NCBI RefSeq assembly: GCF_000021645.1
Contig: NC_011661.1
Location: 528,723 to 592,722 of the forward strand
DNA length: 64,000 bases
Direction: 5' to 3'
DNA from: Dictyoglomus turgidum DSM 6724
Lineage (GTDB): Bacteria > Dictyoglomota > Dictyoglomia > Dictyoglomales > Dictyoglomaceae
Below, in pieces: positions 1-64,000 of the stretch. The position numbers and the translations under genes were made by a program. How positions within the stretch are numbered: the first letter of the stretch is position 1; each line of letters begins with the position of its first letter. Under the pieces are notes generated by a model. It did no database searches. It saw only the letters and a list, made by a program, of their open reading frames with translations, and was not told where the DNA came from.

Positions 1-113
1 TTAATCTTATTTTAACACACATTCTCTTAATTTTTATTTTACTTTAAATGCTATTTAAATTTTATTGTATATGCTCTAATCTGGAAGAAAAATTTGAAAG
101 GGGGTCTCTAAGG

Positions 114-1727
114 ATGAAAATGGATAGAATTATTTCTAAAGCACTGCTACTCTCAGTTCTGATCCTAACTTTTGTTTTCTTTTCCTCTCCTTTAGGGATA
201 GCTCTTCAGTCTTCCTCCTCCCTTTACAAAGGGAAACCTGTAAAATATATTTTTTGGTTTATTGGAGATGGAATGGGTTTAAATCATGTTTATTTAACTG
301 AGACTTTTCTTAGTAGAAATTCTCAGTCTCCCTCTATTCAAAAATTAAGTTTTACTCAATTTCCCAATACGGGATTGATGACTACTTATGCGGCCGATAG
401 CTATATTACCGACTCCGCTTCTGCTATTACTGCTATGGCTTCAGGAAAAAAGACCAATGATGGAGTAATTAATATGGATCCTCAACTTAAGTTTAAGTAT
501 AAGACTGTAGCTGAAACAGCAAGGGATTTAGGGTATAAGGTAGGAGTTTTGACCAGTGTCTCTATAGATCATGCAACTCCTGCAGGTATGTATGCTCATC
601 AACCAAGTAGAAATAAATATTATGAAATAGCTCTTGAACTTTTTGAGAGTAAATTTGATTATTTTGGAGGAGGAGGTTTCTTGCAGCCAAAAGGAAAGGA
701 TGGAAAGCAAAAGGATGTATATGAAATAGCAAAGGAGAAGGGATACAGAATTGTGGATAAGATTGATGAGTTTTGGAAGTTAAGAAAAGGAGACAGTAAA
801 GTAGTTGCCATAAATCCAATATTAGACTCTTCCAAGGCATTACCCTATGCAATAAACCGCTTGAGAGGAATAGATATGGGACTTTCTCTTGCAGACTTTA
901 CAAGAAAAGCTATAGAACTCTTAGACAATCCTAATGGTTTCTTCATAATGGTAGAGGGTGGAAAGATAGATTGGGCTGCTCATGCTAATGATGCTGCTAC
1001 GGTCATTTATGATGTTTTAGATTTCAATGAGGCTATAAAGGTGGCATTAGAATTTTATAAGAAGAAGCCTTTTGAGACACTAATCATTGTAACCGCAGAT
1101 CATGAAACAGGCGGTTTGAGTATAGGTTATGCTGGAACAAGATATGAAATTTACCCCGAAGTTCTTTCTTACCAAAAGATATCCTACGATGAGTTTTCAA
1201 AGATAGTTAATGATTATAGAGGTAGGGTAAAGAAAGAAGAAGCTAAACTTTCTGATCTTCTTCCTCAAATTAAGGAGTATTTTGGACTTGAGGTGCTGAG
1301 CCCTGAAGTTAAGAAGGAGCTTGAAAATAAGGCAAAATCTGGAGACAAAGAGGCAAAAATTAGGTTGCAACTTGCTCTAAATGATATGGAACTTGATGAG
1401 CTTGAAAAAGCTTTCAGACTTTCCATGATGGATCCTAAGGAAAGACCAAATGATTATAAGACATATCTCTTATATGGTGGATATGATCCTTTAACGGTAA
1501 CTATAACTCATATCCTAAATCAAAAAGCTGGAATATCTTGGACTTCCTATTCTCATACTGGTATGCCTGTTCCTGTATATGCTGTTGGTGTTGGATCCTA
1601 TATTTTTGCTGGATATTATGACAATACCGATCTTTACAAAAAACTCATGAGTTTAATAGGAGCAGATCCCTATAAAGATAATACTCTTTCCTTGGCTAAC
1701 ATTAAAGAATTAGCATTAAGCAAGTAA
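114..1727 (+). CDS. Secreted alkaline phosphatase (PhoA family)
   Basis: Hydrolyses phosphate monoesters outside the cytoplasm. The ATG at 114 follows a GAAAGGGGG ribosome site and gives 537 residues beginning with a charged stretch and a hydrophobic signal segment (about residues 9-30); an upstream ATG at 48 in the same frame lacks a site and would spoil the signal peptide. Family motifs seen: GDGMG (metal Asp, near residue 52), TDSASA with the nucleophilic Ser near residue 101, EGGKIDWAAHAND, TADHETGG near residue 327 and a late SHTG histidine. All expected metal and catalytic positions are present. An insertion of roughly 100 mostly charged, helical residues lies between TADHETGG and SHTG. 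It appears to be a single-gene unit closed by a hairpin just after the stop. Family assignment is firm; substrate and phosphate regulation are not visible. Confidence 0.93.
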   Translation: MKMDRIISKALLLSVLILTFVFFSSPLGIALQSSSSLYKGKPVKYIFWFIGDGMGLNHVYLTETFLSRNSQSPSIQKLSFTQFPNTGLMTTYAADSYITDSASAITAMASGKKTNDGVINMDPQLKFKYKTVAETARDLGYKVGVLTSVSIDHATPAGMYAHQPSRNKYYEIALELFESKFDYFGGGGFLQPKGKDGKQKDVYEIAKEKGYRIVDKIDEFWKLRKGDSKVVAINPILDSSKALPYAINRLRGIDMGLSLADFTRKAIELLDNPNGFFIMVEGGKIDWAAHANDAATVIYDVLDFNEAIKVALEFYKKKPFETLIIVTADHETGGLSIGYAGTRYEIYPEVLSYQKISYDEFSKIVNDYRGRVKKEEAKLSDLLPQIKEYFGLEVLSPEVKKELENKAKSGDKEAKIRLQLALNDMELDELEKAFRLSMMDPKERPNDYKTYLLYGGYDPLTVTITHILNQKAGISWTSYSHTGMPVPVYAVGVGSYIFAGYYDNTDLYKKLMSLIGADPYKDNTLSLANIKELALSK

Positions 1728-1734
1728 AATTTTA

Positions 1735-1760
1735 GGGGAGGGCTCTCCCTCCCCCTTTTT
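1735..1760 (+). terminator. Intrinsic terminator after alkaline phosphatase
   Basis: GGGGAGGG, a CTCT loop, then CCCTCCCC followed by C and five Ts. It starts 8 bases after the phosphatase stop and ends directly before the ribosome site of the next gene, so the next gene either relies on readthrough or has a promoter inside this short gap. Confidence 0.75.
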
Positions 1761-1776
1761 GAAGGAGGGATTTTAT

Positions 1777-2118
1777 ATGATTATTGAAGGATATTTGGAG
1801 ATTTTTGATCTTCTTATGTTGATAAGTTTTCTCTCCTACTCTAATAAAAGTGGTATTCTTATGTTGGGGGTGAATCATAATGAGGGTGTCATATTTTTTA
1901 ATAATGGAAATATAGTAGATGCTTTTATAGATGGAAAGCAAGGTGAAGAAGCTCTAATGCATCTTGTTTTAAATTACCCTGTGTTGAGCTTTAGTTTTTA
2001 TCAAGGGGAAATTTTGCGAGAAAACAAAATTAATAAATCTTCTGAAAAATTAATACTTGAACTCCTGAAGGTTTTTGATGAAAAAAATAATAAAGATATT
2101 CTTTTAGTTGGAGGTTAA
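1777..2118 (+). CDS. DUF4388 (PATAN-like) domain protein
   Basis: A 113-residue single-domain protein. The pattern GYLEIFDLLMLISFL, then NKSGILML, GVIFFNNGNIVDA and a GEEAL segment matches the DUF4388/PATAN domain, which in other bacteria is found in signalling proteins, often with response-regulator or roadblock partners. The ATG at 1777 sits 8 bases after GAAGGAGG; a TTG at 1759 in the same frame lies inside the terminator hairpin and is unlikely. No receiver or output domain is attached. It ends 3 bases before the arsenate reductase GTG and probably shares its mRNA. Biochemical role unknown. Confidence 0.7.
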   Translation: MIIEGYLEIFDLLMLISFLSYSNKSGILMLGVNHNEGVIFFNNGNIVDAFIDGKQGEEALMHLVLNYPVLSFSFYQGEILRENKINKSSEKLILELLKVFDEKNNKDILLVGG

Positions 2119-2120
2119 AG

Positions 2121-2579
2121 GTGATTAAGAAGAGAATTCTCTTTATATGTACCCATAATTCTGCAAGGTCTCAAATGGCAGAAGGAATTGTGAATGCCTT
2201 ATATAGAGATAGATATGAAGCTTATTCTGCAGGAACAGAACCCAAAGGGGTAAATCCATTGGCAATAGAAGTTTTAAAAGAAATAGGGATTGATATTTCT
2301 CATCATAGAAGCAAAAGTATTGAAGAATTCAAGGGGCAGGAGTTTGACTATGTAGTTACCGTTTGTGATAATGCCAAGGAAAATTGTCCCTTTTTTCCAG
2401 GAGGTAAGAGATATATTCATAGGGGGTTTATGGATCCAGCAAGCGTAGAGGGAAGTTATGAAGAAAAACTTTCTGCTTTTAGAAAAGTTAGAGATGAGAT
2501 TTTAAATTGGGTAAAAGAGTTTTTTATTGAGAATAAAGAGGAAGGAGTATCCTTCTTTACCCCATTGAATAAAATTTAA
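2121..2579 (+). CDS. arsC: Arsenate reductase, thioredoxin-coupled, LMW-PTP fold
   Basis: Reduces arsenate to arsenite using a thiol relay on a low-molecular-weight tyrosine phosphatase fold. The N-terminal loop CTHNSARS (C-x5-R) holds the nucleophilic Cys near residue 10. The later CDNAKENC supplies the two relay cysteines six residues apart, as in thioredoxin-linked ArsC; this separates it from true phosphatases, which lack the pair. GTG start with GGAGG placed inside the end of the previous gene, so translation is probably coupled. No arsenite efflux gene or ArsR regulator is seen nearby. A tail of about 15 residues after the usual end is unexplained. Confidence 0.88.
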   Translation: MIKKRILFICTHNSARSQMAEGIVNALYRDRYEAYSAGTEPKGVNPLAIEVLKEIGIDISHHRSKSIEEFKGQEFDYVVTVCDNAKENCPFFPGGKRYIHRGFMDPASVEGSYEEKLSAFRKVRDEILNWVKEFFIENKEEGVSFFTPLNKI

Positions 2580-2594
2580 AAGGAGAGGTCTCTT

Positions 2595-2996
2595 ATGATT
2601 GTCAAAGATAGAGTGAAAAAACTTGAAGAAATTATCAATACTCTTGAGGAACTCAAAAATAGATTCTCCTTAGAAGATATAAAAAGGAATAAAATAACTC
2701 AATGGGCATTAAAATATGGGATTTATCTGTGTATAACCGGAATAGGCGAGATTGCTTGTGGAATTATAGACGAAAGAAAATTAGGTAATGCTAAAAACTA
2801 TAAGGAATGTATTGCATTATTAGGAGATAATAACATCTTGGACAAATCATCCGTTGAGAAATTAATAAGCTATATAAATATAAGGGAGATGTTGAAACGC
2901 TCTTATATTGATGTGGATCTCGAAAAGCTCTATCTTCTTACTGAAAAGCTTGATTTTTTTAAGGATCTTATCAGCAAGTTTAAGAACTTTGTTTGA
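2595..2996 (+). CDS. HepT/DUF86-like protein, probable inactive toxin homologue
   Basis: A 133-residue, mainly helical protein with an AAGGAGAGG site before the ATG. The helix order and the late motif REMLKRSYIDVDLEKLY resemble HepT (DUF86) proteins, which form four-helix bundles and carry R-x4-H-x-Y near the C-terminus. Here the motif reads R97-x4-R102-x-Y104, so the catalytic His is replaced by Arg. No MNT nucleotidyltransferase partner lies next to it, unlike the intact pair at 14296-15155. It could be a retired toxin, a protein adapted for another role, or a different helical family; the assignment is an inference from pattern only. Confidence 0.45.
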   Translation: MIVKDRVKKLEEIINTLEELKNRFSLEDIKRNKITQWALKYGIYLCITGIGEIACGIIDERKLGNAKNYKECIALLGDNNILDKSSVEKLISYINIREMLKRSYIDVDLEKLYLLTEKLDFFKDLISKFKNFV

Positions 2997-2999
2997 TCA

Positions 3000-3418
3000 T
3001 TATTTGTTCTTGCTAAGAAATTCTAATATCTCATTTACATCAGGAAGTTCCCTTATAGGATATATTTTGAAGAAAACTATTTTGCCATTTTCGTCTATTA
3101 TTATGTTTGCTCTTTCTGAAAATCCATCTTCCTCTTGGAAAATGTTATACAGCTCTGCTACCCTTCCATGGGGCTAAAAGTCAGAGAGAATTTTTAGGTT
3201 TTTTAAGTTTAGGTTTTCGGCCCATGCTTTTTTAGATGGTACAGGATCAACACTTATACCCACGGGTATGGTATTGAGTTCTAAAAACTTATTATAGTTT
3301 TCTTCAAGAGAAAGCATTTGTTTAGAGCATACAGAAGTCCATGCAAGAGGGTGAAAAGAAAGAAGTATTTTCTTCCCTTTATAATTTGATTGCCTATTTC
3401 TAACTCTCTTTTATTCAT
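3000..3418 (-). pseudogene. Peroxiredoxin (AhpC/TSA) pseudogene
   Basis: Read on the minus strand, an ATG (3416-3418) with an AGAGG site begins MNKRELEIGN, then the reading frame changes twice within about 60 bases. The remaining frames join into a peroxiredoxin: YKGKKILLS, HPLAWTSVCSKQM around the peroxidatic Cys, GISVDPVPSKKAWAENL, then ILSDF, an in-frame TAG, PHGRVAELYN, and FFKIYPIRELPDVNEILEF before TAA. About 15 N-terminal residues appear to be missing. Two shifts, a deletion and a stop make function very unlikely. It converges with the HepT-like gene. An intact, more distant peroxiredoxin is at 44247-44924. Confidence 0.8.
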
Positions 3419-3495
3419 TTTTAAACCTCTTTAAAAAGAGTAGATAACTCAATGTATTAGAGCAAAAAGGCTGAAAAAAATTTATACACAATCTC

Positions 3496-3541
3496 TTGAC
3501 AAATATATTTTTTAGGTGTATATATGTATGTAGCATATATA
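3496..3541 (+). promoter_or_regulatory. Promoter and probable PadR operator
   Basis: TTGACA at 3496-3501, a 17-base spacer and TATATA at 3519-3524 form a good vegetative promoter. An inverted repeat, TATATATG (3519-3526) and CATATATA (3534-3541) with a 7-base gap, overlaps the -10 and start region. PadR-type repressors commonly bind AT-rich palindromes of this sort in their own promoters, so this is probably the autoregulatory operator; that last step is inference. Confidence 0.65.
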
Positions 3542-3555
3542 TGGAGGTGAAATGA

Positions 3556-3939
3556 TTGAAAGGTTTTGGACGTGGATTGGGAATGGGAAAAGGAATGGGA
3601 TTTGCTCCTGGATTTTGGCTTAGGGCTTTTGTTCTTTTTGCTCTTTCTAAGAAAGAGCTCCATGGGTATGAACTTTTAAATATGATGGAGAAATATTTTC
3701 CAGAGTTTAGTTTTTATAAAGGACCTTCAGGAATGGGAACAGGATACAGGATTTTAAGAATGCTTGAGATGGAGGGTCTTATTGGATCTCGTTGGGAGAC
3801 AGGGGAAGGACCTGCTAAAAGGGTATATTTTCTCACTCCATTGGGAGAAAGGGTTAAAAATGAGATTATTGAATATATCAAAGATATGAGAGATAGAATT
3901 GAAAAATTTTTAGAATTTGCAGAAGGAAAGGAGGTGTAA
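3556..3939 (+). CDS. PadR-family transcriptional regulator
   Basis: A 127-residue winged-helix protein. After a short glycine- and methionine-rich tail (about residues 1-18) come FWLRAFVLFALSKKELHGYE, MGTGYRILRMLEMEGLIGSR and the wing WETGEGPAKRVYFLTPLGE, the standard PadR layout, and a C-terminal helix for dimerisation. The start is TTG at 3556, five bases after GGAGGTGA; the nearby ATG at 3552 is in another frame. It leads a run of genes on the same strand and its promoter contains a palindrome, so it probably represses this cluster in response to a small molecule or metal. The ligand cannot be told from sequence. Confidence 0.85.
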   Translation: MKGFGRGLGMGKGMGFAPGFWLRAFVLFALSKKELHGYELLNMMEKYFPEFSFYKGPSGMGTGYRILRMLEMEGLIGSRWETGEGPAKRVYFLTPLGERVKNEIIEYIKDMRDRIEKFLEFAEGKEV

Positions 3940-3943
3940 AAAG

Positions 3944-4177
3944 ATGAGATGGTGGTATGGCCGTGGTTGGGGTCGTGGATGGGGCTTTGGTGGTTATGGC
4001 GCTCCTTGGTGTCCATGGTCTTACTGGAACTTAGGTCGTAGATGGTGGTGGAGAGGCCCTGGCTATTATCCTTATGGGCTTACCAAGGAAGAGGAAAAAG
4101 AGCTTTTGGAAGAATGGAAGAAGGATCTTGAGGCGGATTTGGAAGACATAAAGAGACGTTTAGATGAAATTAAGTAA
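3944..4177 (+). CDS. Small Trp/Gly/Arg-rich protein with C-terminal helix (DUF5320-like)
   Basis: A 77-residue protein started by ATG at 3944, eight bases after AAGGAGGTG. The first 45 residues contain ten tryptophans, many glycines and tyrosines and one Cys; the rest (LTKEEEKELLEEWKKDLEAD onward) is a charged heptad-like helix. Short glycine/aromatic proteins with a coiled-coil tail occur beside Mrp/NifX genes in anaerobes and are often filed under DUF5320, which is the nearest label. No signal peptide, enzyme motif or clear metal site is seen. Position directly after PadR and before the metal-type genes suggests a partner or scaffold role. A weak GC-rich hairpin (4183-4205) follows the stop but lacks a T-run. 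Confidence 0.7.
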   Translation: MRWWYGRGWGRGWGFGGYGAPWCPWSYWNLGRRWWWRGPGYYPYGLTKEEEKELLEEWKKDLEADLEDIKRRLDEIK

Positions 4178-4280
4178 GAAATGGGGCGGGATTTTTCCCG
4201 CTCCTCGAATTAGAAAGAAGATTTAGAAATGGATGTTGGAGATATTTACCTTATACGAGAAGAGTAAAGGGGGAGATAAT

Positions 4281-4879
4281 ATGCAAAATTGGATAACTGG
4301 TTTTATATTATTTGGTTTTACCTTAAGTTTATATATTGTCTACTTTGGAAAAAAATAGAAATAAACTCACAAAAACTTTTAAAAAGTCTCTAAGAATGTT
4401 TATCCAAAATTCAATTAGAATTTTTGCCATATTTGTAATAATAGGTCTTTTAGAAAATTTTCTTTCTAAAGAAGCAGTAGGAAATTTTCTTTTAAATTTT
4501 TCAGGGTTAAAGGGGATTCTCTTAGGAGATTTAATAGGAGCTATAATGATGGGACCTATTGCGTCAGGATATCCTATCAAAGGAAAGTGGCTTTAAAGGT
4601 ATGCTAATAGGTGCTATCTGGGGAACTTTAATGGTAGGGCCTGCTTATGCCTTCTTTCCATTTTTCAGGGAGATGATAAATAAAGGAGCAAGAGTAGGGG
4701 TGATAGCAACTACAATAGGTGCTTGGGCAATAAAAGTTCCTTGGATACCTTTTGCTATAACTCTTCTTGGGATAAAATATGTACTTTTGTTAAATCTCTT
4801 TGTTTTTGTATATGCTATGCTTTCAGGTTTATTTGTTGAGTATTTTATGACTCATTTTGGGAAAGGAGGTCAAAAATGA
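4281..4879 (+). pseudogene. COG0701-type permease gene with two frameshifts
   Basis: Three overlapping frames together encode one small permease. An ATG at 4281 after AAGGGGGAG gives a first membrane segment ending FGKK and TAG at 4358, right after seven As (4349-4355); dropping one A would continue into NRNKLTKTFKKSLRMFIQ. That frame runs to GPIASGYPIKGKWL and stops at 4596; a second shift near 4570-4590 restores SGFKGMLIGAIWGTLMVGP and continues to 4879. The repeated GxxxGxxxxGP pattern and several hydrophobic helices fit the YraQ/DUF318 permeases, some of which move metalloids or metals. Either a recent pseudogene, sequence errors, or, for the A7 run, transcript slippage. The stop overlaps the zinc-ribbon start. 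Confidence 0.7.
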
Positions 4880-5091
4880 GAGGATTTCATAATCATGAAC
4901 ATCATGAACATAGAAGTGGATTAGGACCTGAGGGTTATTGCATATGTCCTAAATGTGGGTATAAAAAAGTTCATACCCCTGGAATTCCTTGCCGAGATGA
5001 AAGATGTCCCAATTGTGGTGTTGCTTTAATTAGAGAGGGTTCTGAACACCATAGGGTGATAGAAGAGAGGAGAAAAAAGAATGAGAAATGA
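4876..5091 (+). CDS. Small His-rich zinc-ribbon protein
   Basis: A 71-residue protein with AAAGGAGG before the ATG. The first 12 residues are rich in His (HNHEHHEH), followed by CICPKCGYKKVHTPGIPC and CPNCG, giving at least two CxxC knuckles plus extra cysteines suited to one or two zinc or iron sites. The tail is basic and helical. It overlaps the permease end by four bases and the Mrp start by eleven, so it is translated with the Mrp ATPase. The His-rich head points to metal binding or storage; the precise role is unknown. Confidence 0.7.
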   Translation: MRGFHNHEHHEHRSGLGPEGYCICPKCGYKKVHTPGIPCRDERCPNCGVALIREGSEHHRVIEERRKKNEK

Positions 5092-5899
5092 AGATATTTT
5101 AAAACAAAAAGAGAAGATCAATGAAAGAATGAGCAAAATTAAGAACAAGATTGTGGTAATGAGTGGAAAAGGTGGAGTTGGTAAAAGTACTGTTGCAGTA
5201 AATCTTGCTATCTCTTTTGCCTTAAGGGGATACAAAGTGGGACTTCTTGATGCTGATATTACAGGTTATAGTGTACCTAAACTTTTAAATTTAACTTCTG
5301 AAAGACTTTATAACGCTGATGACGGGATACTTCCTGCGGAAACTAATATGGGAATTAAAGTGGCATCTGCGGGTTTTCTTGTGGAAAATGAGGAAGCGCC
5401 AATAATATGGCGGGGTCCTTTAAAGGTTTCATTGATTAGAGAATTTTTATCAAGCATTATTTGGGGAGACCTTGACTATCTTATAATTGATCTTCCTCCT
5501 GGAACAGGTGATGAGCCATTAAGCATAGCACAAGATATACCTGATATAAGTGGAGCGGTAATCGTCACTATACCATCAGATCTATCTCAGAAAGTAGTAA
5601 GGAGAGCTGTAAATTTTGCAAAGGCATTAAACATGCCTATTATTGGAATAATTGAGAATATGAGTGGTTTTGTATGTCCTCATTGTGGAGCAAGGGTTGA
5701 CATATTTAGTAAGGGGGGAGGAGAAAAGATTGCAAAAGATTTAAACGTACCGCTTCTTGGGAAAATCCCATTGGATCCAAGGGTAGCAGAAAGCGGAGAT
5801 AATGGTATTCCATTTATTATCACTCATAAAGATTCTGAAGTATCAAAGGTATTTATGGAGATTGTGGAGAAAATTGAAAATTTTTTAAAAGGGAGGTAG
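5081..5899 (+). CDS. Mrp/NBP35-family P-loop ATPase, Fe-S carrier type
   Basis: A cytoplasmic ATPase of the Mrp/ApbC family, whose members load or carry iron-sulfur clusters. The deviant Walker A GKGGVGKS lies near residues 29-36, followed by LLDADITGYSVPKLL, the switch-like IIDLPPGTGDEPLS and, near residue 207, VCPHCG, whose CxxC is the cluster-bridging pair in characterised homologues. At 272 residues it is the usual length of the short bacterial/archaeal form without the DUF59 N-terminal domain. Start is inside the zinc-ribbon gene. The NifX-like gene follows six bases after the stop, a pairing seen in many anaerobes. The cluster's target protein is not known. Confidence 0.88.
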   Translation: MRNEDILKQKEKINERMSKIKNKIVVMSGKGGVGKSTVAVNLAISFALRGYKVGLLDADITGYSVPKLLNLTSERLYNADDGILPAETNMGIKVASAGFLVENEEAPIIWRGPLKVSLIREFLSSIIWGDLDYLIIDLPPGTGDEPLSIAQDIPDISGAVIVTIPSDLSQKVVRRAVNFAKALNMPIIGIIENMSGFVCPHCGARVDIFSKGGGEKIAKDLNVPLLGKIPLDPRVAESGDNGIPFIITHKDSEVSKVFMEIVEKIENFLKGR

Positions 5900-5904
5900 A
5901 GAAG

Positions 5905-6276
5905 ATGAAGATTGCAGTTGCGTCTAATGATGGAAAGAAAATTTCTGCTCATTTTGGAAGAACAAAAGGTTTTGTTATCTTTGAGATTGAAAATGGAGAG
6001 ATAAAAAGTAGAGAGTATAGATTGAATACTTTTACAGGACATGCAAGAGGCTTTAGCCATGATGATCCAGAGCACCATAAATATACTCATCCTGCAATAA
6101 TAGAAGCCCTAAAAGATTGTAAAGTAGTAATATCTCATGGAATGGGAAGAAGACTTTATGATGATTTGACTTCTGCAGGAATAGAGGTATATGTCACCGA
6201 TGAAACTGATGTGGATAAGGCAATAGAGCTTTATCTTAAAGGAGAACTTACTAATGTATCAGAACTTCTTGACTAA
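5905..6276 (+). CDS. NifX/NifB-type dinitrogenase cofactor-binding domain protein
   Basis: A 123-residue single-domain protein with AGGGAGGT before the ATG. MKIAVASNDGKKISAHFGRT, then an internal HDDPEHHKYTH stretch, ALKDCKVVISHGMGRRLYDDL and AGIEVYVTD match the NifX/NafY fold that binds Fe-Mo cofactor precursors in nitrogen fixers. Outside nitrogenase loci, as here, homologues sit with Mrp ATPases and small zinc ribbons and their cargo is unknown. The central His-rich loop supplies likely metal ligands. No nif structural genes are present. The next gene begins within its last codons. Confidence 0.83.
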   Translation: MKIAVASNDGKKISAHFGRTKGFVIFEIENGEIKSREYRLNTFTGHARGFSHDDPEHHKYTHPAIIEALKDCKVVISHGMGRRLYDDLTSAGIEVYVTDETDVDKAIELYLKGELTNVSELLD

Positions 6277-7042
6277 GATTACAGTACTTTGTGATGATAG
6301 GCTATCTCCCCCTCTTTTTTCAGAGCATGGGTTCTCAGTGCTTATTGAGAGAGAGGGGGAGTCCCCTATTCTTTTTGATACAGGAAGCTCTGATGTATTT
6401 ATTAAAAATGCAGAAGTTTTAGGAAAGGATCTATCAAAAGTAGAAAATATAATTATAAGTCATGGACATTATGACCATGCAGGGGGCCTAAAATATCTTT
6501 CTAAATCTCATAGGAGGTTTAGGATTTTTCTTAGGGAAGAGGCTTTTTTACCTAAGTATAGTGATGAAAGATTTACTGGAGTAGATTGGGAAAGTTTAAA
6601 AAGTTTTTTAGAATTTGTAATAGTTAAAGATGAAGTATTAAAAATATCAGATTCCATTTATATTTTTGGATCCGTCCCATTTCAAAATGATTTTGAAGAA
6701 CCAGATCCTCATTTTTATGTAGTAAAAGAAGGGAGAAAATTAAGGGACTTTTTTGATGAAGAAATAAACTTAATAATAGATGAAGGAGACGGCATTATTC
6801 TTATCACTGGGTGTGCTCATAGGGGAATCGTAAATATAGTAGAATATGCCATAAAAAAGTTTAATAAAAAGATTAAACTACTTATGGGAGGCTTTCATCT
6901 TTATAAGGCACCAAGCTCAAAAGTAGAAAAAGTAATAAATATCTTACAAAAATTTAACATCGATAAAATTATTCCTTACCATTGTTCAGGGGAGGAAATG
7001 ATAAAAATTTTAAATGAAAGAGAAAACTTTAGAAAAGCTTAG
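6254..7042 (+). CDS. Metallo-beta-lactamase-fold hydrolase
   Basis: A 262-residue cytoplasmic metallohydrolase. HxHxDH appears as SHGHYDHAGG, with later metal ligands in TGCAHRGIVN, GGFHLYK and PYHCSG; this arrangement matches the subfamily often annotated as MBL-fold hydrolases near Mrp/NifX genes. The ATG at 6254 follows AAAGGAG and overlaps the previous gene by 23 bases; a TTG at 6269 would also be possible. Being translated with the Mrp/NifX proteins, it may process a metal cofactor or a phosphodiester, but substrate cannot be inferred. It closes the cluster and ends before a long perfect hairpin. Confidence 0.85.
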   Translation: MYQNFLTKITVLCDDRLSPPLFSEHGFSVLIEREGESPILFDTGSSDVFIKNAEVLGKDLSKVENIIISHGHYDHAGGLKYLSKSHRRFRIFLREEAFLPKYSDERFTGVDWESLKSFLEFVIVKDEVLKISDSIYIFGSVPFQNDFEEPDPHFYVVKEGRKLRDFFDEEINLIIDEGDGIILITGCAHRGIVNIVEYAIKKFNKKIKLLMGGFHLYKAPSSKVEKVINILQKFNIDKIIPYHCSGEEMIKILNERENFRKA

Positions 7043-7077
7043 AGATTACTTTGCTAAACAAAGAATATACTTAGGAA

Positions 7078-7132
7078 ATATCCTTATGCTAACAAGTTAT
7101 TGGCTCTTAATAACTTGTTAGCATAAGGATAT
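7078..7132. repeat. Perfect 24-bp inverted repeat with 7-base loop
   Basis: Bases 7078-7101 and 7109-7132 are exact reverse complements around GGCTCTT. It lies between two convergent genes, where a bidirectional terminator is expected, but the stem is long, AT-rich and not followed by a clean T-run on either strand. It could be a terminator, an mRNA 3' end stabiliser, or a small mobile palindromic repeat. No second copy was noticed in this window. Confidence 0.7.
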
Positions 7133-7146
7133 ATTTAGTTATCCTT

Positions 7147-8202
7147 TTATCTTGAAAGGACTGCGATGAAATACATTCCACCTCCTGTAGGAAAATTACA
7201 ACTTATTAAAAGTCCAGAATTAGGATCATATTCAAACTGAGCGATAGGGGATCCACTAAACTGCACCTGGGTTAAAATTCCTCCGTATTGCCCTCTCCCT
7301 GCAACAGTCCACGAAAATCCTATTTGGGGAATATTTAAAATAGAATTTGTTTTAAGCAGTTGAGGATGGATATAAAAAGGACCTACATATTGATTACCAT
7401 AGCTTTTAGATGCTTTAGAACCATATGAAGTATTCATTTGGCTTGAAAAAGTGAGAATAGAACCTGTGCTTTTAGCTAAACTATATGATGTTGTTCCAAA
7501 GGGAGTAGGGTTTGAAAGACTTGTTGTTCCTCCAAAAAGACTTACTGAGGAGTAGAGCTGATAACTAGGTGATGCTTTTACAGCAGGAGGCATGGTATTT
7601 ATGGAGGGTAATGAGGTCTGGTACACTCCTAATAGGTCAACGTTTATTACTGTAGAAGAACCATCTCCATATTTTTCTAAAATTCTTACTTGTTGTATCA
7701 AACCATTTTTGTCGTAAACAAAAAAGTACCTAGTCATGGATTGATAATCTGAAGATTCTAAAAGGTAGTAATACAAGTTATTTCCTGCAGTTCCTGTTTC
7801 TTGCCTCATTCCTTGTGGAAATCCTGCAGCTTGAGCTTTTCTAACCTCATCTTGTACTTCCTTAGGGTCTAAATATACAACACCTTTTAAGGGTTTAATA
7901 CTGGAACTATATGAGGGATATCCTGCTGCAATAAATATGTCAAAGCCAATGCCATAAGCCATATTGTTTTCAATATTGGTTATAACGTAAATTTGATATC
8001 CTTGACCAGTACCTGCTGATGTTTGATCTCCTGATCCTCCCTGGAATTTATAAACTGCAACTAATCCAGGCTTTATCCAAGAAGGAACTTTGTTAGATTC
8101 AGGTAGCAGATCTTGTAACGTTAGTCCTTGCTGAGCAGAAGCTGAAAAAGACATTAAAAGAAGGGAGATTAAAAGGAAGATTAATATGAGTTTTGTTTTC
8201 AT
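7147..8202 (-). CDS. Secreted protein of unknown function
   Basis: A 351-residue protein with a clear signal peptide (MKTKLILIFLLISLLLMSFS, cleavage likely after ASA near residue 23). The mature part is rich in Ser, Gly, Tyr and Gln and looks beta-stranded: WIKPGLVAVYKFQGGSG, GGMYFIAVLSR at the end. It has no cysteine-rich or catalytic pattern I recognise. A GGGGGAA ribosome site precedes the ATG and a strong promoter lies upstream on the minus strand. It is divergent from the response-regulator gene, so it could be under the same system, but the sequence does not show that. Function unknown. Confidence 0.75.
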   Translation of the reverse strand: MKTKLILIFLLISLLLMSFSASAQQGLTLQDLLPESNKVPSWIKPGLVAVYKFQGGSGDQTSAGTGQGYQIYVITNIENNMAYGIGFDIFIAAGYPSYSSSIKPLKGVVYLDPKEVQDEVRKAQAAGFPQGMRQETGTAGNNLYYYLLESSDYQSMTRYFFVYDKNGLIQQVRILEKYGDGSSTVINVDLLGVYQTSLPSINTMPPAVKASPSYQLYSSVSLFGGTTSLSNPTPFGTTSYSLAKSTGSILTFSSQMNTSYGSKASKSYGNQYVGPFYIHPQLLKTNSILNIPQIGFSWTVAGRGQYGGILTQVQFSGSPIAQFEYDPNSGLLISCNFPTGGGMYFIAVLSR

Positions 8203-8233
8203 ATTATTTCCCCCTTAAATTAGACTTATAACT

Positions 8234-8262
8234 ATTATAATCTTTATAAAATTAAAAATCAA
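8234..8262 (-). promoter_or_regulatory. Promoter of the secreted protein gene
   Basis: On the minus strand TTGATT (8257-8262), 17 bases, then TATAAT (8234-8239) form a near-consensus vegetative promoter, about 30 bases before the ATG and its ribosome site. Confidence 0.7.
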
Positions 8263-8326
8263 TGATAAAGAATAAAAGGTATCCTCTCCTCTTAAAGAGA
8301 AAATTTTTCTCTTATTTCTTTTGTAG

Positions 8327-8340
8327 TATAATTTTTAACA
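8327..8340 (+). promoter_or_regulatory. -10 element giving a leaderless response-regulator mRNA
   Basis: TATAAT at 8327-8332 is followed seven bases later by the A of the ATG at 8340. Transcription would start at or next to the start codon, leaving no room for a ribosome site, and none is visible. No good -35 hexamer is seen, so activation may be needed. Confidence 0.6.
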
Positions 8341-9014
8341 TGAAAATATTAATAATTGAGGATGAGAAAAAGTTAGGGACAGCTCTTAAGAAGGGATTAG
8401 AAAAAGAGGGTTATGTAGTAGATTTAGCTTTTGATGGCGAAGAGGCAAAATATATTATAGAAAATAATTTTGAAGGTTATGATTTGGTAATATTGGACAT
8501 TATGCTACCTAAAATAGATGGCATTTCTTTATGTAAAGATTTGAGAGCAAAAAATTTTCAAGCCCCTATATTAATGCTTACTGCCAAAGATAAAGTAGAG
8601 GATAAAATCTTAGGACTTGAAAGTGGGGCAGATGATTATTTAGTAAAACCTTTCTCTTATGAAGAATTGTTAGCTCGGATTAGAGCTCTTCTTAGAAGAC
8701 CTAAGAATCTGATGCCTACAGTCTTAAAAGTAAAAGATATTTCCTTAGATACAGTTTCTAAAAGAGTTTTTAGGGGAGATATAGAGATCTTACTAACAAA
8801 CAAAGAATTTGCTATCTTGGAGTACCTTATGAGGAATGTGAATAGGATTATAAGTAAAGAACAAATTATATCTCATGTATGGGGCTACGAATCTGATACT
8901 CTTAGTAATGTAGTAGAAGCTCATATAAAGAATTTGAGAAAAAAATTAGAAAGGAAAAGGGATGAAAATATTATTGAGACCATTAGGGGAATGGGTTATC
9001 GGATTAAGGAGTAA
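8340..9014 (+). CDS. OmpR/PhoB-family response regulator
   Basis: A 224-residue two-domain regulator. Receiver domain at about 1-118: IIEDEKKLG acidic pair, LVILDIMLPKIDG with the phosphorylated Asp near residue 51, MLTAKD Thr and LVKPFSYEELLARI Lys. Winged-helix output domain at about 128-224 with LTNKEFAILEYLM, HVWGYES and VEAHIKNLRKKLE, ending RGMGYRIKE. The start at 8340 gives the standard MKILIIEDE N-terminus; extending to 8262 would add an atypical tail. It overlaps the histidine kinase gene and very probably pairs with it. Direct repeats spaced 11 bp downstream of the kinase gene are the likely binding site. Confidence 0.93.
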   Translation: MKILIIEDEKKLGTALKKGLEKEGYVVDLAFDGEEAKYIIENNFEGYDLVILDIMLPKIDGISLCKDLRAKNFQAPILMLTAKDKVEDKILGLESGADDYLVKPFSYEELLARIRALLRRPKNLMPTVLKVKDISLDTVSKRVFRGDIEILLTNKEFAILEYLMRNVNRIISKEQIISHVWGYESDTLSNVVEAHIKNLRKKLERKRDENIIETIRGMGYRIKE

Positions 9015-9972
9015 TATATTTATAAAATCAAGGATAAAGTTGACATTAGTTTATATAATAATTACTTTATTTATTCTTATCTTTTTTAGTTACTTGCTTT
9101 ATACCAATTACTCTAGAGAGGTAGAAGGAGATTTTGAGGGAGATATTAGTGACAAAGAGCAATTAGTTTTGGCTCAAAGAAGCTTGGAACGATTAAGAAT
9201 TCAAATAGTAATGGTAAGTGGAATTACTTTAGGATTAGTTGGAATTGTTAGCTTTATTCTTTCAGGAATTACTTTAAAGCCTATAAAAGAAAATATGGAA
9301 AGGGAAAGAAAGTTTATATCTGATGTAGCACATGAATTAAGGACTCCTCTTGCTATTATGAAAACTGAGTTAGAAGTTAGTTTAAAAGATCCTAAAATAA
9401 ATAAAAAACAATTATTGTCTGTTTTACAGAGTAACTTAGAAGAGGTAGAAAGACTTACTAAGTTGGCTGAAGATCTTTTGTACATTTTTAGGTTAGAAAT
9501 CAATGAAGTCGATTCTAATCTTGAAAGAATTTCTATCAAAGATATATCAGAAAAAGTAATAAAACTAATGACTCCCTATGCTAAAAAGAAGGAAATAGAT
9601 ATAGAGTTACAAGCTTCGGAGGATCTTTATATATTAGGAAATCCTGAAGAGATTCGAAGGATTCTTTTTAATCTTATAAAAAACGCCATTGATTACAATA
9701 AATATAAAGGAAAAGTAAAAGTAAGGTTTATAAAAGATAATAAATATTTAGTATTAGAAATTGAAGATACAGGAATAGGAATACCTAAGGATGAGATTCC
9801 TCTTATATTTAATAGATTTTATAGAGTAGATAAATCCCGTTCTTCTCAGATACAGGGGACAGGATTAGGATTATCTATAGTTAAAGGTATTGTTGACAAA
9901 TATAATGGAAAGATTATAGTAGAGAGCAAATTAGGAGAAGGCACTATTTTTAAAATACTTCTTCCTATTTAA
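8962..9972 (+). CDS. Sensor histidine kinase (two-TM, short sensor loop)
   Basis: Membrane kinase partner of the preceding regulator. Two membrane helices (about residues 28-48 and 82-103) enclose a short, acidic extracytoplasmic loop of some 30 residues (EVEGDFEGDISDKEQ). H-box FISDVAHELRTPL, N-box LIKNAIDYN, G1 DTGIGIP, F-box FNRFYRVDKSRS and G2 GTGLGLSIV are intact. The start is uncertain: ATG 8962 lies deep in the regulator gene, while AAGGAG just before 9012 would serve a start near 9016-9022, where only ATA codons are in frame. The short acidic loop suits cation, peptide or envelope-stress sensing, but the signal is not known. Confidence 0.88.
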   Translation: MKILLRPLGEWVIGLRSNIFIKSRIKLTLVYIIITLFILIFFSYLLYTNYSREVEGDFEGDISDKEQLVLAQRSLERLRIQIVMVSGITLGLVGIVSFILSGITLKPIKENMERERKFISDVAHELRTPLAIMKTELEVSLKDPKINKKQLLSVLQSNLEEVERLTKLAEDLLYIFRLEINEVDSNLERISIKDISEKVIKLMTPYAKKKEIDIELQASEDLYILGNPEEIRRILFNLIKNAIDYNKYKGKVKVRFIKDNKYLVLEIEDTGIGIPKDEIPLIFNRFYRVDKSRSSQIQGTGLGLSIVKGIVDKYNGKIIVESKLGEGTIFKILLPI

Positions 9973-9979
9973 TCTGAAT

Positions 9980-10034
9980 CTTCATCTAAAATTCATTTTA
10001 TCTTCATTTTGTCTTCATCCTCCTTTCCTATAAT
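9980..10034 (+). promoter_or_regulatory. Four 11-bp direct repeats and -10: probable response-regulator box
   Basis: CTTCAT or ATTCAT begins at 9980, 9991, 10002 and 10013, an exact 11-base period, on one face of the helix. TATAAT follows at 10029-10034; the last repeats sit where the -35 should be, and no -35 consensus is present. Tandem 11-bp half sites covering the -35 are how PhoB/OmpR-type activators bind. Being directly after the kinase gene and before a small secreted protein, this is the best candidate site for the neighbouring regulator. Confidence 0.7.
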
Positions 10035-10068
10035 CTTTCTTGAAATTGAACGGAAAGGAGGTGAAAAA

Positions 10069-10377
10069 ATGAAAAAATTACTTATCTTTTTAGGAGTGGC
10101 TATTCTTACCTTAGTGGTAGTTTTTGGAGTATCCAATATAACAAAACAAAAGGTATATGCTCAAACATCAACACTAACTCAGACCTCTACCACAATTCAG
10201 ACTCAACAAAAAGCTGTAGATAACGATCAAGAAATAAAAGATGATCAAGAGATAGAAAAAGGAGAAGTAGAAGAAGCAAAAGAAGTAAAAGAGATTGAGG
10301 ATGACAATCTTCCAAACGGTGGGCATCAAGATCCTGAAGGAGTAAATGTGGATCACCAATTTGAAGGAGTAGAGTAA
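10069..10377 (+). CDS. Small secreted acidic protein, probable two-component target
   Basis: A 102-residue protein with GGAAAGGAGG before the ATG. Residues 1-32 form a signal peptide ending KVYAQ; then a Thr/Gln-rich linker, a highly acidic Glu/Lys stretch (about residues 45-80) and a compact end, GGHQDPEGVNVDHQFEGVE. The last segment, with its Gly, Asp and His spacing, looks like a metal- or calcium-binding tail and is the least repetitive part. No enzyme motif. It lies downstream of four phased repeats, so it is probably induced by the adjacent two-component system and may act in sensing or protecting the envelope; that role is inference. Confidence 0.75.
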   Translation: MKKLLIFLGVAILTLVVVFGVSNITKQKVYAQTSTLTQTSTTIQTQQKAVDNDQEIKDDQEIEKGEVEEAKEVKEIEDDNLPNGGHQDPEGVNVDHQFEGVE

Positions 10378-10403
10378 AGGATTAGTAGAACCCTCCCAGT
10401 TTG

Positions 10404-10450
10404 ACCCTCACCAAAGTCTTTTTAATGGGACTTTGGTGAGGGTTTTTTAT
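10404..10450 (+). terminator. Strong intrinsic terminator
   Basis: A 15-bp stem (10404-10418 with 10429-10443, core CCCTCACCAAAGTC) with a 10-base loop is followed by TTTTTTATTTTTT. It closes the two-component/secreted-protein unit. Confidence 0.92.
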
Positions 10451-10458
10451 TTTTTATG

Positions 10459-10519
10459 TTGACTATTTTCATTTTTTATATATAATTAGTTTAAGCTAAT
10501 AATGTTAGCTCAAACTAAT
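10459..10519 (+). promoter_or_regulatory. Iron operon promoter with two tandem DtxR-type operators
   Basis: TTGACT at 10459-10464, 16 bases, TATAAT at 10481-10486. Two palindromes follow: ATTAG-N6-CTAAT at 10485-10500, overlapping the -10, and GTTAG-N6-CTAAT at 10504-10519. Their centres are 19 bases apart, so two dimers could bind. The half sites resemble the TTAG/CTAA ends of DtxR/IdeR/MntR boxes, and a DtxR homologue is encoded just downstream, which makes iron- or manganese-dependent autorepression likely. Confidence 0.8.
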
Positions 10520-10534
10520 TTAGAAGGTGAAAAG

Positions 10535-10669
10535 ATGTATGAATTAATAATTTATCTTGCTAAAAGTAAAGGTGTTTTAAGTTTAAAAGATTTAGAGGAT
10601 ATTACAGGTTTAGATAAAGAGGAACTACAGGAATATATAAAAGATTTTCATGTGAGACATGTCTCTTGA
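10535..10669 (+). CDS. Short HTH-like protein, possibly FeoC-like
   Basis: A 44-residue ORF, first in the iron operon, with TAGAAGGTG upstream of its ATG. The sequence ELIIYLAKSKGVLSLKDLED followed by ITGLDKEELQEYI reads as a small helix-turn-helix of the sort found in FeoC-like proteins, which accompany feoB in some bacteria. It ends 33 bases before the DtxR-family start. It lacks the cysteines of enterobacterial FeoC. Could also be a short leader ORF; evidence is limited to position and pattern. Confidence 0.5.
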   Translation: MYELIIYLAKSKGVLSLKDLEDITGLDKEELQEYIKDFHVRHVS

Positions 10670-10702
10670 GAAGCATATGTGGAAAAGGAGGAGAGGTTAG
10701 AG

Positions 10703-11326
10703 ATGAATCTTTTTCTTACAGAAAGTCTTGAAGATTATATTCTCTCTATTTATGAATTGCAATCTCGAATTGTGAGAATAAAGGATATTGCAAGACTTAA
10801 GAAAGTAAAACTCCCATCAGTTGTGAATGCTATAAAAATTCTTTCTGATATGGGTTTGGTTGAACATGAAAAGTATGGGTATGTTACTCTTACTGATTAT
10901 GGTATAGAGGTTGCTCAGGAACTTTATAGAAGAAGAAAATTACTTTTTAGATTTTTTACAGAAATACTTGGGGTAGATGAAAACACTGCTTTACAAGATA
11001 GCCATAGAATAGAGCATGATTTATCTCCTAAGTCTTTAGAAAAGCTTACAGAGTTTACAGAAAGATTTATTAAATCCAGAAAGGAGGAAAAAGACATGCC
11101 TTTAACCCTAAAGGATTTAAAAGTAGGCGAGGAAGGGAAAATTGTAGAACTTAGAGGGGGTGGAGGAATAATTAGTAGACTTCTTTCTATGGGAGCTGTT
11201 CCCGGCACTATTGTAAAGGTGGAAAAGATAGCACCCTTAGGAGACCCTATAGAGATTTTAATTTTAGGATATCATCTTTCTTTAAGAAAAGAAGAAGCAG
11301 AAAAGATTTTAGTGGAGAGGATATGA
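10703..11326 (+). CDS. DtxR-family metalloregulator with C-terminal FeoA/SH3 domain
   Basis: A 207-residue iron- or manganese-dependent repressor. HTH about residues 1-60 (LTESLEDYILSIYEL, VRIKDIARLKKVKLPSVVNA), metal-binding and dimerisation region to about 130 (LGVDENTALQDSHRIEHDLS), then an SH3-like FeoA domain from about 132. The ATG at 10703 lies seven bases after GGAGGAGAGG; an upstream in-frame GTG at 10679 has no such site. An internal ATG at 11096 carries its own AAGGAGG, so the FeoA domain may also be made alone. It is in the operon it probably represses. Confidence 0.88.
   Translation: MNLFLTESLEDYILSIYELQSRIVRIKDIARLKKVKLPSVVNAIKILSDMGLVEHEKYGYVTLTDYGIEVAQELYRRRKLLFRFFTEILGVDENTALQDSHRIEHDLSPKSLEKLTEFTERFIKSRKEEKDMPLTLKDLKVGEEGKIVELRGGGGIISRLLSMGAVPGTIVKVEKIAPLGDPIEILILGYHLSLRKEEAEKILVERI
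11081..11098 (+). promoter_or_regulatory. Internal ribosome site and in-frame ATG before the FeoA domain
   Basis: AAGGAGG at 11081-11087 is eight bases before an ATG at 11096 that is in frame with the DtxR protein (131 codons after its start) and sits exactly where the FeoA-like domain begins (MPLTLKDLKVGEEGKI). It would produce a 76-residue free FeoA-like protein. Confidence 0.5.
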
Positions 11327-11538
11327 TGGCTTTATCATTTGTAAAAGAGGGACAGGAAGTAAAAGTTATAGCCATACGTGGAGGAAAAGGTGCTGTTCAA
11401 AGACTTGCAGAGATGGGGATTTTGCCAGGGGTAAGGATAAAAGTAATTTCAAATTCTGGAGGACCTATAGTTATTGCCTTGGGAAATTCAAGAATAGCCT
11501 TAGGAAAGGGTTTAGCTTCTAAAATTATTTGTGCTTAA
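11323..11538 (+). CDS. feoA: FeoA-type SH3 domain protein
   Basis: A 71-residue protein of the FeoA family, small cytoplasmic SH3-like partners of the FeoB transporter. FVKEGQEVKVIAIRGGKGAV, RLAEMGILPGVRIKVISNSG and GNSRIALGKGLASKI follow the family pattern of Gly-rich turns around LxxMGI-PG. Start ATG overlaps the DtxR-family stop (ATGATG, four bases), so translation is coupled. It is followed at once by feoB. Together with the FeoA domain fused to the regulator, the operon has two FeoA-like modules. Confidence 0.88.
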   Translation: MMALSFVKEGQEVKVIAIRGGKGAVQRLAEMGILPGVRIKVISNSGGPIVIALGNSRIALGKGLASKIICA

Positions 11539-11554
11539 AAGGAGGAAAATCTCT

Positions 11555-13564
11555 ATGGAGAAAAAAGTTGTAAAAGTTGCTTTAGCAGGGAACCCTAATA
11601 GTGGGAAATCTACAATTTTTAACGCCCTTACAGGAGGGCATGCTCATGTGGGAAACTGGCCAGGAGTTACAGTGGAAAGAAAGGATGGTACCTTTAGGTA
11701 TAGAGACTACGAGGTGATAGTTACTGATCTTCCTGGAACTTATAGCCTTACTGCCTTTTCTATTGATGAAAGGATAGCTCGGGACTTTATACTTAAGGAG
11801 AAACCTGATGTGGTAGTTTGTGTGGCTGATGCTACAAATCTTCTAAGAAGTCTTTATCTTTTTGTTCTTTTAAGGGAGTTGGGAGCTAATGCTATATTAG
11901 ATTTAAATATGGGAGATTTAATAGAGGGAAAAATAAAGGTAGATATAGAAGGAATGGAAAAAGCTTTAGGAGCTCCTGTGGTTATAACTTCAGGGATAAA
12001 GGGTACTGGAATTAATGAACTTAAAGAAGAAATTGTAAAGGCAAAAGATAGGGAGGTAGCTCCCTTTAGAATTAACTATGGAGATATTGAAGAAGCCATA
12101 AGAAAATTAGAGGATAAGCTTTCTGGTTATTCTTTACCTTATGATAAAAGATTTTTAGCTATAAAGCTCTTAGAAGGAGATCCTATTTTCAAAGAAGAGC
12201 TAAGAAGTTTGGGATATGAAGAAATAGTAGAATTAGCAGAAAAAGAGGCTTTAACATTCGAACAAAAATTTGGATATGATTTGGAGACAGCAATTATTGA
12301 AAAAAGATATGGTTATATTGATGCTATTGTAAGAAAATATACTCAAAGAATTGCACCTATAGAGGAAAAACTTTCTATTTCAGATAAAATAGATAAGATT
12401 GTTATTAATAAGTATTTAGGCATTCCTATTTTTGCTTTGTTTATGTGGATAACCTTTGAACTAACTTTTAGAATTGGAGGCTTCTTCTCAGATTATATAG
12501 ATTCTTTCTTTAGTGGTTTAGGAGGAATTCTTGAAAATTATCTTACCTCTATTAATGCTCCTTTTCCATTAATATCTTTTATAAAAGACGGTATAATTGG
12601 TGGATTAGGGTCTGTGATTGTTTTTCTACCGAATATTTTAGTTCTATTTCTATTTCTCTCATTCTTAGAAGATGTGGGATACATGGCAAGAGCTGCTTTT
12701 GTGGTGGATAAAGCTATGTATACTATAGGGCTTCCTGGGAGATCTTTTATACCTATGATTTTAGGATTTGGCTGTAATGTTCCTGCTATTATGTCTACAA
12801 GAACTATTCCTGAGGAAAGGGATAGAATATTAACAATTCTTATAAATCCCTTCATGTCTTGTACTGCAAGGTTGCCTATATATGTTCTTTTTACAGGAAT
12901 ATTCTTTGAGAAAAATCAAGGTCTAATCATACTATCTTTATATGCTTTAGGGATTTTTGTTGCTATTTTCTCAGCAAAGATCTTTAGAACTATCATTCCT
13001 TCTCTTAAAGGTCCTATTTCACCGTTAATTATGGAACTTCCTCCTTATAGGCTTCCTACCTTAAAAGGGGTATGGATTCATGCTTGGGAGAGGAGTAGGG
13101 AATTCTTAAAAAAAGCCGGAACTATAATTTTCCTTGGAGTTGTATTGATTTGGTTCTTAGCAAGTGTACCTTTTTCATCTGAATACGGTAGTGAAGAAAG
13201 TATTATTGGAAGATTAGGGAAAATAATAGCTCCTCTTTTAGGACCTGCAGGATTTCCCTATTGGCAAATAGCAGTAGCTTTGCTTTTTGGAATTTTGGCT
13301 AAGGAAGTGGTGATAGGAACCTTAGGTACCTTATTTGGGGGAGAAGAAAATCTTGCGAAGACTTTACAAAATCTTTTTACTCCTCTTTCTGCTTACTCTT
13401 TTATGATAATGTCACTGCTTTATATGCCATGTTTGGCTACTATTGGAGTAATTAAGAGGGAAACCAATTGGAAATGGGCTCTATTTTCTGTATTTTACAG
13501 CATTTTGGTAGGATGGACTATAAGTGTACTTTTTTACCAGATAGGTAGAGTTTTTGCAAAATAA
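11555..13564 (+). CDS. feoB: Ferrous iron transporter FeoB
   Basis: A 669-residue inner-membrane Fe(II) importer. N-terminal G domain: G1 GNPNSGKST (about 13-21), G2 NWPGVTVE, G3 DLPGTYSL, G4-like LNMGD and a G5 region, then a helical GDI-like linker to about 255. The rest has the paired gate segments and about eight membrane helices, with FGCNVPAI and FMSCTARLPIYV, the two Cys-containing motifs of the family. ATG 11555 is eight bases after AGGAGG. Length is slightly under the E. coli protein, as in other thermophiles. Probably repressed by the DtxR-family protein when iron is high. Confidence 0.95.
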   Translation: MEKKVVKVALAGNPNSGKSTIFNALTGGHAHVGNWPGVTVERKDGTFRYRDYEVIVTDLPGTYSLTAFSIDERIARDFILKEKPDVVVCVADATNLLRSLYLFVLLRELGANAILDLNMGDLIEGKIKVDIEGMEKALGAPVVITSGIKGTGINELKEEIVKAKDREVAPFRINYGDIEEAIRKLEDKLSGYSLPYDKRFLAIKLLEGDPIFKEELRSLGYEEIVELAEKEALTFEQKFGYDLETAIIEKRYGYIDAIVRKYTQRIAPIEEKLSISDKIDKIVINKYLGIPIFALFMWITFELTFRIGGFFSDYIDSFFSGLGGILENYLTSINAPFPLISFIKDGIIGGLGSVIVFLPNILVLFLFLSFLEDVGYMARAAFVVDKAMYTIGLPGRSFIPMILGFGCNVPAIMSTRTIPEERDRILTILINPFMSCTARLPIYVLFTGIFFEKNQGLIILSLYALGIFVAIFSAKIFRTIIPSLKGPISPLIMELPPYRLPTLKGVWIHAWERSREFLKKAGTIIFLGVVLIWFLASVPFSSEYGSEESIIGRLGKIIAPLLGPAGFPYWQIAVALLFGILAKEVVIGTLGTLFGGEENLAKTLQNLFTPLSAYSFMIMSLLYMPCLATIGVIKRETNWKWALFSVFYSILVGWTISVLFYQIGRVFAK

Positions 13565-13570
13565 AGGTTA

Positions 13571-13603
13571 TTGATAAGAAATTTTTAAATGGTAAAATAT
13601 AAT
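13571..13603 (+). promoter_or_regulatory. Promoter of a probably leaderless methyltransferase mRNA
   Basis: TTGATA (13571-13576), 16 bases and TAAAAT (13593-13598), or alternatively TATAAT at 13598-13603. Either choice places transcription start within about five bases of the ATG at 13609, and no ribosome site is present. Confidence 0.55.
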
Positions 13604-13608
13604 CCAAT

Positions 13609-14247
13609 ATGGAGATTTTTAACAAATATTTTAAAGAATATGATTGGTGGTATGAAGAAAATAGGTGGGTCTACCTTTCAGAGGTAGAAGTCCTAAGGAA
13701 GGTAATTCCAAAAGGCAAAAAGGGTTTAGAGATAGGTGTTGGTACAGGAAGATTTGCAAAAGAGCTTGGTATTGAATACGGTATAGATCCATCTGAAAAG
13801 ATGCTTTCAATTGCTAAAGAGAGGGGAATAAAGGGTTTTGTGGGGAGGGGGGAGAGCTTACCTTTTTCTGATAAAGAATTTGATTATGTGGCTCTGATTA
13901 TTACATTGTGTTTTGTAGAAAACCCTGATAATGTAATAAAGGAATCAAAAAGGGTTTTGAAAGATGGTGGGAAAATAATTATAGGGATAATAGACAAAAA
14001 TAGTTCCTTAGGAAAACTTTATTTAGAAAAGAAAAAAGAAGGACATAAATTTTATAAATATGCTACTTTCTTTTCTGTAGATGAAGTGGTAGACTTATTG
14101 AAAAGGCATGATTTCAGGGATTTTGTTTTTTATCAAACTCTTTTCAAGCCTTTAGAGGAGATAAAAGAGATAGAAGAACCTAAGGAGGGTTTTGGGGAAG
14201 GAAGTTTTGTAGTTATTTCAGCAGAGAAAAGTGGAAAAATAGATTAA
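13609..14247 (+). CDS. Class I SAM-dependent methyltransferase
   Basis: A 212-residue protein with a Rossmann-type methyltransferase fold: motif I EIGVGTGRFAKELG (about 43-56), IDPSEKMLSIAKERG, LPFSDKEFDYVALI and RVLKDGGKIIIGIID. It fits the Methyltransf_11 (UbiE-like) type, which methylates varied small molecules. It stands alone after feoB, from its own promoter, with an apparently leaderless start. Substrate cannot be predicted. Confidence 0.85.
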   Translation: MEIFNKYFKEYDWWYEENRWVYLSEVEVLRKVIPKGKKGLEIGVGTGRFAKELGIEYGIDPSEKMLSIAKERGIKGFVGRGESLPFSDKEFDYVALIITLCFVENPDNVIKESKRVLKDGGKIIIGIIDKNSSLGKLYLEKKKEGHKFYKYATFFSVDEVVDLLKRHDFRDFVFYQTLFKPLEEIKEIEEPKEGFGEGSFVVISAEKSGKID

Positions 14248-14295
14248 ATACGTGATATTCTCTAAAAAGTTTTATAAACTAATGGGTATGACTTT

Positions 14296-14703
14296 ATGGA
14301 CCTTCCTATAGATATAAAAAAGAAGTTAAAAGAATTGAACATAGGTATAATATATCTTTTTGGATCTACAGTTTTAGGAATAGCAAAGGAACATAGCGAT
14401 ATAGATATAGGAGTTGTATTTATAGATCCTTCTGTATTAGAAGATGTTAGATTATCATTGGAAATTTACAATACTCTTTATGGAATTTTTTCTACCCTCT
14501 TTCCCAAAAAAGAGATAGATATAGTCTTTCTGGATAAAGTACCTTTAACATTGAAATTTGAAGTTGTTAATTCAGGAGAAATTTTATATAGCATATCTAA
14601 AGACTTTCTGGCAAACTATAAGGAAAGAGTATTAAAAGAGTATATAGATTTTAAGCCCTTAATGGATGAACAGGATAAAATTTTGCTAAAAAGGTTAAAA
14701 TGA
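14296..14703 (+). CDS. MNT-type nucleotidyltransferase antitoxin
   Basis: A 135-residue minimal nucleotidyltransferase. G23-S24, ten residues, then D35-I-D37 form the GSx10DxD signature, and a third acidic residue lies in KEIDIVFLD. In the characterised MNT/HepT system this enzyme adds AMP to the HepT toxin tyrosine and inactivates it. The gene overlaps the next, a HepT homologue, by four bases, the normal arrangement. No ribosome site precedes the ATG. Both partners look intact, unlike the PIN-type genes at the far end of the window. Confidence 0.88.
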   Translation: MDLPIDIKKKLKELNIGIIYLFGSTVLGIAKEHSDIDIGVVFIDPSVLEDVRLSLEIYNTLYGIFSTLFPKKEIDIVFLDKVPLTLKFEVVNSGEILYSISKDFLANYKERVLKEYIDFKPLMDEQDKILLKRLK

Positions 14704-15155
14704 TTATTCCTTTAAATAAAGAAGTAATTCTTTCAAGAATAAGGGAAATAGAGAAAGGAAAAGAGAAACTTTTGAGATTTAAGGATTATTCCTTAGAGGA
14801 GTTTAAAAGTGGAGAAAATTTTGCTATTGCCGAACATTATTTAAGGAGGGCATTAGAAGCGGTTTTTGATATTGGCAACCATATTCTATCAAGAATTCCA
14901 GGAATAAGAGTTTCTACTTATAAAGATATTGCTTTAAAATTGGGGGAGTATGGCATTATTCCAGGAAAATTTGCAAAAGAAGTACTTGTGAAAATGGCAG
15001 GATATAGAAATAGACTTGTCCATTTTTATGCTGAAGTTTCAATAGAGGAGTTGTATTATATAATTCAAAATAATTTAAACGATTTTGACGAATATTTGAA
15101 ATATATTAAAGATCTACTGGAAAATCCTGAAAAATTTGGTCTTACTCTTGAATAA
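14700..15155 (+). CDS. HepT-family ribonuclease toxin
   Basis: A 151-residue helical protein. The HEPN-type motif R103-x4-H108-x-Y110 (YRNRLVHFY) is complete, as needed for RNA cleavage, and Tyr110 is the residue normally AMPylated by the MNT partner. Helices around HYLRRALEAVFDIGNHILS match the family core. Translation is coupled to the upstream MNT gene. Such pairs (type VII toxin-antitoxin) contribute to plasmid or island stability or phage defence; no phage genes are near. Confidence 0.88.
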   Translation: MIIPLNKEVILSRIREIEKGKEKLLRFKDYSLEEFKSGENFAIAEHYLRRALEAVFDIGNHILSRIPGIRVSTYKDIALKLGEYGIIPGKFAKEVLVKMAGYRNRLVHFYAEVSIEELYYIIQNNLNDFDEYLKYIKDLLENPEKFGLTLE

Positions 15156-15461
15156 AAAGATTAAGAAAATTGTACTAATCTTTCTACTTATGTGGTAACT
15201 CTCTCAAAATCCGACCTGTAATCAGTATTAAAAAAGGATGCCTCATCATAAATAGGGAGTTCTTTCCTTTGCAGTTCCCATAGGAGGTAACTAATATGTC
15301 TTTACTCCTTCTTGTTAAGAGCTAATGAGATTCCTTAGATTAGTCCTAATGTTGAAGAAATATAAGAATGGTTACAGGTTAGGTCTTGATTTTTGTTGCA
15401 AAATTTTAAGATTCAATATATAAAATAATAACAAGTAACCTAAACAATAGGAGGTTTCTAA
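15156..15461. other. Intergenic region with a possible minus-strand coding relic
   Basis: About 300 bases without an intact gene. On the minus strand, 15188-15301 is open for 37 codons and reads RHISYLLWELQRKELPIYDE and onward to a TAA, with KKE and another stop just before; it looks like the tail of a lost protein, family unknown. Near the LacI-type gene is AT-rich sequence and an AGGAGG before its ATG. No RNA gene or terminator is evident. Confidence 0.3.
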
Positions 15462-16439
15462 ATGGCAAGTATCAGGGATGTAGCAAAACGTGCGGGAGTA
15501 ACAGTGACAACTGTTTCAAGAGTATTAAATAATAGGGGTTATATAAGTGAAGAGACAAGAAAAAAAGTTTACAAGGCTATGGAAGAACTTAATTATCAGC
15601 CTAATGAGCTTGCAAGGGCGTTATATAGAAAGCGATCATATTTTATTGGCTTGATAATACCTGATGTTTCTCATCCTTTTTTTGGTGAAGTTGCAAAATA
15701 CATAGAGTATTATGCTTACTTAAGAGGGTATAAAATCCTACTTTGTAATTCATATTTAGATGAAAAAAAAGAAAAAGAATATATCAATATGTTGAAAAGA
15801 CACCAAGTAGATGGAATAATCATGGGAAGTCATACTTTAGATGTGGAAGATTATAAAAAGGTTAATTTACCTATAGTTGCTTTGGACAGAGTTTTGTCAG
15901 AAGATATACCTTATGTTACCTCTGATAACTATAGAGGCGCTGTTATGGCTACAAATCTTTTAATAGAAAAAGGATGCAGATTTTTGGCACATATTAGTGG
16001 GCCTTTACAATTAAATACTCCTGCCAATGATAGGTATTATGGATTTATGCATGTAGTTTCTCAAAGGAGTGTAAAACATGTAGTAGTAGAGACCAGATTA
16101 AACAAATTTGACATAAACGAATATAAAGACATTGTTAGTCAACTGTTTAAGAAGTATCCAGAGATTGATGGGGTTTTTGCAAGTAGCGATTTAATAGCAG
16201 CAGTAGTTATTAGAGTTGCTGAAGATTTTGGAAAAAAGGTTCCTGAGAGTTTGAAGGTTGTTGGTTTTGATGATGTTAATATTGCTTCTATTATGAAACC
16301 TTCCATAACTACTGTGAGGCAATATAAAGATAAAATGGCTCAGAAGGCTATCGATTTAATTATTAACAAAATAGAAGGAAATAATGTAGAAGTTAGCAAT
16401 GTTATTCCAATTGATTTGATTGAAAGGGAGTCGACCTAA
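15462..16439 (+). CDS. LacI-family sugar operon regulator
   Basis: A 325-residue repressor with N-terminal HTH (SIRDVAKRAGVTVTTVSRVL, about 3-22) and hinge YQPNELARALYR, then a periplasmic-binding-like effector domain (GLIIPDVSHPFFGEV, ASSDLIAAVVIRVAED, GFDDVNIASIMKPSITTV). AGGAGG precedes the ATG. It lies just upstream of an ABC sugar importer and a GH32 enzyme, whose promoter has two GTTAACCGGTTGAC palindromes with the central CG typical of LacI operators. It probably represses those genes and is relieved by a fructoside or its phosphate; effector is inferred. Confidence 0.9.
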   Translation: MASIRDVAKRAGVTVTTVSRVLNNRGYISEETRKKVYKAMEELNYQPNELARALYRKRSYFIGLIIPDVSHPFFGEVAKYIEYYAYLRGYKILLCNSYLDEKKEKEYINMLKRHQVDGIIMGSHTLDVEDYKKVNLPIVALDRVLSEDIPYVTSDNYRGAVMATNLLIEKGCRFLAHISGPLQLNTPANDRYYGFMHVVSQRSVKHVVVETRLNKFDINEYKDIVSQLFKKYPEIDGVFASSDLIAAVVIRVAEDFGKKVPESLKVVGFDDVNIASIMKPSITTVRQYKDKMAQKAIDLIINKIEGNNVEVSNVIPIDLIEREST

Positions 16440-16462
16440 TCATAGTTTTTTTTGTTTTCTCT

Positions 16463-16544
16463 GTTAACCGGTTGACATATAAAAATTTTTACTGTAAAAT
16501 TTATTCTGTAGATTTTTAATGAATTTATATGTTAACCGGTTGAC
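16463..16544 (+). promoter_or_regulatory. Sugar-operon promoter with twin LacI-type operators
   Basis: GTTAACCGGTTGAC occurs at 16463-16476 and again at 16531-16544, centres 68 bases apart. The first overlaps TTGACA (16472-16477), which with a 17-base spacer and TAAAAT (16495-16500) forms the promoter. The second lies downstream of transcription start. One operator would block polymerase binding and the other could act as a roadblock or a loop partner. Confidence 0.85.
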
Positions 16545-16668
16545 ATGCAATTATTTGTAAGAAAAGTTGGTTTTAAGCATAAAAGGAGGTGATTTAGAGG
16601 GGTTAAATGACGAGAGCCACTTAGTCTTCTCTTATTTTAATATAAGTCTAGTGGGGAGGTGTTTATAA

Positions 16669-17949
16669 ATGAAGTTGAGGAAGGTTTTAAGTTTAATTTT
16701 AGTTTTGAGTTTTATTATCTTTTTGAATTTGGGAGGTCTTAATGCAGCTGAAAAGGTAAAGATTACATTGTTAAGTACAAAAGGGGAAATTAATGCTGCT
16801 TTGGAAGGAGTAGCAAAGGATTTTTCTAAGGATTATCCTAACATAAGTTTAGAGATTATTCCTGTTGGGGTTGGCCAGTCTCCTTTTGAAAAACTTTCTA
16901 CAATGTATGCATCAGGTAATGCACCTACTCTTGCAATGATAGATGTAAATGATGTGCCTAAGTTTAAAGAAAATTTCTTAGATCTGTCTAATGAAGAGTG
17001 GGTAAAAGATGCAGTAAAAGGAGCCTTGAATGATATAACCTTTGACAAGAAAGTGATGGCTTTTCCTTTTACTATTGAAGGGTATGGCTTAATATATAAT
17101 CAACAGGCTATTGAAAAAGTCATAGGTAAATTTGATCCTAAAACTATTGATACAAGAAACAAATTAGAAGCTTTATTTAAGAAATTAGAAGAGAAGGGTT
17201 TAACTCCTATTGTGGTATCACCTTTAGACTGGTCTTTAGGGGCTCATTTTTTAACTATAGGTTATGTTACCCAATCTTCTGATCCTAAAAAGATTGATAA
17301 ATTTATTGAAGATCTGAAAGCAGGGAAAATAGATTTGAGTAAAAACAGAAAGATGAATGGCTTATTAGATACTTTGGATATGTGGAAAAAATACAACTAT
17401 CTAAAGAGGTCACCTCTTGCAGGAACCTATGAACAAGGAGCTCAGCTTTTAGCAACTGGAAAGGTTGCATTTTGGTTTATGGGAAATTGGGCATGGCCGT
17501 TAATTAAAGAGGTTAATCCTAATAATGTACAATATGGTTTCCTACCTGTTTTTGTAAGTAATATTCCTAATGACTATGGTAATAGAGAAATTCCTGTAGG
17601 AGTAACTAAAGTGATAGGAATAGATATGAAACAGAATAGCAGAGAGCAACAAGAAGCAGCTAGGACATTTTTAAACTGGCTTGTTTATAATAAAAACGGA
17701 CAGAATGCTTGGGTTAACAAACTTAGTGTTATAACTCCATTTAAAAATGTAAAATTGACTCCTAACGATCCTCTTGCGAAATCAATATTTGAGTATATGA
17801 ATCAAGGAAGAACTTTAAGATTTTTGGTCACATTGCCTCCAGATCATTGGCCTACTGTTGGTGCTTCTATGCAAAAATACTTAGCTAATGTTATTAGTAG
17901 AGAACAGCTTTTCAAAGAAATAACTGATTATTGGAGAAAAGTTAAGTAA
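16669..17949 (+). CDS. ABC sugar transporter, substrate-binding protein
   Basis: A 426-residue family 1 extracellular solute-binding protein. Signal peptide about 1-27 (VLSLILVLSFIIFLNLGGLN, cleavage near AA/EK) without a lipobox Cys. The mature protein has ITLLSTKGEINAALEGVAKD, FPFTIEGYGLIYNQ and GKVAFWFMGNWAWP, typical of MalE-like binders with an aromatic sugar pocket. GGGAGGTG before the ATG. It is the first gene of the operon and is separated from the permeases by a hairpin. The GH32 gene in the operon points to sucrose or fructo-oligosaccharides. Confidence 0.9.
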   Translation: MKLRKVLSLILVLSFIIFLNLGGLNAAEKVKITLLSTKGEINAALEGVAKDFSKDYPNISLEIIPVGVGQSPFEKLSTMYASGNAPTLAMIDVNDVPKFKENFLDLSNEEWVKDAVKGALNDITFDKKVMAFPFTIEGYGLIYNQQAIEKVIGKFDPKTIDTRNKLEALFKKLEEKGLTPIVVSPLDWSLGAHFLTIGYVTQSSDPKKIDKFIEDLKAGKIDLSKNRKMNGLLDTLDMWKKYNYLKRSPLAGTYEQGAQLLATGKVAFWFMGNWAWPLIKEVNPNNVQYGFLPVFVSNIPNDYGNREIPVGVTKVIGIDMKQNSREQQEAARTFLNWLVYNKNGQNAWVNKLSVITPFKNVKLTPNDPLAKSIFEYMNQGRTLRFLVTLPPDHWPTVGASMQKYLANVISREQLFKEITDYWRKVK

Positions 17950-17965
17950 TTTAAGTAGTCCTCAG

Positions 17966-18001
17966 GGGAGAGGGTAGTTTAGATTTTAACTATCCTCTCC
18001 C
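17966..18001 (+). terminator. Intercistronic hairpin between binding protein and permeases
   Basis: 14-bp stem (17966-17979 with 17988-18001, one G-T pair, core GGGAGAGG) and an 8-base loop; only a weak T-run follows. Hairpins here are common in ABC sugar operons and usually protect the binding-protein mRNA or partly stop transcription, so more binding protein than permease is made. Confidence 0.65.
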
Positions 18002-18028
18002 TAAGAATATTTTTGGGAGGAAGAAAGA

Positions 18029-18922
18029 ATGATTAAACCTAAAAATATTAGAAATCTTAGGACTTATATAATCTTTGCCGGTATACCTACATTAGCTTTT
18101 CTTACAGTAGTAATTTTACCGTTTATATATGGAGTTTATCTAACATTTACCGATTTTAATGCTGTTGAAACTGTGAACCAGTTTTTAAGTAAGTTTGTTG
18201 GCTTATCTAATTATGTGAAGGCAATTTCTGACTCTGCTTTTAGAGAATCGTTTTTAAAGACCTTTAAGTATGTATTTTATACTATGGTATTTACTAATCT
18301 TATAGCTTTCTTTTTAGCTTATATACTGACAAGTGGGATTAAAGGACAGAATTTTTTTAGGGTTGCCTTTTTTACTCCAAACCTTATAGGTGGAATTATA
18401 TTAGGCTTTATCTGGCAGTTTATATTCAATAGTGCATTTCCTTATATAGGGTATAAACTAAATATTCCTCTTTTTTATGATTCATGGCTTGCTACACCTC
18501 AAAAAGCATTCTGGGCATTGGTAACAGTTACTGTGTGGCAATATGTGGGGTATATGATGATGATCTACATAGCAGGGTTTGTTAGTATACCTCAAGATTT
18601 ATTAGAAGCTGCTACCATTGATGGTGCTGGAAAGTGGCATAAGTTAGTAAGAATTATCTTACCCCTTATGGTTCCGTCGTTTACAGTTACAATATTTTTA
18701 ACTTTACAAAGGAGTTTTATGGTATATGATTTAAATCTTGCTTTAACTAGGGGAGGTCCCTTTAAAAGTACTGAGCTTGTATCGATGCATGTCTATAATG
18801 AGGCTTTTTTATATCAAAGGTATGCTATAGGTCAAGCAAAAGCACTTATTTTATTTATTACTGTAGCTTTAATAACCATGATTCAAGTTTATTTCAGTAA
18901 GAAGGCTGAGGTGGAGATATAG
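18029..18922 (+). CDS. ABC sugar transporter permease (MalF-like)
   Basis: A 297-residue inner-membrane protein with six predicted helices, beginning FAGIPTLAFLTVVILPFIYG. The coupling EAA loop reads EAATIDGAGKWHKLVRIILP (about residues 191-210), which docks to the ATPase. Ribosome site GGGAGGAAG. It abuts the second permease with no gap. No ATPase gene is present in the operon; a shared MsmX/MalK-type ATPase elsewhere is likely. Confidence 0.9.
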   Translation: MIKPKNIRNLRTYIIFAGIPTLAFLTVVILPFIYGVYLTFTDFNAVETVNQFLSKFVGLSNYVKAISDSAFRESFLKTFKYVFYTMVFTNLIAFFLAYILTSGIKGQNFFRVAFFTPNLIGGIILGFIWQFIFNSAFPYIGYKLNIPLFYDSWLATPQKAFWALVTVTVWQYVGYMMMIYIAGFVSIPQDLLEAATIDGAGKWHKLVRIILPLMVPSFTVTIFLTLQRSFMVYDLNLALTRGGPFKSTELVSMHVYNEAFLYQRYAIGQAKALILFITVALITMIQVYFSKKAEVEI

Positions 18923-19750
18923 ATGAATATTGTCCAAAAGTTAACAAATTTTTTGAAATTCGCAGCTATTCTAACTATAGCAATATTTTATATGTCTCCT
19001 TTTCTAATGGTTATTGTTAACTCATTTAAGCAAACCTCTGAGATTATATTAAATCCCTTTAAATTACCGGAGAGTTTTTCTTTTGCAAATTATCTTAGTG
19101 CTGCAATCAAAATGAAGTATTGGAATGCCTTCTTAAATACCTTGATAATTACATCTTTTAGCATCACCTTAATTGTTATTTTTTCCTCTATGGCTGCGTA
19201 TATATTTGTTCGTAAGAATTGGAGTATAAATAAAATTGTATTTTCTATGATGATTGCTTCTATGATAATCCCGTTTCAGTCCATAATGATTCCTCTTGTT
19301 AAAATATATGGATCACTTAACCTACTTAATAACAAGTGGACTTTAATTTATATGTACTTAGGCTTTGGTACTTCTTTTGCGGTTTTTATGTATCATGGAT
19401 TTATTAAAGGGATACCTTATGAATTAGAGGAGGCAGCGTTAGTTGACGGAGCTAGTGAGTTTCAAACCTTTTGGAAAATAGTTTTTCCTTTATTGAAGCC
19501 GGTTACTTATACGATTGTAATACTTGATAGTTTATGGATATGGAACGATTTTTTATTACCAAGTCTTGTATTGATATCTGCTGAGAAAAGAACACTGCAG
19601 CTTTCTACTTTTTATTTTTATGGAACCTATAATACAGATTATGGTTTAGCTATGGCTGCGCTTATGTTAGCTATAATTCCAATAATTATTATATATTTAT
19701 TATTGCAAAAATATATAATAGCTGGTATAATGAAAGGAGCGATAAAATAA
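18923..19750 (+). CDS. ABC sugar transporter permease (MalG-like)
   Basis: A 275-residue inner-membrane partner of the preceding permease, with six helices and the EAA loop EEAALVDGASEFQTFWKIVFP (near residue 170, conserved EAA...G). The N-terminus FYMSPFLMVIVNSFKQTSEI is typical of the MalG side. Starts one base after the upstream stop and ends one base before the GH32 ATG, so the three are tightly coupled. Confidence 0.9.
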   Translation: MNIVQKLTNFLKFAAILTIAIFYMSPFLMVIVNSFKQTSEIILNPFKLPESFSFANYLSAAIKMKYWNAFLNTLIITSFSITLIVIFSSMAAYIFVRKNWSINKIVFSMMIASMIIPFQSIMIPLVKIYGSLNLLNNKWTLIYMYLGFGTSFAVFMYHGFIKGIPYELEEAALVDGASEFQTFWKIVFPLLKPVTYTIVILDSLWIWNDFLLPSLVLISAEKRTLQLSTFYFYGTYNTDYGLAMAALMLAIIPIIIIYLLLQKYIIAGIMKGAIK

Positions 19751-19751
19751 C

Positions 19752-21251
19752 ATGGCTTTTGAAAGAAGTTTTAAAAAAGTTGACAAGAAAAATGCTTATT
19801 CTCAATTGGAGAAGGCAAATCTTTTTGTTAAGGAGCATAAGAAATATGTAAATCCTAAATATAGACTTGTATATCACCTGATGGGAGAATATGGATGGAT
19901 TAATGATCCAAATGGATTTATATATTTTAATGGGATTTATCATTGTTTTTATCAACATAATCCCTTCAATTCTTGTTGGGGACCAACTTATTGGGGACAT
20001 GCAATAAGTGAGGATTTGGTTAAATGGCAATATTTACCCATAGCTTTGGCTCCGGATTCGGAATATGATAAAGATGGATGTTTTTCGGGGAGTGCTATTG
20101 AAAAGGACGGGAAAATATATATCCTGTATACAGGACATGTCAAGAAGAGTGACGAAGAATATATGCAAACTCAATGTTTAGCATGGTCTAATGATACTAT
20201 AAATTTTATCAAGTATGAAGGGAATCCTGTAATAGGTCTTGACAAGATTCCAGGGGGAGCAAGTAAAAAGGACTTTAGGGATCCTAAGGTTTTTAAAAGA
20301 GGAGATAAATATTATGTGCTTGTTGCGTCTAAGGATTTAAATGGGAAAGGACAAATTTTATTCTATGAATCTCATAATCTTATTGACTGGAATTTTGTTA
20401 ATATCTTATTTAAGAGCGATATAGATAGGGAACACATATTGGAATGTCCCGATTTTTTTTCAATTGATAATAAAGATGTTTTGATTTTCTCTATTCAGTA
20501 TATTGAAAATAATAAAGTAATAAGGAGTGAAACTCGTTATTGTACTGGATTAATAGATTGGAATAAAGGAGTTTTTAATTTGGAATACTGTGATCTGATA
20601 GATTATGGTACTCATTTTTATGCTCCTCAAACGACTTTGGGAAAAAATGGTTGTAGAGTAATGATTGCTTGGATGGATGTATGGGAAAGAGAGTTTCCTA
20701 CCCATAAACTTGGACATAATTGGGCTGGAGCCCTTATCTTGCCAAGAGAAATTTATTTAAAAGGAAACAAATTGTTTTTTAGACCAATAAAAGAAATTGA
20801 GAAATATAGAAAGAACGAGCAAATTTTTGAAGGGGTTTTAGAAGGTGAACATATAAGACTTCCTCTCGAAGATAATTGTTTTGAGTTAGATATGACTGCG
20901 GAGTTTTTTGTAGACACTGAGATGAACTTAGAATTACTTTCAAGGGAAGATTCTGGGAATGACCTAATCAAGTTAACCTTCAAATACTCCTTTGGAGTCT
21001 TAGAACTTACTGTGACTATTAGAGATAGTGTCAATAATAATGAAAATCAATCACTTCTTATTGATTCTTTGAGTTCAAGATTAAATTTAAGACTCTTTAT
21101 GGATAAATCATCCTTAGAGATGTTCATTAACGAAGGGGAGAAAGTCATAACTAAAAGAGTGTATCCATTTAAGAAATATGACTTAATAAATATTAGTTCC
21201 CAAAATGCTTGTAAAGTTCGATTAAAAAAATGGAATTTGCAAATCACTTGA
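19752..21251 (+). CDS. GH32 fructosidase (sucrose/fructan hydrolase)
   Basis: A 499-residue cytoplasmic glycoside hydrolase, no signal peptide. Five-bladed propeller motifs: WINDPNG with the nucleophile Asp (near residue 56), CFSGSA, FRDPKV and ECPDFF with the acid/base Glu (near residue 230). A C-terminal beta-sandwich follows (about 360-499). It releases fructose from sucrose, sucrose-6-phosphate or short fructans; which one is not settled by sequence, but an ABC importer rather than a PTS makes unphosphorylated sugar likelier. Last gene of the LacI-controlled operon. Confidence 0.93.
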   Translation: MAFERSFKKVDKKNAYSQLEKANLFVKEHKKYVNPKYRLVYHLMGEYGWINDPNGFIYFNGIYHCFYQHNPFNSCWGPTYWGHAISEDLVKWQYLPIALAPDSEYDKDGCFSGSAIEKDGKIYILYTGHVKKSDEEYMQTQCLAWSNDTINFIKYEGNPVIGLDKIPGGASKKDFRDPKVFKRGDKYYVLVASKDLNGKGQILFYESHNLIDWNFVNILFKSDIDREHILECPDFFSIDNKDVLIFSIQYIENNKVIRSETRYCTGLIDWNKGVFNLEYCDLIDYGTHFYAPQTTLGKNGCRVMIAWMDVWEREFPTHKLGHNWAGALILPREIYLKGNKLFFRPIKEIEKYRKNEQIFEGVLEGEHIRLPLEDNCFELDMTAEFFVDTEMNLELLSREDSGNDLIKLTFKYSFGVLELTVTIRDSVNNNENQSLLIDSLSSRLNLRLFMDKSSLEMFINEGEKVITKRVYPFKKYDLINISSQNACKVRLKKWNLQIT

Positions 21252-21597
21252 GATTAAAAAGAAGACTAAAGATCTTTTTTCAACTAGGTTTTCTTTTATC
21301 AAAGGTCATGGCTCTTTCTTAGGAATTCAATTCATATTTTTTCTTAGTTAAGGAACAATATCGTTTGAGCCTAAGATCTCAAAAGTTTCTGAATAAGTTT
21401 TAGAGGTGATTTGAGATATTTATGCCCATTATAGGTTCATATTCTAGGCTAAAAGAGCCAAAATATAAATAGGACAACGATAATTTCTCAACTTTGTCTT
21501 GGATCTTTGAAAAATCTCTCATGGTATAGTATAGCTTTTAGTTTGATATAATTTAAAATATCCTTAGGACAAATACTGAAAGGAGGCTAAAAAGGGA
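21252..21597. other. Intergenic region before tldD
   Basis: 346 bases with no convincing gene. A TATAAT at 21547-21552 is a plausible -10 for tldD, with no clear -35. On the minus strand, 21400-21522 opens as a 40-codon ORF (starts MRDFSKIQDKVEKLSL) without a recognised family or ribosome site; it may be a relic. An AT-rich self-complementary stretch just after the GH32 stop is too weak to call a terminator. Confidence 0.35.
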
Positions 21598-22962
21598 ATG
21601 TTTGATGTTTTAAGGGGGATCATTTCAAAAGTTCCTGCTGATTATGTAGATATCCGATATGAAAAAATGAGTGAAACTAAAATTGTGCTAAACAATAGAG
21701 AGATATTTCAGCTTGGCACCAATACAGGGGATGGATTTGTGGTAAGGGTGCTTAAAAACGGTGGATTTTCCTCTATAGCCTTTACTAAGGTTGAAGATGT
21801 CGAAAAGGCTATAAAGATTTGTCTTGAAAATGCAGAATTGATTTCAAAAAATTCAAAGAAAAAGGTTAAACTTGCAGAAGTAGAGGTTATTAAAGATACT
21901 TTCATTCCTTCTTTAAGGGAGGATCCAAGAAAAGTCTCCATAGATGAGAAACTTGAACTTTTGATGCATTATAACGAAATTCCTTTAAAGTTTGAAAATA
22001 TTACTACTAATATGCAGTATACAGAAGTTATAAGGGAAAAGTATTTTGTAAGTTCTGAAGGCACAGAGATAAGGGAGGATTTAATAACCACTGGAATAAG
22101 GGGAATGATCATAAGTAGAGATGGATCTTTGGTGCAAAACGTAAGGGTAGGGATTGGAGGAAGCGATGGCTTTTATAGGTTAAGAAATAGAGAAGAGGAG
22201 TTTGAAAAAAAGACTAAAATTGTTCTTGATCTTTTAAAAGCTGAGCCAGTAAAAGGTGGAGTTTATAACGTTATATTGAATCCCGACATGACGGGAGTTT
22301 TTACCCATGAAGCCTTTGGACATTTTTCTGAGGCAGATTTGATAGAAGATAATCTCTCCATGAGAGAAAAAATGAAGATAGGGGCAAAACTTGGCAGTGA
22401 CATTTTAACCATAATTGACGATCCTACTATACCTAATCAACTTGGATTTTATAAATATGATGATGAAGGGGTGAGAGCAAGAAGAACCTATTTATTAAAA
22501 GATGGGGTACTTTCTGGAAGACTTCACTCCAGAAGAACTGCAGCGGAGTTTGGTGAACCCATAACTGGTCATTGTGTGGCTGAAGATTATAGGTATGCTC
22601 CTATTGTAAGAATGGGAAATATATTCATTGAGCCTAAGGATAAGTCTTTTGAAGAGCTTTTAGATCTTCTTGGAGATGGCCTTTACATATTAGATGCAAA
22701 AGGGGGACAAACATCTGGTGAAAACTTTACCTTTGGAGCTCAATATGCCTTTGAGGTGAAAAATGGAAAGATAGTAAAGATGCTTAGGGATATAAATATT
22801 TCAGGTAATCTTTATAAAACTTTAATGGATATTGTGGCTATAGGGAGGGACTTTGAGCTTTCAGAGGTGGGGGGATGTGGTAAAGGACAGCTTAATATAA
22901 GGTCTTGTCATGGAGGACCACATATATTGGTTAAGAATGTGGTGATAGGAGGTGTTAAGTAA
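21598..22962 (+). CDS. tldD: TldD-family metalloprotease subunit
   Basis: A 454-residue member of the TldD/PmbA family, which in E. coli forms a heterodimeric metalloprotease with TldE and removes leader peptides from ribosomally made peptides and degrades unfolded ones. The zinc motif HEAFGH (HExxxH) lies in FTHEAFGHFSEADLI near residue 237, and the late GGCGKGQ supplies the third-ligand region. AAAGGAGG before the ATG. It overlaps the next gene by one base. No modified-peptide cluster is seen nearby, so a housekeeping role is as likely. Confidence 0.9.
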   Translation: MFDVLRGIISKVPADYVDIRYEKMSETKIVLNNREIFQLGTNTGDGFVVRVLKNGGFSSIAFTKVEDVEKAIKICLENAELISKNSKKKVKLAEVEVIKDTFIPSLREDPRKVSIDEKLELLMHYNEIPLKFENITTNMQYTEVIREKYFVSSEGTEIREDLITTGIRGMIISRDGSLVQNVRVGIGGSDGFYRLRNREEEFEKKTKIVLDLLKAEPVKGGVYNVILNPDMTGVFTHEAFGHFSEADLIEDNLSMREKMKIGAKLGSDILTIIDDPTIPNQLGFYKYDDEGVRARRTYLLKDGVLSGRLHSRRTAAEFGEPITGHCVAEDYRYAPIVRMGNIFIEPKDKSFEELLDLLGDGLYILDAKGGQTSGENFTFGAQYAFEVKNGKIVKMLRDINISGNLYKTLMDIVAIGRDFELSEVGGCGKGQLNIRSCHGGPHILVKNVVIGGVK

Positions 22963-24275
22963 TGCTTGAAAAGTTAGTTGAAATAGGGAAAAAGTATGCT
23001 GATGAGGTTGAGATATATCAAGTTAATAATTTCTCCTCAGGAGTTTCCTTTGAAAATGGAGTGTTAAAAGATGTTGAAACCTCAATTCAATCAGGGATAT
23101 CTTTGAGGATAATTAAAGATGGAAAGTTGGGTTTTTCTTATACTAAGAATCTTCTTGATCCTGAAGGATTTGTTAAGAATGCTATTGACTCATTAAAAGG
23201 GGATATAAAGGTAGAGTTTTCTTTTCCTATAGGAAAAGAATTGAAAACCCTTAATACTTATGATCTCGAAATAGAAAATCTCACTAATACCAAGATGGTG
23301 GAAGAAGGTCAAAGAATCTCTGATATATTATCTCAGGCTACAAATACTCAAGTTAATGTGGGTTTAGTAAAGTCAGTTTCGGAGATAAGAATAATAAATA
23401 GCAATGGGGTAGATTATAGCACTAAAAATTCCTTTTATATGTGCTATGCAGCAGCAATGTATCCTGGATCTTATTCTTCAATTACAAGAGTGGTTGCGGA
23501 TAAAAAATTCAAGGAGTTTTCAAAGGAAGATTTTGATTATATTACCTTTCTTTATAACAGTTCCAGAAAAGAGGTAAAGCCAAAGAGCGGAAAGATGAAA
23601 GTAATGTTTCTTCCTAACACCATGTATGTACTGATATGGAGACTTGTCTATGGTACTAACGGTAAAAATGTGTACGAAAAGACTACTCCATTGATTGATA
23701 AGATAGGCAGTCAAATTTTTGATCCAGCAATAAGCATATACAATGATCCTTTTGATGATACTATTCCTGGGTCAAGGGCTTTTGATGATGAAGGAGTAGA
23801 AAGCAAAATTCTTCCTATAGTAGAAAATGGAGTTTTAAAGAATTTTTACTATGACCTTTATTATGGGAGCAAGATGGGAGTTGGATCTACAGGAAATGGA
23901 TATAAAGTCTCTGACTGGGGTGGCGAAATTATTAGGGTAAGACCTACACCATCCCTTGAGCATCTTCATATGAAGCCAGGAGATAAAGATTTTTATGAGA
24001 TGATTAAGTCTATGGATAAAGGGATAATAGTAGCACAAGCTCTTGGTGCTCATAGCGGAAATATTCCTAATGGAGATTTTTCCATTGGGCTTTCTCCAGG
24101 TTTATATGTAGAAAATGGAGAAATTTTGGGACATGTAAAAGATGCAATGGTAGCTGGAAATATTTATGAGGTTATGAGAAATGTGTTAAGTCTTGAAAAT
24201 AAAACTTATATGGCTAATATGGGAGTTTTTCCATCGGCTATTTTTGAAGATGTTAGTGTAGCCATAAGAGAGTAA
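22962..24275 (+). CDS. pmbA: TldE/PmbA-family protease subunit
   Basis: A 437-residue partner of the preceding TldD. It shares the fold (EIYQVNNFSSGVSFENGVLK near the start; GSRAFDDEGVESK; GAHSGNIPNGDFSIG near the end) but lacks HExxxH, as expected for the non-catalytic subunit. The start codon overlaps the tldD stop (TAATG), indicating coupled, equimolar synthesis. Followed by an aldo-keto reductase 16 bases on, with its own AAAGGAGG. Confidence 0.9.
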   Translation: MLEKLVEIGKKYADEVEIYQVNNFSSGVSFENGVLKDVETSIQSGISLRIIKDGKLGFSYTKNLLDPEGFVKNAIDSLKGDIKVEFSFPIGKELKTLNTYDLEIENLTNTKMVEEGQRISDILSQATNTQVNVGLVKSVSEIRIINSNGVDYSTKNSFYMCYAAAMYPGSYSSITRVVADKKFKEFSKEDFDYITFLYNSSRKEVKPKSGKMKVMFLPNTMYVLIWRLVYGTNGKNVYEKTTPLIDKIGSQIFDPAISIYNDPFDDTIPGSRAFDDEGVESKILPIVENGVLKNFYYDLYYGSKMGVGSTGNGYKVSDWGGEIIRVRPTPSLEHLHMKPGDKDFYEMIKSMDKGIIVAQALGAHSGNIPNGDFSIGLSPGLYVENGEILGHVKDAMVAGNIYEVMRNVLSLENKTYMANMGVFPSAIFEDVSVAIRE

Positions 24276-24291
24276 AAGGAGGCTTTTAAAA

Positions 24292-25281
24292 ATGATTTAT
24301 GTTGCAGATTCTAAAAGGTATGAGGTTATGATTTATAGGCGGTGTGGGAAGAGTGGTCTTAAGCTTCCTGCCATATCCTTGGGTTTTTGGCATAATTTTG
24401 GATATAATGACTCCTTTGAGAATATGAGAAATATGGTAAGAAAAGCTTTTGATTTAGGAATTACTCATTTTGATCTTGCAAATAACTATGGCCCACCACC
24501 TGGATCTGCTGAAGAGAACTTTGGGAGGATTTTAAAGTTTGACTTAAAGCCCTATAGGGATGAAATTGTGATCTCTACAAAGGCAGGATATAAAATGTGG
24601 GATGGACCCTATGGAGATTTTGGTAGTAAAAAATACTTGATAGCAAGCCTTGAGCAGAGCCTTAAAAGGATGGGACTTGATTATGTAGATATTTTTTATC
24701 ATCATAGACCAGATCCTGAAACTCCTATTGAGGAAACCATGGAAGCCCTTTACCAAATTGTAAGACAAGGAAAAGCTCTCTATGTAGGAATTTCTAATTA
24801 TGGACCTGAAGAGACAAAACTTGCTTATGAAACTTTATCTAAAATGGGAGTAAGGCTTATTGTAAATCAAATTTTGTATAACATGTTTTTTAGAAAACCA
24901 GAAGAAAAACTTTTCGGTGTTATGGAAGAGCTGGGTATAGGAGCTACCATATTTTCTCCCCTTGCTCAAGGGCTTCTTACAGAAAAGTATCTTAACGGAA
25001 TTCCTGAAGATTCTCGGGTAAAAAGATCTGGAATTTTCTTAAAGGAGAGCGATATAACTCCTGAGAAAATTGAAAAGGTTAGAAAACTTTCCCAAATAGC
25101 AAAGGAAAGAGGACAAAGTGTAGCTCAACTTGCCATATCTTGGATTTTAAGAAATAATGTGGTCTCTTCAGTAATTATTGGGGCAAGCAAACCCGAGCAG
25201 ATAGAGGAAAATGTCAAGGCAATTTCCATCTTAAAATTCTCTGAAGAAGAATTAAAGAGAATAGATGAAATTTTAGAATAA
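24292..25281 (+). CDS. Aldo-keto reductase (YghZ-like)
   Basis: A 329-residue NADPH-dependent oxidoreductase with a TIM-barrel fold. The catalytic set is visible: DLANNYG (Asp and Tyr), STKAGY (Lys) and YHHRPDP (His); the NADP site appears near SVIIGASKPEQIEENVKA. GLKLPAISLGFWHNFG matches the YghZ/GSP69 branch that reduces glyceraldehyde-type carbonyls or methylglyoxal. ATG 24292 is nine bases after AAAGGAGG; a later ATG at 24328 is possible. Same strand as tldD/pmbA and probably co-transcribed. Confidence 0.9.
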   Translation: MIYVADSKRYEVMIYRRCGKSGLKLPAISLGFWHNFGYNDSFENMRNMVRKAFDLGITHFDLANNYGPPPGSAEENFGRILKFDLKPYRDEIVISTKAGYKMWDGPYGDFGSKKYLIASLEQSLKRMGLDYVDIFYHHRPDPETPIEETMEALYQIVRQGKALYVGISNYGPEETKLAYETLSKMGVRLIVNQILYNMFFRKPEEKLFGVMEELGIGATIFSPLAQGLLTEKYLNGIPEDSRVKRSGIFLKESDITPEKIEKVRKLSQIAKERGQSVAQLAISWILRNNVVSSVIIGASKPEQIEENVKAISILKFSEEELKRIDEILE

Positions 25282-25290
25282 ATTCTTAAA

Positions 25291-25326
25291 AAAGGGGGAA
25301 GCCTAATAACTTCCCCCTTTATTTTA
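25291..25326. terminator. Bidirectional terminator
   Basis: AAAGGGGGAAG and CTTCCCCCTTT form an 11-bp stem (25291-25301, 25310-25320) with an 8-base loop. TATTTTA follows on the plus strand and a run of Ts on the minus strand, so it can end both the aldo-keto reductase and the convergent lipoprotein mRNA. Confidence 0.88.
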
Positions 25327-25914
25327 CTCTTCTACTAACTCCACATTGGCAAGATAAATGGTAGTTGCAATACTTTTCTCACTAACTTTCCCCATATCAA
25401 ACACTACAATATGTCCATCTTTCTTAGGAGTAAATTCCCATTCAAACTTTTGCATTTCGGTAGTTAAATCAAAAACCTTGCTTTCCACAATTTCCCAAGT
25501 TTGATCTTGAATTACTCTAACTTGTAGGTCTCTTGCTGCATCTGCTTTTGCTTCAAAGGTGATTTTGTATTTCTTTCCTGCAGGGATAGGTACATGGGTT
25601 CCAAACTGTATATGCCAGAAGGCATCTCCAGGATTTTTAATTTTAACATAAAAAGCTCCATTTTTAGCCCCATATTCTTCAACCTCTGCTGTACCCTGAA
25701 TCACAATATACCAGTTAGAAGGTGCGGAAAACATCAAATTTTCAGTAAAAACTCCCAGTTTAGTAACATTAATAACCTGGGCTTTTCCTTCGGGAGTGGT
25801 TACTTCAACTACACCAGAGGTAGTTTCTTTTTGAGATACTTGAGGAGCACTTGCACATCCTGCGATAAAAATAATGAAACTAATTAATAATAAAAGAAGA
25901 TAAAATTTTTTCAT
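25324..25914 (-). CDS. Lipoprotein with carbohydrate-binding-like domain
   Basis: A 196-residue lipoprotein: signal peptide with lipobox IAGC and the acylated Cys at residue 20. After a short Ser/Thr linker comes a beta-sandwich of about 130 residues (NWYIVIQGTAEVEEYGAKNG, YKITFEAKADAARDLQVRVI, WEFTPKKDGHIVVFDMG) with the pattern of CBM4/9-type (CenC) domains that bind glycans. No catalytic domain is attached, so it may be a surface glycan binder or an accessory lipoprotein. AAAAGGGGG precedes the ATG. Monocistronic. Confidence 0.8.
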   Translation of the reverse strand: MKKFYLLLLLISFIIFIAGCASAPQVSQKETTSGVVEVTTPEGKAQVINVTKLGVFTENLMFSAPSNWYIVIQGTAEVEEYGAKNGAFYVKIKNPGDAFWHIQFGTHVPIPAGKKYKITFEAKADAARDLQVRVIQDQTWEIVESKVFDLTTEMQKFEWEFTPKKDGHIVVFDMGKVSEKSIATTIYLANVELVEE

Positions 25915-26088
25915 AAATAAACCCCCTTTTATGAAATTTTTTTGAAATTAGTTACAAAACATCATAAAAAATTAAATAAAAATACCCTTTATACCCTTTT
26001 TGTTAATTCACCTCCCTTTTTAGGTTTACCCTTTTAAAGTATATTACGTTTTTAAACTTTCTTCAATCTTATTTTAACAAAATTTTAA

Positions 26089-26155
26089 TTGAGGAAGTAG
26101 ATTTTTATCTTTAGAATATATCGTGAAAAATATAACGTTAAAAATAGAACGATAT
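26089..26155 (+). promoter_or_regulatory. Hydrogenase operon promoter with two overlapping Rex-like boxes
   Basis: TTGAGG (26089-26094), 17 bases, TAGAAT (26112-26117). Directly after it are two 18-base sites sharing their middle: TCGTGAA-AAAT-ATAACGT (26121-26138) and ACGTTAA-AAAT-AGAACGA (26135-26152). Both fit CGT-N10-ACG and, together, make a 38-base dyad (ATATCGT at 26118, TAACGTTA at the centre, ACGATAT at 26149). Rex proteins bind TTGTGAA-N4-TTCACAA-type sites; a T-to-C change at position 2 gives this form. The Rex gene is the last of the operon. Confidence 0.65.
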
Positions 26156-26166
26156 GAGGAGAGATT

Positions 26167-27781
26167 ATGAAAAAATTGATTTTAACTCAGGAGATAAGTT
26201 GTCAGTATTGTTATAAATGTCTTAGAAATTGTCCCGTTAAGTCCATAATGTTTAATAAAGGTAAATCCTATGTTATTGATGATGAATGTGTATTGTGTGG
26301 AGTATGTATAGAGGTATGTCCCCAAAAGGCAAGAACTTATGTAAAAAGCACTCATTTATTAGAAAACTTTAAAGGTAAACCCTTTTTAGTATCCATTGCT
26401 CCATCTTTTTTTGCTCATTTTGACGAGCCTTTTAAAGTTATTACTTTTTTGAAAAACTTTGGTGCTGCTGTAGTACAGGAAACGGCTGTAGGGGCAGATA
26501 TAGTTTCTTACTATTATAAAAAATTTATTCAGGGTAAAAATAAGACAGTTATAACTACTGCTTGTCCAGTTGTTTTTGAACTTGCAGAGAAGTATTATCC
26601 CGATGTAATTCCTTATTTAATTCCCTTTCTTTCTCCCATGAATGCCCATGCTCTTTTTATGAAAAAATATTTTGGAGATTTCCCTGTAATCTATTTGGGA
26701 CCTTGTATAGCTAAAAAACGAGATGGAGAAAACTATGTAGACCTTGTCTTAACCTATGAAGAACTCTCTTTATATATGGAGAGAAGTGGGATCAATATAA
26801 CAGAACTCGAGGAAAGTTTACCTACTCCTCCATATCCTGAGAGAGGGAGAATTTATCCTGTAAGTGGCGGGATAAATTCAACCCTTGATGGATCTTGGGA
26901 AAACTACCTTGTAGTTGAGGGGATAGAAAATATCATAAAAGTTTTTGAAAATATCTCTTCCTATGGAGAGGGTTTTGTGATTGAAGCTTCCTCTTGTTTT
27001 GGAGGATGTATAAATGGTCCAGCCATAAGAAAGGATATAGGAATATTGGAGAAAAGAAAAAGGATTCTTTCCTACATGGAGAAGTTAAAGGAGATAAATG
27101 GGGAAATTATAAAGCCCGAACTTATCAACTTGGATTTAAAGAGAAACTTTTCATCCCAGAAGAAAATTATTGAAATTCCAGAGGAGAGAATAAGAAAGGT
27201 TTTAAGAGAGATGGGAAAGGATAACCCTAAGAAGGAGTTAAATTGTGGGGCTTGTGGTTATCCAAGTTGTAGAGATAAAGCCATAGCAGTTATTCTTGGA
27301 AAAGCAGAAAAAGAAATGTGTATTACTTATCTTATTGATAAGGTAAGTTCGGTAAGCAGTGCCATAATTGAAGAGTTCCCTAATATTGTCATTATATATA
27401 AGGATGGAAAACCCATCTATTTAAATCCAGCAGGAGAAGACTTCTTCTTGAATAAAGAGGCTTTACTGGGTTTTATTATTGATGAGATTGAAGAAGGGAA
27501 AAATCCCTTGGAGATATATATAGATAATGAAGAATATTACTTCTTTGTAAAAAAATTTAACCTCCCCGATGATAACGGAAAGGTGGCTCTCCTTCTTGAT
27601 ATTACTAATGAGAAAAAGAGGGAAGATGAACTTAACAAATTGAAAAAGGAAAGCGCTGAAAGAATTGAAGAGTTGATTAATCGCCAGATGCTTCTTGCTC
27701 AGGAGATTGCAAGTCTTCTTGGAGAATCTATTGCAGAAACCAAGAGTCATTTTGCCCAATTTAGGAAGGTGTTGGAAGAGG

Positions 27782-27795
<14 letters not shown>
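26167..27795 (+). CDS. Sensory-type [FeFe]-hydrogenase-like protein with PAS domain
   Basis: A 542-residue cytoplasmic iron-sulfur protein. Two [4Fe-4S] motifs at the N-terminus (CQYCYKCLRNCP, CVLCGVCIEVCP), then a hydrogenase large-subunit-like domain where the usual TSCCPxW is TACPVVF, MPC is GPCIAKK and the last loop is SCFGGCINGP. An extra CGACGYPSC cluster domain and a PAS-like region (about 400-480) follow, then a helix. This layout matches group C/D sensory hydrogenases, thought to sense H2 or redox state rather than make H2. GAGGA before the ATG. It overlaps a PP2C-type phosphatase, a common partner. First gene of the operon. Confidence 0.85.
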
Positions 27796-33905
<6,110 letters not shown>

Positions 33906-33919
<14 letters not shown>

Positions 33920-34481
33920 AAATTCGATCTGCAATTTCTCTCTCTTCTTCCTCCTGGTGGCTTACCATCAGGAGGGTTATTTTTCTATCTTTTAGGTGAT
34001 CTTTTAAAACTTCCTTTACTCTTTTTTTTCTCTCTGGATCGAGAGATTTAAAAGGCTCGTCTAAGATAAGCAAATTGTGGGGTATAGAGAGGGCTCTTAC
34101 AAAGGAAAAAATTTGTTGATATCCCCCACTAATTTCTGAGGGGTAGAGGTGAAAAAAATCTCTTAGGGAAAAATATTCTATTAAATTTTTTAATATTTCT
34201 TTGTCTCTGACAAAAAGTTCTAAATTTTCCATCATGGAGAGCCATGGAAAGAAGACTACATTTTGAAATTGAAAAGATATCTGAGGCTTTACCAAAAAGT
34301 CAATACTTCCTTCATCGGGAAGAATAATTCCTGCAATAATTTTAAGTAGTGTGGTTTTTCCTACACCATTTGGTCCCTTTATTATTACTCTTTCTCCTTT
34401 GTAAACCTCCATAAAGACACCATCAAGGACCTTCTTTTCATCAAAGCTCTTTTTTATATTATTAACCCTCAGAAAAACCAT
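33906..34481 (-). CDS. ABC importer ATPase (SsuB/TauB/ThiZ-like)
   Basis: A 191-residue ATPase, shorter than most of its class by about 40 C-terminal residues. Walker A GPNGVGKTT (about 36-44), Q-loop QFQNVVFFPW, signature ISGGYQQ (one change from LSGGQ), Walker B LLILDEPFKSLD and switch VSHQEEEE. Overlaps the permease by 20 bases and, tail to tail, rex by 14. It energises the importer formed with the next two genes. Confidence 0.85.
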
Positions 34482-35214
34482 AGTTTTTGTCTCCTTTTAA
34501 AATCCCAGATTTTATAAATATTAGTTCAAGAATTTTGCTTAAGATAAATAAAATCACTGCGTAAGCATAAACCTCTTCAATATTTAGAAAGGCCTTTGCA
34601 TAGCTTAAAAGAAACCCAATTCCACTTTCTCCTGATAAAAACTCTGCCATTGCGGTTATTTTTAAAGAGGAAATTGTTGAATTTGCAAGGTTAGGAAGTA
34701 TAAAAGGCTTAAGGTATGGGATTAAAAATTTTATTAAGTAATTTTTTCTACTTATGGGATATATTTTAAAAAGTTCAAGGTATTCCTTAGGAATATTATT
34801 TATAGCATTATAAGTAACAAGATAAAAATTGGGGAAGAGAACTATAAATACAGTAAATATTATAGTTTTATTCCCAAAACCAAACCAGAAAAGGGCTATG
34901 GTGATCCATACAATCAATGGATTGCTCTGAAAAATATCAATGATATTTCTTATAGTACTATAAAAAAACTTATTCTTAATATATCCAAGAAGAAAACCTG
35001 AAAAGAGAGCAATAAAAAGCCCTAATGTTGATCTTATGAAGGTTATAAAAAGATGGCTATAGAAATCTTTATGTTTAAAAAGATCTAAAACCTTATAAAG
35101 TACCTTATGGGGAGGGGGAAGAATAAGGTTAGAGTTTATGATAGTCCCCATAAGGTACCATATAATAATAAAGGATATCCAAAAAATTAATTTAAAGAGT
35201 AAAGAATTTCTCAT
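34462..35214 (-). CDS. ABC importer permease (SsuC/TauC/ThiX-like)
   Basis: A 250-residue inner-membrane protein with about six helices. The coupling loop is LELFKIYPISRKNYLIKFLI, and the region PYLKPFILPNLANSTISSLK matches the BPD_transp_1 family of sulfonate, taurine and pyrimidine importers. The start codon lies within the binding-protein gene (overlap 23 bases). The family covers very different ligands, so the substrate cannot be named. Confidence 0.85.
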   Translation of the reverse strand: MRNSLLFKLIFWISFIIIWYLMGTIINSNLILPPPHKVLYKVLDLFKHKDFYSHLFITFIRSTLGLFIALFSGFLLGYIKNKFFYSTIRNIIDIFQSNPLIVWITIALFWFGFGNKTIIFTVFIVLFPNFYLVTYNAINNIPKEYLELFKIYPISRKNYLIKFLIPYLKPFILPNLANSTISSLKITAMAEFLSGESGIGFLLSYAKAFLNIEEVYAYAVILFILSKILELIFIKSGILKGDKNYGFSEG

Positions 35215-36091
35215 CAGGAATATTTCCTATGGTCTGGGGATTTTTTTCGTATATAAATTCTAAGTACTTTATTAACTCATTTTTTATTGAAATTCCTTGA
35301 TATAAAAAAGAAAGTCTTTTAAGAGAAAGCTCTATGATTTTCTTATCCAATTTTAAGATCTCCGATGCCTTTTCTATATAGTCCTTAGGGTCCTGAGAGA
35401 ATTTCTTAAAATTTTCTCTAAATATGGAATCAATTTTTTGAGCTTCTTTTTTATCTATATTTCCCCTTACTGCTATAGAGGTTATAGGAAGAAATCTTCC
35501 CTTGGAGATTTCTCTATAAACCCTTTGAATATCAAGAATAATTCTTCCTCCATTATTTACACCCATGGATACATAAGGCTCTGGAAGTAGGGCATTGTTT
35601 ACTTTTCCTGCTATAAATAAAGATGTGATCTCTTGAGGAGTAGAATAATAGAGATTAATTTTATCTTTTAGATTTCTTTCTTGTAAATAGATGTTAAAAA
35701 TTATATCTTGAGTAGATCCCTTTTGGGCAATGTAAAGGTTATCTCCGATAATCTCATTAAATCTTTTAGCTTTGTTGCTTATCAAATAAAAGGAGGCAAA
35801 ATTAAAGGTAGAAAGATATTTTATATTAACTCCCTTATTATATAAATTAACTAAGGTAGTAAAGGGTGCGATTATTACATCATATTTATTATCCCTTGCT
35901 TTTACCACGAGTTCGTCTAAAGTTCTCCATATGGTAAAGTTAAAATCAGGATTTTCCGAAATCATAGTAGAAAAGGGAATAATAGTTGGTCCTAAAGGTA
36001 TTAATACTTCAATCTTTTTATTTTGAGAAAAGATTGGATTCATAATGATGAGTAGAGCAAGCATTATTAATATGAATACTTTCTTTTTCAT
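35192..36091 (-). CDS. ABC importer substrate-binding protein (NMT1/SsuA-like)
   Basis: A 299-residue periplasmic-type protein: signal peptide about 1-22 (FILIMLALLIIMNPIFS), then an NMT1/THI5-like fold with YDVIIAPFTTLVNLYNKG, YIAQKGSTQDIIFNIYL and AGKVNNALLPEPYVSMG. GGAGGTG before the ATG. First gene of the three-gene importer operon. A strong Rex-like box follows its -10 element, so import appears tied to the NADH/NAD+ ratio; a redox-linked cofactor precursor is a reasonable guess but not shown by sequence. Confidence 0.85.
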   Translation of the reverse strand: MKKKVFILIMLALLIIMNPIFSQNKKIEVLIPLGPTIIPFSTMISENPDFNFTIWRTLDELVVKARDNKYDVIIAPFTTLVNLYNKGVNIKYLSTFNFASFYLISNKAKRFNEIIGDNLYIAQKGSTQDIIFNIYLQERNLKDKINLYYSTPQEITSLFIAGKVNNALLPEPYVSMGVNNGGRIILDIQRVYREISKGRFLPITSIAVRGNIDKKEAQKIDSIFRENFKKFSQDPKDYIEKASEILKLDKKIIELSLKRLSFLYQGISIKNELIKYLEFIYEKNPQTIGNIPDEKFFTL

Positions 36092-36109
36092 CTTTTCACC
36101 TCCTATAAA

Positions 36110-36136
36110 TCGTTAATTATTTCACGATAAATTATA
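36110..36136 (-). promoter_or_regulatory. Importer promoter -10 and Rex-like operator
   Basis: On the minus strand TATAAT (36131-36136) is followed by an 18-base palindrome at 36110-36127; on the plus strand it reads TCGTTAATTATTTCACGA. This matches TTGTKAA-N4-TTMACAA at all positions but the second of each half (C for T). It shares CGT-N10-ACG with both sites at the hydrogenase promoter. A repressor here would block transcription start. Confidence 0.7.
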
Positions 36137-36187
36137 GCAAATAAATTTTTAAAACATGTTAAACTTTAACCTTTATTTTTCTTTTGA

Positions 36188-36207
36188 TATAATTACTTTT
36201 GTTTATG
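36188..36207 (+). promoter_or_regulatory. -10 element and short-leader start of murJ
   Basis: TATAAT at 36188-36193 places transcription start near 36200, about five bases before the ATG at 36205. No ribosome site fits. TTTAAC at 36165-36170 with a 17-base... spacing of 17 is compatible as a weak -35. Confidence 0.5.
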
Positions 36208-37809
36208 GATGGAAATAATATTGTTCAAAGGATAAAAAGAATATTTATAAAGCAAAGTGTTACTGAGGCAGCAATTCTCATTACCCTTCTTGCTGCAATA
36301 AGTAGGGTTATGGGATTTTTAAGAGAAATGATGATTGCTGCCTTTTTTGGTGCGAAAAAGCTCACCGATAGTTTTGTAGTAGCACAGGCAGTACCAGGAG
36401 TTCTTGCAGGACTTGTTTCAGGGGCTTTGTCCTCAGTATTCATCCCTCTTTATGCAGAGTGGAAAGAGAAAAGAGGTAAAGAAGAAGCAGAAAGATTTGC
36501 CTCTATATTAGTTTCAGATCTATTTGTAATCCTTCTTGGGGTTACCATTTTTTCCTACGTCATTTCTCCTTTAATAGTTGAAATTCTTGCTCCAGGATTT
36601 TCTCAAGAGACAAGAAGATTAACCCTTGATTTTACCTATATAATGCTTCCTGGAATTATTTTCTGGGGTACTTATGGTCTTATTACGGGCTTATATAACT
36701 CTAAAAAGAGTTTTGTGATTCCAAATTTGGCTGGTGTTCTCGGAAATGTAATTTTCATAGTTTCAATCTTCTTTCTTCATAATGTCTTTGGGGCTTATAT
36801 TCTTCCTTGGGGATATCTTGCTAATGTAGTTGTTCAATATATTTTGTTACTTCCTTTTCTGAGGAGGATAGGAGTAAGAATAAATTGGGAACTTAATTTT
36901 AAATATGATGGACTAAAAAGGGCTCTAATCCTTATAGGACCTATTTTTCTTGGACAGAGTGTGGGAATCTTAAATATGGCTGTGGATAGAATTTTTGGAT
37001 CTTTCCTTCCCGAAGGAAGTATATCTGCATTAAATTATGCAAGCAGGCTTTATCAACTTCCTATAAATCTTTTTGTAAATGCCCTTGCCACTGCCATATA
37101 TACCGATCTTGCCTTTCAGGCTCAAAGTGATGATTTGGATCAGTTCAAAAACTCTCTTAATAAAAGTTTAAGAGCAGGGCTCTTCTTTTTAATTCCAGCT
37201 TCCTTGGGACTTATACTTCTTGCCAAACCCATTGTTCAACTTGCTTTTGAAAGAGGAGCCTTTGATGCTCTTGCCACAAAAAGAACCTCAGAAGCCCTTA
37301 TATTTTACTCCTTGGGTTTGACTTTTATGAGTATTAATATCATCATTGTAAGAGGATTTTATGCCTTACATGATACAAGAACTCCTACGATGAATTCTAT
37401 AATTGCTCTTTTATCAAATATTGTTTTAAATGCCATATTTATAAAACCTCTTGCTCATATGGGGCTTGCCCTTGCCACATCCCTTGCATCTTTAATTTCC
37501 ACTATCCTTTTAGTAAGGTCTTTAGAAAATAAAGTCCCAGGTATATTTTCAAAAAATCTCCTCTCTAATACTCTTAAATTTACCTTAGGAGGTGTATTTA
37601 TAAGCCTTCTTGCTCTTTTATCTTTTAATTTTATTTACAGCCATATTTCCCGTGGACAATTAGGACTTGCTGTTTCTTTACTTATATCTGTAATTATAGC
37701 TTTAGTGGTTTATCTCCTCCTTGGACTTAGGTGGGGCGTTGAGGAAGCAAAAAGGATATTTGGTATTATAAGAAAAAATATAGAATTAATTGCTCATTTG
37801 ATTAGATAA
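36205..37809 (+). CDS. murJ: Lipid II flippase MurJ (MviN family)
   Basis: A 534-residue inner-membrane protein of about 14 helices that flips the peptidoglycan precursor lipid II. Recognisable segments: AAISRVMGFLREMMIAAFFG, ADSFVVA-like TDSFVVAQAVPG, GLYNSKKSFVIPNLAGVLGN, ASRLYQLPINLF and RGFYALHDTRTPT. Length matches the family. ATG 36205 fits the -10 position; a TTG at 36199 is the only upstream alternative. Downstream genes on the same strand start 35 bases later. Confidence 0.93.
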   Translation: MDGNNIVQRIKRIFIKQSVTEAAILITLLAAISRVMGFLREMMIAAFFGAKKLTDSFVVAQAVPGVLAGLVSGALSSVFIPLYAEWKEKRGKEEAERFASILVSDLFVILLGVTIFSYVISPLIVEILAPGFSQETRRLTLDFTYIMLPGIIFWGTYGLITGLYNSKKSFVIPNLAGVLGNVIFIVSIFFLHNVFGAYILPWGYLANVVVQYILLLPFLRRIGVRINWELNFKYDGLKRALILIGPIFLGQSVGILNMAVDRIFGSFLPEGSISALNYASRLYQLPINLFVNALATAIYTDLAFQAQSDDLDQFKNSLNKSLRAGLFFLIPASLGLILLAKPIVQLAFERGAFDALATKRTSEALIFYSLGLTFMSINIIIVRGFYALHDTRTPTMNSIIALLSNIVLNAIFIKPLAHMGLALATSLASLISTILLVRSLENKVPGIFSKNLLSNTLKFTLGGVFISLLALLSFNFIYSHISRGQLGLAVSLLISVIIALVVYLLLGLRWGVEEAKRIFGIIRKNIELIAHLIR

Positions 37810-37844
37810 TTTTATAAGGATTTTTTCAAAAGGGGAGAGAGGGT

Positions 37845-38192
37845 GTGAGTAAGAGGTATATGGCTGTTTTTATATCCTTTGCATTATGTATTATGTTTAC
37901 CGTTATTTCTAATGTGAGTTTTAAACTTTCAGTGCAAAATAAAGATCTTAAGAACTTTATCTTTTGGCAGGTAATAGGCAACTTAACTGGGTTTTTCTCG
38001 GTTATTGCTTATACCTATCTCCTTACATTGGTACCTTTTTATATAGGCTATGCTTTAACTACTGCTTTTGGGCAAATTTTTGTTCAAGTTTTTGGAGCAA
38101 AGTGGTTTTTCAAAGAGGAGATATTGCCTTCTCAATGGATTGGAATAATCCTCATAATGATTGGAACTCTTTTCCTTGTTAAGACTAAATGA
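37845..38192 (+). CDS. Small four-helix membrane protein (SMR/DMT type)
   Basis: A 115-residue protein with four predicted helices, the last being WIGIILIMIGTLFLV, matching the small multidrug resistance/EamA half-transporter pattern. The Glu14 of EmrE-type pumps is not evident in helix 1, so drug export is doubtful; short EamA-like proteins also act in lipid or polyprenyl-sugar flipping. Start is GTG at 37845 after GGGAGAGAGGG. It overlaps the next gene by four bases. Confidence 0.72.
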   Translation: MSKRYMAVFISFALCIMFTVISNVSFKLSVQNKDLKNFIFWQVIGNLTGFFSVIAYTYLLTLVPFYIGYALTTAFGQIFVQVFGAKWFFKEEILPSQWIGIILIMIGTLFLVKTK

Positions 38193-38758
38193 TGGGAAAA
38201 TTATTTCGTTTCATAATAATAAATTTTGATCATTTCTTGAGCAAAATTCAAGGAGTGAAGATTTTTACTGATAATCCTGAATGTATTTTAAGGTATAAAT
38301 TGGTAAGAAAAAAGAGCAAAACTTTTGTTGAGCTTCATCTTTGGAATGAACATCTACCTCAAATACCTTCGGAAGGTATAGATCTTTTTTGGGGAAAAAG
38401 ATTTCAGAGATTATTTTTTAATTCTTTAAAGGAGCTTTTAGATTTTGTAGAGAGATCTTCTTTTAGTGATGTGGAATGGTTTATGGGAGAAATTGCCTTT
38501 TTCTTTAAAAATCAAGATAAGGTAGTAAGGTTCTTGAAAAAATTGGGATTTATGGTCTATCCAATAGAAGGTAGGAATATTTTTCAAAGATTTTTTATCT
38601 TTCTCAAAAATGGATATAGCTTTTGTTTAATTTATGCCTATAATCCTAATAGTTTGCGAGGAAAAGATTTTTTCTCAAGAAAAAGATATCAATTATGGAT
38701 TGAAAAAGATAAAATAAGGAGTGTATATGAAGAGGCTAAAAAAGTATATAAAACATAA
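38189..38758 (+). CDS. Hypothetical protein, possibly YkoP-like
   Basis: A 189-residue basic, soluble protein without a signal peptide or membrane helix. CILRYKLVRKKSKTFVELHL followed by WNEHLPQIP resembles the YkoP-like domain found with glycosyl transfer genes in Firmicutes; the match is from memory and weak. It is sandwiched in translation between the small membrane protein (four-base overlap) and the ABC exporter (32-base overlap), suggesting a joint role in envelope lipid or sugar transport. Confidence 0.55.
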   Translation: MMGKLFRFIIINFDHFLSKIQGVKIFTDNPECILRYKLVRKKSKTFVELHLWNEHLPQIPSEGIDLFWGKRFQRLFFNSLKELLDFVERSSFSDVEWFMGEIAFFFKNQDKVVRFLKKLGFMVYPIEGRNIFQRFFIFLKNGYSFCLIYAYNPNSLRGKDFFSRKRYQLWIEKDKIRSVYEEAKKVYKT

Positions 38759-40463
38759 TTTGCACTTTTTTATATCTGCCATATTTTGTGCTGTTTTTGC
38801 CCTTTCCCTTGATATGTTTAATCCTAAAATTGTGGAGATGATTATAGATAGAGTAATTTTGAAAAATAACATGGATCTTCTTCCACGTCTTCTTTTATTT
38901 ATGGCCTTAATTACCTTTTCTCGGGTTGTTCTGGGCTATTTTAAGGAATATTTTATGGATCTTGGGGGATCAAGGCTTGCCTACGAATTAAGGGTGGATC
39001 TTTTTGAACATTTGCAAAAACTTCCTTTCTCTTTCTTTGATAGGATAAATACAGGAGAGCTTATGTCAAGGATAAAGGAAGATATTGATAATATATGGTT
39101 TACTTTTGGTTTTGGCTTAGTCTTTTTTATAGAACAACTCTTTTATTTTCTAATTGCAAGTGTTATTTTGTTTTCCATAAACTGGAGATTAACTCTCATA
39201 GTTCTTACCCTTGTGCCCTTTATAGGATATATAGCCTATAAACTTGAGAGGGAGAATGATGAAATTTATGGAGAGATATCCGATCAGGGAGTAAGATTAA
39301 ATACTACTGCTCAAGAGGATATAGCTGGAATAAGGGTGGTTAAGTCTTTTGGTAGGGAAAAGTATGAGATAGGGAAATTTTTTGAAGAGAATAGAAAAAT
39401 TTTTGAGTTGAACGTGAAACAGGCAAAGATATTTGCCAAGTATTTTCCATGGATGGATTTTATTACTAATATATCTATTGCCCTTACTATAACTCTTGGA
39501 GGTTTATGGGTTATAGGAGAAAAAATGTCCATTGGTACTTTAGTAGCTTATTCAGGATATGTTTCTATGATTGTTTGGCCTGTAAGGCTTGGAGGATGGA
39601 TTGTTAACATGCTTGCTCAGTGTGTTGCTTCTTTGAAAAAGATTGAAAGGCTATTTAGGGAAAAACCAGAAAAAGAGGTCATAAAGGAAAGGGTAGAAAT
39701 CAAAGAAATAAGAGGGGAGATTATCTTTAAAAATGTTTCTTTTAAATATAAAGATGAGTATGTATTAAAAAATATAAGTTTTCATGTAAAGCCAGGAGAA
39801 ACTCTTGCCATAATGGGACTTACGGGATCTGGTAAAACCACCATAGTAAATCTCATTGGAAGATTTTACGAGCCTTGGGAAGGAGAAATATTAATTGATG
39901 GGGTAGATATTAGAAAGATTGATCTCAAAACTTTAAGGGAAAATATAGCTTATGTACCTCAAGATGTTTTTCTTTTTTCCGATACTGTTAGGGAAAATAT
40001 TAAGCTTGGTAAAGAAGTGGAAGAAAATGTAATAAAAAAAGCTTTAAGGGATGCAAGGGCACTTCAGTTTGTAAAAAACCTTCCTGAAGGTCTTGAAACC
40101 ATAGTCGGAGAGAGAGGATTAGGACTTTCAGGAGGTCAAAAACAAAGATTAACTATTACAAGGGCTCTTGTAAGAGCTTTAATTGGATCTGCAAAAATTC
40201 TTATTCTTGATGATGTAACATCAGCCCTTGATATGGAGACAGAACTTTATATTCAAAAAGCTCTTGAAAAGTACCATCTTACAAAAATTATCATAGCTCA
40301 CCGAGTTTCTTCAGTCAAAAATGCTGATGAGATTATCCTCCTTGATAATGGAGAAGTTGTGGAGAGAGGAACTCATGAATATCTTTTGTCTCTTAAGGGA
40401 AGATATTATGAGATATATCAGGAACAATATGGAAAATATGTATTCATGGAGGAGACTGTATAA
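38727..40463 (+). CDS. ABC exporter half-transporter, degenerate-site subunit
   Basis: A 578-residue half-transporter: six helices (about 1-310) and an ATPase domain (about 330-578). Walker A GLTGSGKTT, signature LSGGQ, Walker B ILILDDVTSALD with Asp where the catalytic Glu normally is, H-loop IIAHR. ATG 38727 is seven bases after AAGGAG. It abuts the next gene without a gap, and the two form a heterodimer: this one has the non-catalytic Walker B, as in TM287-type subunits. Substrate may be a drug, lipid or peptide. Confidence 0.92.
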   Translation: MKRLKKYIKHNLHFFISAIFCAVFALSLDMFNPKIVEMIIDRVILKNNMDLLPRLLLFMALITFSRVVLGYFKEYFMDLGGSRLAYELRVDLFEHLQKLPFSFFDRINTGELMSRIKEDIDNIWFTFGFGLVFFIEQLFYFLIASVILFSINWRLTLIVLTLVPFIGYIAYKLERENDEIYGEISDQGVRLNTTAQEDIAGIRVVKSFGREKYEIGKFFEENRKIFELNVKQAKIFAKYFPWMDFITNISIALTITLGGLWVIGEKMSIGTLVAYSGYVSMIVWPVRLGGWIVNMLAQCVASLKKIERLFREKPEKEVIKERVEIKEIRGEIIFKNVSFKYKDEYVLKNISFHVKPGETLAIMGLTGSGKTTIVNLIGRFYEPWEGEILIDGVDIRKIDLKTLRENIAYVPQDVFLFSDTVRENIKLGKEVEENVIKKALRDARALQFVKNLPEGLETIVGERGLGLSGGQKQRLTITRALVRALIGSAKILILDDVTSALDMETELYIQKALEKYHLTKIIIAHRVSSVKNADEIILLDNGEVVERGTHEYLLSLKGRYYEIYQEQYGKYVFMEETV

Positions 40464-42257
40464 ATGCCATATAGTTTGAGAGAGGATGAAAAGTTAGAGG
40501 AAAAAATAAGTATTGATATCTTAAGAAGACTCTTTAGATATTTAAAGCCCTATAAAAAGGAGATATTAATTGTACTTTTTTTCATCTTCGTAGTTATGAC
40601 TGTAGATCTTGCGAATCCTTATCTTATGAAGATTGCTATTGATAGATTTATAAAGAATAAAGATCCAAAGGGGCTTATTACTGTAGGATTTATAGTGCTT
40701 CTTTTGAATTTAATATCAGCCCTTTGTGCTAAGAAGCGAACAGAAAGGATAGCAAAAATAACCCATAGGATAATTTTAAATATTAGACAGGATCTTTTTA
40801 ATCATGTTCAAAAGCTTTCTTTTGCCTTTTTTGATGAAAGACCTGTAGGAAAGATACTTGCAAGGATTATAGGGGATGTAAATTCATTGACTAATCTCTT
40901 CAACATGAGTGTGACTAACCTTATTCCTGACACTTTCACCATAATTGCCACTGCAACTATCATGTTTTATCTTAATGCCAAGCTTGCCTCTTATGGACTT
41001 TTGATGTTTCCTTTTCTTTTAATCACTCTTTTCTCTATTCAAACCATAAGCAGAAGGAGATGGCAATTAGTAAGAAAGAAGAACTCTACTTTGAATGCTT
41101 TTACTCATGAAAACTATTCAGGAATAAGAATAATAAAGTATTTTAATGCAGAGAATTATAGGAAGAATATTTTTACTGAGCTTGCTTGGGATGTAAGGCA
41201 GGCTTTTGTAAGGGCAGTAAGAATTAACGACCTTTTCTGGCCCATGGTAGAATTTTCTTGGGGGGTAGGATCCATAATTACTTTCTATTTTGGGATAAAA
41301 ATGATAAAGTCAGGAAGTATTACTGTTGGTCTCCTTATAGCTTTTTCCAATTATATTGCCATGTTCTGGAGGCCTATTATGAATCTTAGCAATTTTTATA
41401 ACAATTTAGTTACTAGTATGGCAAGTGCAGAGAGAATCTTTGAAATCATGGACATTAATCCTAATATTGTGGAGGATGAAGAGGCTGTAGAGCTGGATAT
41501 AAAAGGAGAGGTGGAATTTAAAAATGTATCTTTTTCTTATGATGGAAAGAAAAAAGTTCTTGAAAAGGTGAGCTTTAAAGTATATCCAGGAGAAAGAATT
41601 GCTCTTGTGGGGCATACAGGTGCTGGGAAAACTACTATAGTGAATCTTATTTGCAGATTTTACGATCCTGATGAGGGTGAGATATTAATTGATGGGGTGG
41701 ATATTAGAAAGATAAAACTTGAGAGTTTGCGAAGGCAACTTGCAGTAATGTTTCAGGATACTTTTCTCTTTTCAGGAAGTATAATGGAAAATATAAGGTA
41801 TGGAAGACTTTCTGCTTCAGATGAAGAAGTAATCAATACCGCGAGGGAGGTCTATGCTCACGATTTTGTAGTGTCCTTAGAAAAGGGCTACGATACAAGA
41901 GTGCAAGAGAGGGGACTTAGACTTTCCACAGGACAAAGGCAACTTGTTTCCCTTGCAAGAACTCTTATTGCAAACCCCAAAATTCTCATTCTTGACGAGG
42001 CTACCGCAAGTATTGATACCCATACAGAGAGACTTCTTCAGAAAGGAATTGAGAAACTACTACAGGGAAGAACATCCTTTATTATTGCTCATAGACTTTC
42101 TACCATTCAAAATGCTGATAGAATTTTTGTCATAGAAAACGGAAAAATAGTGGAAGAGGGAAATCATGAAGAACTTATGAAAAAGAGAGGCATTTACTAT
42201 AACATGTTTATATCTCAATTTAAGCTTTGGAGTGAAGAGAAGGAAATTGTCTCTTAA
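40464..42257 (+). CDS. ABC exporter half-transporter, partner subunit
   Basis: A 597-residue half-transporter with six helices and an ATPase domain (about 350-597). Walker A GHTGAGKTT, Walker B ILILDEATASID with the catalytic Glu, H-loop IIAHR, but signature LSTGQ with Thr for the first Gly. Its altered signature pairs with the altered Walker B of the partner, giving one active and one degenerate ATP site, as in TM287/288-type exporters. Last gene of the murJ-led run. Confidence 0.92.
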   Translation: MPYSLREDEKLEEKISIDILRRLFRYLKPYKKEILIVLFFIFVVMTVDLANPYLMKIAIDRFIKNKDPKGLITVGFIVLLLNLISALCAKKRTERIAKITHRIILNIRQDLFNHVQKLSFAFFDERPVGKILARIIGDVNSLTNLFNMSVTNLIPDTFTIIATATIMFYLNAKLASYGLLMFPFLLITLFSIQTISRRRWQLVRKKNSTLNAFTHENYSGIRIIKYFNAENYRKNIFTELAWDVRQAFVRAVRINDLFWPMVEFSWGVGSIITFYFGIKMIKSGSITVGLLIAFSNYIAMFWRPIMNLSNFYNNLVTSMASAERIFEIMDINPNIVEDEEAVELDIKGEVEFKNVSFSYDGKKKVLEKVSFKVYPGERIALVGHTGAGKTTIVNLICRFYDPDEGEILIDGVDIRKIKLESLRRQLAVMFQDTFLFSGSIMENIRYGRLSASDEEVINTAREVYAHDFVVSLEKGYDTRVQERGLRLSTGQRQLVSLARTLIANPKILILDEATASIDTHTERLLQKGIEKLLQGRTSFIIAHRLSTIQNADRIFVIENGKIVEEGNHEELMKKRGIYYNMFISQFKLWSEEKEIVS

Positions 42258-42268
42258 AAAAAATAAAA

Positions 42269-42310
42269 CCCCCTGAGAGGGGGGACTCAGGGGGAGGGGG
42301 TGAGAGGGGG
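42269..42310 (+). repeat. G-tract run with hairpin, possible G-quadruplex
   Basis: Four G-tracts of at least five (42279-42284, 42290-42294, 42296-42300, 42306-42310) within 32 bases, in an otherwise AT-rich gap. CCCCCTGAG (42269-42277) can also pair with CTCAGGGGG (42286-42294); on the minus strand this stem is followed by TTTTATTTTTTTT, a proper terminator for the convergent DinB gene. The remainder to 42501 is AT-rich with no gene. Confidence 0.7.
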
Positions 42311-42501
42311 AGGTGTCTTTGCTTACTTATTTATTTTTTACACTTTTTTAGACTTTCAAACTTTATTTTTTATTCCAAACTTTTTTATTTTTTCCTTTTA
42401 TATTTCCGTCAACTTTCGTTAAGTAAGATATCAAATATTAATAGGGGTGTCAATAAATTGGAGTTAAAGTTATATTAAATATTTTAAAAAATTGTTAACA
42501 A

Positions 42502-42930
42502 CTATAAATTAAGACCCATAAGCTGTAGAATTAATACAATCTGACCCGCATGATAACAATCATGGCTTATTATACCATAAAGATTGTCCTCTAAAGTTCC
42601 GTATTCGCCTAAACTTTTGTCCAGATCTTCATCGGTTTTGCCCTTTAAAATTTCTATAAGCTTATTATGAACTTCTTCCAATTTTTTAACAGTGTTTTTC
42701 CAAGCCTCCTCCGAGGTATCATCAGGGGTTTTAAAATCATCCTCAGATGGAATTTCCTTACCTTCTAAGATGTTTATTAAATACTCTTTCCCAAAGATTA
42801 AATGATTCACAATTTCCCAAATGCTGTGTATATTTTATAATACATCCATAACCGAATGAGACCAAAGACCCGCATCCCTCTTAAAGGCATCATTCATATA
42901 CTTTATGATCCTCTCAATTCTCGTAGCCAT
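42502..42930 (-). pseudogene. DinB-family protein gene with in-frame stop
   Basis: On the minus strand an ATG at 42930 (after GGAAGG) begins MATRIERIIKYMNDAFKRDA, continues to VMDVL, meets TAA at 42835-42837, and carries on in the same frame with NIHSIWEIVNHLIFGKEYL to a stop at 42502. The C-terminal CYHAGQIVLILQL with its His matches the metal site of DinB/DUF664 four-helix proteins. The single stop is the only defect. A shorter product from an internal start would lack helix 1. Probably recent inactivation. Confidence 0.75.
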
Positions 42931-43001
42931 TTTTCAAACCTTCCTTTGGAGTTTTATACACAAAATCCTTTGTTAATAGTTTAGCATGTATGGCTTAGTA
43001 A

Positions 43002-43041
43002 TTGTTTTAAAATTTTATTTTTTGTAAAATATTAAATCATG
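43002..43041 (+). promoter_or_regulatory. Promoter of a probably leaderless MFS mRNA
   Basis: TTGTTT (43002-43007), 17 bases, TAAAAT (43025-43030), and the ATG at 43039 eight bases later. No ribosome site lies between. Confidence 0.55.
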
Positions 43042-44205
43042 AAGAGGGAAATATTTCTTTTAAAGCTCTTCTTTTTTATATATTTTTCTGCATGGGTATT
43101 TATTTTCTCCTTTATCCCTGTGTATTTGAGAGAAGTTAAAAATTTTTCCATAGGAATGATTGGAGTTTTATCTGCTATTTCTTCTCTTTCGGGTGCCCTT
43201 TTTCAAGTTTATATAGGATATCTTTCTGATAAATTTGGTAAAAGAAAGCCTTTTATTCTCATAGGTTTTATTGTACTTATATTGATATATACTTTTATCT
43301 TTCCATCTTTAAAAAATTTTTGGTCCTTTCTAATAGTCTATTTTATTGTAGGAATATTTACAAGCACTATCACTACTATGGCGAATGTTCTTGTTATGGA
43401 TTACGCAGTGTCAGAGAGAACAGGCTCTCATTATGCCTCCATAAGGATATGGGGAAGTATAGGATTTCTTCTGGTTATGCTTGCAACAGGATTTTATCCA
43501 AAATTGGTGGAACATAAGGTAATGTTTTTGATGATTGGCTTAATATACCTATTGGGATTTATTTTAAGTATTGTAATAAAAGAGTCTCCTGTTAAGACTG
43601 GCATCTCTAAAGTGGATTTTAGAAGTGTAAAAAAAATAATATTAAAGCCTGAAGTAAGGAACTTTTTAATCTTTTATGTGATTTATTTTATTGCTCTCTT
43701 GGGAGCATCCTCCAATGTTAACCTGTTAATAAGATCCTTGGGTGGAGAAAGTAAGCATATAAGTTTTGCTTATTCTGCAAGTTCTTTTTCAGAGATCCCC
43801 TTTATGCTTATTTGGGGTTATCTGTCAGACAAGTTGGGAAGAAAACCCATACTTATATTCACTTCTATTGCTCTTCCTATAAGAATTTTTCTATATACTT
43901 TAACTAACAATCCATGGCATATCATTCTTATTCAATTTATGCATTCCTTAACTTTTGCAGTAATAGGGACCATACCTATTGTTTATATGAATGATCTGGT
44001 GCCTCCTGAGGAAAGAGCAACAGCTCAAGGACTATTAGGCATGGCTATGGCACTTTCATCTACTTTAGGTCCTGCTATTTCAGGATTTGTAGCTGATCTT
44101 TTTGGACTTCCTGGAATGTATCGCTTTTTAACCTTTGTATCTCTAATCTCTACAGTACTTGCTATAACTTCTTTAAAGGAGTCAAAAAATAGGGTGTCCT
44201 CTTAA
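43039..44205 (+). CDS. MFS transporter
   Basis: A 388-residue, twelve-helix transporter. The loop 2-3 motif is GYLSDKFGKRKPF and its repeat in the second half is GYLSDKLGRKPIL, both matching the MFS signature. RIWGSIGFLLVM and GTIPIVYMNDLVPPEERATA recall the nucleoside/LacY-related and sugar exporter branches (MFS_1/LacY-like), but the substrate is not clear. It seems to be monocistronic; its stop codon lies in the loop of a terminator. Confidence 0.88.
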   Translation: MKREIFLLKLFFFIYFSAWVFIFSFIPVYLREVKNFSIGMIGVLSAISSLSGALFQVYIGYLSDKFGKRKPFILIGFIVLILIYTFIFPSLKNFWSFLIVYFIVGIFTSTITTMANVLVMDYAVSERTGSHYASIRIWGSIGFLLVMLATGFYPKLVEHKVMFLMIGLIYLLGFILSIVIKESPVKTGISKVDFRSVKKIILKPEVRNFLIFYVIYFIALLGASSNVNLLIRSLGGESKHISFAYSASSFSEIPFMLIWGYLSDKLGRKPILIFTSIALPIRIFLYTLTNNPWHIILIQFMHSLTFAVIGTIPIVYMNDLVPPEERATAQGLLGMAMALSSTLGPAISGFVADLFGLPGMYRFLTFVSLISTVLAITSLKESKNRVSS

Positions 44206-44235
44206 ATCTGAGGACACCCTACCAAGATTTTTCTT
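44191..44235. terminator. Bidirectional terminator overlapping the MFS stop codon
   Basis: AGGGTGTCCTC (44191-44201) and GAGGACACCCT (44210-44220) form a perfect 11-bp stem with an 8-base loop holding the TAA. A T-rich tract follows on the plus strand and ATTTTTT on the minus, so it serves both convergent genes. Confidence 0.9.
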
Positions 44236-44246
44236 TTTTTACTTTT

Positions 44247-44924
44247 CTACTTTGTTAATTTCTTATGGCAGAACCACCAGTCAAAGCATTCAATTTCACC
44301 TTTCTTAGCTGCTTCAAGTCTTGCTTTAACAGTCTCCACATCACCTGCAGGAGGAATAATTACATGATCCTTTCCTACTACTTCACTGTCGGGCCATTGA
44401 GCTGGAGTTGCTACTCCATATTTATCGGTAACTTGTAGTGCCTCTACTGCTCTCAAAATCTCGTCAATATTTCTTCCTACCTCTTGTGGATAGTAGAGGA
44501 TAAGCCTTACTATGCCCTTGTCATCTACCACAAATACTGCTCTTACTGTGTTGGTTCCTTTTCCAGGGTGAATTAATCCGAGCTTTTCTGCTACCTTTCC
44601 TGTATCATCAGCGATAATTGGAAATTCAATTTCTACTCCTAATTTTTCCTTAATCCATTCTACCCACTTAATATGGCTAAATACTTGGTCAATACTAAGC
44701 CCAATAAGCTCGGTATTTAGAGCTCTAAACTTATCATATCTCTTTTGAAAGGCTACAAATTCAGTGGTACATACAGGTGTAAAGTCTGCAGGATGGCTAA
44801 AAAGTACGAACCATTTTCCTTTGTAGTCATTAGGAAGAACTTTCTCACCATGGGTAGTTTTAACTTTCATCTCTGGAAAAGGCTCTCCTAAAAGGGGAAT
44901 TCCTTTTCTCTCTAAATTTTCCAT
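44247..44924 (-). CDS. Peroxiredoxin (Prx6/AhpC type)
   Basis: A 225-residue thiol peroxidase that reduces H2O2 and organic peroxides. Peroxidatic Cys in [13 protein letters not shown] (near residue 51), with the catalytic Thr and downstream Arg (NTVRAVFVV). The C-terminal extension ([20 protein letters not shown]) is typical of archaeal-type Prx6 decamers; Cys residues near the end (ECFDWWFC) match the extra thiols of those 2-Cys-like enzymes. AGGAGGTGG before the ATG. Intact, unlike the peroxiredoxin at 3000-3418. Upstream, two runs of ATT repeats (about 44946-44976) flank TAGA; an operator is possible but unsupported. Confidence 0.93.
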
Positions 44925-45188
44925 TTTTATCCACCTCCTAATAAAAATTATTATTATTTAGAATTATTATTATTTTCAAGTATATATTACCATAAATGAA
45001 AAATTTTTGCAAGAGGAGATTATAAGAAAGGCTTCTAAAAACATAGGGTTTAGTTACTAATAAAAATTAATTATACTAAAGTACGTTGAATGTCTCAATG
45101 ATATTTATTTCTTTAAGAACCTATATTTTTATGGTATATTATGATGTAAGGTAATGAGAAGAAAAAATTTATTAGAGATTTTGAGGGA

Positions 45189-47090
45189 ATGTTTTTGAGG
45201 AGAAGAAATTTATTTAAGATACCACGTTCAACAATATTTAGGATATTTGTAGATTTTGCATTTTTTATTCTATCTATTTATTTTTCCTTTTTGTTAAGGT
45301 TTGAATTTATACCTCCTTCTAATTATATTAAAATACTACCTCTTGTTATATTTAGAGAATTTCTTATTTTCTTTATTATTTATTTCTTTGCTTTTAAGCT
45401 CTATCGCACTTTATGGGAATATTTTAGCCTTGAAGCCCTGAAAGAGTTGACCCTTGCGATTACACTTGAAAAAATAATATTTTATTTATCTTATTTAATT
45501 TTTCCAATTCAAGGACTTCCAAGATCAATAATTCTCATCTCTTACTTTACGTCTCTTTTACTTTTATTCTCAGTAAGGGCTTTTACTCGCTGGGTTTACG
45601 AGAGTAAAAAGAGTATAGATAAAGTTAATTATGCTCAAAAAAAGAGAGTAGTTATTATTGGAGCTGGTGATGCTGGAGAAAAGATATTAAGAGAGATAAA
45701 GACACATAAAAACCTAAATTATGATGTGGTAGGATTTTTGGATGATGATCCTAAAAAAATTGGAAAAACAATTCATGGAATTAAAATATTAGGACCTATA
45801 TCTTCTTTGCACAAAGTTGTTAGGGGGAATGGAGTTCAGGAAATTCTTGTTGCAATTCCTTCTGCACCTCCTTCGCTTTTGAAAAATATTTTGAGTATGG
45901 CTTCTAAGTTGAAACTTCCTGTAAAAACCCTTCCTGGAATATGGGAGCTTATAGATGGGAAAGTGACCATAAGTAAAATTAGGGACGTAAAGATAGAAGA
46001 TCTTCTTGAAAGGGACGTTATAGATTTGGATTCTGAAAAAATAGGTGAATACTTAAGAGGAAAAAAAGTACTTGTTACTGGAGCTGGAGGATCTATTGGG
46101 GCGGAAATTTGTAGGCAGGTTGCAAGATATGGACCACAAAAACTTATTCTTCTGGGAAGAGGAGAAAATAGCATATTTAATATTGAATTAGAACTTAAGA
46201 ATACTTACCCTAATTTAAATATCTGCTCTTATATTGCAGATATAAAGGATAGAGATAGGATATTTTACATATTTTCCATGGAAAAACCTGAGATAGTCTT
46301 TCACTCTGCTGCCCATAAACATGTGCCTTTAATGGAGGAAAATCCTGACGAAGCGGTGTTTAACAATGTTTTTGGTACCATTAATGTAATGGATGCTTCA
46401 AAAGAATATGGAGTAAAAAAATTTATCTTTATTTCTACCGATAAAGCAGTGTATCCAGCAAATATAATGGGTGCGACAAAAAGAGTTGGAGAAATGTTAG
46501 TAAGGTATTATAATTCTCACTCTCAAACGGAGTATATAGCAGTAAGATTTGGAAATGTCTTAGGAAGTAGGGGAAGCGTCCTTGAAGTATTTAAAAAACA
46601 GATTGAAATGGGCGGTCCTATCACTATAACCCATAAGGATATGGAAAGATATTTCATGACAATACCCGAGGCGGTAGGACTTGTGCTTCAGGCAGGGGCT
46701 ATTGGGAAATCGGGTGATCTTTTTGTTCTTGATATGGGAAAGCCAGTTAAAATTATAGATCTTGCAAAAAACTTTATAGAGCTTTCTGGATATTCGGTGG
46801 AAGATATAGAGATAAAGATTATAGGTCTTCGCCCTGGAGAAAAGTTAAAGGAGGAACTTTGGGAGGAAGAGGAAAAGGTTCTAAAAACCTCGCATCCTAA
46901 AATATATAAAATAATTTCTAACAATGATCTTGATAAAAATAGTTTTGAAGCATTACTGAGAGAGCTAAAGCTTTCTGCTGAAAAAAGGGATAAAAATGAG
47001 ATTGAAAAAGTGCTTAAAAAGTTAATTCCTACTTATAAAAAAGCTCAAGAAAATGCAAAAGGGAAAGAACAATGGGAAGCTTTAAAGTAA
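45189..47090 (+). CDS. Membrane nucleotide-sugar 4,6-dehydratase (CapD/PglF/WbpM type)
   Basis: A 633-residue protein: four N-terminal helices (about 10-135), a CoA-binding-like Rossmann domain (RVVIIGAGDAGEKILREI), and a large SDR domain from about 285 (LVTGAGGSIGAEICRQ, STDKAVYPANIMGATKRVGE). It dehydrates UDP-HexNAc at C4/C6, the first step toward 6-deoxy or bacillosamine-type sugars. GAGGGA before the ATG. It opens the polysaccharide locus and overlaps the 2-epimerase by 19 bases. Confidence 0.92.
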   Translation: MFLRRRNLFKIPRSTIFRIFVDFAFFILSIYFSFLLRFEFIPPSNYIKILPLVIFREFLIFFIIYFFAFKLYRTLWEYFSLEALKELTLAITLEKIIFYLSYLIFPIQGLPRSIILISYFTSLLLLFSVRAFTRWVYESKKSIDKVNYAQKKRVVIIGAGDAGEKILREIKTHKNLNYDVVGFLDDDPKKIGKTIHGIKILGPISSLHKVVRGNGVQEILVAIPSAPPSLLKNILSMASKLKLPVKTLPGIWELIDGKVTISKIRDVKIEDLLERDVIDLDSEKIGEYLRGKKVLVTGAGGSIGAEICRQVARYGPQKLILLGRGENSIFNIELELKNTYPNLNICSYIADIKDRDRIFYIFSMEKPEIVFHSAAHKHVPLMEENPDEAVFNNVFGTINVMDASKEYGVKKFIFISTDKAVYPANIMGATKRVGEMLVRYYNSHSQTEYIAVRFGNVLGSRGSVLEVFKKQIEMGGPITITHKDMERYFMTIPEAVGLVLQAGAIGKSGDLFVLDMGKPVKIIDLAKNFIELSGYSVEDIEIKIIGLRPGEKLKEELWEEEEKVLKTSHPKIYKIISNNDLDKNSFEALLRELKLSAEKRDKNEIEKVLKKLIPTYKKAQENAKGKEQWEALK

Positions 47091-48166
47091 TTTCCATAGT
47101 AGGAGCCCGCCCTCAATTTATAAAACTTGCTCCTTTTTCAATTGAGCTTAGAAAAAGCGGAATAAAGGAAGTTATTCTTCACACAGGTCAGCATTACGAT
47201 GAAAACATGAGTGATCTCTTCTTTAAAGAATTGGAAATTCCAGAGCCAGATTATAACCTTGGGATAGGTTCAAGCTCCCATGGTGAGCAAACAGGAAGGA
47301 TGCTTATAGGAATAGAAGAAGTCTTAATAAAAGAAAAACCTGATGTAGTAATAGTATATGGAGATACAAACTCTACTTTAGCTGGAGCTTTGGCAAGTTC
47401 TAAACTTCACATTCCTTTAGCCCATGTAGAAGCGGGACTTAGAAGTTTTAATAAGAAGATGCCTGAGGAGATAAATAGAATTGTAGCAGATCACCTTTCG
47501 GATATTCTTTTTGCACCTACAGAAACTGCAGTGGAGAATCTTAAAAGAGAAGGTATAGAAAAAGGCGTATACTTAGTAGGGGATATAATGTTTGATGCTC
47601 TTATGCATTTTTCTAAATTAGCAAAAGAAAAAAGTAAAATTTTAGAGAAGCTTTCTCTTTATCCTAAAGGTTATTACTTAGTTACAATTCATAGAGCTGA
47701 GAATACTGATAATCCTGAAAGATTAAAAAGTATCTTTTCAGCCCTCCAAGAATTAGATAAAGAAGTGATCTTTCCTATTCATCCCAGGACAAAAAATAAA
47801 GTAAAAGAATTTGGTTTAGAAGATTATTTAAAGAGCAGAATTAGAATAATAGATCCAGTTGGATACCTTGATATGATACAGCTTGAGAAAAATGCGTATG
47901 CAATTTTGACAGATTCTGGAGGGGTCCAAAAAGAAGCTTTTTGGCTTAAGGTTCCATGTATTACCTTAAGGGAAGAAACAGAATGGGTAGAAATAGTGAA
48001 GCTTAAATGGAATAGATTAGTTGGTGCAAATAAAGAAAAGATATTAGAAGCTGTAAGAAATATAAAAGAGGGGGAAGATGTAAATTTTGAAGAAAATTAC
48101 TCGGCACCTAAAATGAGAGAAATTTTAGTAAGAGAATTGGAAAAGAGAGGAGGAGAGTTTAAGTGA
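47072..48166 (+). CDS. UDP-GlcNAc 2-epimerase (WecB family)
   Basis: A 364-residue cytoplasmic enzyme converting UDP-N-acetylglucosamine-type sugars to the manno form. Family motifs: GARPQFIKLAP, LHTGQHYDENMS, YGDTNSTLAGA, HVEAGLRSF, HRAENTDNP and DSGGVQKEAFWL. The neighbouring diacetamido-uronic acid-type genes make WbpI-like action on a 2,3-diamino sugar as likely as plain WecB. Overlaps the dehydrogenase gene by four bases. Fragments of a second copy lie at 51085-51409 and 54871-55023. Confidence 0.92.
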   Translation: MGSFKVISIVGARPQFIKLAPFSIELRKSGIKEVILHTGQHYDENMSDLFFKELEIPEPDYNLGIGSSSHGEQTGRMLIGIEEVLIKEKPDVVIVYGDTNSTLAGALASSKLHIPLAHVEAGLRSFNKKMPEEINRIVADHLSDILFAPTETAVENLKREGIEKGVYLVGDIMFDALMHFSKLAKEKSKILEKLSLYPKGYYLVTIHRAENTDNPERLKSIFSALQELDKEVIFPIHPRTKNKVKEFGLEDYLKSRIRIIDPVGYLDMIQLEKNAYAILTDSGGVQKEAFWLKVPCITLREETEWVEIVKLKWNRLVGANKEKILEAVRNIKEGEDVNFEENYSAPKMREILVRELEKRGGEFK

Positions 48167-49461
48167 GTTTTAAGAAGATCTCTATTGTGGGACTTGGATA
48201 TGTAGGACTTCCTTTAGCCTTAGAGTTTGCAAAGGCTGGATTAATAGTACACGGCATTGAGCAAAATCCTAAAAAAGTCGAGATGGTTAATAAAGGAATT
48301 TCATATATTGACGATGTAAAAAATGATGAACTTTTAGAAGTTGTAAATAAAGGAAATCTTAAAGCTTTTATAGATTTTGAGCCAGTAAAAGATTCTGATG
48401 CTATAATTATTTGTGTACCTACACCTTTAGGTCCTCATAAAGAACCTGATATTTCCTATATTATAAATGTTACCACTGAGATTTCTAAATATTTAAAAAA
48501 AGGACAATTAGTAGTATTAGAGAGTACCACTTATCCCGGAACCACCGAAGAAGTTTTAGTTCCTATATTGGAAAAAAGTGGGCTGAAAGCTGGTGAAGAC
48601 TTTTATGTGGCTTTTTCTCCCGAAAGGGTGGATCCTGGAAATAAAAATTTCACTACTAAGGATATTCCAAAAGTTGTAGGAGGAATAAATGAAGTTTCCA
48701 CAGAAAAGGCGATGAAACTTTACTCCATAATTATCCCCAAGATCCATAAGGTATCTTCTCCAAGGGTCGCTGAAATGGAAAAACTTCTTGAGAATATCTT
48801 TCGCCTCGTAAATATATCTTTCATAAACGAACTGGCGATCCTTTGTAGAAAGATGAATATTGATATTTGGGAAGTAATATCTGCAGCTTCTACAAAACCT
48901 TACGGATTTATGCCCTTTTATCCTGGGCCAGGATTGGGGGGACATTGTATACCCATCGATCCTTTTTATCTTTCCTGGAAGGCTAAGGAGTACGATTTTG
49001 ATGTAAGATTCATAGAGCTTGCGGGTGAGATAAATGATAATATGCCAAGGTATGTGGTCCAATTGGTAATGGAGGCATTGAATAATCATAGAAAGCCGGT
49101 AAATGGATCTAAAATACTTATAATTGGTGTTGCCTATAAACCCAATATAGCAGATCCCAGGGAATCACCCGCTTTGAAAATTATTCCTTTACTTGAAGAT
49201 CTTGGAGGAGAAGTTGAATTTTATGATCCCTATGTATCAGAGATCAAGATTGAGAATAGCAAAACAAAAGAAGTTAAATATATGAAATCCTGTGCATTAG
49301 ATGAAGGTAAAGTTAAAAATACTGATTGTGTTCTTATTGTAACTGACCATGATAACATTGATTATGAGATGATATACAAGAATGCAAAATTAATAGTAGA
49401 TACAAGGAATGCTTTGAGAAAAAGAGGACTTAGTATAGATGAAAGGGTAATTTTGTTATGA
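48163..49461 (+). CDS. UDP-sugar 6-dehydrogenase (WecC/WbpA family)
   Basis: A 432-residue NAD-dependent enzyme oxidising C6 of UDP-HexNAc to a uronic acid. Rossmann GLGYVGLPLALEFAKAG, the linker FSPERVDPGN, catalytic Cys in GLGGHCIPIDPFY (about 263-275) and the C-terminal UDP-binding domain GVAYKPNIADPRESP. Start GTG at 48163. With the next two genes it fits the first steps of UDP-2,3-diacetamido-2,3-dideoxyuronic acid synthesis, but a UDP-ManNAc dehydrogenase role with the epimerase is also possible. Confidence 0.92.
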   Translation: MSFKKISIVGLGYVGLPLALEFAKAGLIVHGIEQNPKKVEMVNKGISYIDDVKNDELLEVVNKGNLKAFIDFEPVKDSDAIIICVPTPLGPHKEPDISYIINVTTEISKYLKKGQLVVLESTTYPGTTEEVLVPILEKSGLKAGEDFYVAFSPERVDPGNKNFTTKDIPKVVGGINEVSTEKAMKLYSIIIPKIHKVSSPRVAEMEKLLENIFRLVNISFINELAILCRKMNIDIWEVISAASTKPYGFMPFYPGPGLGGHCIPIDPFYLSWKAKEYDFDVRFIELAGEINDNMPRYVVQLVMEALNNHRKPVNGSKILIIGVAYKPNIADPRESPALKIIPLLEDLGGEVEFYDPYVSEIKIENSKTKEVKYMKSCALDEGKVKNTDCVLIVTDHDNIDYEMIYKNAKLIVDTRNALRKRGLSIDERVILL

Positions 49462-49485
49462 ATAAATAATTGAGGGAGGAGAAAA

Positions 49486-50433
49486 ATGGATAAATTTATT
49501 GGACTCATAGGGCTTGGATATTGGGGAAAGAATATATTGAGAAATTTATATGAGCTTAATGTTCTTCGTTCTGCGTGTGATTTTGATAAGAGGGTTATTG
49601 AAGAAAGAAGAAAAGATTTCCCAGATGTAAATTATACTCAGAAAATAGAAGATATTTTGCAAGATCAAGAGATAACTGCTGTAGTTATAGCAACCCCTGC
49701 AGTTACCCATTATGATTTAGCTAAAAGGGCTATTCTTTCAGGCAAGGATGTCTTTGTGGAAAAACCTATGACAGTCTCACTAAAAGAAGGAGAAGATTTG
49801 GTTAAGTTGGCGGAGGAAAGAGGAAAAATTCTTATGGTGGGACACATTTTAAAATATCATCCTGCAGTAGTAAAAATGGAAGAAATGGTAAAGAGAGGTG
49901 ATTTGGGAGACATAATGTATATCTACTCCCACAGATTAAATGTGGGAAAGGTAAGGACCGATGAAAATGCATGGTGGAGCCTTGCTCCTCATGATATATC
50001 CTTAATTTTAGAACTTACAGGAGGGATGCCTGTTAAAGTATATTCTCAAGGATTTGGATTTATTACAAAGGGAATTGAAGATGGAGTACTTGCGGCCTTG
50101 GAGTTTGAAAGTGGTATTAAGGCGCACATCTTTGTAAGCTGGTGGCATCCTTTTAAGGAGCAAAGATTAGTAGTAATTGGTAAAAAGGGTATGATAGTTT
50201 TTGATGACAATACAAGGGAAAAATTATTCTTATATCCTCATAAAGTGGAATATAATAATGGTTTTCCTATGCCTAAAAAAGAAGAAATGCAAATTATTCC
50301 TGTGGAAAATGAAGAACCTTTAAAATTAGAGCTTCTCCATTTTATAGAATGTGTAAAAGAAAGGAAAAGACCAAAGACAGATGGATATGAAGGATTAAGA
50401 GTCCTGAAAATACTTGAGCAAGTAATGGGCTAA
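49486..50433 (+). CDS. Gfo/Idh/MocA oxidoreductase (WbpB/WlbA-like)
   Basis: A 315-residue NAD-dependent sugar oxidoreductase: GLIGLGYWGKNILRNL Rossmann start, VFVEKPMTVSLKEGEDLV with the catalytic Lys, GHILKYHPAV and WWSLAPHDISLILEL in the substrate domain. Homologues oxidise C3 of UDP-GlcNAcA so that an aminotransferase can install a 3-amino group. GGGAGGAG before the ATG. It sits between the 6-dehydrogenase and the acetyltransferase; the expected aminotransferase gene is not in the window. Confidence 0.9.
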   Translation: MDKFIGLIGLGYWGKNILRNLYELNVLRSACDFDKRVIEERRKDFPDVNYTQKIEDILQDQEITAVVIATPAVTHYDLAKRAILSGKDVFVEKPMTVSLKEGEDLVKLAEERGKILMVGHILKYHPAVVKMEEMVKRGDLGDIMYIYSHRLNVGKVRTDENAWWSLAPHDISLILELTGGMPVKVYSQGFGFITKGIEDGVLAALEFESGIKAHIFVSWWHPFKEQRLVVIGKKGMIVFDDNTREKLFLYPHKVEYNNGFPMPKKEEMQIIPVENEEPLKLELLHFIECVKERKRPKTDGYEGLRVLKILEQVMG

Positions 50434-50448
50434 AGGAGGATTATAAAT

Positions 50449-51033
50449 ATGTCTAAAGATCTTCATTATTTTGTTCATGAGAGCTCTTATGTAGATGAAG
50501 GTGTAGAGATAGGTGAGGGTACAAAAATTTGGCATTTTTGTCATATATTAAGAGGTAGTAAAATAGGGAAAAATTGTGTTCTTGGACAAAATGTCATGGT
50601 AGGACCAAATGTAAAAATAGGAAATAATGTAAAAATACAAAACAATGTAAGTGTATACGAAGGAGTAGAGATAGAGGATGATGTATTTTGTGGACCATCT
50701 TGTGTATTTACCAATGTCATAAATCCGAGGGCATTTATAGAAAGAAAGAATGAATTTAAAAAGACCAAAGTTAAAAAAGGTGCTACCATAGGTGCAAATG
50801 CCACAATAGTTTGTGGAGTAACCATTGGAGAATATGCTTTTGTAGGAGCGGGAGCGGTAGTAACAAAGGATGTCCCTCCTTATGCCCTTGTGGTAGGAGT
50901 TCCCGCAAGACAGATTGGTTGGGTATGTAAGTGCGGAGTAAGATTAGAATTTGATGATAATGGAAAGGCAGTTTGTAAAGCCTGTGGAGAAAAGTATAGA
51001 TTAGAAGATGGGAGATTAGTAAGTGATGGATGA
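50449..51033 (+). CDS. Hexapeptide-repeat N-acetyltransferase (WbpD/WlbB-like) with zinc ribbon
   Basis: A 194-residue left-handed beta-helix enzyme. Repeats run from [20 protein letters not shown] to [20 protein letters not shown], with FTNVINPR in the loop typical of 3-amino-sugar N-acetyltransferases. A C-terminal zinc ribbon (CKCG and CKACG, about 165-182) is added, as in some WbpD relatives. AAAGGAGG before the ATG. It would acetylate the 3-amino group in the pathway suggested by its neighbours. It is the last intact gene before a scarred stretch. Confidence 0.9.
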
Positions 51034-51084
51034 TGAAAGATAATGTAAGATTGTAATAGAATAGTCTAAATATTGAGGTTTTCA

Positions 51085-51409
51085 CATTTGAGGAGCTTGA
51101 GAAAAATTTATAGTTAGGATATCTTGATATGATAAATTTAGAAAAGAATGCAGAGGTAATCTTAATAGATTCAGGAGGTATCTGAAAAGAAGTCTTCTTG
51201 GATAAAAGTTCCTTGTAGTACTTTAAGGGATAAGGCAGAACGGGTGGAGACAGTAAAGTTTGAGTGGAATAGAGTTGTAGGAGCGGATTGTGATAGAATA
51301 AAATCTGTAGTGGTTTCTATAAGACTAAGGATAGAGGTAGATTTTAAAAGATGAATATTCAGTGGAGAAGATGGTGAAGATGTTAGTAAAGGAGCTACAA
51401 AAATATTAA
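51085..51409 (+). pseudogene. C-terminal fragment of a second UDP-GlcNAc 2-epimerase gene
   Basis: Three frames together read FEELEKNL, GYLDMINLEKNAEVILIDSG, then after a shift WIKVPCSTLRDKAERVETVK, FEWNRVVGADCDRIKS and EYSVEKMVKMLVKELQKY before TAA. These line up with about the last 110 residues of the intact epimerase at 47072-48166, at roughly half identity, with several stops. The first two thirds of the gene are missing. Confidence 0.8.
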
Positions 51410-51540
51410 ATGATGGGAGGAAGTATAAATGCTTTCGCAAGAGTCACATATACTTTGGTTAATTGAAGAAGCTTTAAAAAAAAGTTCAGGAATTTAATTA
51501 TAAATCATATACAAGTGAACTTTATCAACTGTCTTAAAGT

Positions 51541-51645
51541 ATGAGAAATAAATGGGTAAGGGAATATAAATATATAATTAACCAGATTTTGGAAAAATTT
51601 GGCTTACATAAAGAAAGAGGCTCAATATGTTTAGAGTGTTGGTGA
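51541..51645 (+). other. Short ORF or relic overlapping the ATP-grasp start
   Basis: A 34-codon ORF (MRNKWVREYKYIINQILEKF and on) in the scarred gap between the epimerase fragment and the ATP-grasp gene. It has no ribosome site and overlaps the next start by 19 bases. It reads like the helical tail of a lost protein; family not recognised. A second small ORF, MLSQESHILWLIEEALKKSS, precedes it near 51430. Confidence 0.3.
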
Positions 51646-52646
51646 CAAGTGGAAGTTATAAACATTCGATTGCTATTCAGAAATATCTCAAAATTTCTAT
51701 ACCTGATATTTATCTAATTGTTCAAGATGATTCAAAGTTGAATTTCTCTAGGCTATACGGTTATGCTAATGTTATTAAAAGATGTTCATTGGAGGAAGCT
51801 TTACTTGCTAACGATTTTGACATGGTAATTCCAGTAGGTGCTAAAGATATTCTACCTACTTTGAAATATGTCAGAGAGAAGGCAATTTTGCCCTCTGAAG
51901 AAAGTATTAGAGTATGTTTCAATAAATATCAAACTATACAATTGGCTAAAACTTGTGGCGTACCTGTTCCGTTCTCTATACATCTTAAGTCATTGAAAGA
52001 AATTGAGAAAGTAAAGGGAATAGTGAAATTTCCTTGCGTAATAAAACCATCTTCTGAACTTGAGGCAAAGTTTGTTTTTTATGCTAATAATCAAAAAGAA
52101 TTAAATTATTATTTAAATCAGTCATTTAAGATACTTGGAGAGAATTCTCAGCATGGTGTTATTCTTCAAGAATATATTTCTGGAATGGGGGTTGGTTTTT
52201 TTGCTTTATATAAGAAAGGAAATCCTGTAAGAATTTTTATGCACCAACGTCTGAGAGAATGGCCAATTTCAGGGGGAGCAAGTACTGCTGCGAAAGCATT
52301 TTATAGTGATAAGTTAAAAAACTATGGTTTAACTTTGCTTAATACTTTAAATTGGAATGGTGTAGCCATGGTTGAGTTTAAATATAAATATGATGAGGAA
52401 GAATTTTATTTAATAGAAGTAAATCATAAATTCTGGGGATCTTTAGAGTTGGCATTACGTGCAGGAGTTAATTTCCCTGCTGATTTGGTTAGAATTTTTA
52501 GAGGGGAGTCTTTAAGCTATTCAGAGAATTATAACATTAATCAACATTTTTATTGGCCTTTAGATGGTGACATCTTGAATCTTGTGAAAACGAAAAGATT
52601 ATATCTTATTAGAGAGTATTTTAACCCCAATGTATCAACCTGTTGA
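51627..52646 (+). CDS. ATP-grasp carboxylate-amine ligase, possibly cut short by TGA
   Basis: A 339-residue ATP-grasp enzyme: N-terminal pre-ATP domain (ILVTSG-like FRVLVTSGSYKHSIAIQ), FPCVIKPSSELEAKFVF Lys, VILQEYISGMG and NGVAMVEFKYKYDEEEFYLIEVNHKFWGS with the metal Glu/Asn. It links a carboxylate to an amine, plausibly on the sugar polymer. The frame after the TGA (52644-52646) stays open for 21 codons to a TAA that overlaps the PHP ATG as TAATG, suggesting the original gene ended there. Arginine CGN codons are more frequent than in neighbours. Confidence 0.8.
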   Translation: MFRVLVTSGSYKHSIAIQKYLKISIPDIYLIVQDDSKLNFSRLYGYANVIKRCSLEEALLANDFDMVIPVGAKDILPTLKYVREKAILPSEESIRVCFNKYQTIQLAKTCGVPVPFSIHLKSLKEIEKVKGIVKFPCVIKPSSELEAKFVFYANNQKELNYYLNQSFKILGENSQHGVILQEYISGMGVGFFALYKKGNPVRIFMHQRLREWPISGGASTAAKAFYSDKLKNYGLTLLNTLNWNGVAMVEFKYKYDEEEFYLIEVNHKFWGSLELALRAGVNFPADLVRIFRGESLSYSENYNINQHFYWPLDGDILNLVKTKRLYLIREYFNPNVSTC

Positions 52647-52711
52647 GGTGAGTCAATATTAGCAGATATTTTAAAAGTATTAATACTTTTAAAGGACCTA
52701 ATCTTGAAATA

Positions 52712-53446
52712 ATGAAAGCGATATGTCATATTCATACAAAATATTCATTTGATGGTATGATGTCTCCTTCAAAGATCGTAGAATATGCTAAAAGGAGAGT
52801 AATAAATATTCTCTTAATCTGTGACCATGATAGCTTTGAAGGAGCAAGACAAGCTCTGGATTATGCTTACAGTAAAAAAATAGATATATATATTCCTTTC
52901 TCTGCTGAAATCAAAACTGAATATGGTGATATAATTGTTGTTTTAAATGATTTTGACGAGAACTTAAATATTTCAGAGTTGAAGAAATTTGAGACCCTTA
53001 TTCATGTTGTAAAAAATAAGGGTGGAGTAATTATATTGCCTCATCCATATTGCCAACATAGAGATATAGAACGAATTGCTATGAAAGTAGACTGCATAGA
53101 GGTTTTTAACTCTCGCTGTAGCGAGCAACAAAATCAAAAAGCTCTAAATCTTTGTATGCAACTTAATAAGGTACCTATTTATGGGGCTGATGCGCATCTT
53201 TTTTCTGAGTTAGATAATGTAATAGTTTCTTATTCAAATTTTGATAGAAATTTCCCATTCTTATCTTCCTCAGTATTGTTGGCTGGAAGGCAAACTCAAA
53301 ATTATAAGATTCGTATCTCAAGTCTTATTAAAGCAGTTAGAAAACGAAACTTTTATGAGATTGTAAATTTAACCCTTTCTATGATTAAATGGTTATTGAT
53401 AGAGGAAATTTTTGCAAATAGAAGAAAGAATATAGGGAGGAAGTAA
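52712..53446 (+). CDS. PHP-domain phosphoesterase
   Basis: A 244-residue protein of the polymerase/histidinol phosphatase family. HIHTKYSFDGMMSP gives the first metal His pair, ICDHDSFEG the next, and LPHPYC and GADAHLF the later ligands. Such trinuclear-metal enzymes hydrolyse phosphoesters. ATG 52712 shares its A with the apparent old stop of the ATP-grasp gene, and it overlaps the deacetylase gene by one base. Its place between ATP-grasp and deacetylase genes suggests it trims or processes the same glycan precursor. No ribosome site is obvious. Confidence 0.82.
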   Translation: MKAICHIHTKYSFDGMMSPSKIVEYAKRRVINILLICDHDSFEGARQALDYAYSKKIDIYIPFSAEIKTEYGDIIVVLNDFDENLNISELKKFETLIHVVKNKGGVIILPHPYCQHRDIERIAMKVDCIEVFNSRCSEQQNQKALNLCMQLNKVPIYGADAHLFSELDNVIVSYSNFDRNFPFLSSSVLLAGRQTQNYKIRISSLIKAVRKRNFYEIVNLTLSMIKWLLIEEIFANRRKNIGRK

Positions 53447-54858
53447 TGAGCACTCTAATTGTTAGTATTCCAGAAAATTTCTATTTACAAGAGTTCAACT
53501 ATATCATAAAAGTGCTCTTGATAGATTTTCTTGGTTTGGATTATACACTTGAAATGTATGATGGTGATAAAGTAAAGATTAGACTCAAAGGGGACGAATC
53601 AGATAAGGCCCTGAGTATTGAAAATATATTATTTAATACACCCACCGAAGAATGGCTGAAAGAATCATCCTTGCCACTATCTCCTCTTCCTCGATGGAAT
53701 ATATTAGATGATTTACCAGAAGTTAGATTATGCAAGAAAGATTTACCTATAATTTATGGAAGATTGTTATCTAATGGAAGATATTTTGATCAGGGGAAAA
53801 ATTTTATACATTTAGGTGTTGATATCTTTGGTTCTTGTTTCTTTATGCTAACAAGATATGAAGAAATAATAGTTTCGGAAAGAGATGAGCATGAAAGATT
53901 TCCAGCAAAAGCCTCATTAGCTTATCGAGAGGGATTTCTTTCTCGTCCTATAGTAAATGAGTATGTTGAAATCTTATGGGCTTTGCTAAAACGGCTTTGG
54001 CCAGGTTTGGAAAGAAAGCAACATAGTTATAAAGTTTTATTAACACATGATGTTGATCATCCTTTTGTGGTCTATGATCAAAGTTGGTATCAAATACTCC
54101 GTAATGTTAGTGCTGATTTAATTAATCGCAAGAATATTAGTCTTAGCTTTCAAAGAATAAAGTGTAAAGTCAAAAATGACCCTAAACTTGATCCAGCTAA
54201 TACTTTTGATTTTATTATGGATCTAAGTGAAAAAAATGGATTACAAAGCGAGTTTTATTTTATTACTGATCATCCTGCAGGGACTTTAGATGGAAGTGAT
54301 TATTCTCTTGAATCACCCTATATACAAGTTTTAATTGACAGGATTTATAAGCGTGGCCATCGGATTGGGTTACATGCAAGTTATAATAGTTATTGTGATT
54401 CTCAACAAATAAAAAGGGAGTTTGAAAAGTTAATTATGTTAGCGGAAAAACTTAGCATTAAGCAAGATTCTTACGGTGGAAGGCAGCATTATTTACGCTG
54501 GAAAAATCCAACTACATGGCAAAATTGGGAAGACACAGGACTTAATTACGATAGTACTTTATCATTTGCTGATTATGCAGGATTTAGGACAGGGGTTTGT
54601 TATGAATATCCTGTTTATAATCTTGTTACACGTAAAAGCTTGAATCTTTTTGAGAAGCCTCTTATAGTTATGGATGTAACTCTCTTTGGGAGTAGCTATA
54701 TGAACTTGAAAGTAGAGGAGAGTTTTAGATATGTAGAACATTTATCTAAATGTTGTCGCCTTTTTGGAGGAACTTTTGTTTTACTTTGGCATAATACTTC
54801 TCTTATAGAAAAATGGCAAAAGAACATTTATAGAGATGTTCTTTATAATATTATTTAG
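53446..54858 (+). CDS. Polysaccharide deacetylase-like protein with DUF7033-type N-terminus
   Basis: A 470-residue cytoplasmic protein. The N-terminal 180 residues (FNYIIKVLLIDFLGLDYTLE, LGVDIFGSCFFMLTRYEE, REGFLSRPIVNEYVE) match the domain that precedes NodB-like deacetylases in polysaccharide loci; the C-terminal part has LTHDVDH (metal Asp/His) and RIGLHASYNS (metal His). It probably removes acyl groups from a glycan or nucleotide sugar. Overlaps the PHP gene by one base. CGT/CGC/CGG arginine codons are unusually frequent (about eleven). Confidence 0.82.
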   Translation: MSTLIVSIPENFYLQEFNYIIKVLLIDFLGLDYTLEMYDGDKVKIRLKGDESDKALSIENILFNTPTEEWLKESSLPLSPLPRWNILDDLPEVRLCKKDLPIIYGRLLSNGRYFDQGKNFIHLGVDIFGSCFFMLTRYEEIIVSERDEHERFPAKASLAYREGFLSRPIVNEYVEILWALLKRLWPGLERKQHSYKVLLTHDVDHPFVVYDQSWYQILRNVSADLINRKNISLSFQRIKCKVKNDPKLDPANTFDFIMDLSEKNGLQSEFYFITDHPAGTLDGSDYSLESPYIQVLIDRIYKRGHRIGLHASYNSYCDSQQIKREFEKLIMLAEKLSIKQDSYGGRQHYLRWKNPTTWQNWEDTGLNYDSTLSFADYAGFRTGVCYEYPVYNLVTRKSLNLFEKPLIVMDVTLFGSSYMNLKVEESFRYVEHLSKCCRLFGGTFVLLWHNTSLIEKWQKNIYRDVLYNII

Positions 54859-54870
54859 GATTAAAAGCCT

Positions 54871-55023
54871 ATGAGAAATACTTTTAAAAATGAGAGTTGG
54901 GTATGTATAAATAAAGGGAAAGTTTACGGCAGAAACTTAATTAAAATTATTTTGGTTGTAGGCGTAAGACCTCAGTTTAGAAAACTTGCTGAAGAGGAAT
55001 ATAATAAAGATGTATGGTCTTAA
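54871..55023 (+). pseudogene. N-terminal fragment of a UDP-GlcNAc 2-epimerase gene
   Basis: A 50-codon ORF whose middle reads IKIILVVGVRPQFRKLAEEE, close to VISIVGARPQFIKLAP at the start of the intact epimerase. Upstream residues and the tail do not fit the family. It is separated from the C-terminal fragment by the three-gene cassette, in reversed order. It overlaps the start of the polymerase gene. Confidence 0.6.
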
Positions 55024-56359
55024 AAAGTTGAAAGTCAATATTAATAACTCTACTTTAAAAGTTTTTAATTCTATTTTTACGGTATTAGTTTATTGTTTAA
55101 TTTTATTGTCCGAATCTCTGTTTAAGTATCCTGAAATCTATTTTGCGCTTTTTCTAACAGCGGGTGTTTATAAGGCAGATCCAAGATTAAATTTTCTGCC
55201 TAAATTTCTCGATCTTACAGTATTTTTTGGGTTTTTAACTACTCTGGGGGTTTTGTATAATATTTTGAAAGGAGAATTAAAACCCATTCTACCCCCTATA
55301 AAAATTTTTTTATCATATATATTTATAGTTCTATTAGGGATTTTAAGTCTTTCATATACTTTAGCTCCTATTTATGGAACTGAAAAAATTCTCAGATTCA
55401 TAATTATTACATCGCCTGCTTTCTTTTTTCCTATAATGCTTTTCCAAAAGAAAGAAGTATATGTGAGATTCTTTGCTGTGTTCGTTATTATTGCTATTAT
55501 TATGAGTTTTGATATCATAACAGGTGGATTAGCTCCTGGAGAGACTGGTTTTCACGAAGCACTTGGTTCAAACTATTTAGCAGTTGGGAGAATTAGTGGA
55601 ATTGCGATATTATCAGCCCTATCGCTCTTTTTTGTGATAAAACAAAAATTATATAAGTTTTGTCTTCTCTTTATTATGGGACTTTTTATTTTTAATATGT
55701 TCATATCTGGTGGTAGAGGTCCTTTAGTAAGTCTTGCTTTTAGTTTTGTTTTTATCTTCATATATCTGGTAATAATGAATTTATTCAAAATTAAAGAAAA
55801 CAAATTTACAATAAATAAAAGAGATTTCAAGTTACTATCATACATATTTTTAATTTTTGTATTTGCTTTATTTGTCGTTGTATATTTTAAAGATTATTTC
55901 TCAATTATTTTTTATAGACTAATGTTATTAGAAAATTTAGAAGGTACTTCGATAGAGACAAGGTTAAAATTGTATAATACAGCAATAAATTCTCTTAAGG
56001 ACTTCCCAAGAAATATAGTGGGTTTAGGAATAGGGGGCTTTAGTGTGTTTTACAATGGATATGATGCACCCAGGGGTTTGTATCCTCATAATATCTTTTT
56101 AGAAATTGGTTCTGAATTAGGTATTTTAGGACTTTTTGCCTTTATTTTTGTTATATGTAAAAGTATTATAGTGGCTTTTGATAATATAAAAAAATCGAAA
56201 TTAGAGTGGAACTATTACATAAACATTAGTTTACTGATGAGTCTTATTTTTATGCTTATTAATTCTTCGGTATCTGGAGATATAAATGATAATCGATTGC
56301 TATTTACTACTTTGGGATTAATTTGGGCAAGAAGGAGGATTTCAAATAATGAAAGCTAA
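55010..56359 (+). CDS. O-antigen polymerase/ligase-like membrane protein (Wzy/WaaL type)
   Basis: A 449-residue protein with about eleven helices and the large loop typical of Wzy_C: ISGGRGPLVSLAFS, then RLKLYNTAINSLKDFPRNIV, LGIGGFSVFYNGYDAPRGLY and PHNIFLEIGSELGILGLFAF. The PHN(I)FLE His motif is the family hallmark. Start taken at ATG 55010 near a weak GAGG; a TTG at 54986 lies in the epimerase fragment. It would polymerise repeat units on the outer face of the membrane. Overlaps the next gene by 11 bases. Confidence 0.85.
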   Translation: MYGLKKLKVNINNSTLKVFNSIFTVLVYCLILLSESLFKYPEIYFALFLTAGVYKADPRLNFLPKFLDLTVFFGFLTTLGVLYNILKGELKPILPPIKIFLSYIFIVLLGILSLSYTLAPIYGTEKILRFIIITSPAFFFPIMLFQKKEVYVRFFAVFVIIAIIMSFDIITGGLAPGETGFHEALGSNYLAVGRISGIAILSALSLFFVIKQKLYKFCLLFIMGLFIFNMFISGGRGPLVSLAFSFVFIFIYLVIMNLFKIKENKFTINKRDFKLLSYIFLIFVFALFVVVYFKDYFSIIFYRLMLLENLEGTSIETRLKLYNTAINSLKDFPRNIVGLGIGGFSVFYNGYDAPRGLYPHNIFLEIGSELGILGLFAFIFVICKSIIVAFDNIKKSKLEWNYYINISLLMSLIFMLINSSVSGDINDNRLLFTTLGLIWARRRISNNES

Positions 56360-57470
56360 AGTTTGTCACATAACTACCGTACATTCTCCATTTGATGTTC
56401 GTATATTTCACAAGGAATGTAAAACTCTTGCAAAATCGGGTTATGAGGTTTACCTTATTGCTCAGCATGATAAAGAAGAGATTGTAGATGGAATACATTT
56501 AATCCCTTTGCCTATAGTGAGAAGTAGGATTAGGAGGATGATTTATTTACCTATTAGAGCTCTCAAAGAGGCATTGAAACTAAAAGCAAACATTTATCAT
56601 TTCCATGATCCTGAGCTGATTCCTATAGGTGTCTTGTTAAAAGTCTTTGCTAAAGGAAAGGTTATATATGATGTTCATGAGGATGTTCCTAAACAGATAA
56701 TGTCAAAATATTGGATACCTAAAAAATTAAGAGGTATTATTTCTTTTATAGTAAATCTAGGAGAGAAGAAATTTTCTTTTTTATTTGATGCTATTATAAC
56801 CGCTACAGATGATATATTGAAAAATTTCTCTTTTTATAGAAACGCCATCTCGATAAAAAATTACCCAATGTTGTCAAAATTTTTAGAGGTTAAAGGCAAA
56901 GAAAAAAAAGATGATGTGTTTAAAATAATTTATATAGGAGGACTTTCAAAAATAAGAGGAATAAGTGAGGTAGTAAAAGCCCTTGAATATGTAGATTCTA
57001 ATAAAGAAGTTCGCTTGATTTTATGTGGAAAATTTTCCCCAATTGAATATGAAAAAGAAGTTCGAAATCTTAAAGGCTTTGAGAAAGTAGATTATCTTGG
57101 ATGGTTAGAGCCAGATGAAGTAGTAAATAAGCTTGTAGATGTAGATGCAGGTATTGTATGTTTACATCCAATAACAAATTATGTTACTGCGTTACCTGTT
57201 AAACTCTTTGAATATATGGCTGCTGGGCTTCCTGTTATTGCTTCTAATTTTCCTCTTTGGAGAGAAATTGTTGAAGGAAATAATTGTGGTATATGTGTTG
57301 ATCCTCTTAATCCAAAAGAAATTGCAGAAGCAATAAAATATTTAATAGAGCATCTAGATAAGGCTCAAAAAATGGGAGAAAATGGTAAAAAAGCTGTTTT
57401 AGAGAAATATAATTGGGAAAAAGAGAGTGAAAAACTCATTAAATTGTATGAGGATTTACTACATGGCTAA
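56349..57470 (+). CDS. Glycosyltransferase family 4
   Basis: A 373-residue GT-B fold enzyme. N-terminal HITTVHSPFDVRIFHKECKT and YHFHDPELIPIG, then donor-binding YIGGLSKIRGISEVVKALEY and the sugar-nucleotide motif PVKLFEYMAAGLPVIASNFP. Retaining GT4 enzymes use nucleotide-activated sugars. Starts inside the polymerase gene and overlaps the next transferase by eight bases. Sugar specificity not predictable. Confidence 0.9.
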   Translation: MKAKVCHITTVHSPFDVRIFHKECKTLAKSGYEVYLIAQHDKEEIVDGIHLIPLPIVRSRIRRMIYLPIRALKEALKLKANIYHFHDPELIPIGVLLKVFAKGKVIYDVHEDVPKQIMSKYWIPKKLRGIISFIVNLGEKKFSFLFDAIITATDDILKNFSFYRNAISIKNYPMLSKFLEVKGKEKKDDVFKIIYIGGLSKIRGISEVVKALEYVDSNKEVRLILCGKFSPIEYEKEVRNLKGFEKVDYLGWLEPDEVVNKLVDVDAGIVCLHPITNYVTALPVKLFEYMAAGLPVIASNFPLWREIVEGNNCGICVDPLNPKEIAEAIKYLIEHLDKAQKMGENGKKAVLEKYNWEKESEKLIKLYEDLLHG

Positions 57471-58710
57471 CAAAAATATCTGGCTCTTCAATCATTATGC
57501 TATAACTCCAAATCTTCCTGGGGGAACAAGGCATTTTGATTTTGGAAAAGAATTAGTAAGGAGAGGTTATAAAGTAACCATATTTGCTTCTAGCTTTCAT
57601 TATAGCTTACTTAGAGAAACTAAAGAATATGAAAAGGAGAAATTTATTATTGAAGATTACGAAGGAGTTAGATTTGTATGGTTAAAGACATTTTCATATT
57701 CTGGCAATGATTGGAGAAGAGTAGTCAACATGCTTTCTTATGCTATTAGAGCTTATGAAGTAGCTCAAAAAATTAATACAGAGAAACCTGATATTATAAT
57801 AGGATCTTCTGTACACCTTTTTGCAGTGTTCACTGCTTATTTACTCTCTAAGAAATATAAAACCCCATTTATAATGGAAGTAAGAGACCTTTGGCCTCAA
57901 ACATTAATGGATATGGGAGTTTCTAAATGGCATCCTTTTGTAATTTTGTTAGGAATACTTGAAAAATTTTTATATAAGAGAGCAGATAAAATAATAGTAT
58001 TACTACCAAGGGCTAATGAGTATATAGAAAAATTGGGAATTTCCCCTGAAAAGATTGTTTGGATTCCCAATGGGGTAGATTTCGAGAGGTTTCAGTTTAA
58101 GAACGGAGGAAGTTTGAGAGATGAAACTTATACTTCTGATGAATTTATAGTGACCTATACAGGTGCCATAGGAAAGGCTAATAATCTTGATGTTGCGGTA
58201 GAAGCTGCCAAAATACTTCAAAAAGATTATCCTAATATTAAATTTCTATTCGTGGGAGATGGACCAGAGAAAGGAAGATTATTAGAAATAGTGAAAAAAG
58301 AAAAAATAAATAACTTAGAATTTAAGGCTCCTTTGCCCAAGGATAGAATAGTAGAAATAATTCAAAAAGCTGATGTTCTTTTTCTAGCGCTTAAAGACTC
58401 CCCTCTTTATAAGTATGGTATAAGCTTAAACAAACTCTTTGATTATCTTGCTTCAGGGAAGCCTATTATTTTTTCTTCTAACTCTATCAATAATCCTGTG
58501 GATGAGGCTAAAGCGGGTATAACTGTTCCGCCAGATAATCCTCAAGCTCTTGCGGATGCTATAATTAAATTGTATAAAATGTCTCCTGAGGAAAGAAGAG
58601 CAATGGGATTAAATGGAAGAAAATATGTAGAAAAGTATCACTCTATACCTGTTCTTGTGGATAAGCTTGAAAAGATATTTGAAGAAGTAGGAGTTATGAA
58701 AAAGGGTTAG
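57463..58710 (+). CDS. Glycosyltransferase family 4 (WbuB-like)
   Basis: A 415-residue GT-B enzyme. [20 protein letters not shown] at the start and [13 protein letters not shown] match the WbuB-like branch that adds fucosamine- or N-acetylated deoxy-sugars. Donor-side motifs: [20 protein letters not shown] and [19 protein letters not shown] 57463 overlaps the previous stop; an earlier in-frame ATG (57427) lies within that gene. Together with the dehydratase this suggests a 6-deoxy-HexNAc sugar in the repeat, an inference. Confidence 0.9.
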
Positions 58711-58723
58711 GGGTGCCAGAGAA

Positions 58724-59344
58724 ATGAGGAGTTATTTTTTAAAGCGTATCATAGATATTATTGGCTCCTTAATAGGGCTTGTTGTAGCGAGCCCTATTAT
58801 AGTGGTTATCTCCATAATAATTTACATTACAATGGGAAGACCTATATTTTTTAAGCAGGTTCGTCCTGGGTTAAAGGGAAAGCCTTTTGTGATATATAAA
58901 TTCAGGACTATGCTGGATTTAAGAGATGAAAATGGGAATCTTTTGCCTGATGAGAAGAGACTTACAACAATCGGTAAGTTTTTAAGAAGTACTACTTTAG
59001 ATGAGCTTCCTGAGTTTTGGAATGTGTTAAAAGGAGATATGAGTCTGGTGGGTCCAAGACCTCTTCTTATGGAGTATTTAGATAGGTATACTCCAGAGCA
59101 GGCAAGAAGACATAATGTAAAACCAGGTATGACAGGTTGGGCACAAATAAATGGTAGAAATGCTATAACTTGGGAAGAAAAATTTAAATTAGATGTATGG
59201 TATGTAGATAATTGGAATATTCTTCTTGATTTAAAGATTATCTTTCTTACCATTTTGAAGGTATTAAAGCGTGAGGGTATAAGTGCAGAAGGTCATGCTA
59301 CAATGCCTGAGTTTATGGGAGAAGAAGTTATAAACTCATTATGA
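58724..59344 (+). CDS. Initiating sugar-1-phosphate transferase (PglC/WcaJ family)
   Basis: A 206-residue monotopic membrane enzyme that puts the first sugar-1-phosphate on undecaprenyl phosphate. One N-terminal hydrophobic segment ([20 protein letters not shown]), then [46 protein letters not shown] and [12 protein letters not shown]. Short form without extra helices. It starts assembly of the repeat unit made by this locus. Start ATG after GGGGTG. Confidence 0.93.
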
Positions 59345-59372
59345 AAGATTTTTAAAGGGAGGAATATAATTT

Positions 59373-60536
59373 GTGTATAATGATATTAAAATTCTCTTTT
59401 TGTCAAAATATCTTAATCCAAGTGGAGTTACAGTTTTTATGTTCAATTTAGGTAAGAAGTTAATTGAGAATGGATATTCAGTGGGGATAGCTACAGGGAA
59501 GGAAACAGGTGAGCATAGTTACTCACTTAAAAAATTTAGAGAGGCTGGTTTTGAAACATTTGAAATTCCGTTTCCTGGTAAGGGTTATGGTGTAAGCAAT
59601 ATACTTAGGTTATCTAAGTCTATATTAAAATATTTAGAAATTATTAGAGAGTATAAGCCAGATTTAATTCATGTCCATTGGAGAATTACAAGTTTATTTG
59701 CAGAGTTATCATATAAATTATTTGGTATTCCTTATATAGTTACGCTTCATTTAGAGGGAATTCCCAATAATAGAATATCAAAGTTGTTATCATTCTGGGG
59801 AGAATATGCTATTGCTATTTCAAGAGAAACTTATGATTACTTACATTCTGCTTTTAATCTTCCATTGTCAAAAATAAAACTAATATACAATGGGGTAGAC
59901 GAGGATTATTTTTATCCACCTAACGAGAATGATAGAATAGATGCAAAGAGAAAATTTGGAATATCACTTGATGATAAGGTGGTCTGTCTAATTGGAAGAT
60001 TTTCAAAAGTTAAGGGGCATGATTTATTGATTAAGGCTGCTTCTTTATTAAAAGAGAGAAATGTTAAACCAATCTTTATTTTGGCAGGTAGCGGTGATGA
60101 GTCTTGGATAAGAGCTATGATCGAAGAATATGAGCTTCAAGATCAATTTATCTCAACTGGGTTTTTAGATAGTAGAGATGTTTTGTGGGCTTCTGATATA
60201 TTAGTACTTCCAAGTAGAAAAGAAGGTTTTCCTTTAGTAGTAGTGGAAGCAATGTTATGTGGGGTTCCTACTATCAGAACTCCAGCTGCTGGAGCTTATG
60301 ATCAGATTGAAGATGGTATTAATGGGTACATAATTCCTTTTGAAGATGAAAAATCTTTGGCTGATCGGATTCAACTTTTGATAGAGGATGATGAATTGAG
60401 AAGAAAAATATCAAAAAAAGCTTTTGAAAAGGCTAAACAGGTTTTTACTCTTCGGGAAATGGTCAGTAATTATATAAAGGTCTATGAGGATGTATTATCC
60501 AAAAAGAAAAAGATCTATCGGTATATGGAGAGTTAG
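59373..60536 (+). CDS. Glycosyltransferase family 4
   Basis: A 387-residue GT-B enzyme. FLSKYLNPSGVTVFMFNLGK at the acceptor side, HVHWR, then CLIGRFSKVKGHDLLIKAAS and the donor motif PSRKEGFPLVVVEAMLCGVP. GTG start at 59373, after AAAGGGAGG. Third GT4 of the locus. Downstream genes form a pair with a different role, so this may be the last transferase in the chain. Confidence 0.9.
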   Translation: MYNDIKILFLSKYLNPSGVTVFMFNLGKKLIENGYSVGIATGKETGEHSYSLKKFREAGFETFEIPFPGKGYGVSNILRLSKSILKYLEIIREYKPDLIHVHWRITSLFAELSYKLFGIPYIVTLHLEGIPNNRISKLLSFWGEYAIAISRETYDYLHSAFNLPLSKIKLIYNGVDEDYFYPPNENDRIDAKRKFGISLDDKVVCLIGRFSKVKGHDLLIKAASLLKERNVKPIFILAGSGDESWIRAMIEEYELQDQFISTGFLDSRDVLWASDILVLPSRKEGFPLVVVEAMLCGVPTIRTPAAGAYDQIEDGINGYIIPFEDEKSLADRIQLLIEDDELRRKISKKAFEKAKQVFTLREMVSNYIKVYEDVLSKKKKIYRYMES

Positions 60537-60538
60537 AA

Positions 60539-61501
60539 ATGAATATTTTGTTAACATCTGTAGGAAGAAGAGTTTCTCTTGTAAAGTTTTTTAAAGAAGC
60601 CCTTAATGGAGAGGGATATGTTTATACTGCGGATTGTGATCCTACGGCTCCAGGGCTTTATGTGGCAGATAAAAGTTTTTTGGTTCCAAGAGTAACCAGT
60701 GAGGATTATATTCCCCTTCTTTTAGACAAATGTGGAAAAGAGAACATAAAATTGATTATTCCACTCATCGATCCAGAACTACCTATATTGGCTTGGGAAA
60801 GAGATAAATTTTTGGAGAAAGGAATTATACCTCTTGTCTCTTCTTATGAGAGAGTAATGATAGGCTATGATAAGCTTTTAACATATGAATTTTTAGTAGA
60901 AAATTCTTTCCCTTCTCCTAAAACATTTTCTTTTGATAAAGATCTTGCAGAAAACAAGCTTGACTTTCCTCTTATAATAAAACCTCGCTTTGGTTCCGCA
61001 AGTATTGGTGTACAAAAATGTGAAAATTATCAAGATTTAGAGTTTTATGCTCGGAAAATTTCTGAACCAATTTTACAGGAATTCTTGCAAGGAGATGAAA
61101 TAACTTTGGATATTCTTTGTGATTTTGAAGGAAACCCTATCTCTATTGTTCAGAGAAAGAGAATTAAAGTAAGGGGAGGAGAAGTTGAAAGAGGCATTAC
61201 TATAAAAAATTATGAATTACTATATCTTACTTTAGATCTTGTTAAGAAGCTAAAACCATTTGGTGTTATCAATATTCAATGTTTTTTGACCTCAAGGGGA
61301 TTTTATTTTACCGAGATTAATCCTCGTTTTGGGGGAGGCTATCCTCTTACCCATTATGCAGGTGTGAATTTCCCTCAGTTGATTATTAAACTGATAAAAG
61401 GAGAGAAGGTCGAACCAATCATAGGAGAATACAAAGAAGGTGTTTTAATGTTAAGATATGACGAAGGAATTTTTATAAGTGAAGAAGAACTTTTAAAATG
61501 A
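60539..61501 (+). CDS. ATP-grasp enzyme, CarB-like
   Basis: A 320-residue ATP-grasp protein: LLTSVGRRVSLVKFFKEAL, ADCDPTAPGLYVADKSFLVP, FPLIIKPRFGSASIGVQK, EPILQEFLQGDEITLDILCD and FYFTEINPRFGGGYPLTHYA with the metal Glu/Asn. ILLTSVGRR-type ATP-grasps in glycan loci likely form an amide or peptide-like bond. It overlaps the HAD gene by four bases, a pairing repeated in other genomes. Different in sequence from the ATP-grasp at 51627. Confidence 0.85.
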   Translation: MNILLTSVGRRVSLVKFFKEALNGEGYVYTADCDPTAPGLYVADKSFLVPRVTSEDYIPLLLDKCGKENIKLIIPLIDPELPILAWERDKFLEKGIIPLVSSYERVMIGYDKLLTYEFLVENSFPSPKTFSFDKDLAENKLDFPLIIKPRFGSASIGVQKCENYQDLEFYARKISEPILQEFLQGDEITLDILCDFEGNPISIVQRKRIKVRGGEVERGITIKNYELLYLTLDLVKKLKPFGVINIQCFLTSRGFYFTEINPRFGGGYPLTHYAGVNFPQLIIKLIKGEKVEPIIGEYKEGVLMLRYDEGIFISEEELLK

Positions 61502-62172
61502 TTAGACTTATTATATTTGATTTAGACGATACACTTTATCCAGAGATAGAATTTGTAATGAGTGGTTTTAAAGCAGTAGCGAAAGCTATTTCACAAGATT
61601 TTGATTTTGACACTAATAAGATTTATGCTTTACTTATAGAAGCTTTTAAAGAAGATAAGAAATTTGTTTTTAACAGGGTATTAAAGTATTTAAAAATTTA
61701 TAACGAAGATTACCTTAATAAACTAATCTTTTTATATAGGACTCATAATCCTGAAATACATCTCTATAAAGATGCTGAAGAGATGCTTCCTTATTTAAAA
61801 GAGCATTTTCTATTGGGACTTATCACTGACGGATTTCCCACTACTCAAAGGTTAAAAGTTGAGGCTTTAAATATTGAAAGGTATTTTGATGGTATTATAT
61901 ATACTGGAGAAAAAGGTGAAAATTATAGTAAACCTTCTATATTTCCTTTTATAGATATGCTTAATGAGTTTCACATTCAATCAGATGAGGCTATCTACAT
62001 AGGAGATAATATAGAAAAAGATTTCAAAGGGCCAAAAGCCCTTGGAATGGTTTCTATAAGAGTCATAAGGAATGGAATATATAAGAATTCCATTTCACCC
62101 GGAAAAGATTTTGATCCAGATTATGTTATAAATTCACTTTTTGAGCTCGATAATCTATTAAACAAGTTATAG
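61498..62172 (+). CDS. HAD-family hydrolase
   Basis: A 224-residue phosphatase-type enzyme. Motif I FDLDDTLYPE (nucleophile Asp near residue 8), motif II LITDGFPT, motif III Lys in SKPSIFPF and motif IV YIGDNIEKDF. The helical cap between motifs I and II makes it subfamily I. Being coupled to the ATP-grasp gene, it may remove the phosphate from the product or substrate of that step. Last intact gene of the polysaccharide locus. Confidence 0.88.
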   Translation: MIRLIIFDLDDTLYPEIEFVMSGFKAVAKAISQDFDFDTNKIYALLIEAFKEDKKFVFNRVLKYLKIYNEDYLNKLIFLYRTHNPEIHLYKDAEEMLPYLKEHFLLGLITDGFPTTQRLKVEALNIERYFDGIIYTGEKGENYSKPSIFPFIDMLNEFHIQSDEAIYIGDNIEKDFKGPKALGMVSIRVIRNGIYKNSISPGKDFDPDYVINSLFELDNLLNKL

Positions 62173-62181
62173 TTTTTCAAT

Positions 62182-62251
62182 GTAAAGGAATTAGAACGAG
62201 AAATTTGAAAGAAAAAATTGCTCTACTTATCAGGAAGGATAAAAGGTCTAA
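62182..62251 (+). repeat. Relic of an antitoxin gene, copy 1
   Basis: Reads VKELEREI, stop, KKKIALLIRKDKRSN, stop. It is about three-quarters identical at the DNA level to 63422-63494, where the same stretch lies in a frameshifted antitoxin gene (LEREIWKIKIALLKSGSIKR). Confidence 0.6.
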
Positions 62252-62358
62252 TTGATATGGTATAGTGTAGTTTGAGGTGAGAAGGATGGATAATTAGAGT
62301 GATAAATTATGAGTTATGAAGAATAGGTTAATATAATACTATAGGAGGAATCAGAAAT

Positions 62359-62481
62359 ATGGAGTATTTGGATATAAAAAATCGTATTGAAAGGATTTCT
62401 AAAGAGATCACTGAGTTAAGAAAGAGGTTGATCTTAGAAGGTGTTATAGATAAAGAGAAAAATGAGATTTCTTCCTCTTGA
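62359..62481 (+). CDS. Short helical VapB-like antitoxin
   Basis: A 40-residue ORF with TAGGAGGAATC before its ATG. It is helical and charged (IKNRIERISKEITELRKRLI) and overlaps the next ORF, a PIN-domain gene, by 20 bases, as expected for an antitoxin-toxin pair. Since the toxin is broken, it may no longer have a target. It is short even for this class; the DNA-binding part seems absent. Confidence 0.5.
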   Translation: MEYLDIKNRIERISKEITELRKRLILEGVIDKEKNEISSS

Positions 62482-62831
62482 TAGTTCAATTATAATAGCT
62501 GCTCTAAGAGAACAGGAAGAAAAGCATAATACATGACACAGTACTTGTCGAGGTTACTGCTGCAATTAGAAGGAGGACCGGTTCAAAAGAACTTGCTGAA
62601 AAGGTTAGGTTTTATCTAGGAGATATCGATTCAATCCATTTTTTAGAGCTTGAGTCTTACAGAGCAGAAGAGGCTTCTAAAGTTGCAGAAGAACTCAGTG
62701 TAAGAGGAATGGATGCAATAGTCATTCAAATTGCTAGAGAATTCGGTTCTGTCCTTCTAACCCTTGATAATGAGATGGCAGAGAAATCTAAAAACTTTGT
62801 TTATGTTGGTAAAATAGAAGAGATTTTATGA
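62462..62831 (+). pseudogene. VapC-type PIN-domain toxin pseudogene
   Basis: ATG 62462 begins MRFLPLDSSIIIAALREQEE (first catalytic Asp) and hits TGA after about 24 codons. The rest continues in another frame: DTVLVEVTAAIRRRTGSKEL with the second acidic residue, RGMDAIVIQIAREFG and TLDNEM. All PIN catalytic positions survive, but about 10-15 residues around the break are missing, so this is a deletion plus frameshift. Confidence 0.75.
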
Positions 62832-62909
62832 ATACTATTCCCCAACTTTTAGAACAGAAGAAGAATAGAAGGAAATAAAAAATAGAATAATTATGGAGTA
62901 ATAGGACTT

Positions 62910-63254
62910 ATGAGTCTTAAAATTCTGAATGCAAATCCCAATTTTTCTACTCTTATAACTCTTATCTTTGTTTATAGTGTTCCTATATATGATTCAGCTT
63001 TAACAGTTATACGAAGATTTATCTCTGGAAAATCTATATTTACTCCAGATTTGGGACATTTCTATAACAAGCTTTATAATATTACCAGAAATTATGTAGG
63101 AACAGGTTTAATAATATATCTTTTTTCTATTGTTCTTGGAATTATAGGAATTTGGTTATATTCTTTAACTCCTATTTTGAGTCTTGTATTAGGAGGATTA
63201 ATCTGGATTATTCTCGTATATTTAGGATATAAGTTGGGATTTTTAGAAGGCTAA
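62910..63254 (+). pseudogene. C-terminal fragment of a WecA/MraY-type sugar-phosphate transferase
   Basis: A 114-residue ORF with two or three membrane helices. VPIYDSALTVIRRFISGKSI followed by FTPDLGHFYNKL matches the conserved P-x-x-D...R-R...D-x-x-H region near the end of polyprenyl-phosphate HexNAc-1-phosphate transferases; the catalytic N-terminal two thirds are absent. No ribosome site precedes it. Probably a decayed remainder of an initiating transferase replaced by the gene at 58724. Confidence 0.65.
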
Positions 63255-63398
63255 TTTATATAACGAGTACTATAGCCTGAGCTTATGGAACTACGCGAAA
63301 CATTTGGAAAAATTTTTACGTCTGCGAGAGGAAGATTTTAATATGGTATAATGTTAGCCAGAGATATTCAAATAAAGAAGGAGAATTTATTTGGGTTA

Positions 63399-63597
63399 TG
63401 GATATTGATATTTACGATAAAGTAAAAAACTAGAGCGTGAAATTTGGAAGATAAAGATTGCTCTGTTGAAATCAGGAAGTATAAAAAGGTCTAAGAAGCC
63501 CATCTCTTTAGAGGGTATTTGGAAAGGGGTTGAGATTACAGAAGAAGACATTGAAAGAGCTAAGAAGCCCCTTTTTCCTCAAGATTATGAGGTGTAG
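63399..63597 (+). pseudogene. Frameshifted VapB-like antitoxin, copy 2
   Basis: ATG GAT at 63399 gives MDIDIYDKVKN and a stop directly after an A-run; with one extra A the frame continues KKLEREIWKIKIALLKSGSI, KRSKKPISLEGIWKGVEITE and EDIERAKKPLFPQDYEV to TAG at 63595. LEGIWKG is a common antitoxin tail. AAGGAG lies upstream, and a TATAAT (about 63347) could be its promoter. The toxin relic follows. Confidence 0.65.
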
Positions 63598-63610
63598 GGA
63601 TTCTTAACAG

Positions 63611-63987
63611 ATGAGCCTCTATGTAGCTGATACCCATTCTCTTGAAGTGAAAAGCTTGGGCAGAAAGCGCTTTAAGTATTTAGAGATTCAATTTTAGGAG
63701 AGGTTGTAATAATTATTCCGCCCATTGTGTTGGCAGAAGTGATAGATATTGCTGAAAAGAAACGCATTAGCATTGATTATGAAGAATTAATAGATAAAAT
63801 TGAGGAAAACAGTAGTTTTGAAATTTATCCTCTTGATATAAATGTTTTGAGAATGTTAAAAGATGTTCCCAATATTTACGAATTACATGATAAAATTATA
63901 GTTGCAACAGCTAAATTATTGGATGCAAAGGTGATTACTAAGGATGTAGATATACAGAATTCTAAATTAGTTGAAACAATCTGGTAG
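63611..63987 (+). pseudogene. PIN-domain toxin pseudogene, copy 2
   Basis: ATG 63611 begins MSLYVADTHSLEVKS (first Asp), then shifts frame at least twice before DSILGEVVIIIPPIVLAEVI (Glu) and the open 3' part, ELHDKIIVATAKLLDAKVIT and KDVDIQNSKLVETIW. A typical VapC of about 125 residues with the N-terminal third disrupted. The remaining 13 bases of the window hold nothing further. Confidence 0.7.
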
Positions 63988-64000
63988 AAAAAGACCTCAC

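Follow-up and report, generated by a model that had tools for sequence, protein, structure and literature searches.

The window, by which we mean the whole analyzed stretch of 64,000 nucleotides from Dictyoglomus turgidum DSM 6724, contains a two-component system followed by the gene of a small acidic protein, all on the forward strand. The response regulator gene (8340..9014) encodes a 224 amino acid protein in which both the receiver (Response_reg) and the winged-helix Trans_reg_C domains are matched in Pfam (E 4.5e-29 and 1.4e-27). Its best NCBIfam match is RppA (NF041734), full-length, with 275.5 bits against a cut-off of 250, while its score for the heavy-metal CztR/SilR/CopR subfamily is 244, below the cut-off of 279. 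An initial sequence-only reading had placed the system in the OmpR/PhoB class and these matches agree with it. Comparison with the sister genus (L003) suggests a putative -10 element of the regulator gene, TATAAT (8327..8332, +), from which the transcript would be nearly leaderless. The sensor histidine kinase gene (8962..9972) overlaps the regulator gene and encodes a 336 amino acid protein with HisKA and HATPase_c domains. By inspection, the kinase has two transmembrane segments, with limits set by eye, that flank an acidic extracytoplasmic loop of ~31 amino acids (NYSREVEGDFEGDISDKEQ..., 9106..9198, +), the short acidic sensor of the same reading, and it has no HAMP domain. Both the overlapping start and the N-terminus of the kinase are conserved among homologues. 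The kinase does not reach the RppB family in NCBIfam (233 bits against a cut-off of 400, with a match that covers residues 72-335 only). In the sister genus a frameshift close to an A-run, within the part for the extracytoplasmic loop (L003 ~6160-6175), interrupts the kinase gene; it is either an assembly error or real. Divergent from the regulator gene, 7147-8202 on the reverse strand encodes a 351 amino acid signal-peptide protein without a Pfam or NCBIfam match.

The small gene (10069..10377, +) encodes a 102 amino acid protein that consists of a predicted signal peptide (residues 1-31, 10069..10161, +; VYA|Q, with a model helix at 2-23), an acidic linker and a conserved C-terminal tail, GGHQDPEGVNVDHQFEGVE (10318..10374, +), as had been described from the letters alone. 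An intrinsic terminator (10403..10444, +) lies 3' of the gene, which indicates that it is monocistronic. Directly downstream, at 10679-13564, translation shows a DtxR-like regulator fused to FeoA, a second FeoA and FeoB; these genes are not a conserved neighbour of the protein family described below.

Upstream of the small gene there are four TTCAT half-sites on the forward strand (9981..9985, 9992..9996, 10003..10007 and 10014..10018). Their starts are separated by exact 11-bp steps and the array spans 9981-10018. The -10 element TATAAT (10029..10034, +), whose assignment is also supported by the placement of TANNNT in other loci, comes 10 nt after the last half-site and therefore the array fills the -35 region, in line with the repeats noted at first sight. 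When the 96 nt between the kinase and the small gene were dinucleotide-shuffled 20,000 times, a four-copy 11-bp run of any 5-mer was found 0 times and three-copy runs occurred 6 times. The array is also the only perfect match to three TTCAY half-sites in the 1,855,560-bp genome. The spacer between the operator and the -10 element (10019-10028, CCTCCTTTCC) perfectly complements the Shine-Dalgarno region (10052..10061, +; GGAAAGGAGG), which is one arm of inverted repeat I3. The Shine-Dalgarno could be masked in transcripts that read through from the kinase gene and not in those that start at the regulated promoter.

The small protein belongs to a family, here termed the DHQFEG-tail family, that is present in at least four phyla: Dictyoglomota, Actinomycetota, Chloroflexota and Patescibacteria. 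In the second genus of the same bacterial family the order regulator, kinase, small gene is kept and the linker has diverged; its small gene also keeps TTCAT-N6-TTCAT 10 nt before TATAAT. Scanning with the back-translated pattern [ND][VA]DHQF[ED]G added more than 30 loci, from Actinomycetota, Chloroflexota, Patescibacteria and other groups, in which the open frames end two residues past the motif. Since this pattern forces its own residues, conservation was judged only on held-out members that were found by a tail profile alone, in a whole-genome sampling without residue forcing. The tail profile was found in 15/397 Actinomycetota, 10/301 Chloroflexota and 4/380 genomes of a Patescibacteria-type group (these counts include the starting genomes) and in 2/7 Dictyoglomota. 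In one Chloroflexota locus (L133 1152-2296) two tail-family genes lie in tandem, the first of them flanked by a divergently oriented regulator gene, and in genome G026 two copies are located on different contigs. A similar phylum distribution has been described for heliorhodopsin (PMC8612252), which is not among the neighbour families listed in our neighbour tally. The secreted protein family was undescribed and unnamed in the sources searched: five family members gave no match over cut-off in Pfam and NCBIfam, a PDB search for the tail motif returned chance matches only, and a text search of the literature for the motif found no match. No match to the family was found in plasmid and phage sequences.

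The layout of the family is a signal peptide, a disordered acidic linker and the C-terminus GGHxDxxGxNVDHQFEGxE. A small-x-Ala site after the hydrophobic segment, within residues 16-42, is present in 55/55 members. Their mature part has a median length of 74 amino acids and a median net charge of -12, and Cys is absent in 54/55. Modelling in AlphaFold2 with 25 sequences gave a mean pLDDT of 57.7, with nothing folded apart from the signal helix. The tail motif is in strict register with the C-terminus and, among the held-out members, the last residue is Glu or Gln in 25/25, Gly-3 is kept in 24/25, Gln-6 in 23/25, His-7 in 20/25, and Asp-8 and Phe-5 each in 18/25. Many Actinomycetota and Chloroflexota members have a second motif in the middle of the protein, DTDxxQxGDQTTPD (alignment A5, columns ~92-107), which is absent from Dictyoglomota. 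Two other readings of the tail were considered and set aside. An EF-hand in DQDGVNVDHQFE was rejected, since the Gly6/Ile8 positions do not fit. Mimicry between the 'FEG' of the kinase loop and the 'FEG' of the tail is not claimed, since comparison with shuffled loops gave p values of 0.002-0.014 in 2/23 loci and was mostly not significant.

The search for the tail near other two-component genes, which had been proposed as a check, was strongly positive. A regulator or kinase similar to that of the window adjoins the tail gene in 50/55 family loci, and for two of the five exceptions (L042 and L070) the contig ends within ~0.5 kb upstream. Other conserved neighbours of the tail genes were not found in the neighbour tally. 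Among the seven Dictyoglomota genomes, the cognate regulator (E <= 1e-60) and the tail gene occur in the same two and in no others. On the regulator tree the tail-linked labels are clustered (8 changes versus 16.6 when shuffled), and the window regulator belongs to a supported clade of seven regulators, every one of them tail-linked, from Dictyoglomota, Coriobacteriia and Patescibacteria-type genomes. The kinase type of the window, with a short loop and no HAMP, accompanies tail-linked regulators, and unlinked regulators in the same genomes adjoin other kinase types. In Chloroflexota and in several Actinomycetota loci the kinases have, as judged from sequence, larger ectodomains and HAMP-like linkers. 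The tail is therefore common to two unrelated kinase sensor types, which argues against a simple contact between the tail and the kinase ectodomain. In two loci (L016 and L065) the tail gene is flanked on both sides by a two-component system, a divergent one with a large-ectodomain kinase and a downstream one with a short-loop kinase.

The operator is also kept in these loci. Of the 30 discovery genes, 16 have YTCAY-N6-YTCAY in the 150 nt upstream, against a shuffle mean of 0.09, and other spacings from 1 to 15 gave zero. As the motif was defined on this set, it was tested on 24 genes recovered afterwards with nothing but the tail profile; 15 of them have it, against a shuffle mean of 0.084 and a maximum of 2, with 0-1 for other spacings, though near relatives among the held-out loci make these counts overstate independence. 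The exact match is missing in ~43% of the family genes, several of which have near matches. In 19/31 loci, TANNNT starts 10 nt (14 loci) or 11 nt (5 loci) past the second half-site. Conservation of the repeats upstream of homologues, on which the sequence-only reading depended, was thus seen in both sets, and its view that the adjacent two-component system acts through these repeats is supported, with operator and synteny kept in other phyla. The operator often precedes the regulator gene as well: it lies at -38 to -40 from the regulator start in 7/9 loci with a collinear and 9/18 with a divergent arrangement, and the sister genus has an intact TTCAT-N6-TTCAT at -39. These positions imply autoregulation from a nearly leaderless transcript. 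At the regulator promoter of the window the operator is degenerate and the -10 is in place.

By looking at the whole genome we can ask what else the operator may control. Scanning for the operator plus a -10 gave four occurrences, which does not exceed the 3-10 obtained with control spacings, and among these sites only the array studied here is a multi-repeat at a normal distance before an evident gene. YTCAY-N6-YTCAY was not found in the 10-kb region that contains pstC-pstA-pstB, nor in the 14-kb region with the locus of the PAS-kinase and the PhoB-like regulator of this genome (L177 6170-6868). Based on the scan and on these two empty regions, the secreted protein is the only convincing target in this genome.

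Based on these data, the kinase-regulator pair appears to switch on the small acidic secreted protein through the four-repeat operator. The explanation that fits best, and that we consider fairly probable, is a two-component circuit that is self-contained and dedicated to a secreted output. In such a circuit the short-loop, HAMP-less kinase would phosphorylate the OmpR/PhoB-type regulator, which would then bind directly and head-to-tail to the 11-bp repeats (YTCAY-N6-YTCAY) that replace the -35 element and stop 10-11 nt short of the -10. The bound regulator would recruit RNA polymerase in a PhoB-like manner, acting as an activator rather than a repressor, and in many homologues it would also activate its own gene. 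The main product would be an exported, intrinsically disordered acidic protein that displays its conserved C-terminal motif outside the membrane, and it probably feeds back or acts at the cell surface. In the most speculative step, the tail may close a feedback loop through a surface partner or through the cue of the kinase; we favour feedback on the kinase via such a partner or cue, held in common by tail and kinase, since no other output of the circuit is evident. A broader proposal, which we put forward only tentatively and hold to be doubtful, is that this is a cross-phylum module of largely single-membrane bacteria, in which a self-activating system has about one target, the secreted disordered acidic protein, and the nearly constant tail serves outside the cell as a recognition element of a new type (a co-sensor or public signal) that closes the feedback loop on the kinase.

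Other explanations of the locus place its components differently. One option, which goes back to the sequence-only reading and seems rather unlikely, is that the secreted protein is a buffer or co-sensor of metal (or protons), with His, Asp and Glu of the tail binding a divalent cation that is also sensed by the acidic loop of the kinase. SilE/PcoE and ZraP are known to sit beside metal-responsive two-component systems, and the acidic protein, the conserved His and Asp of the tail, the closeness of the regulator to RppA and to CztR/SilR/CopR and the iron uptake genes just downstream would all suit this role. However, the putative ligands His-7 and Asp-8 vary more than the non-ligands Gln-6 and Gly-3, the first His of the tail is replaced by Asn in L084, in L065 and in one of the L133 copies, metal genes are not conserved neighbours and nearly all members lack Cys. 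The tail seems to fit better as a short protein-recognition motif than as a strict metal site. A peptide pheromone, exported and cleaved to activate the kinase while the regulator auto-induces both genes in a quorum-sensing style, might be expected to have a secreted precursor with a motif in strict C-terminal register, an autoregulated regulator and a co-regulated precursor gene, and all of these can be recognized here, the co-regulation from the shared operator. Yet pheromones usually diverge together with the receptors that sense them, and this tail hardly changes from phylum to phylum and is paired with two kinase types; the kinase does not have the multi-transmembrane receptor typical of peptide-sensing kinases, and a dedicated exporter or protease was not found next door, so that this role is improbable.

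The repeats themselves could also be an ordinary PHO box of the phosphate regulon, whose link to the adjacent system is incidental. PHO boxes are likewise 11-nt direct repeats and their cores, CTGTCAT in E. coli and GTTCACC in Streptomyces, are close to TTCAY (PMC4415409). This origin is nevertheless highly improbable, since the operator tracks the tail-linked regulator across phyla and sits at that regulator's own promoter, and both the pstC-pstA-pstB region and the PAS-kinase/PhoB-like regulator region are without such a repeat.

An undescribed secreted family is defined here along with the regulator, kinase and operator that appear to be dedicated to it. It spans distant phyla and reaches the uncultured Patescibacteria, in which little is understood of such systems. 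Because the operator is conserved, the regulon should be predictable from sequence, and with a target that is nearly exclusive the function of the secreted tail can be tested directly. Should the tail prove to be a co-sensor or a signal, two-component systems would gain an extracellular partner of a new kind.

Comparison with known systems helps to place this circuit. Promoters of the PhoB/PHO-box class share with the array promoter of the window the head-to-tail 11-bp repeats in place of the -35 element and a fixed distance from the repeats to the -10, as in E. coli; in contrast, the window array is absent from the pst operon, its regulator is a different one and it is linked to a secreted protein, not to phosphate genes. 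RppA (NF041734) and the CztR/SilR/CopR regulators share a full-length domain match with the window regulator, but the window kinase is under the RppB cut-off, and nickel, copper and photosystem genes were not recognized nearby. Peptide quorum-sensing cassettes of the ComCDE and plantaricin type likewise have a precursor gene that is co-regulated with an autoregulated kinase/regulator pair through direct repeats, whereas here the motif is nearly constant and not hypervariable, exporter and protease are absent and the kinase has two transmembrane segments. CpxP, Spy/ZraP, SilE/PcoE and MgrB are small extracytoplasmic partners of two-component systems, and they too are small exported products under a neighbouring regulator, with feedback possible. 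For the tail family no sequence similarity was found in Pfam or NCBIfam, and it differs in being disordered and Cys-free, in having a conserved C-terminal motif and in belonging mostly to single-membrane phyla.
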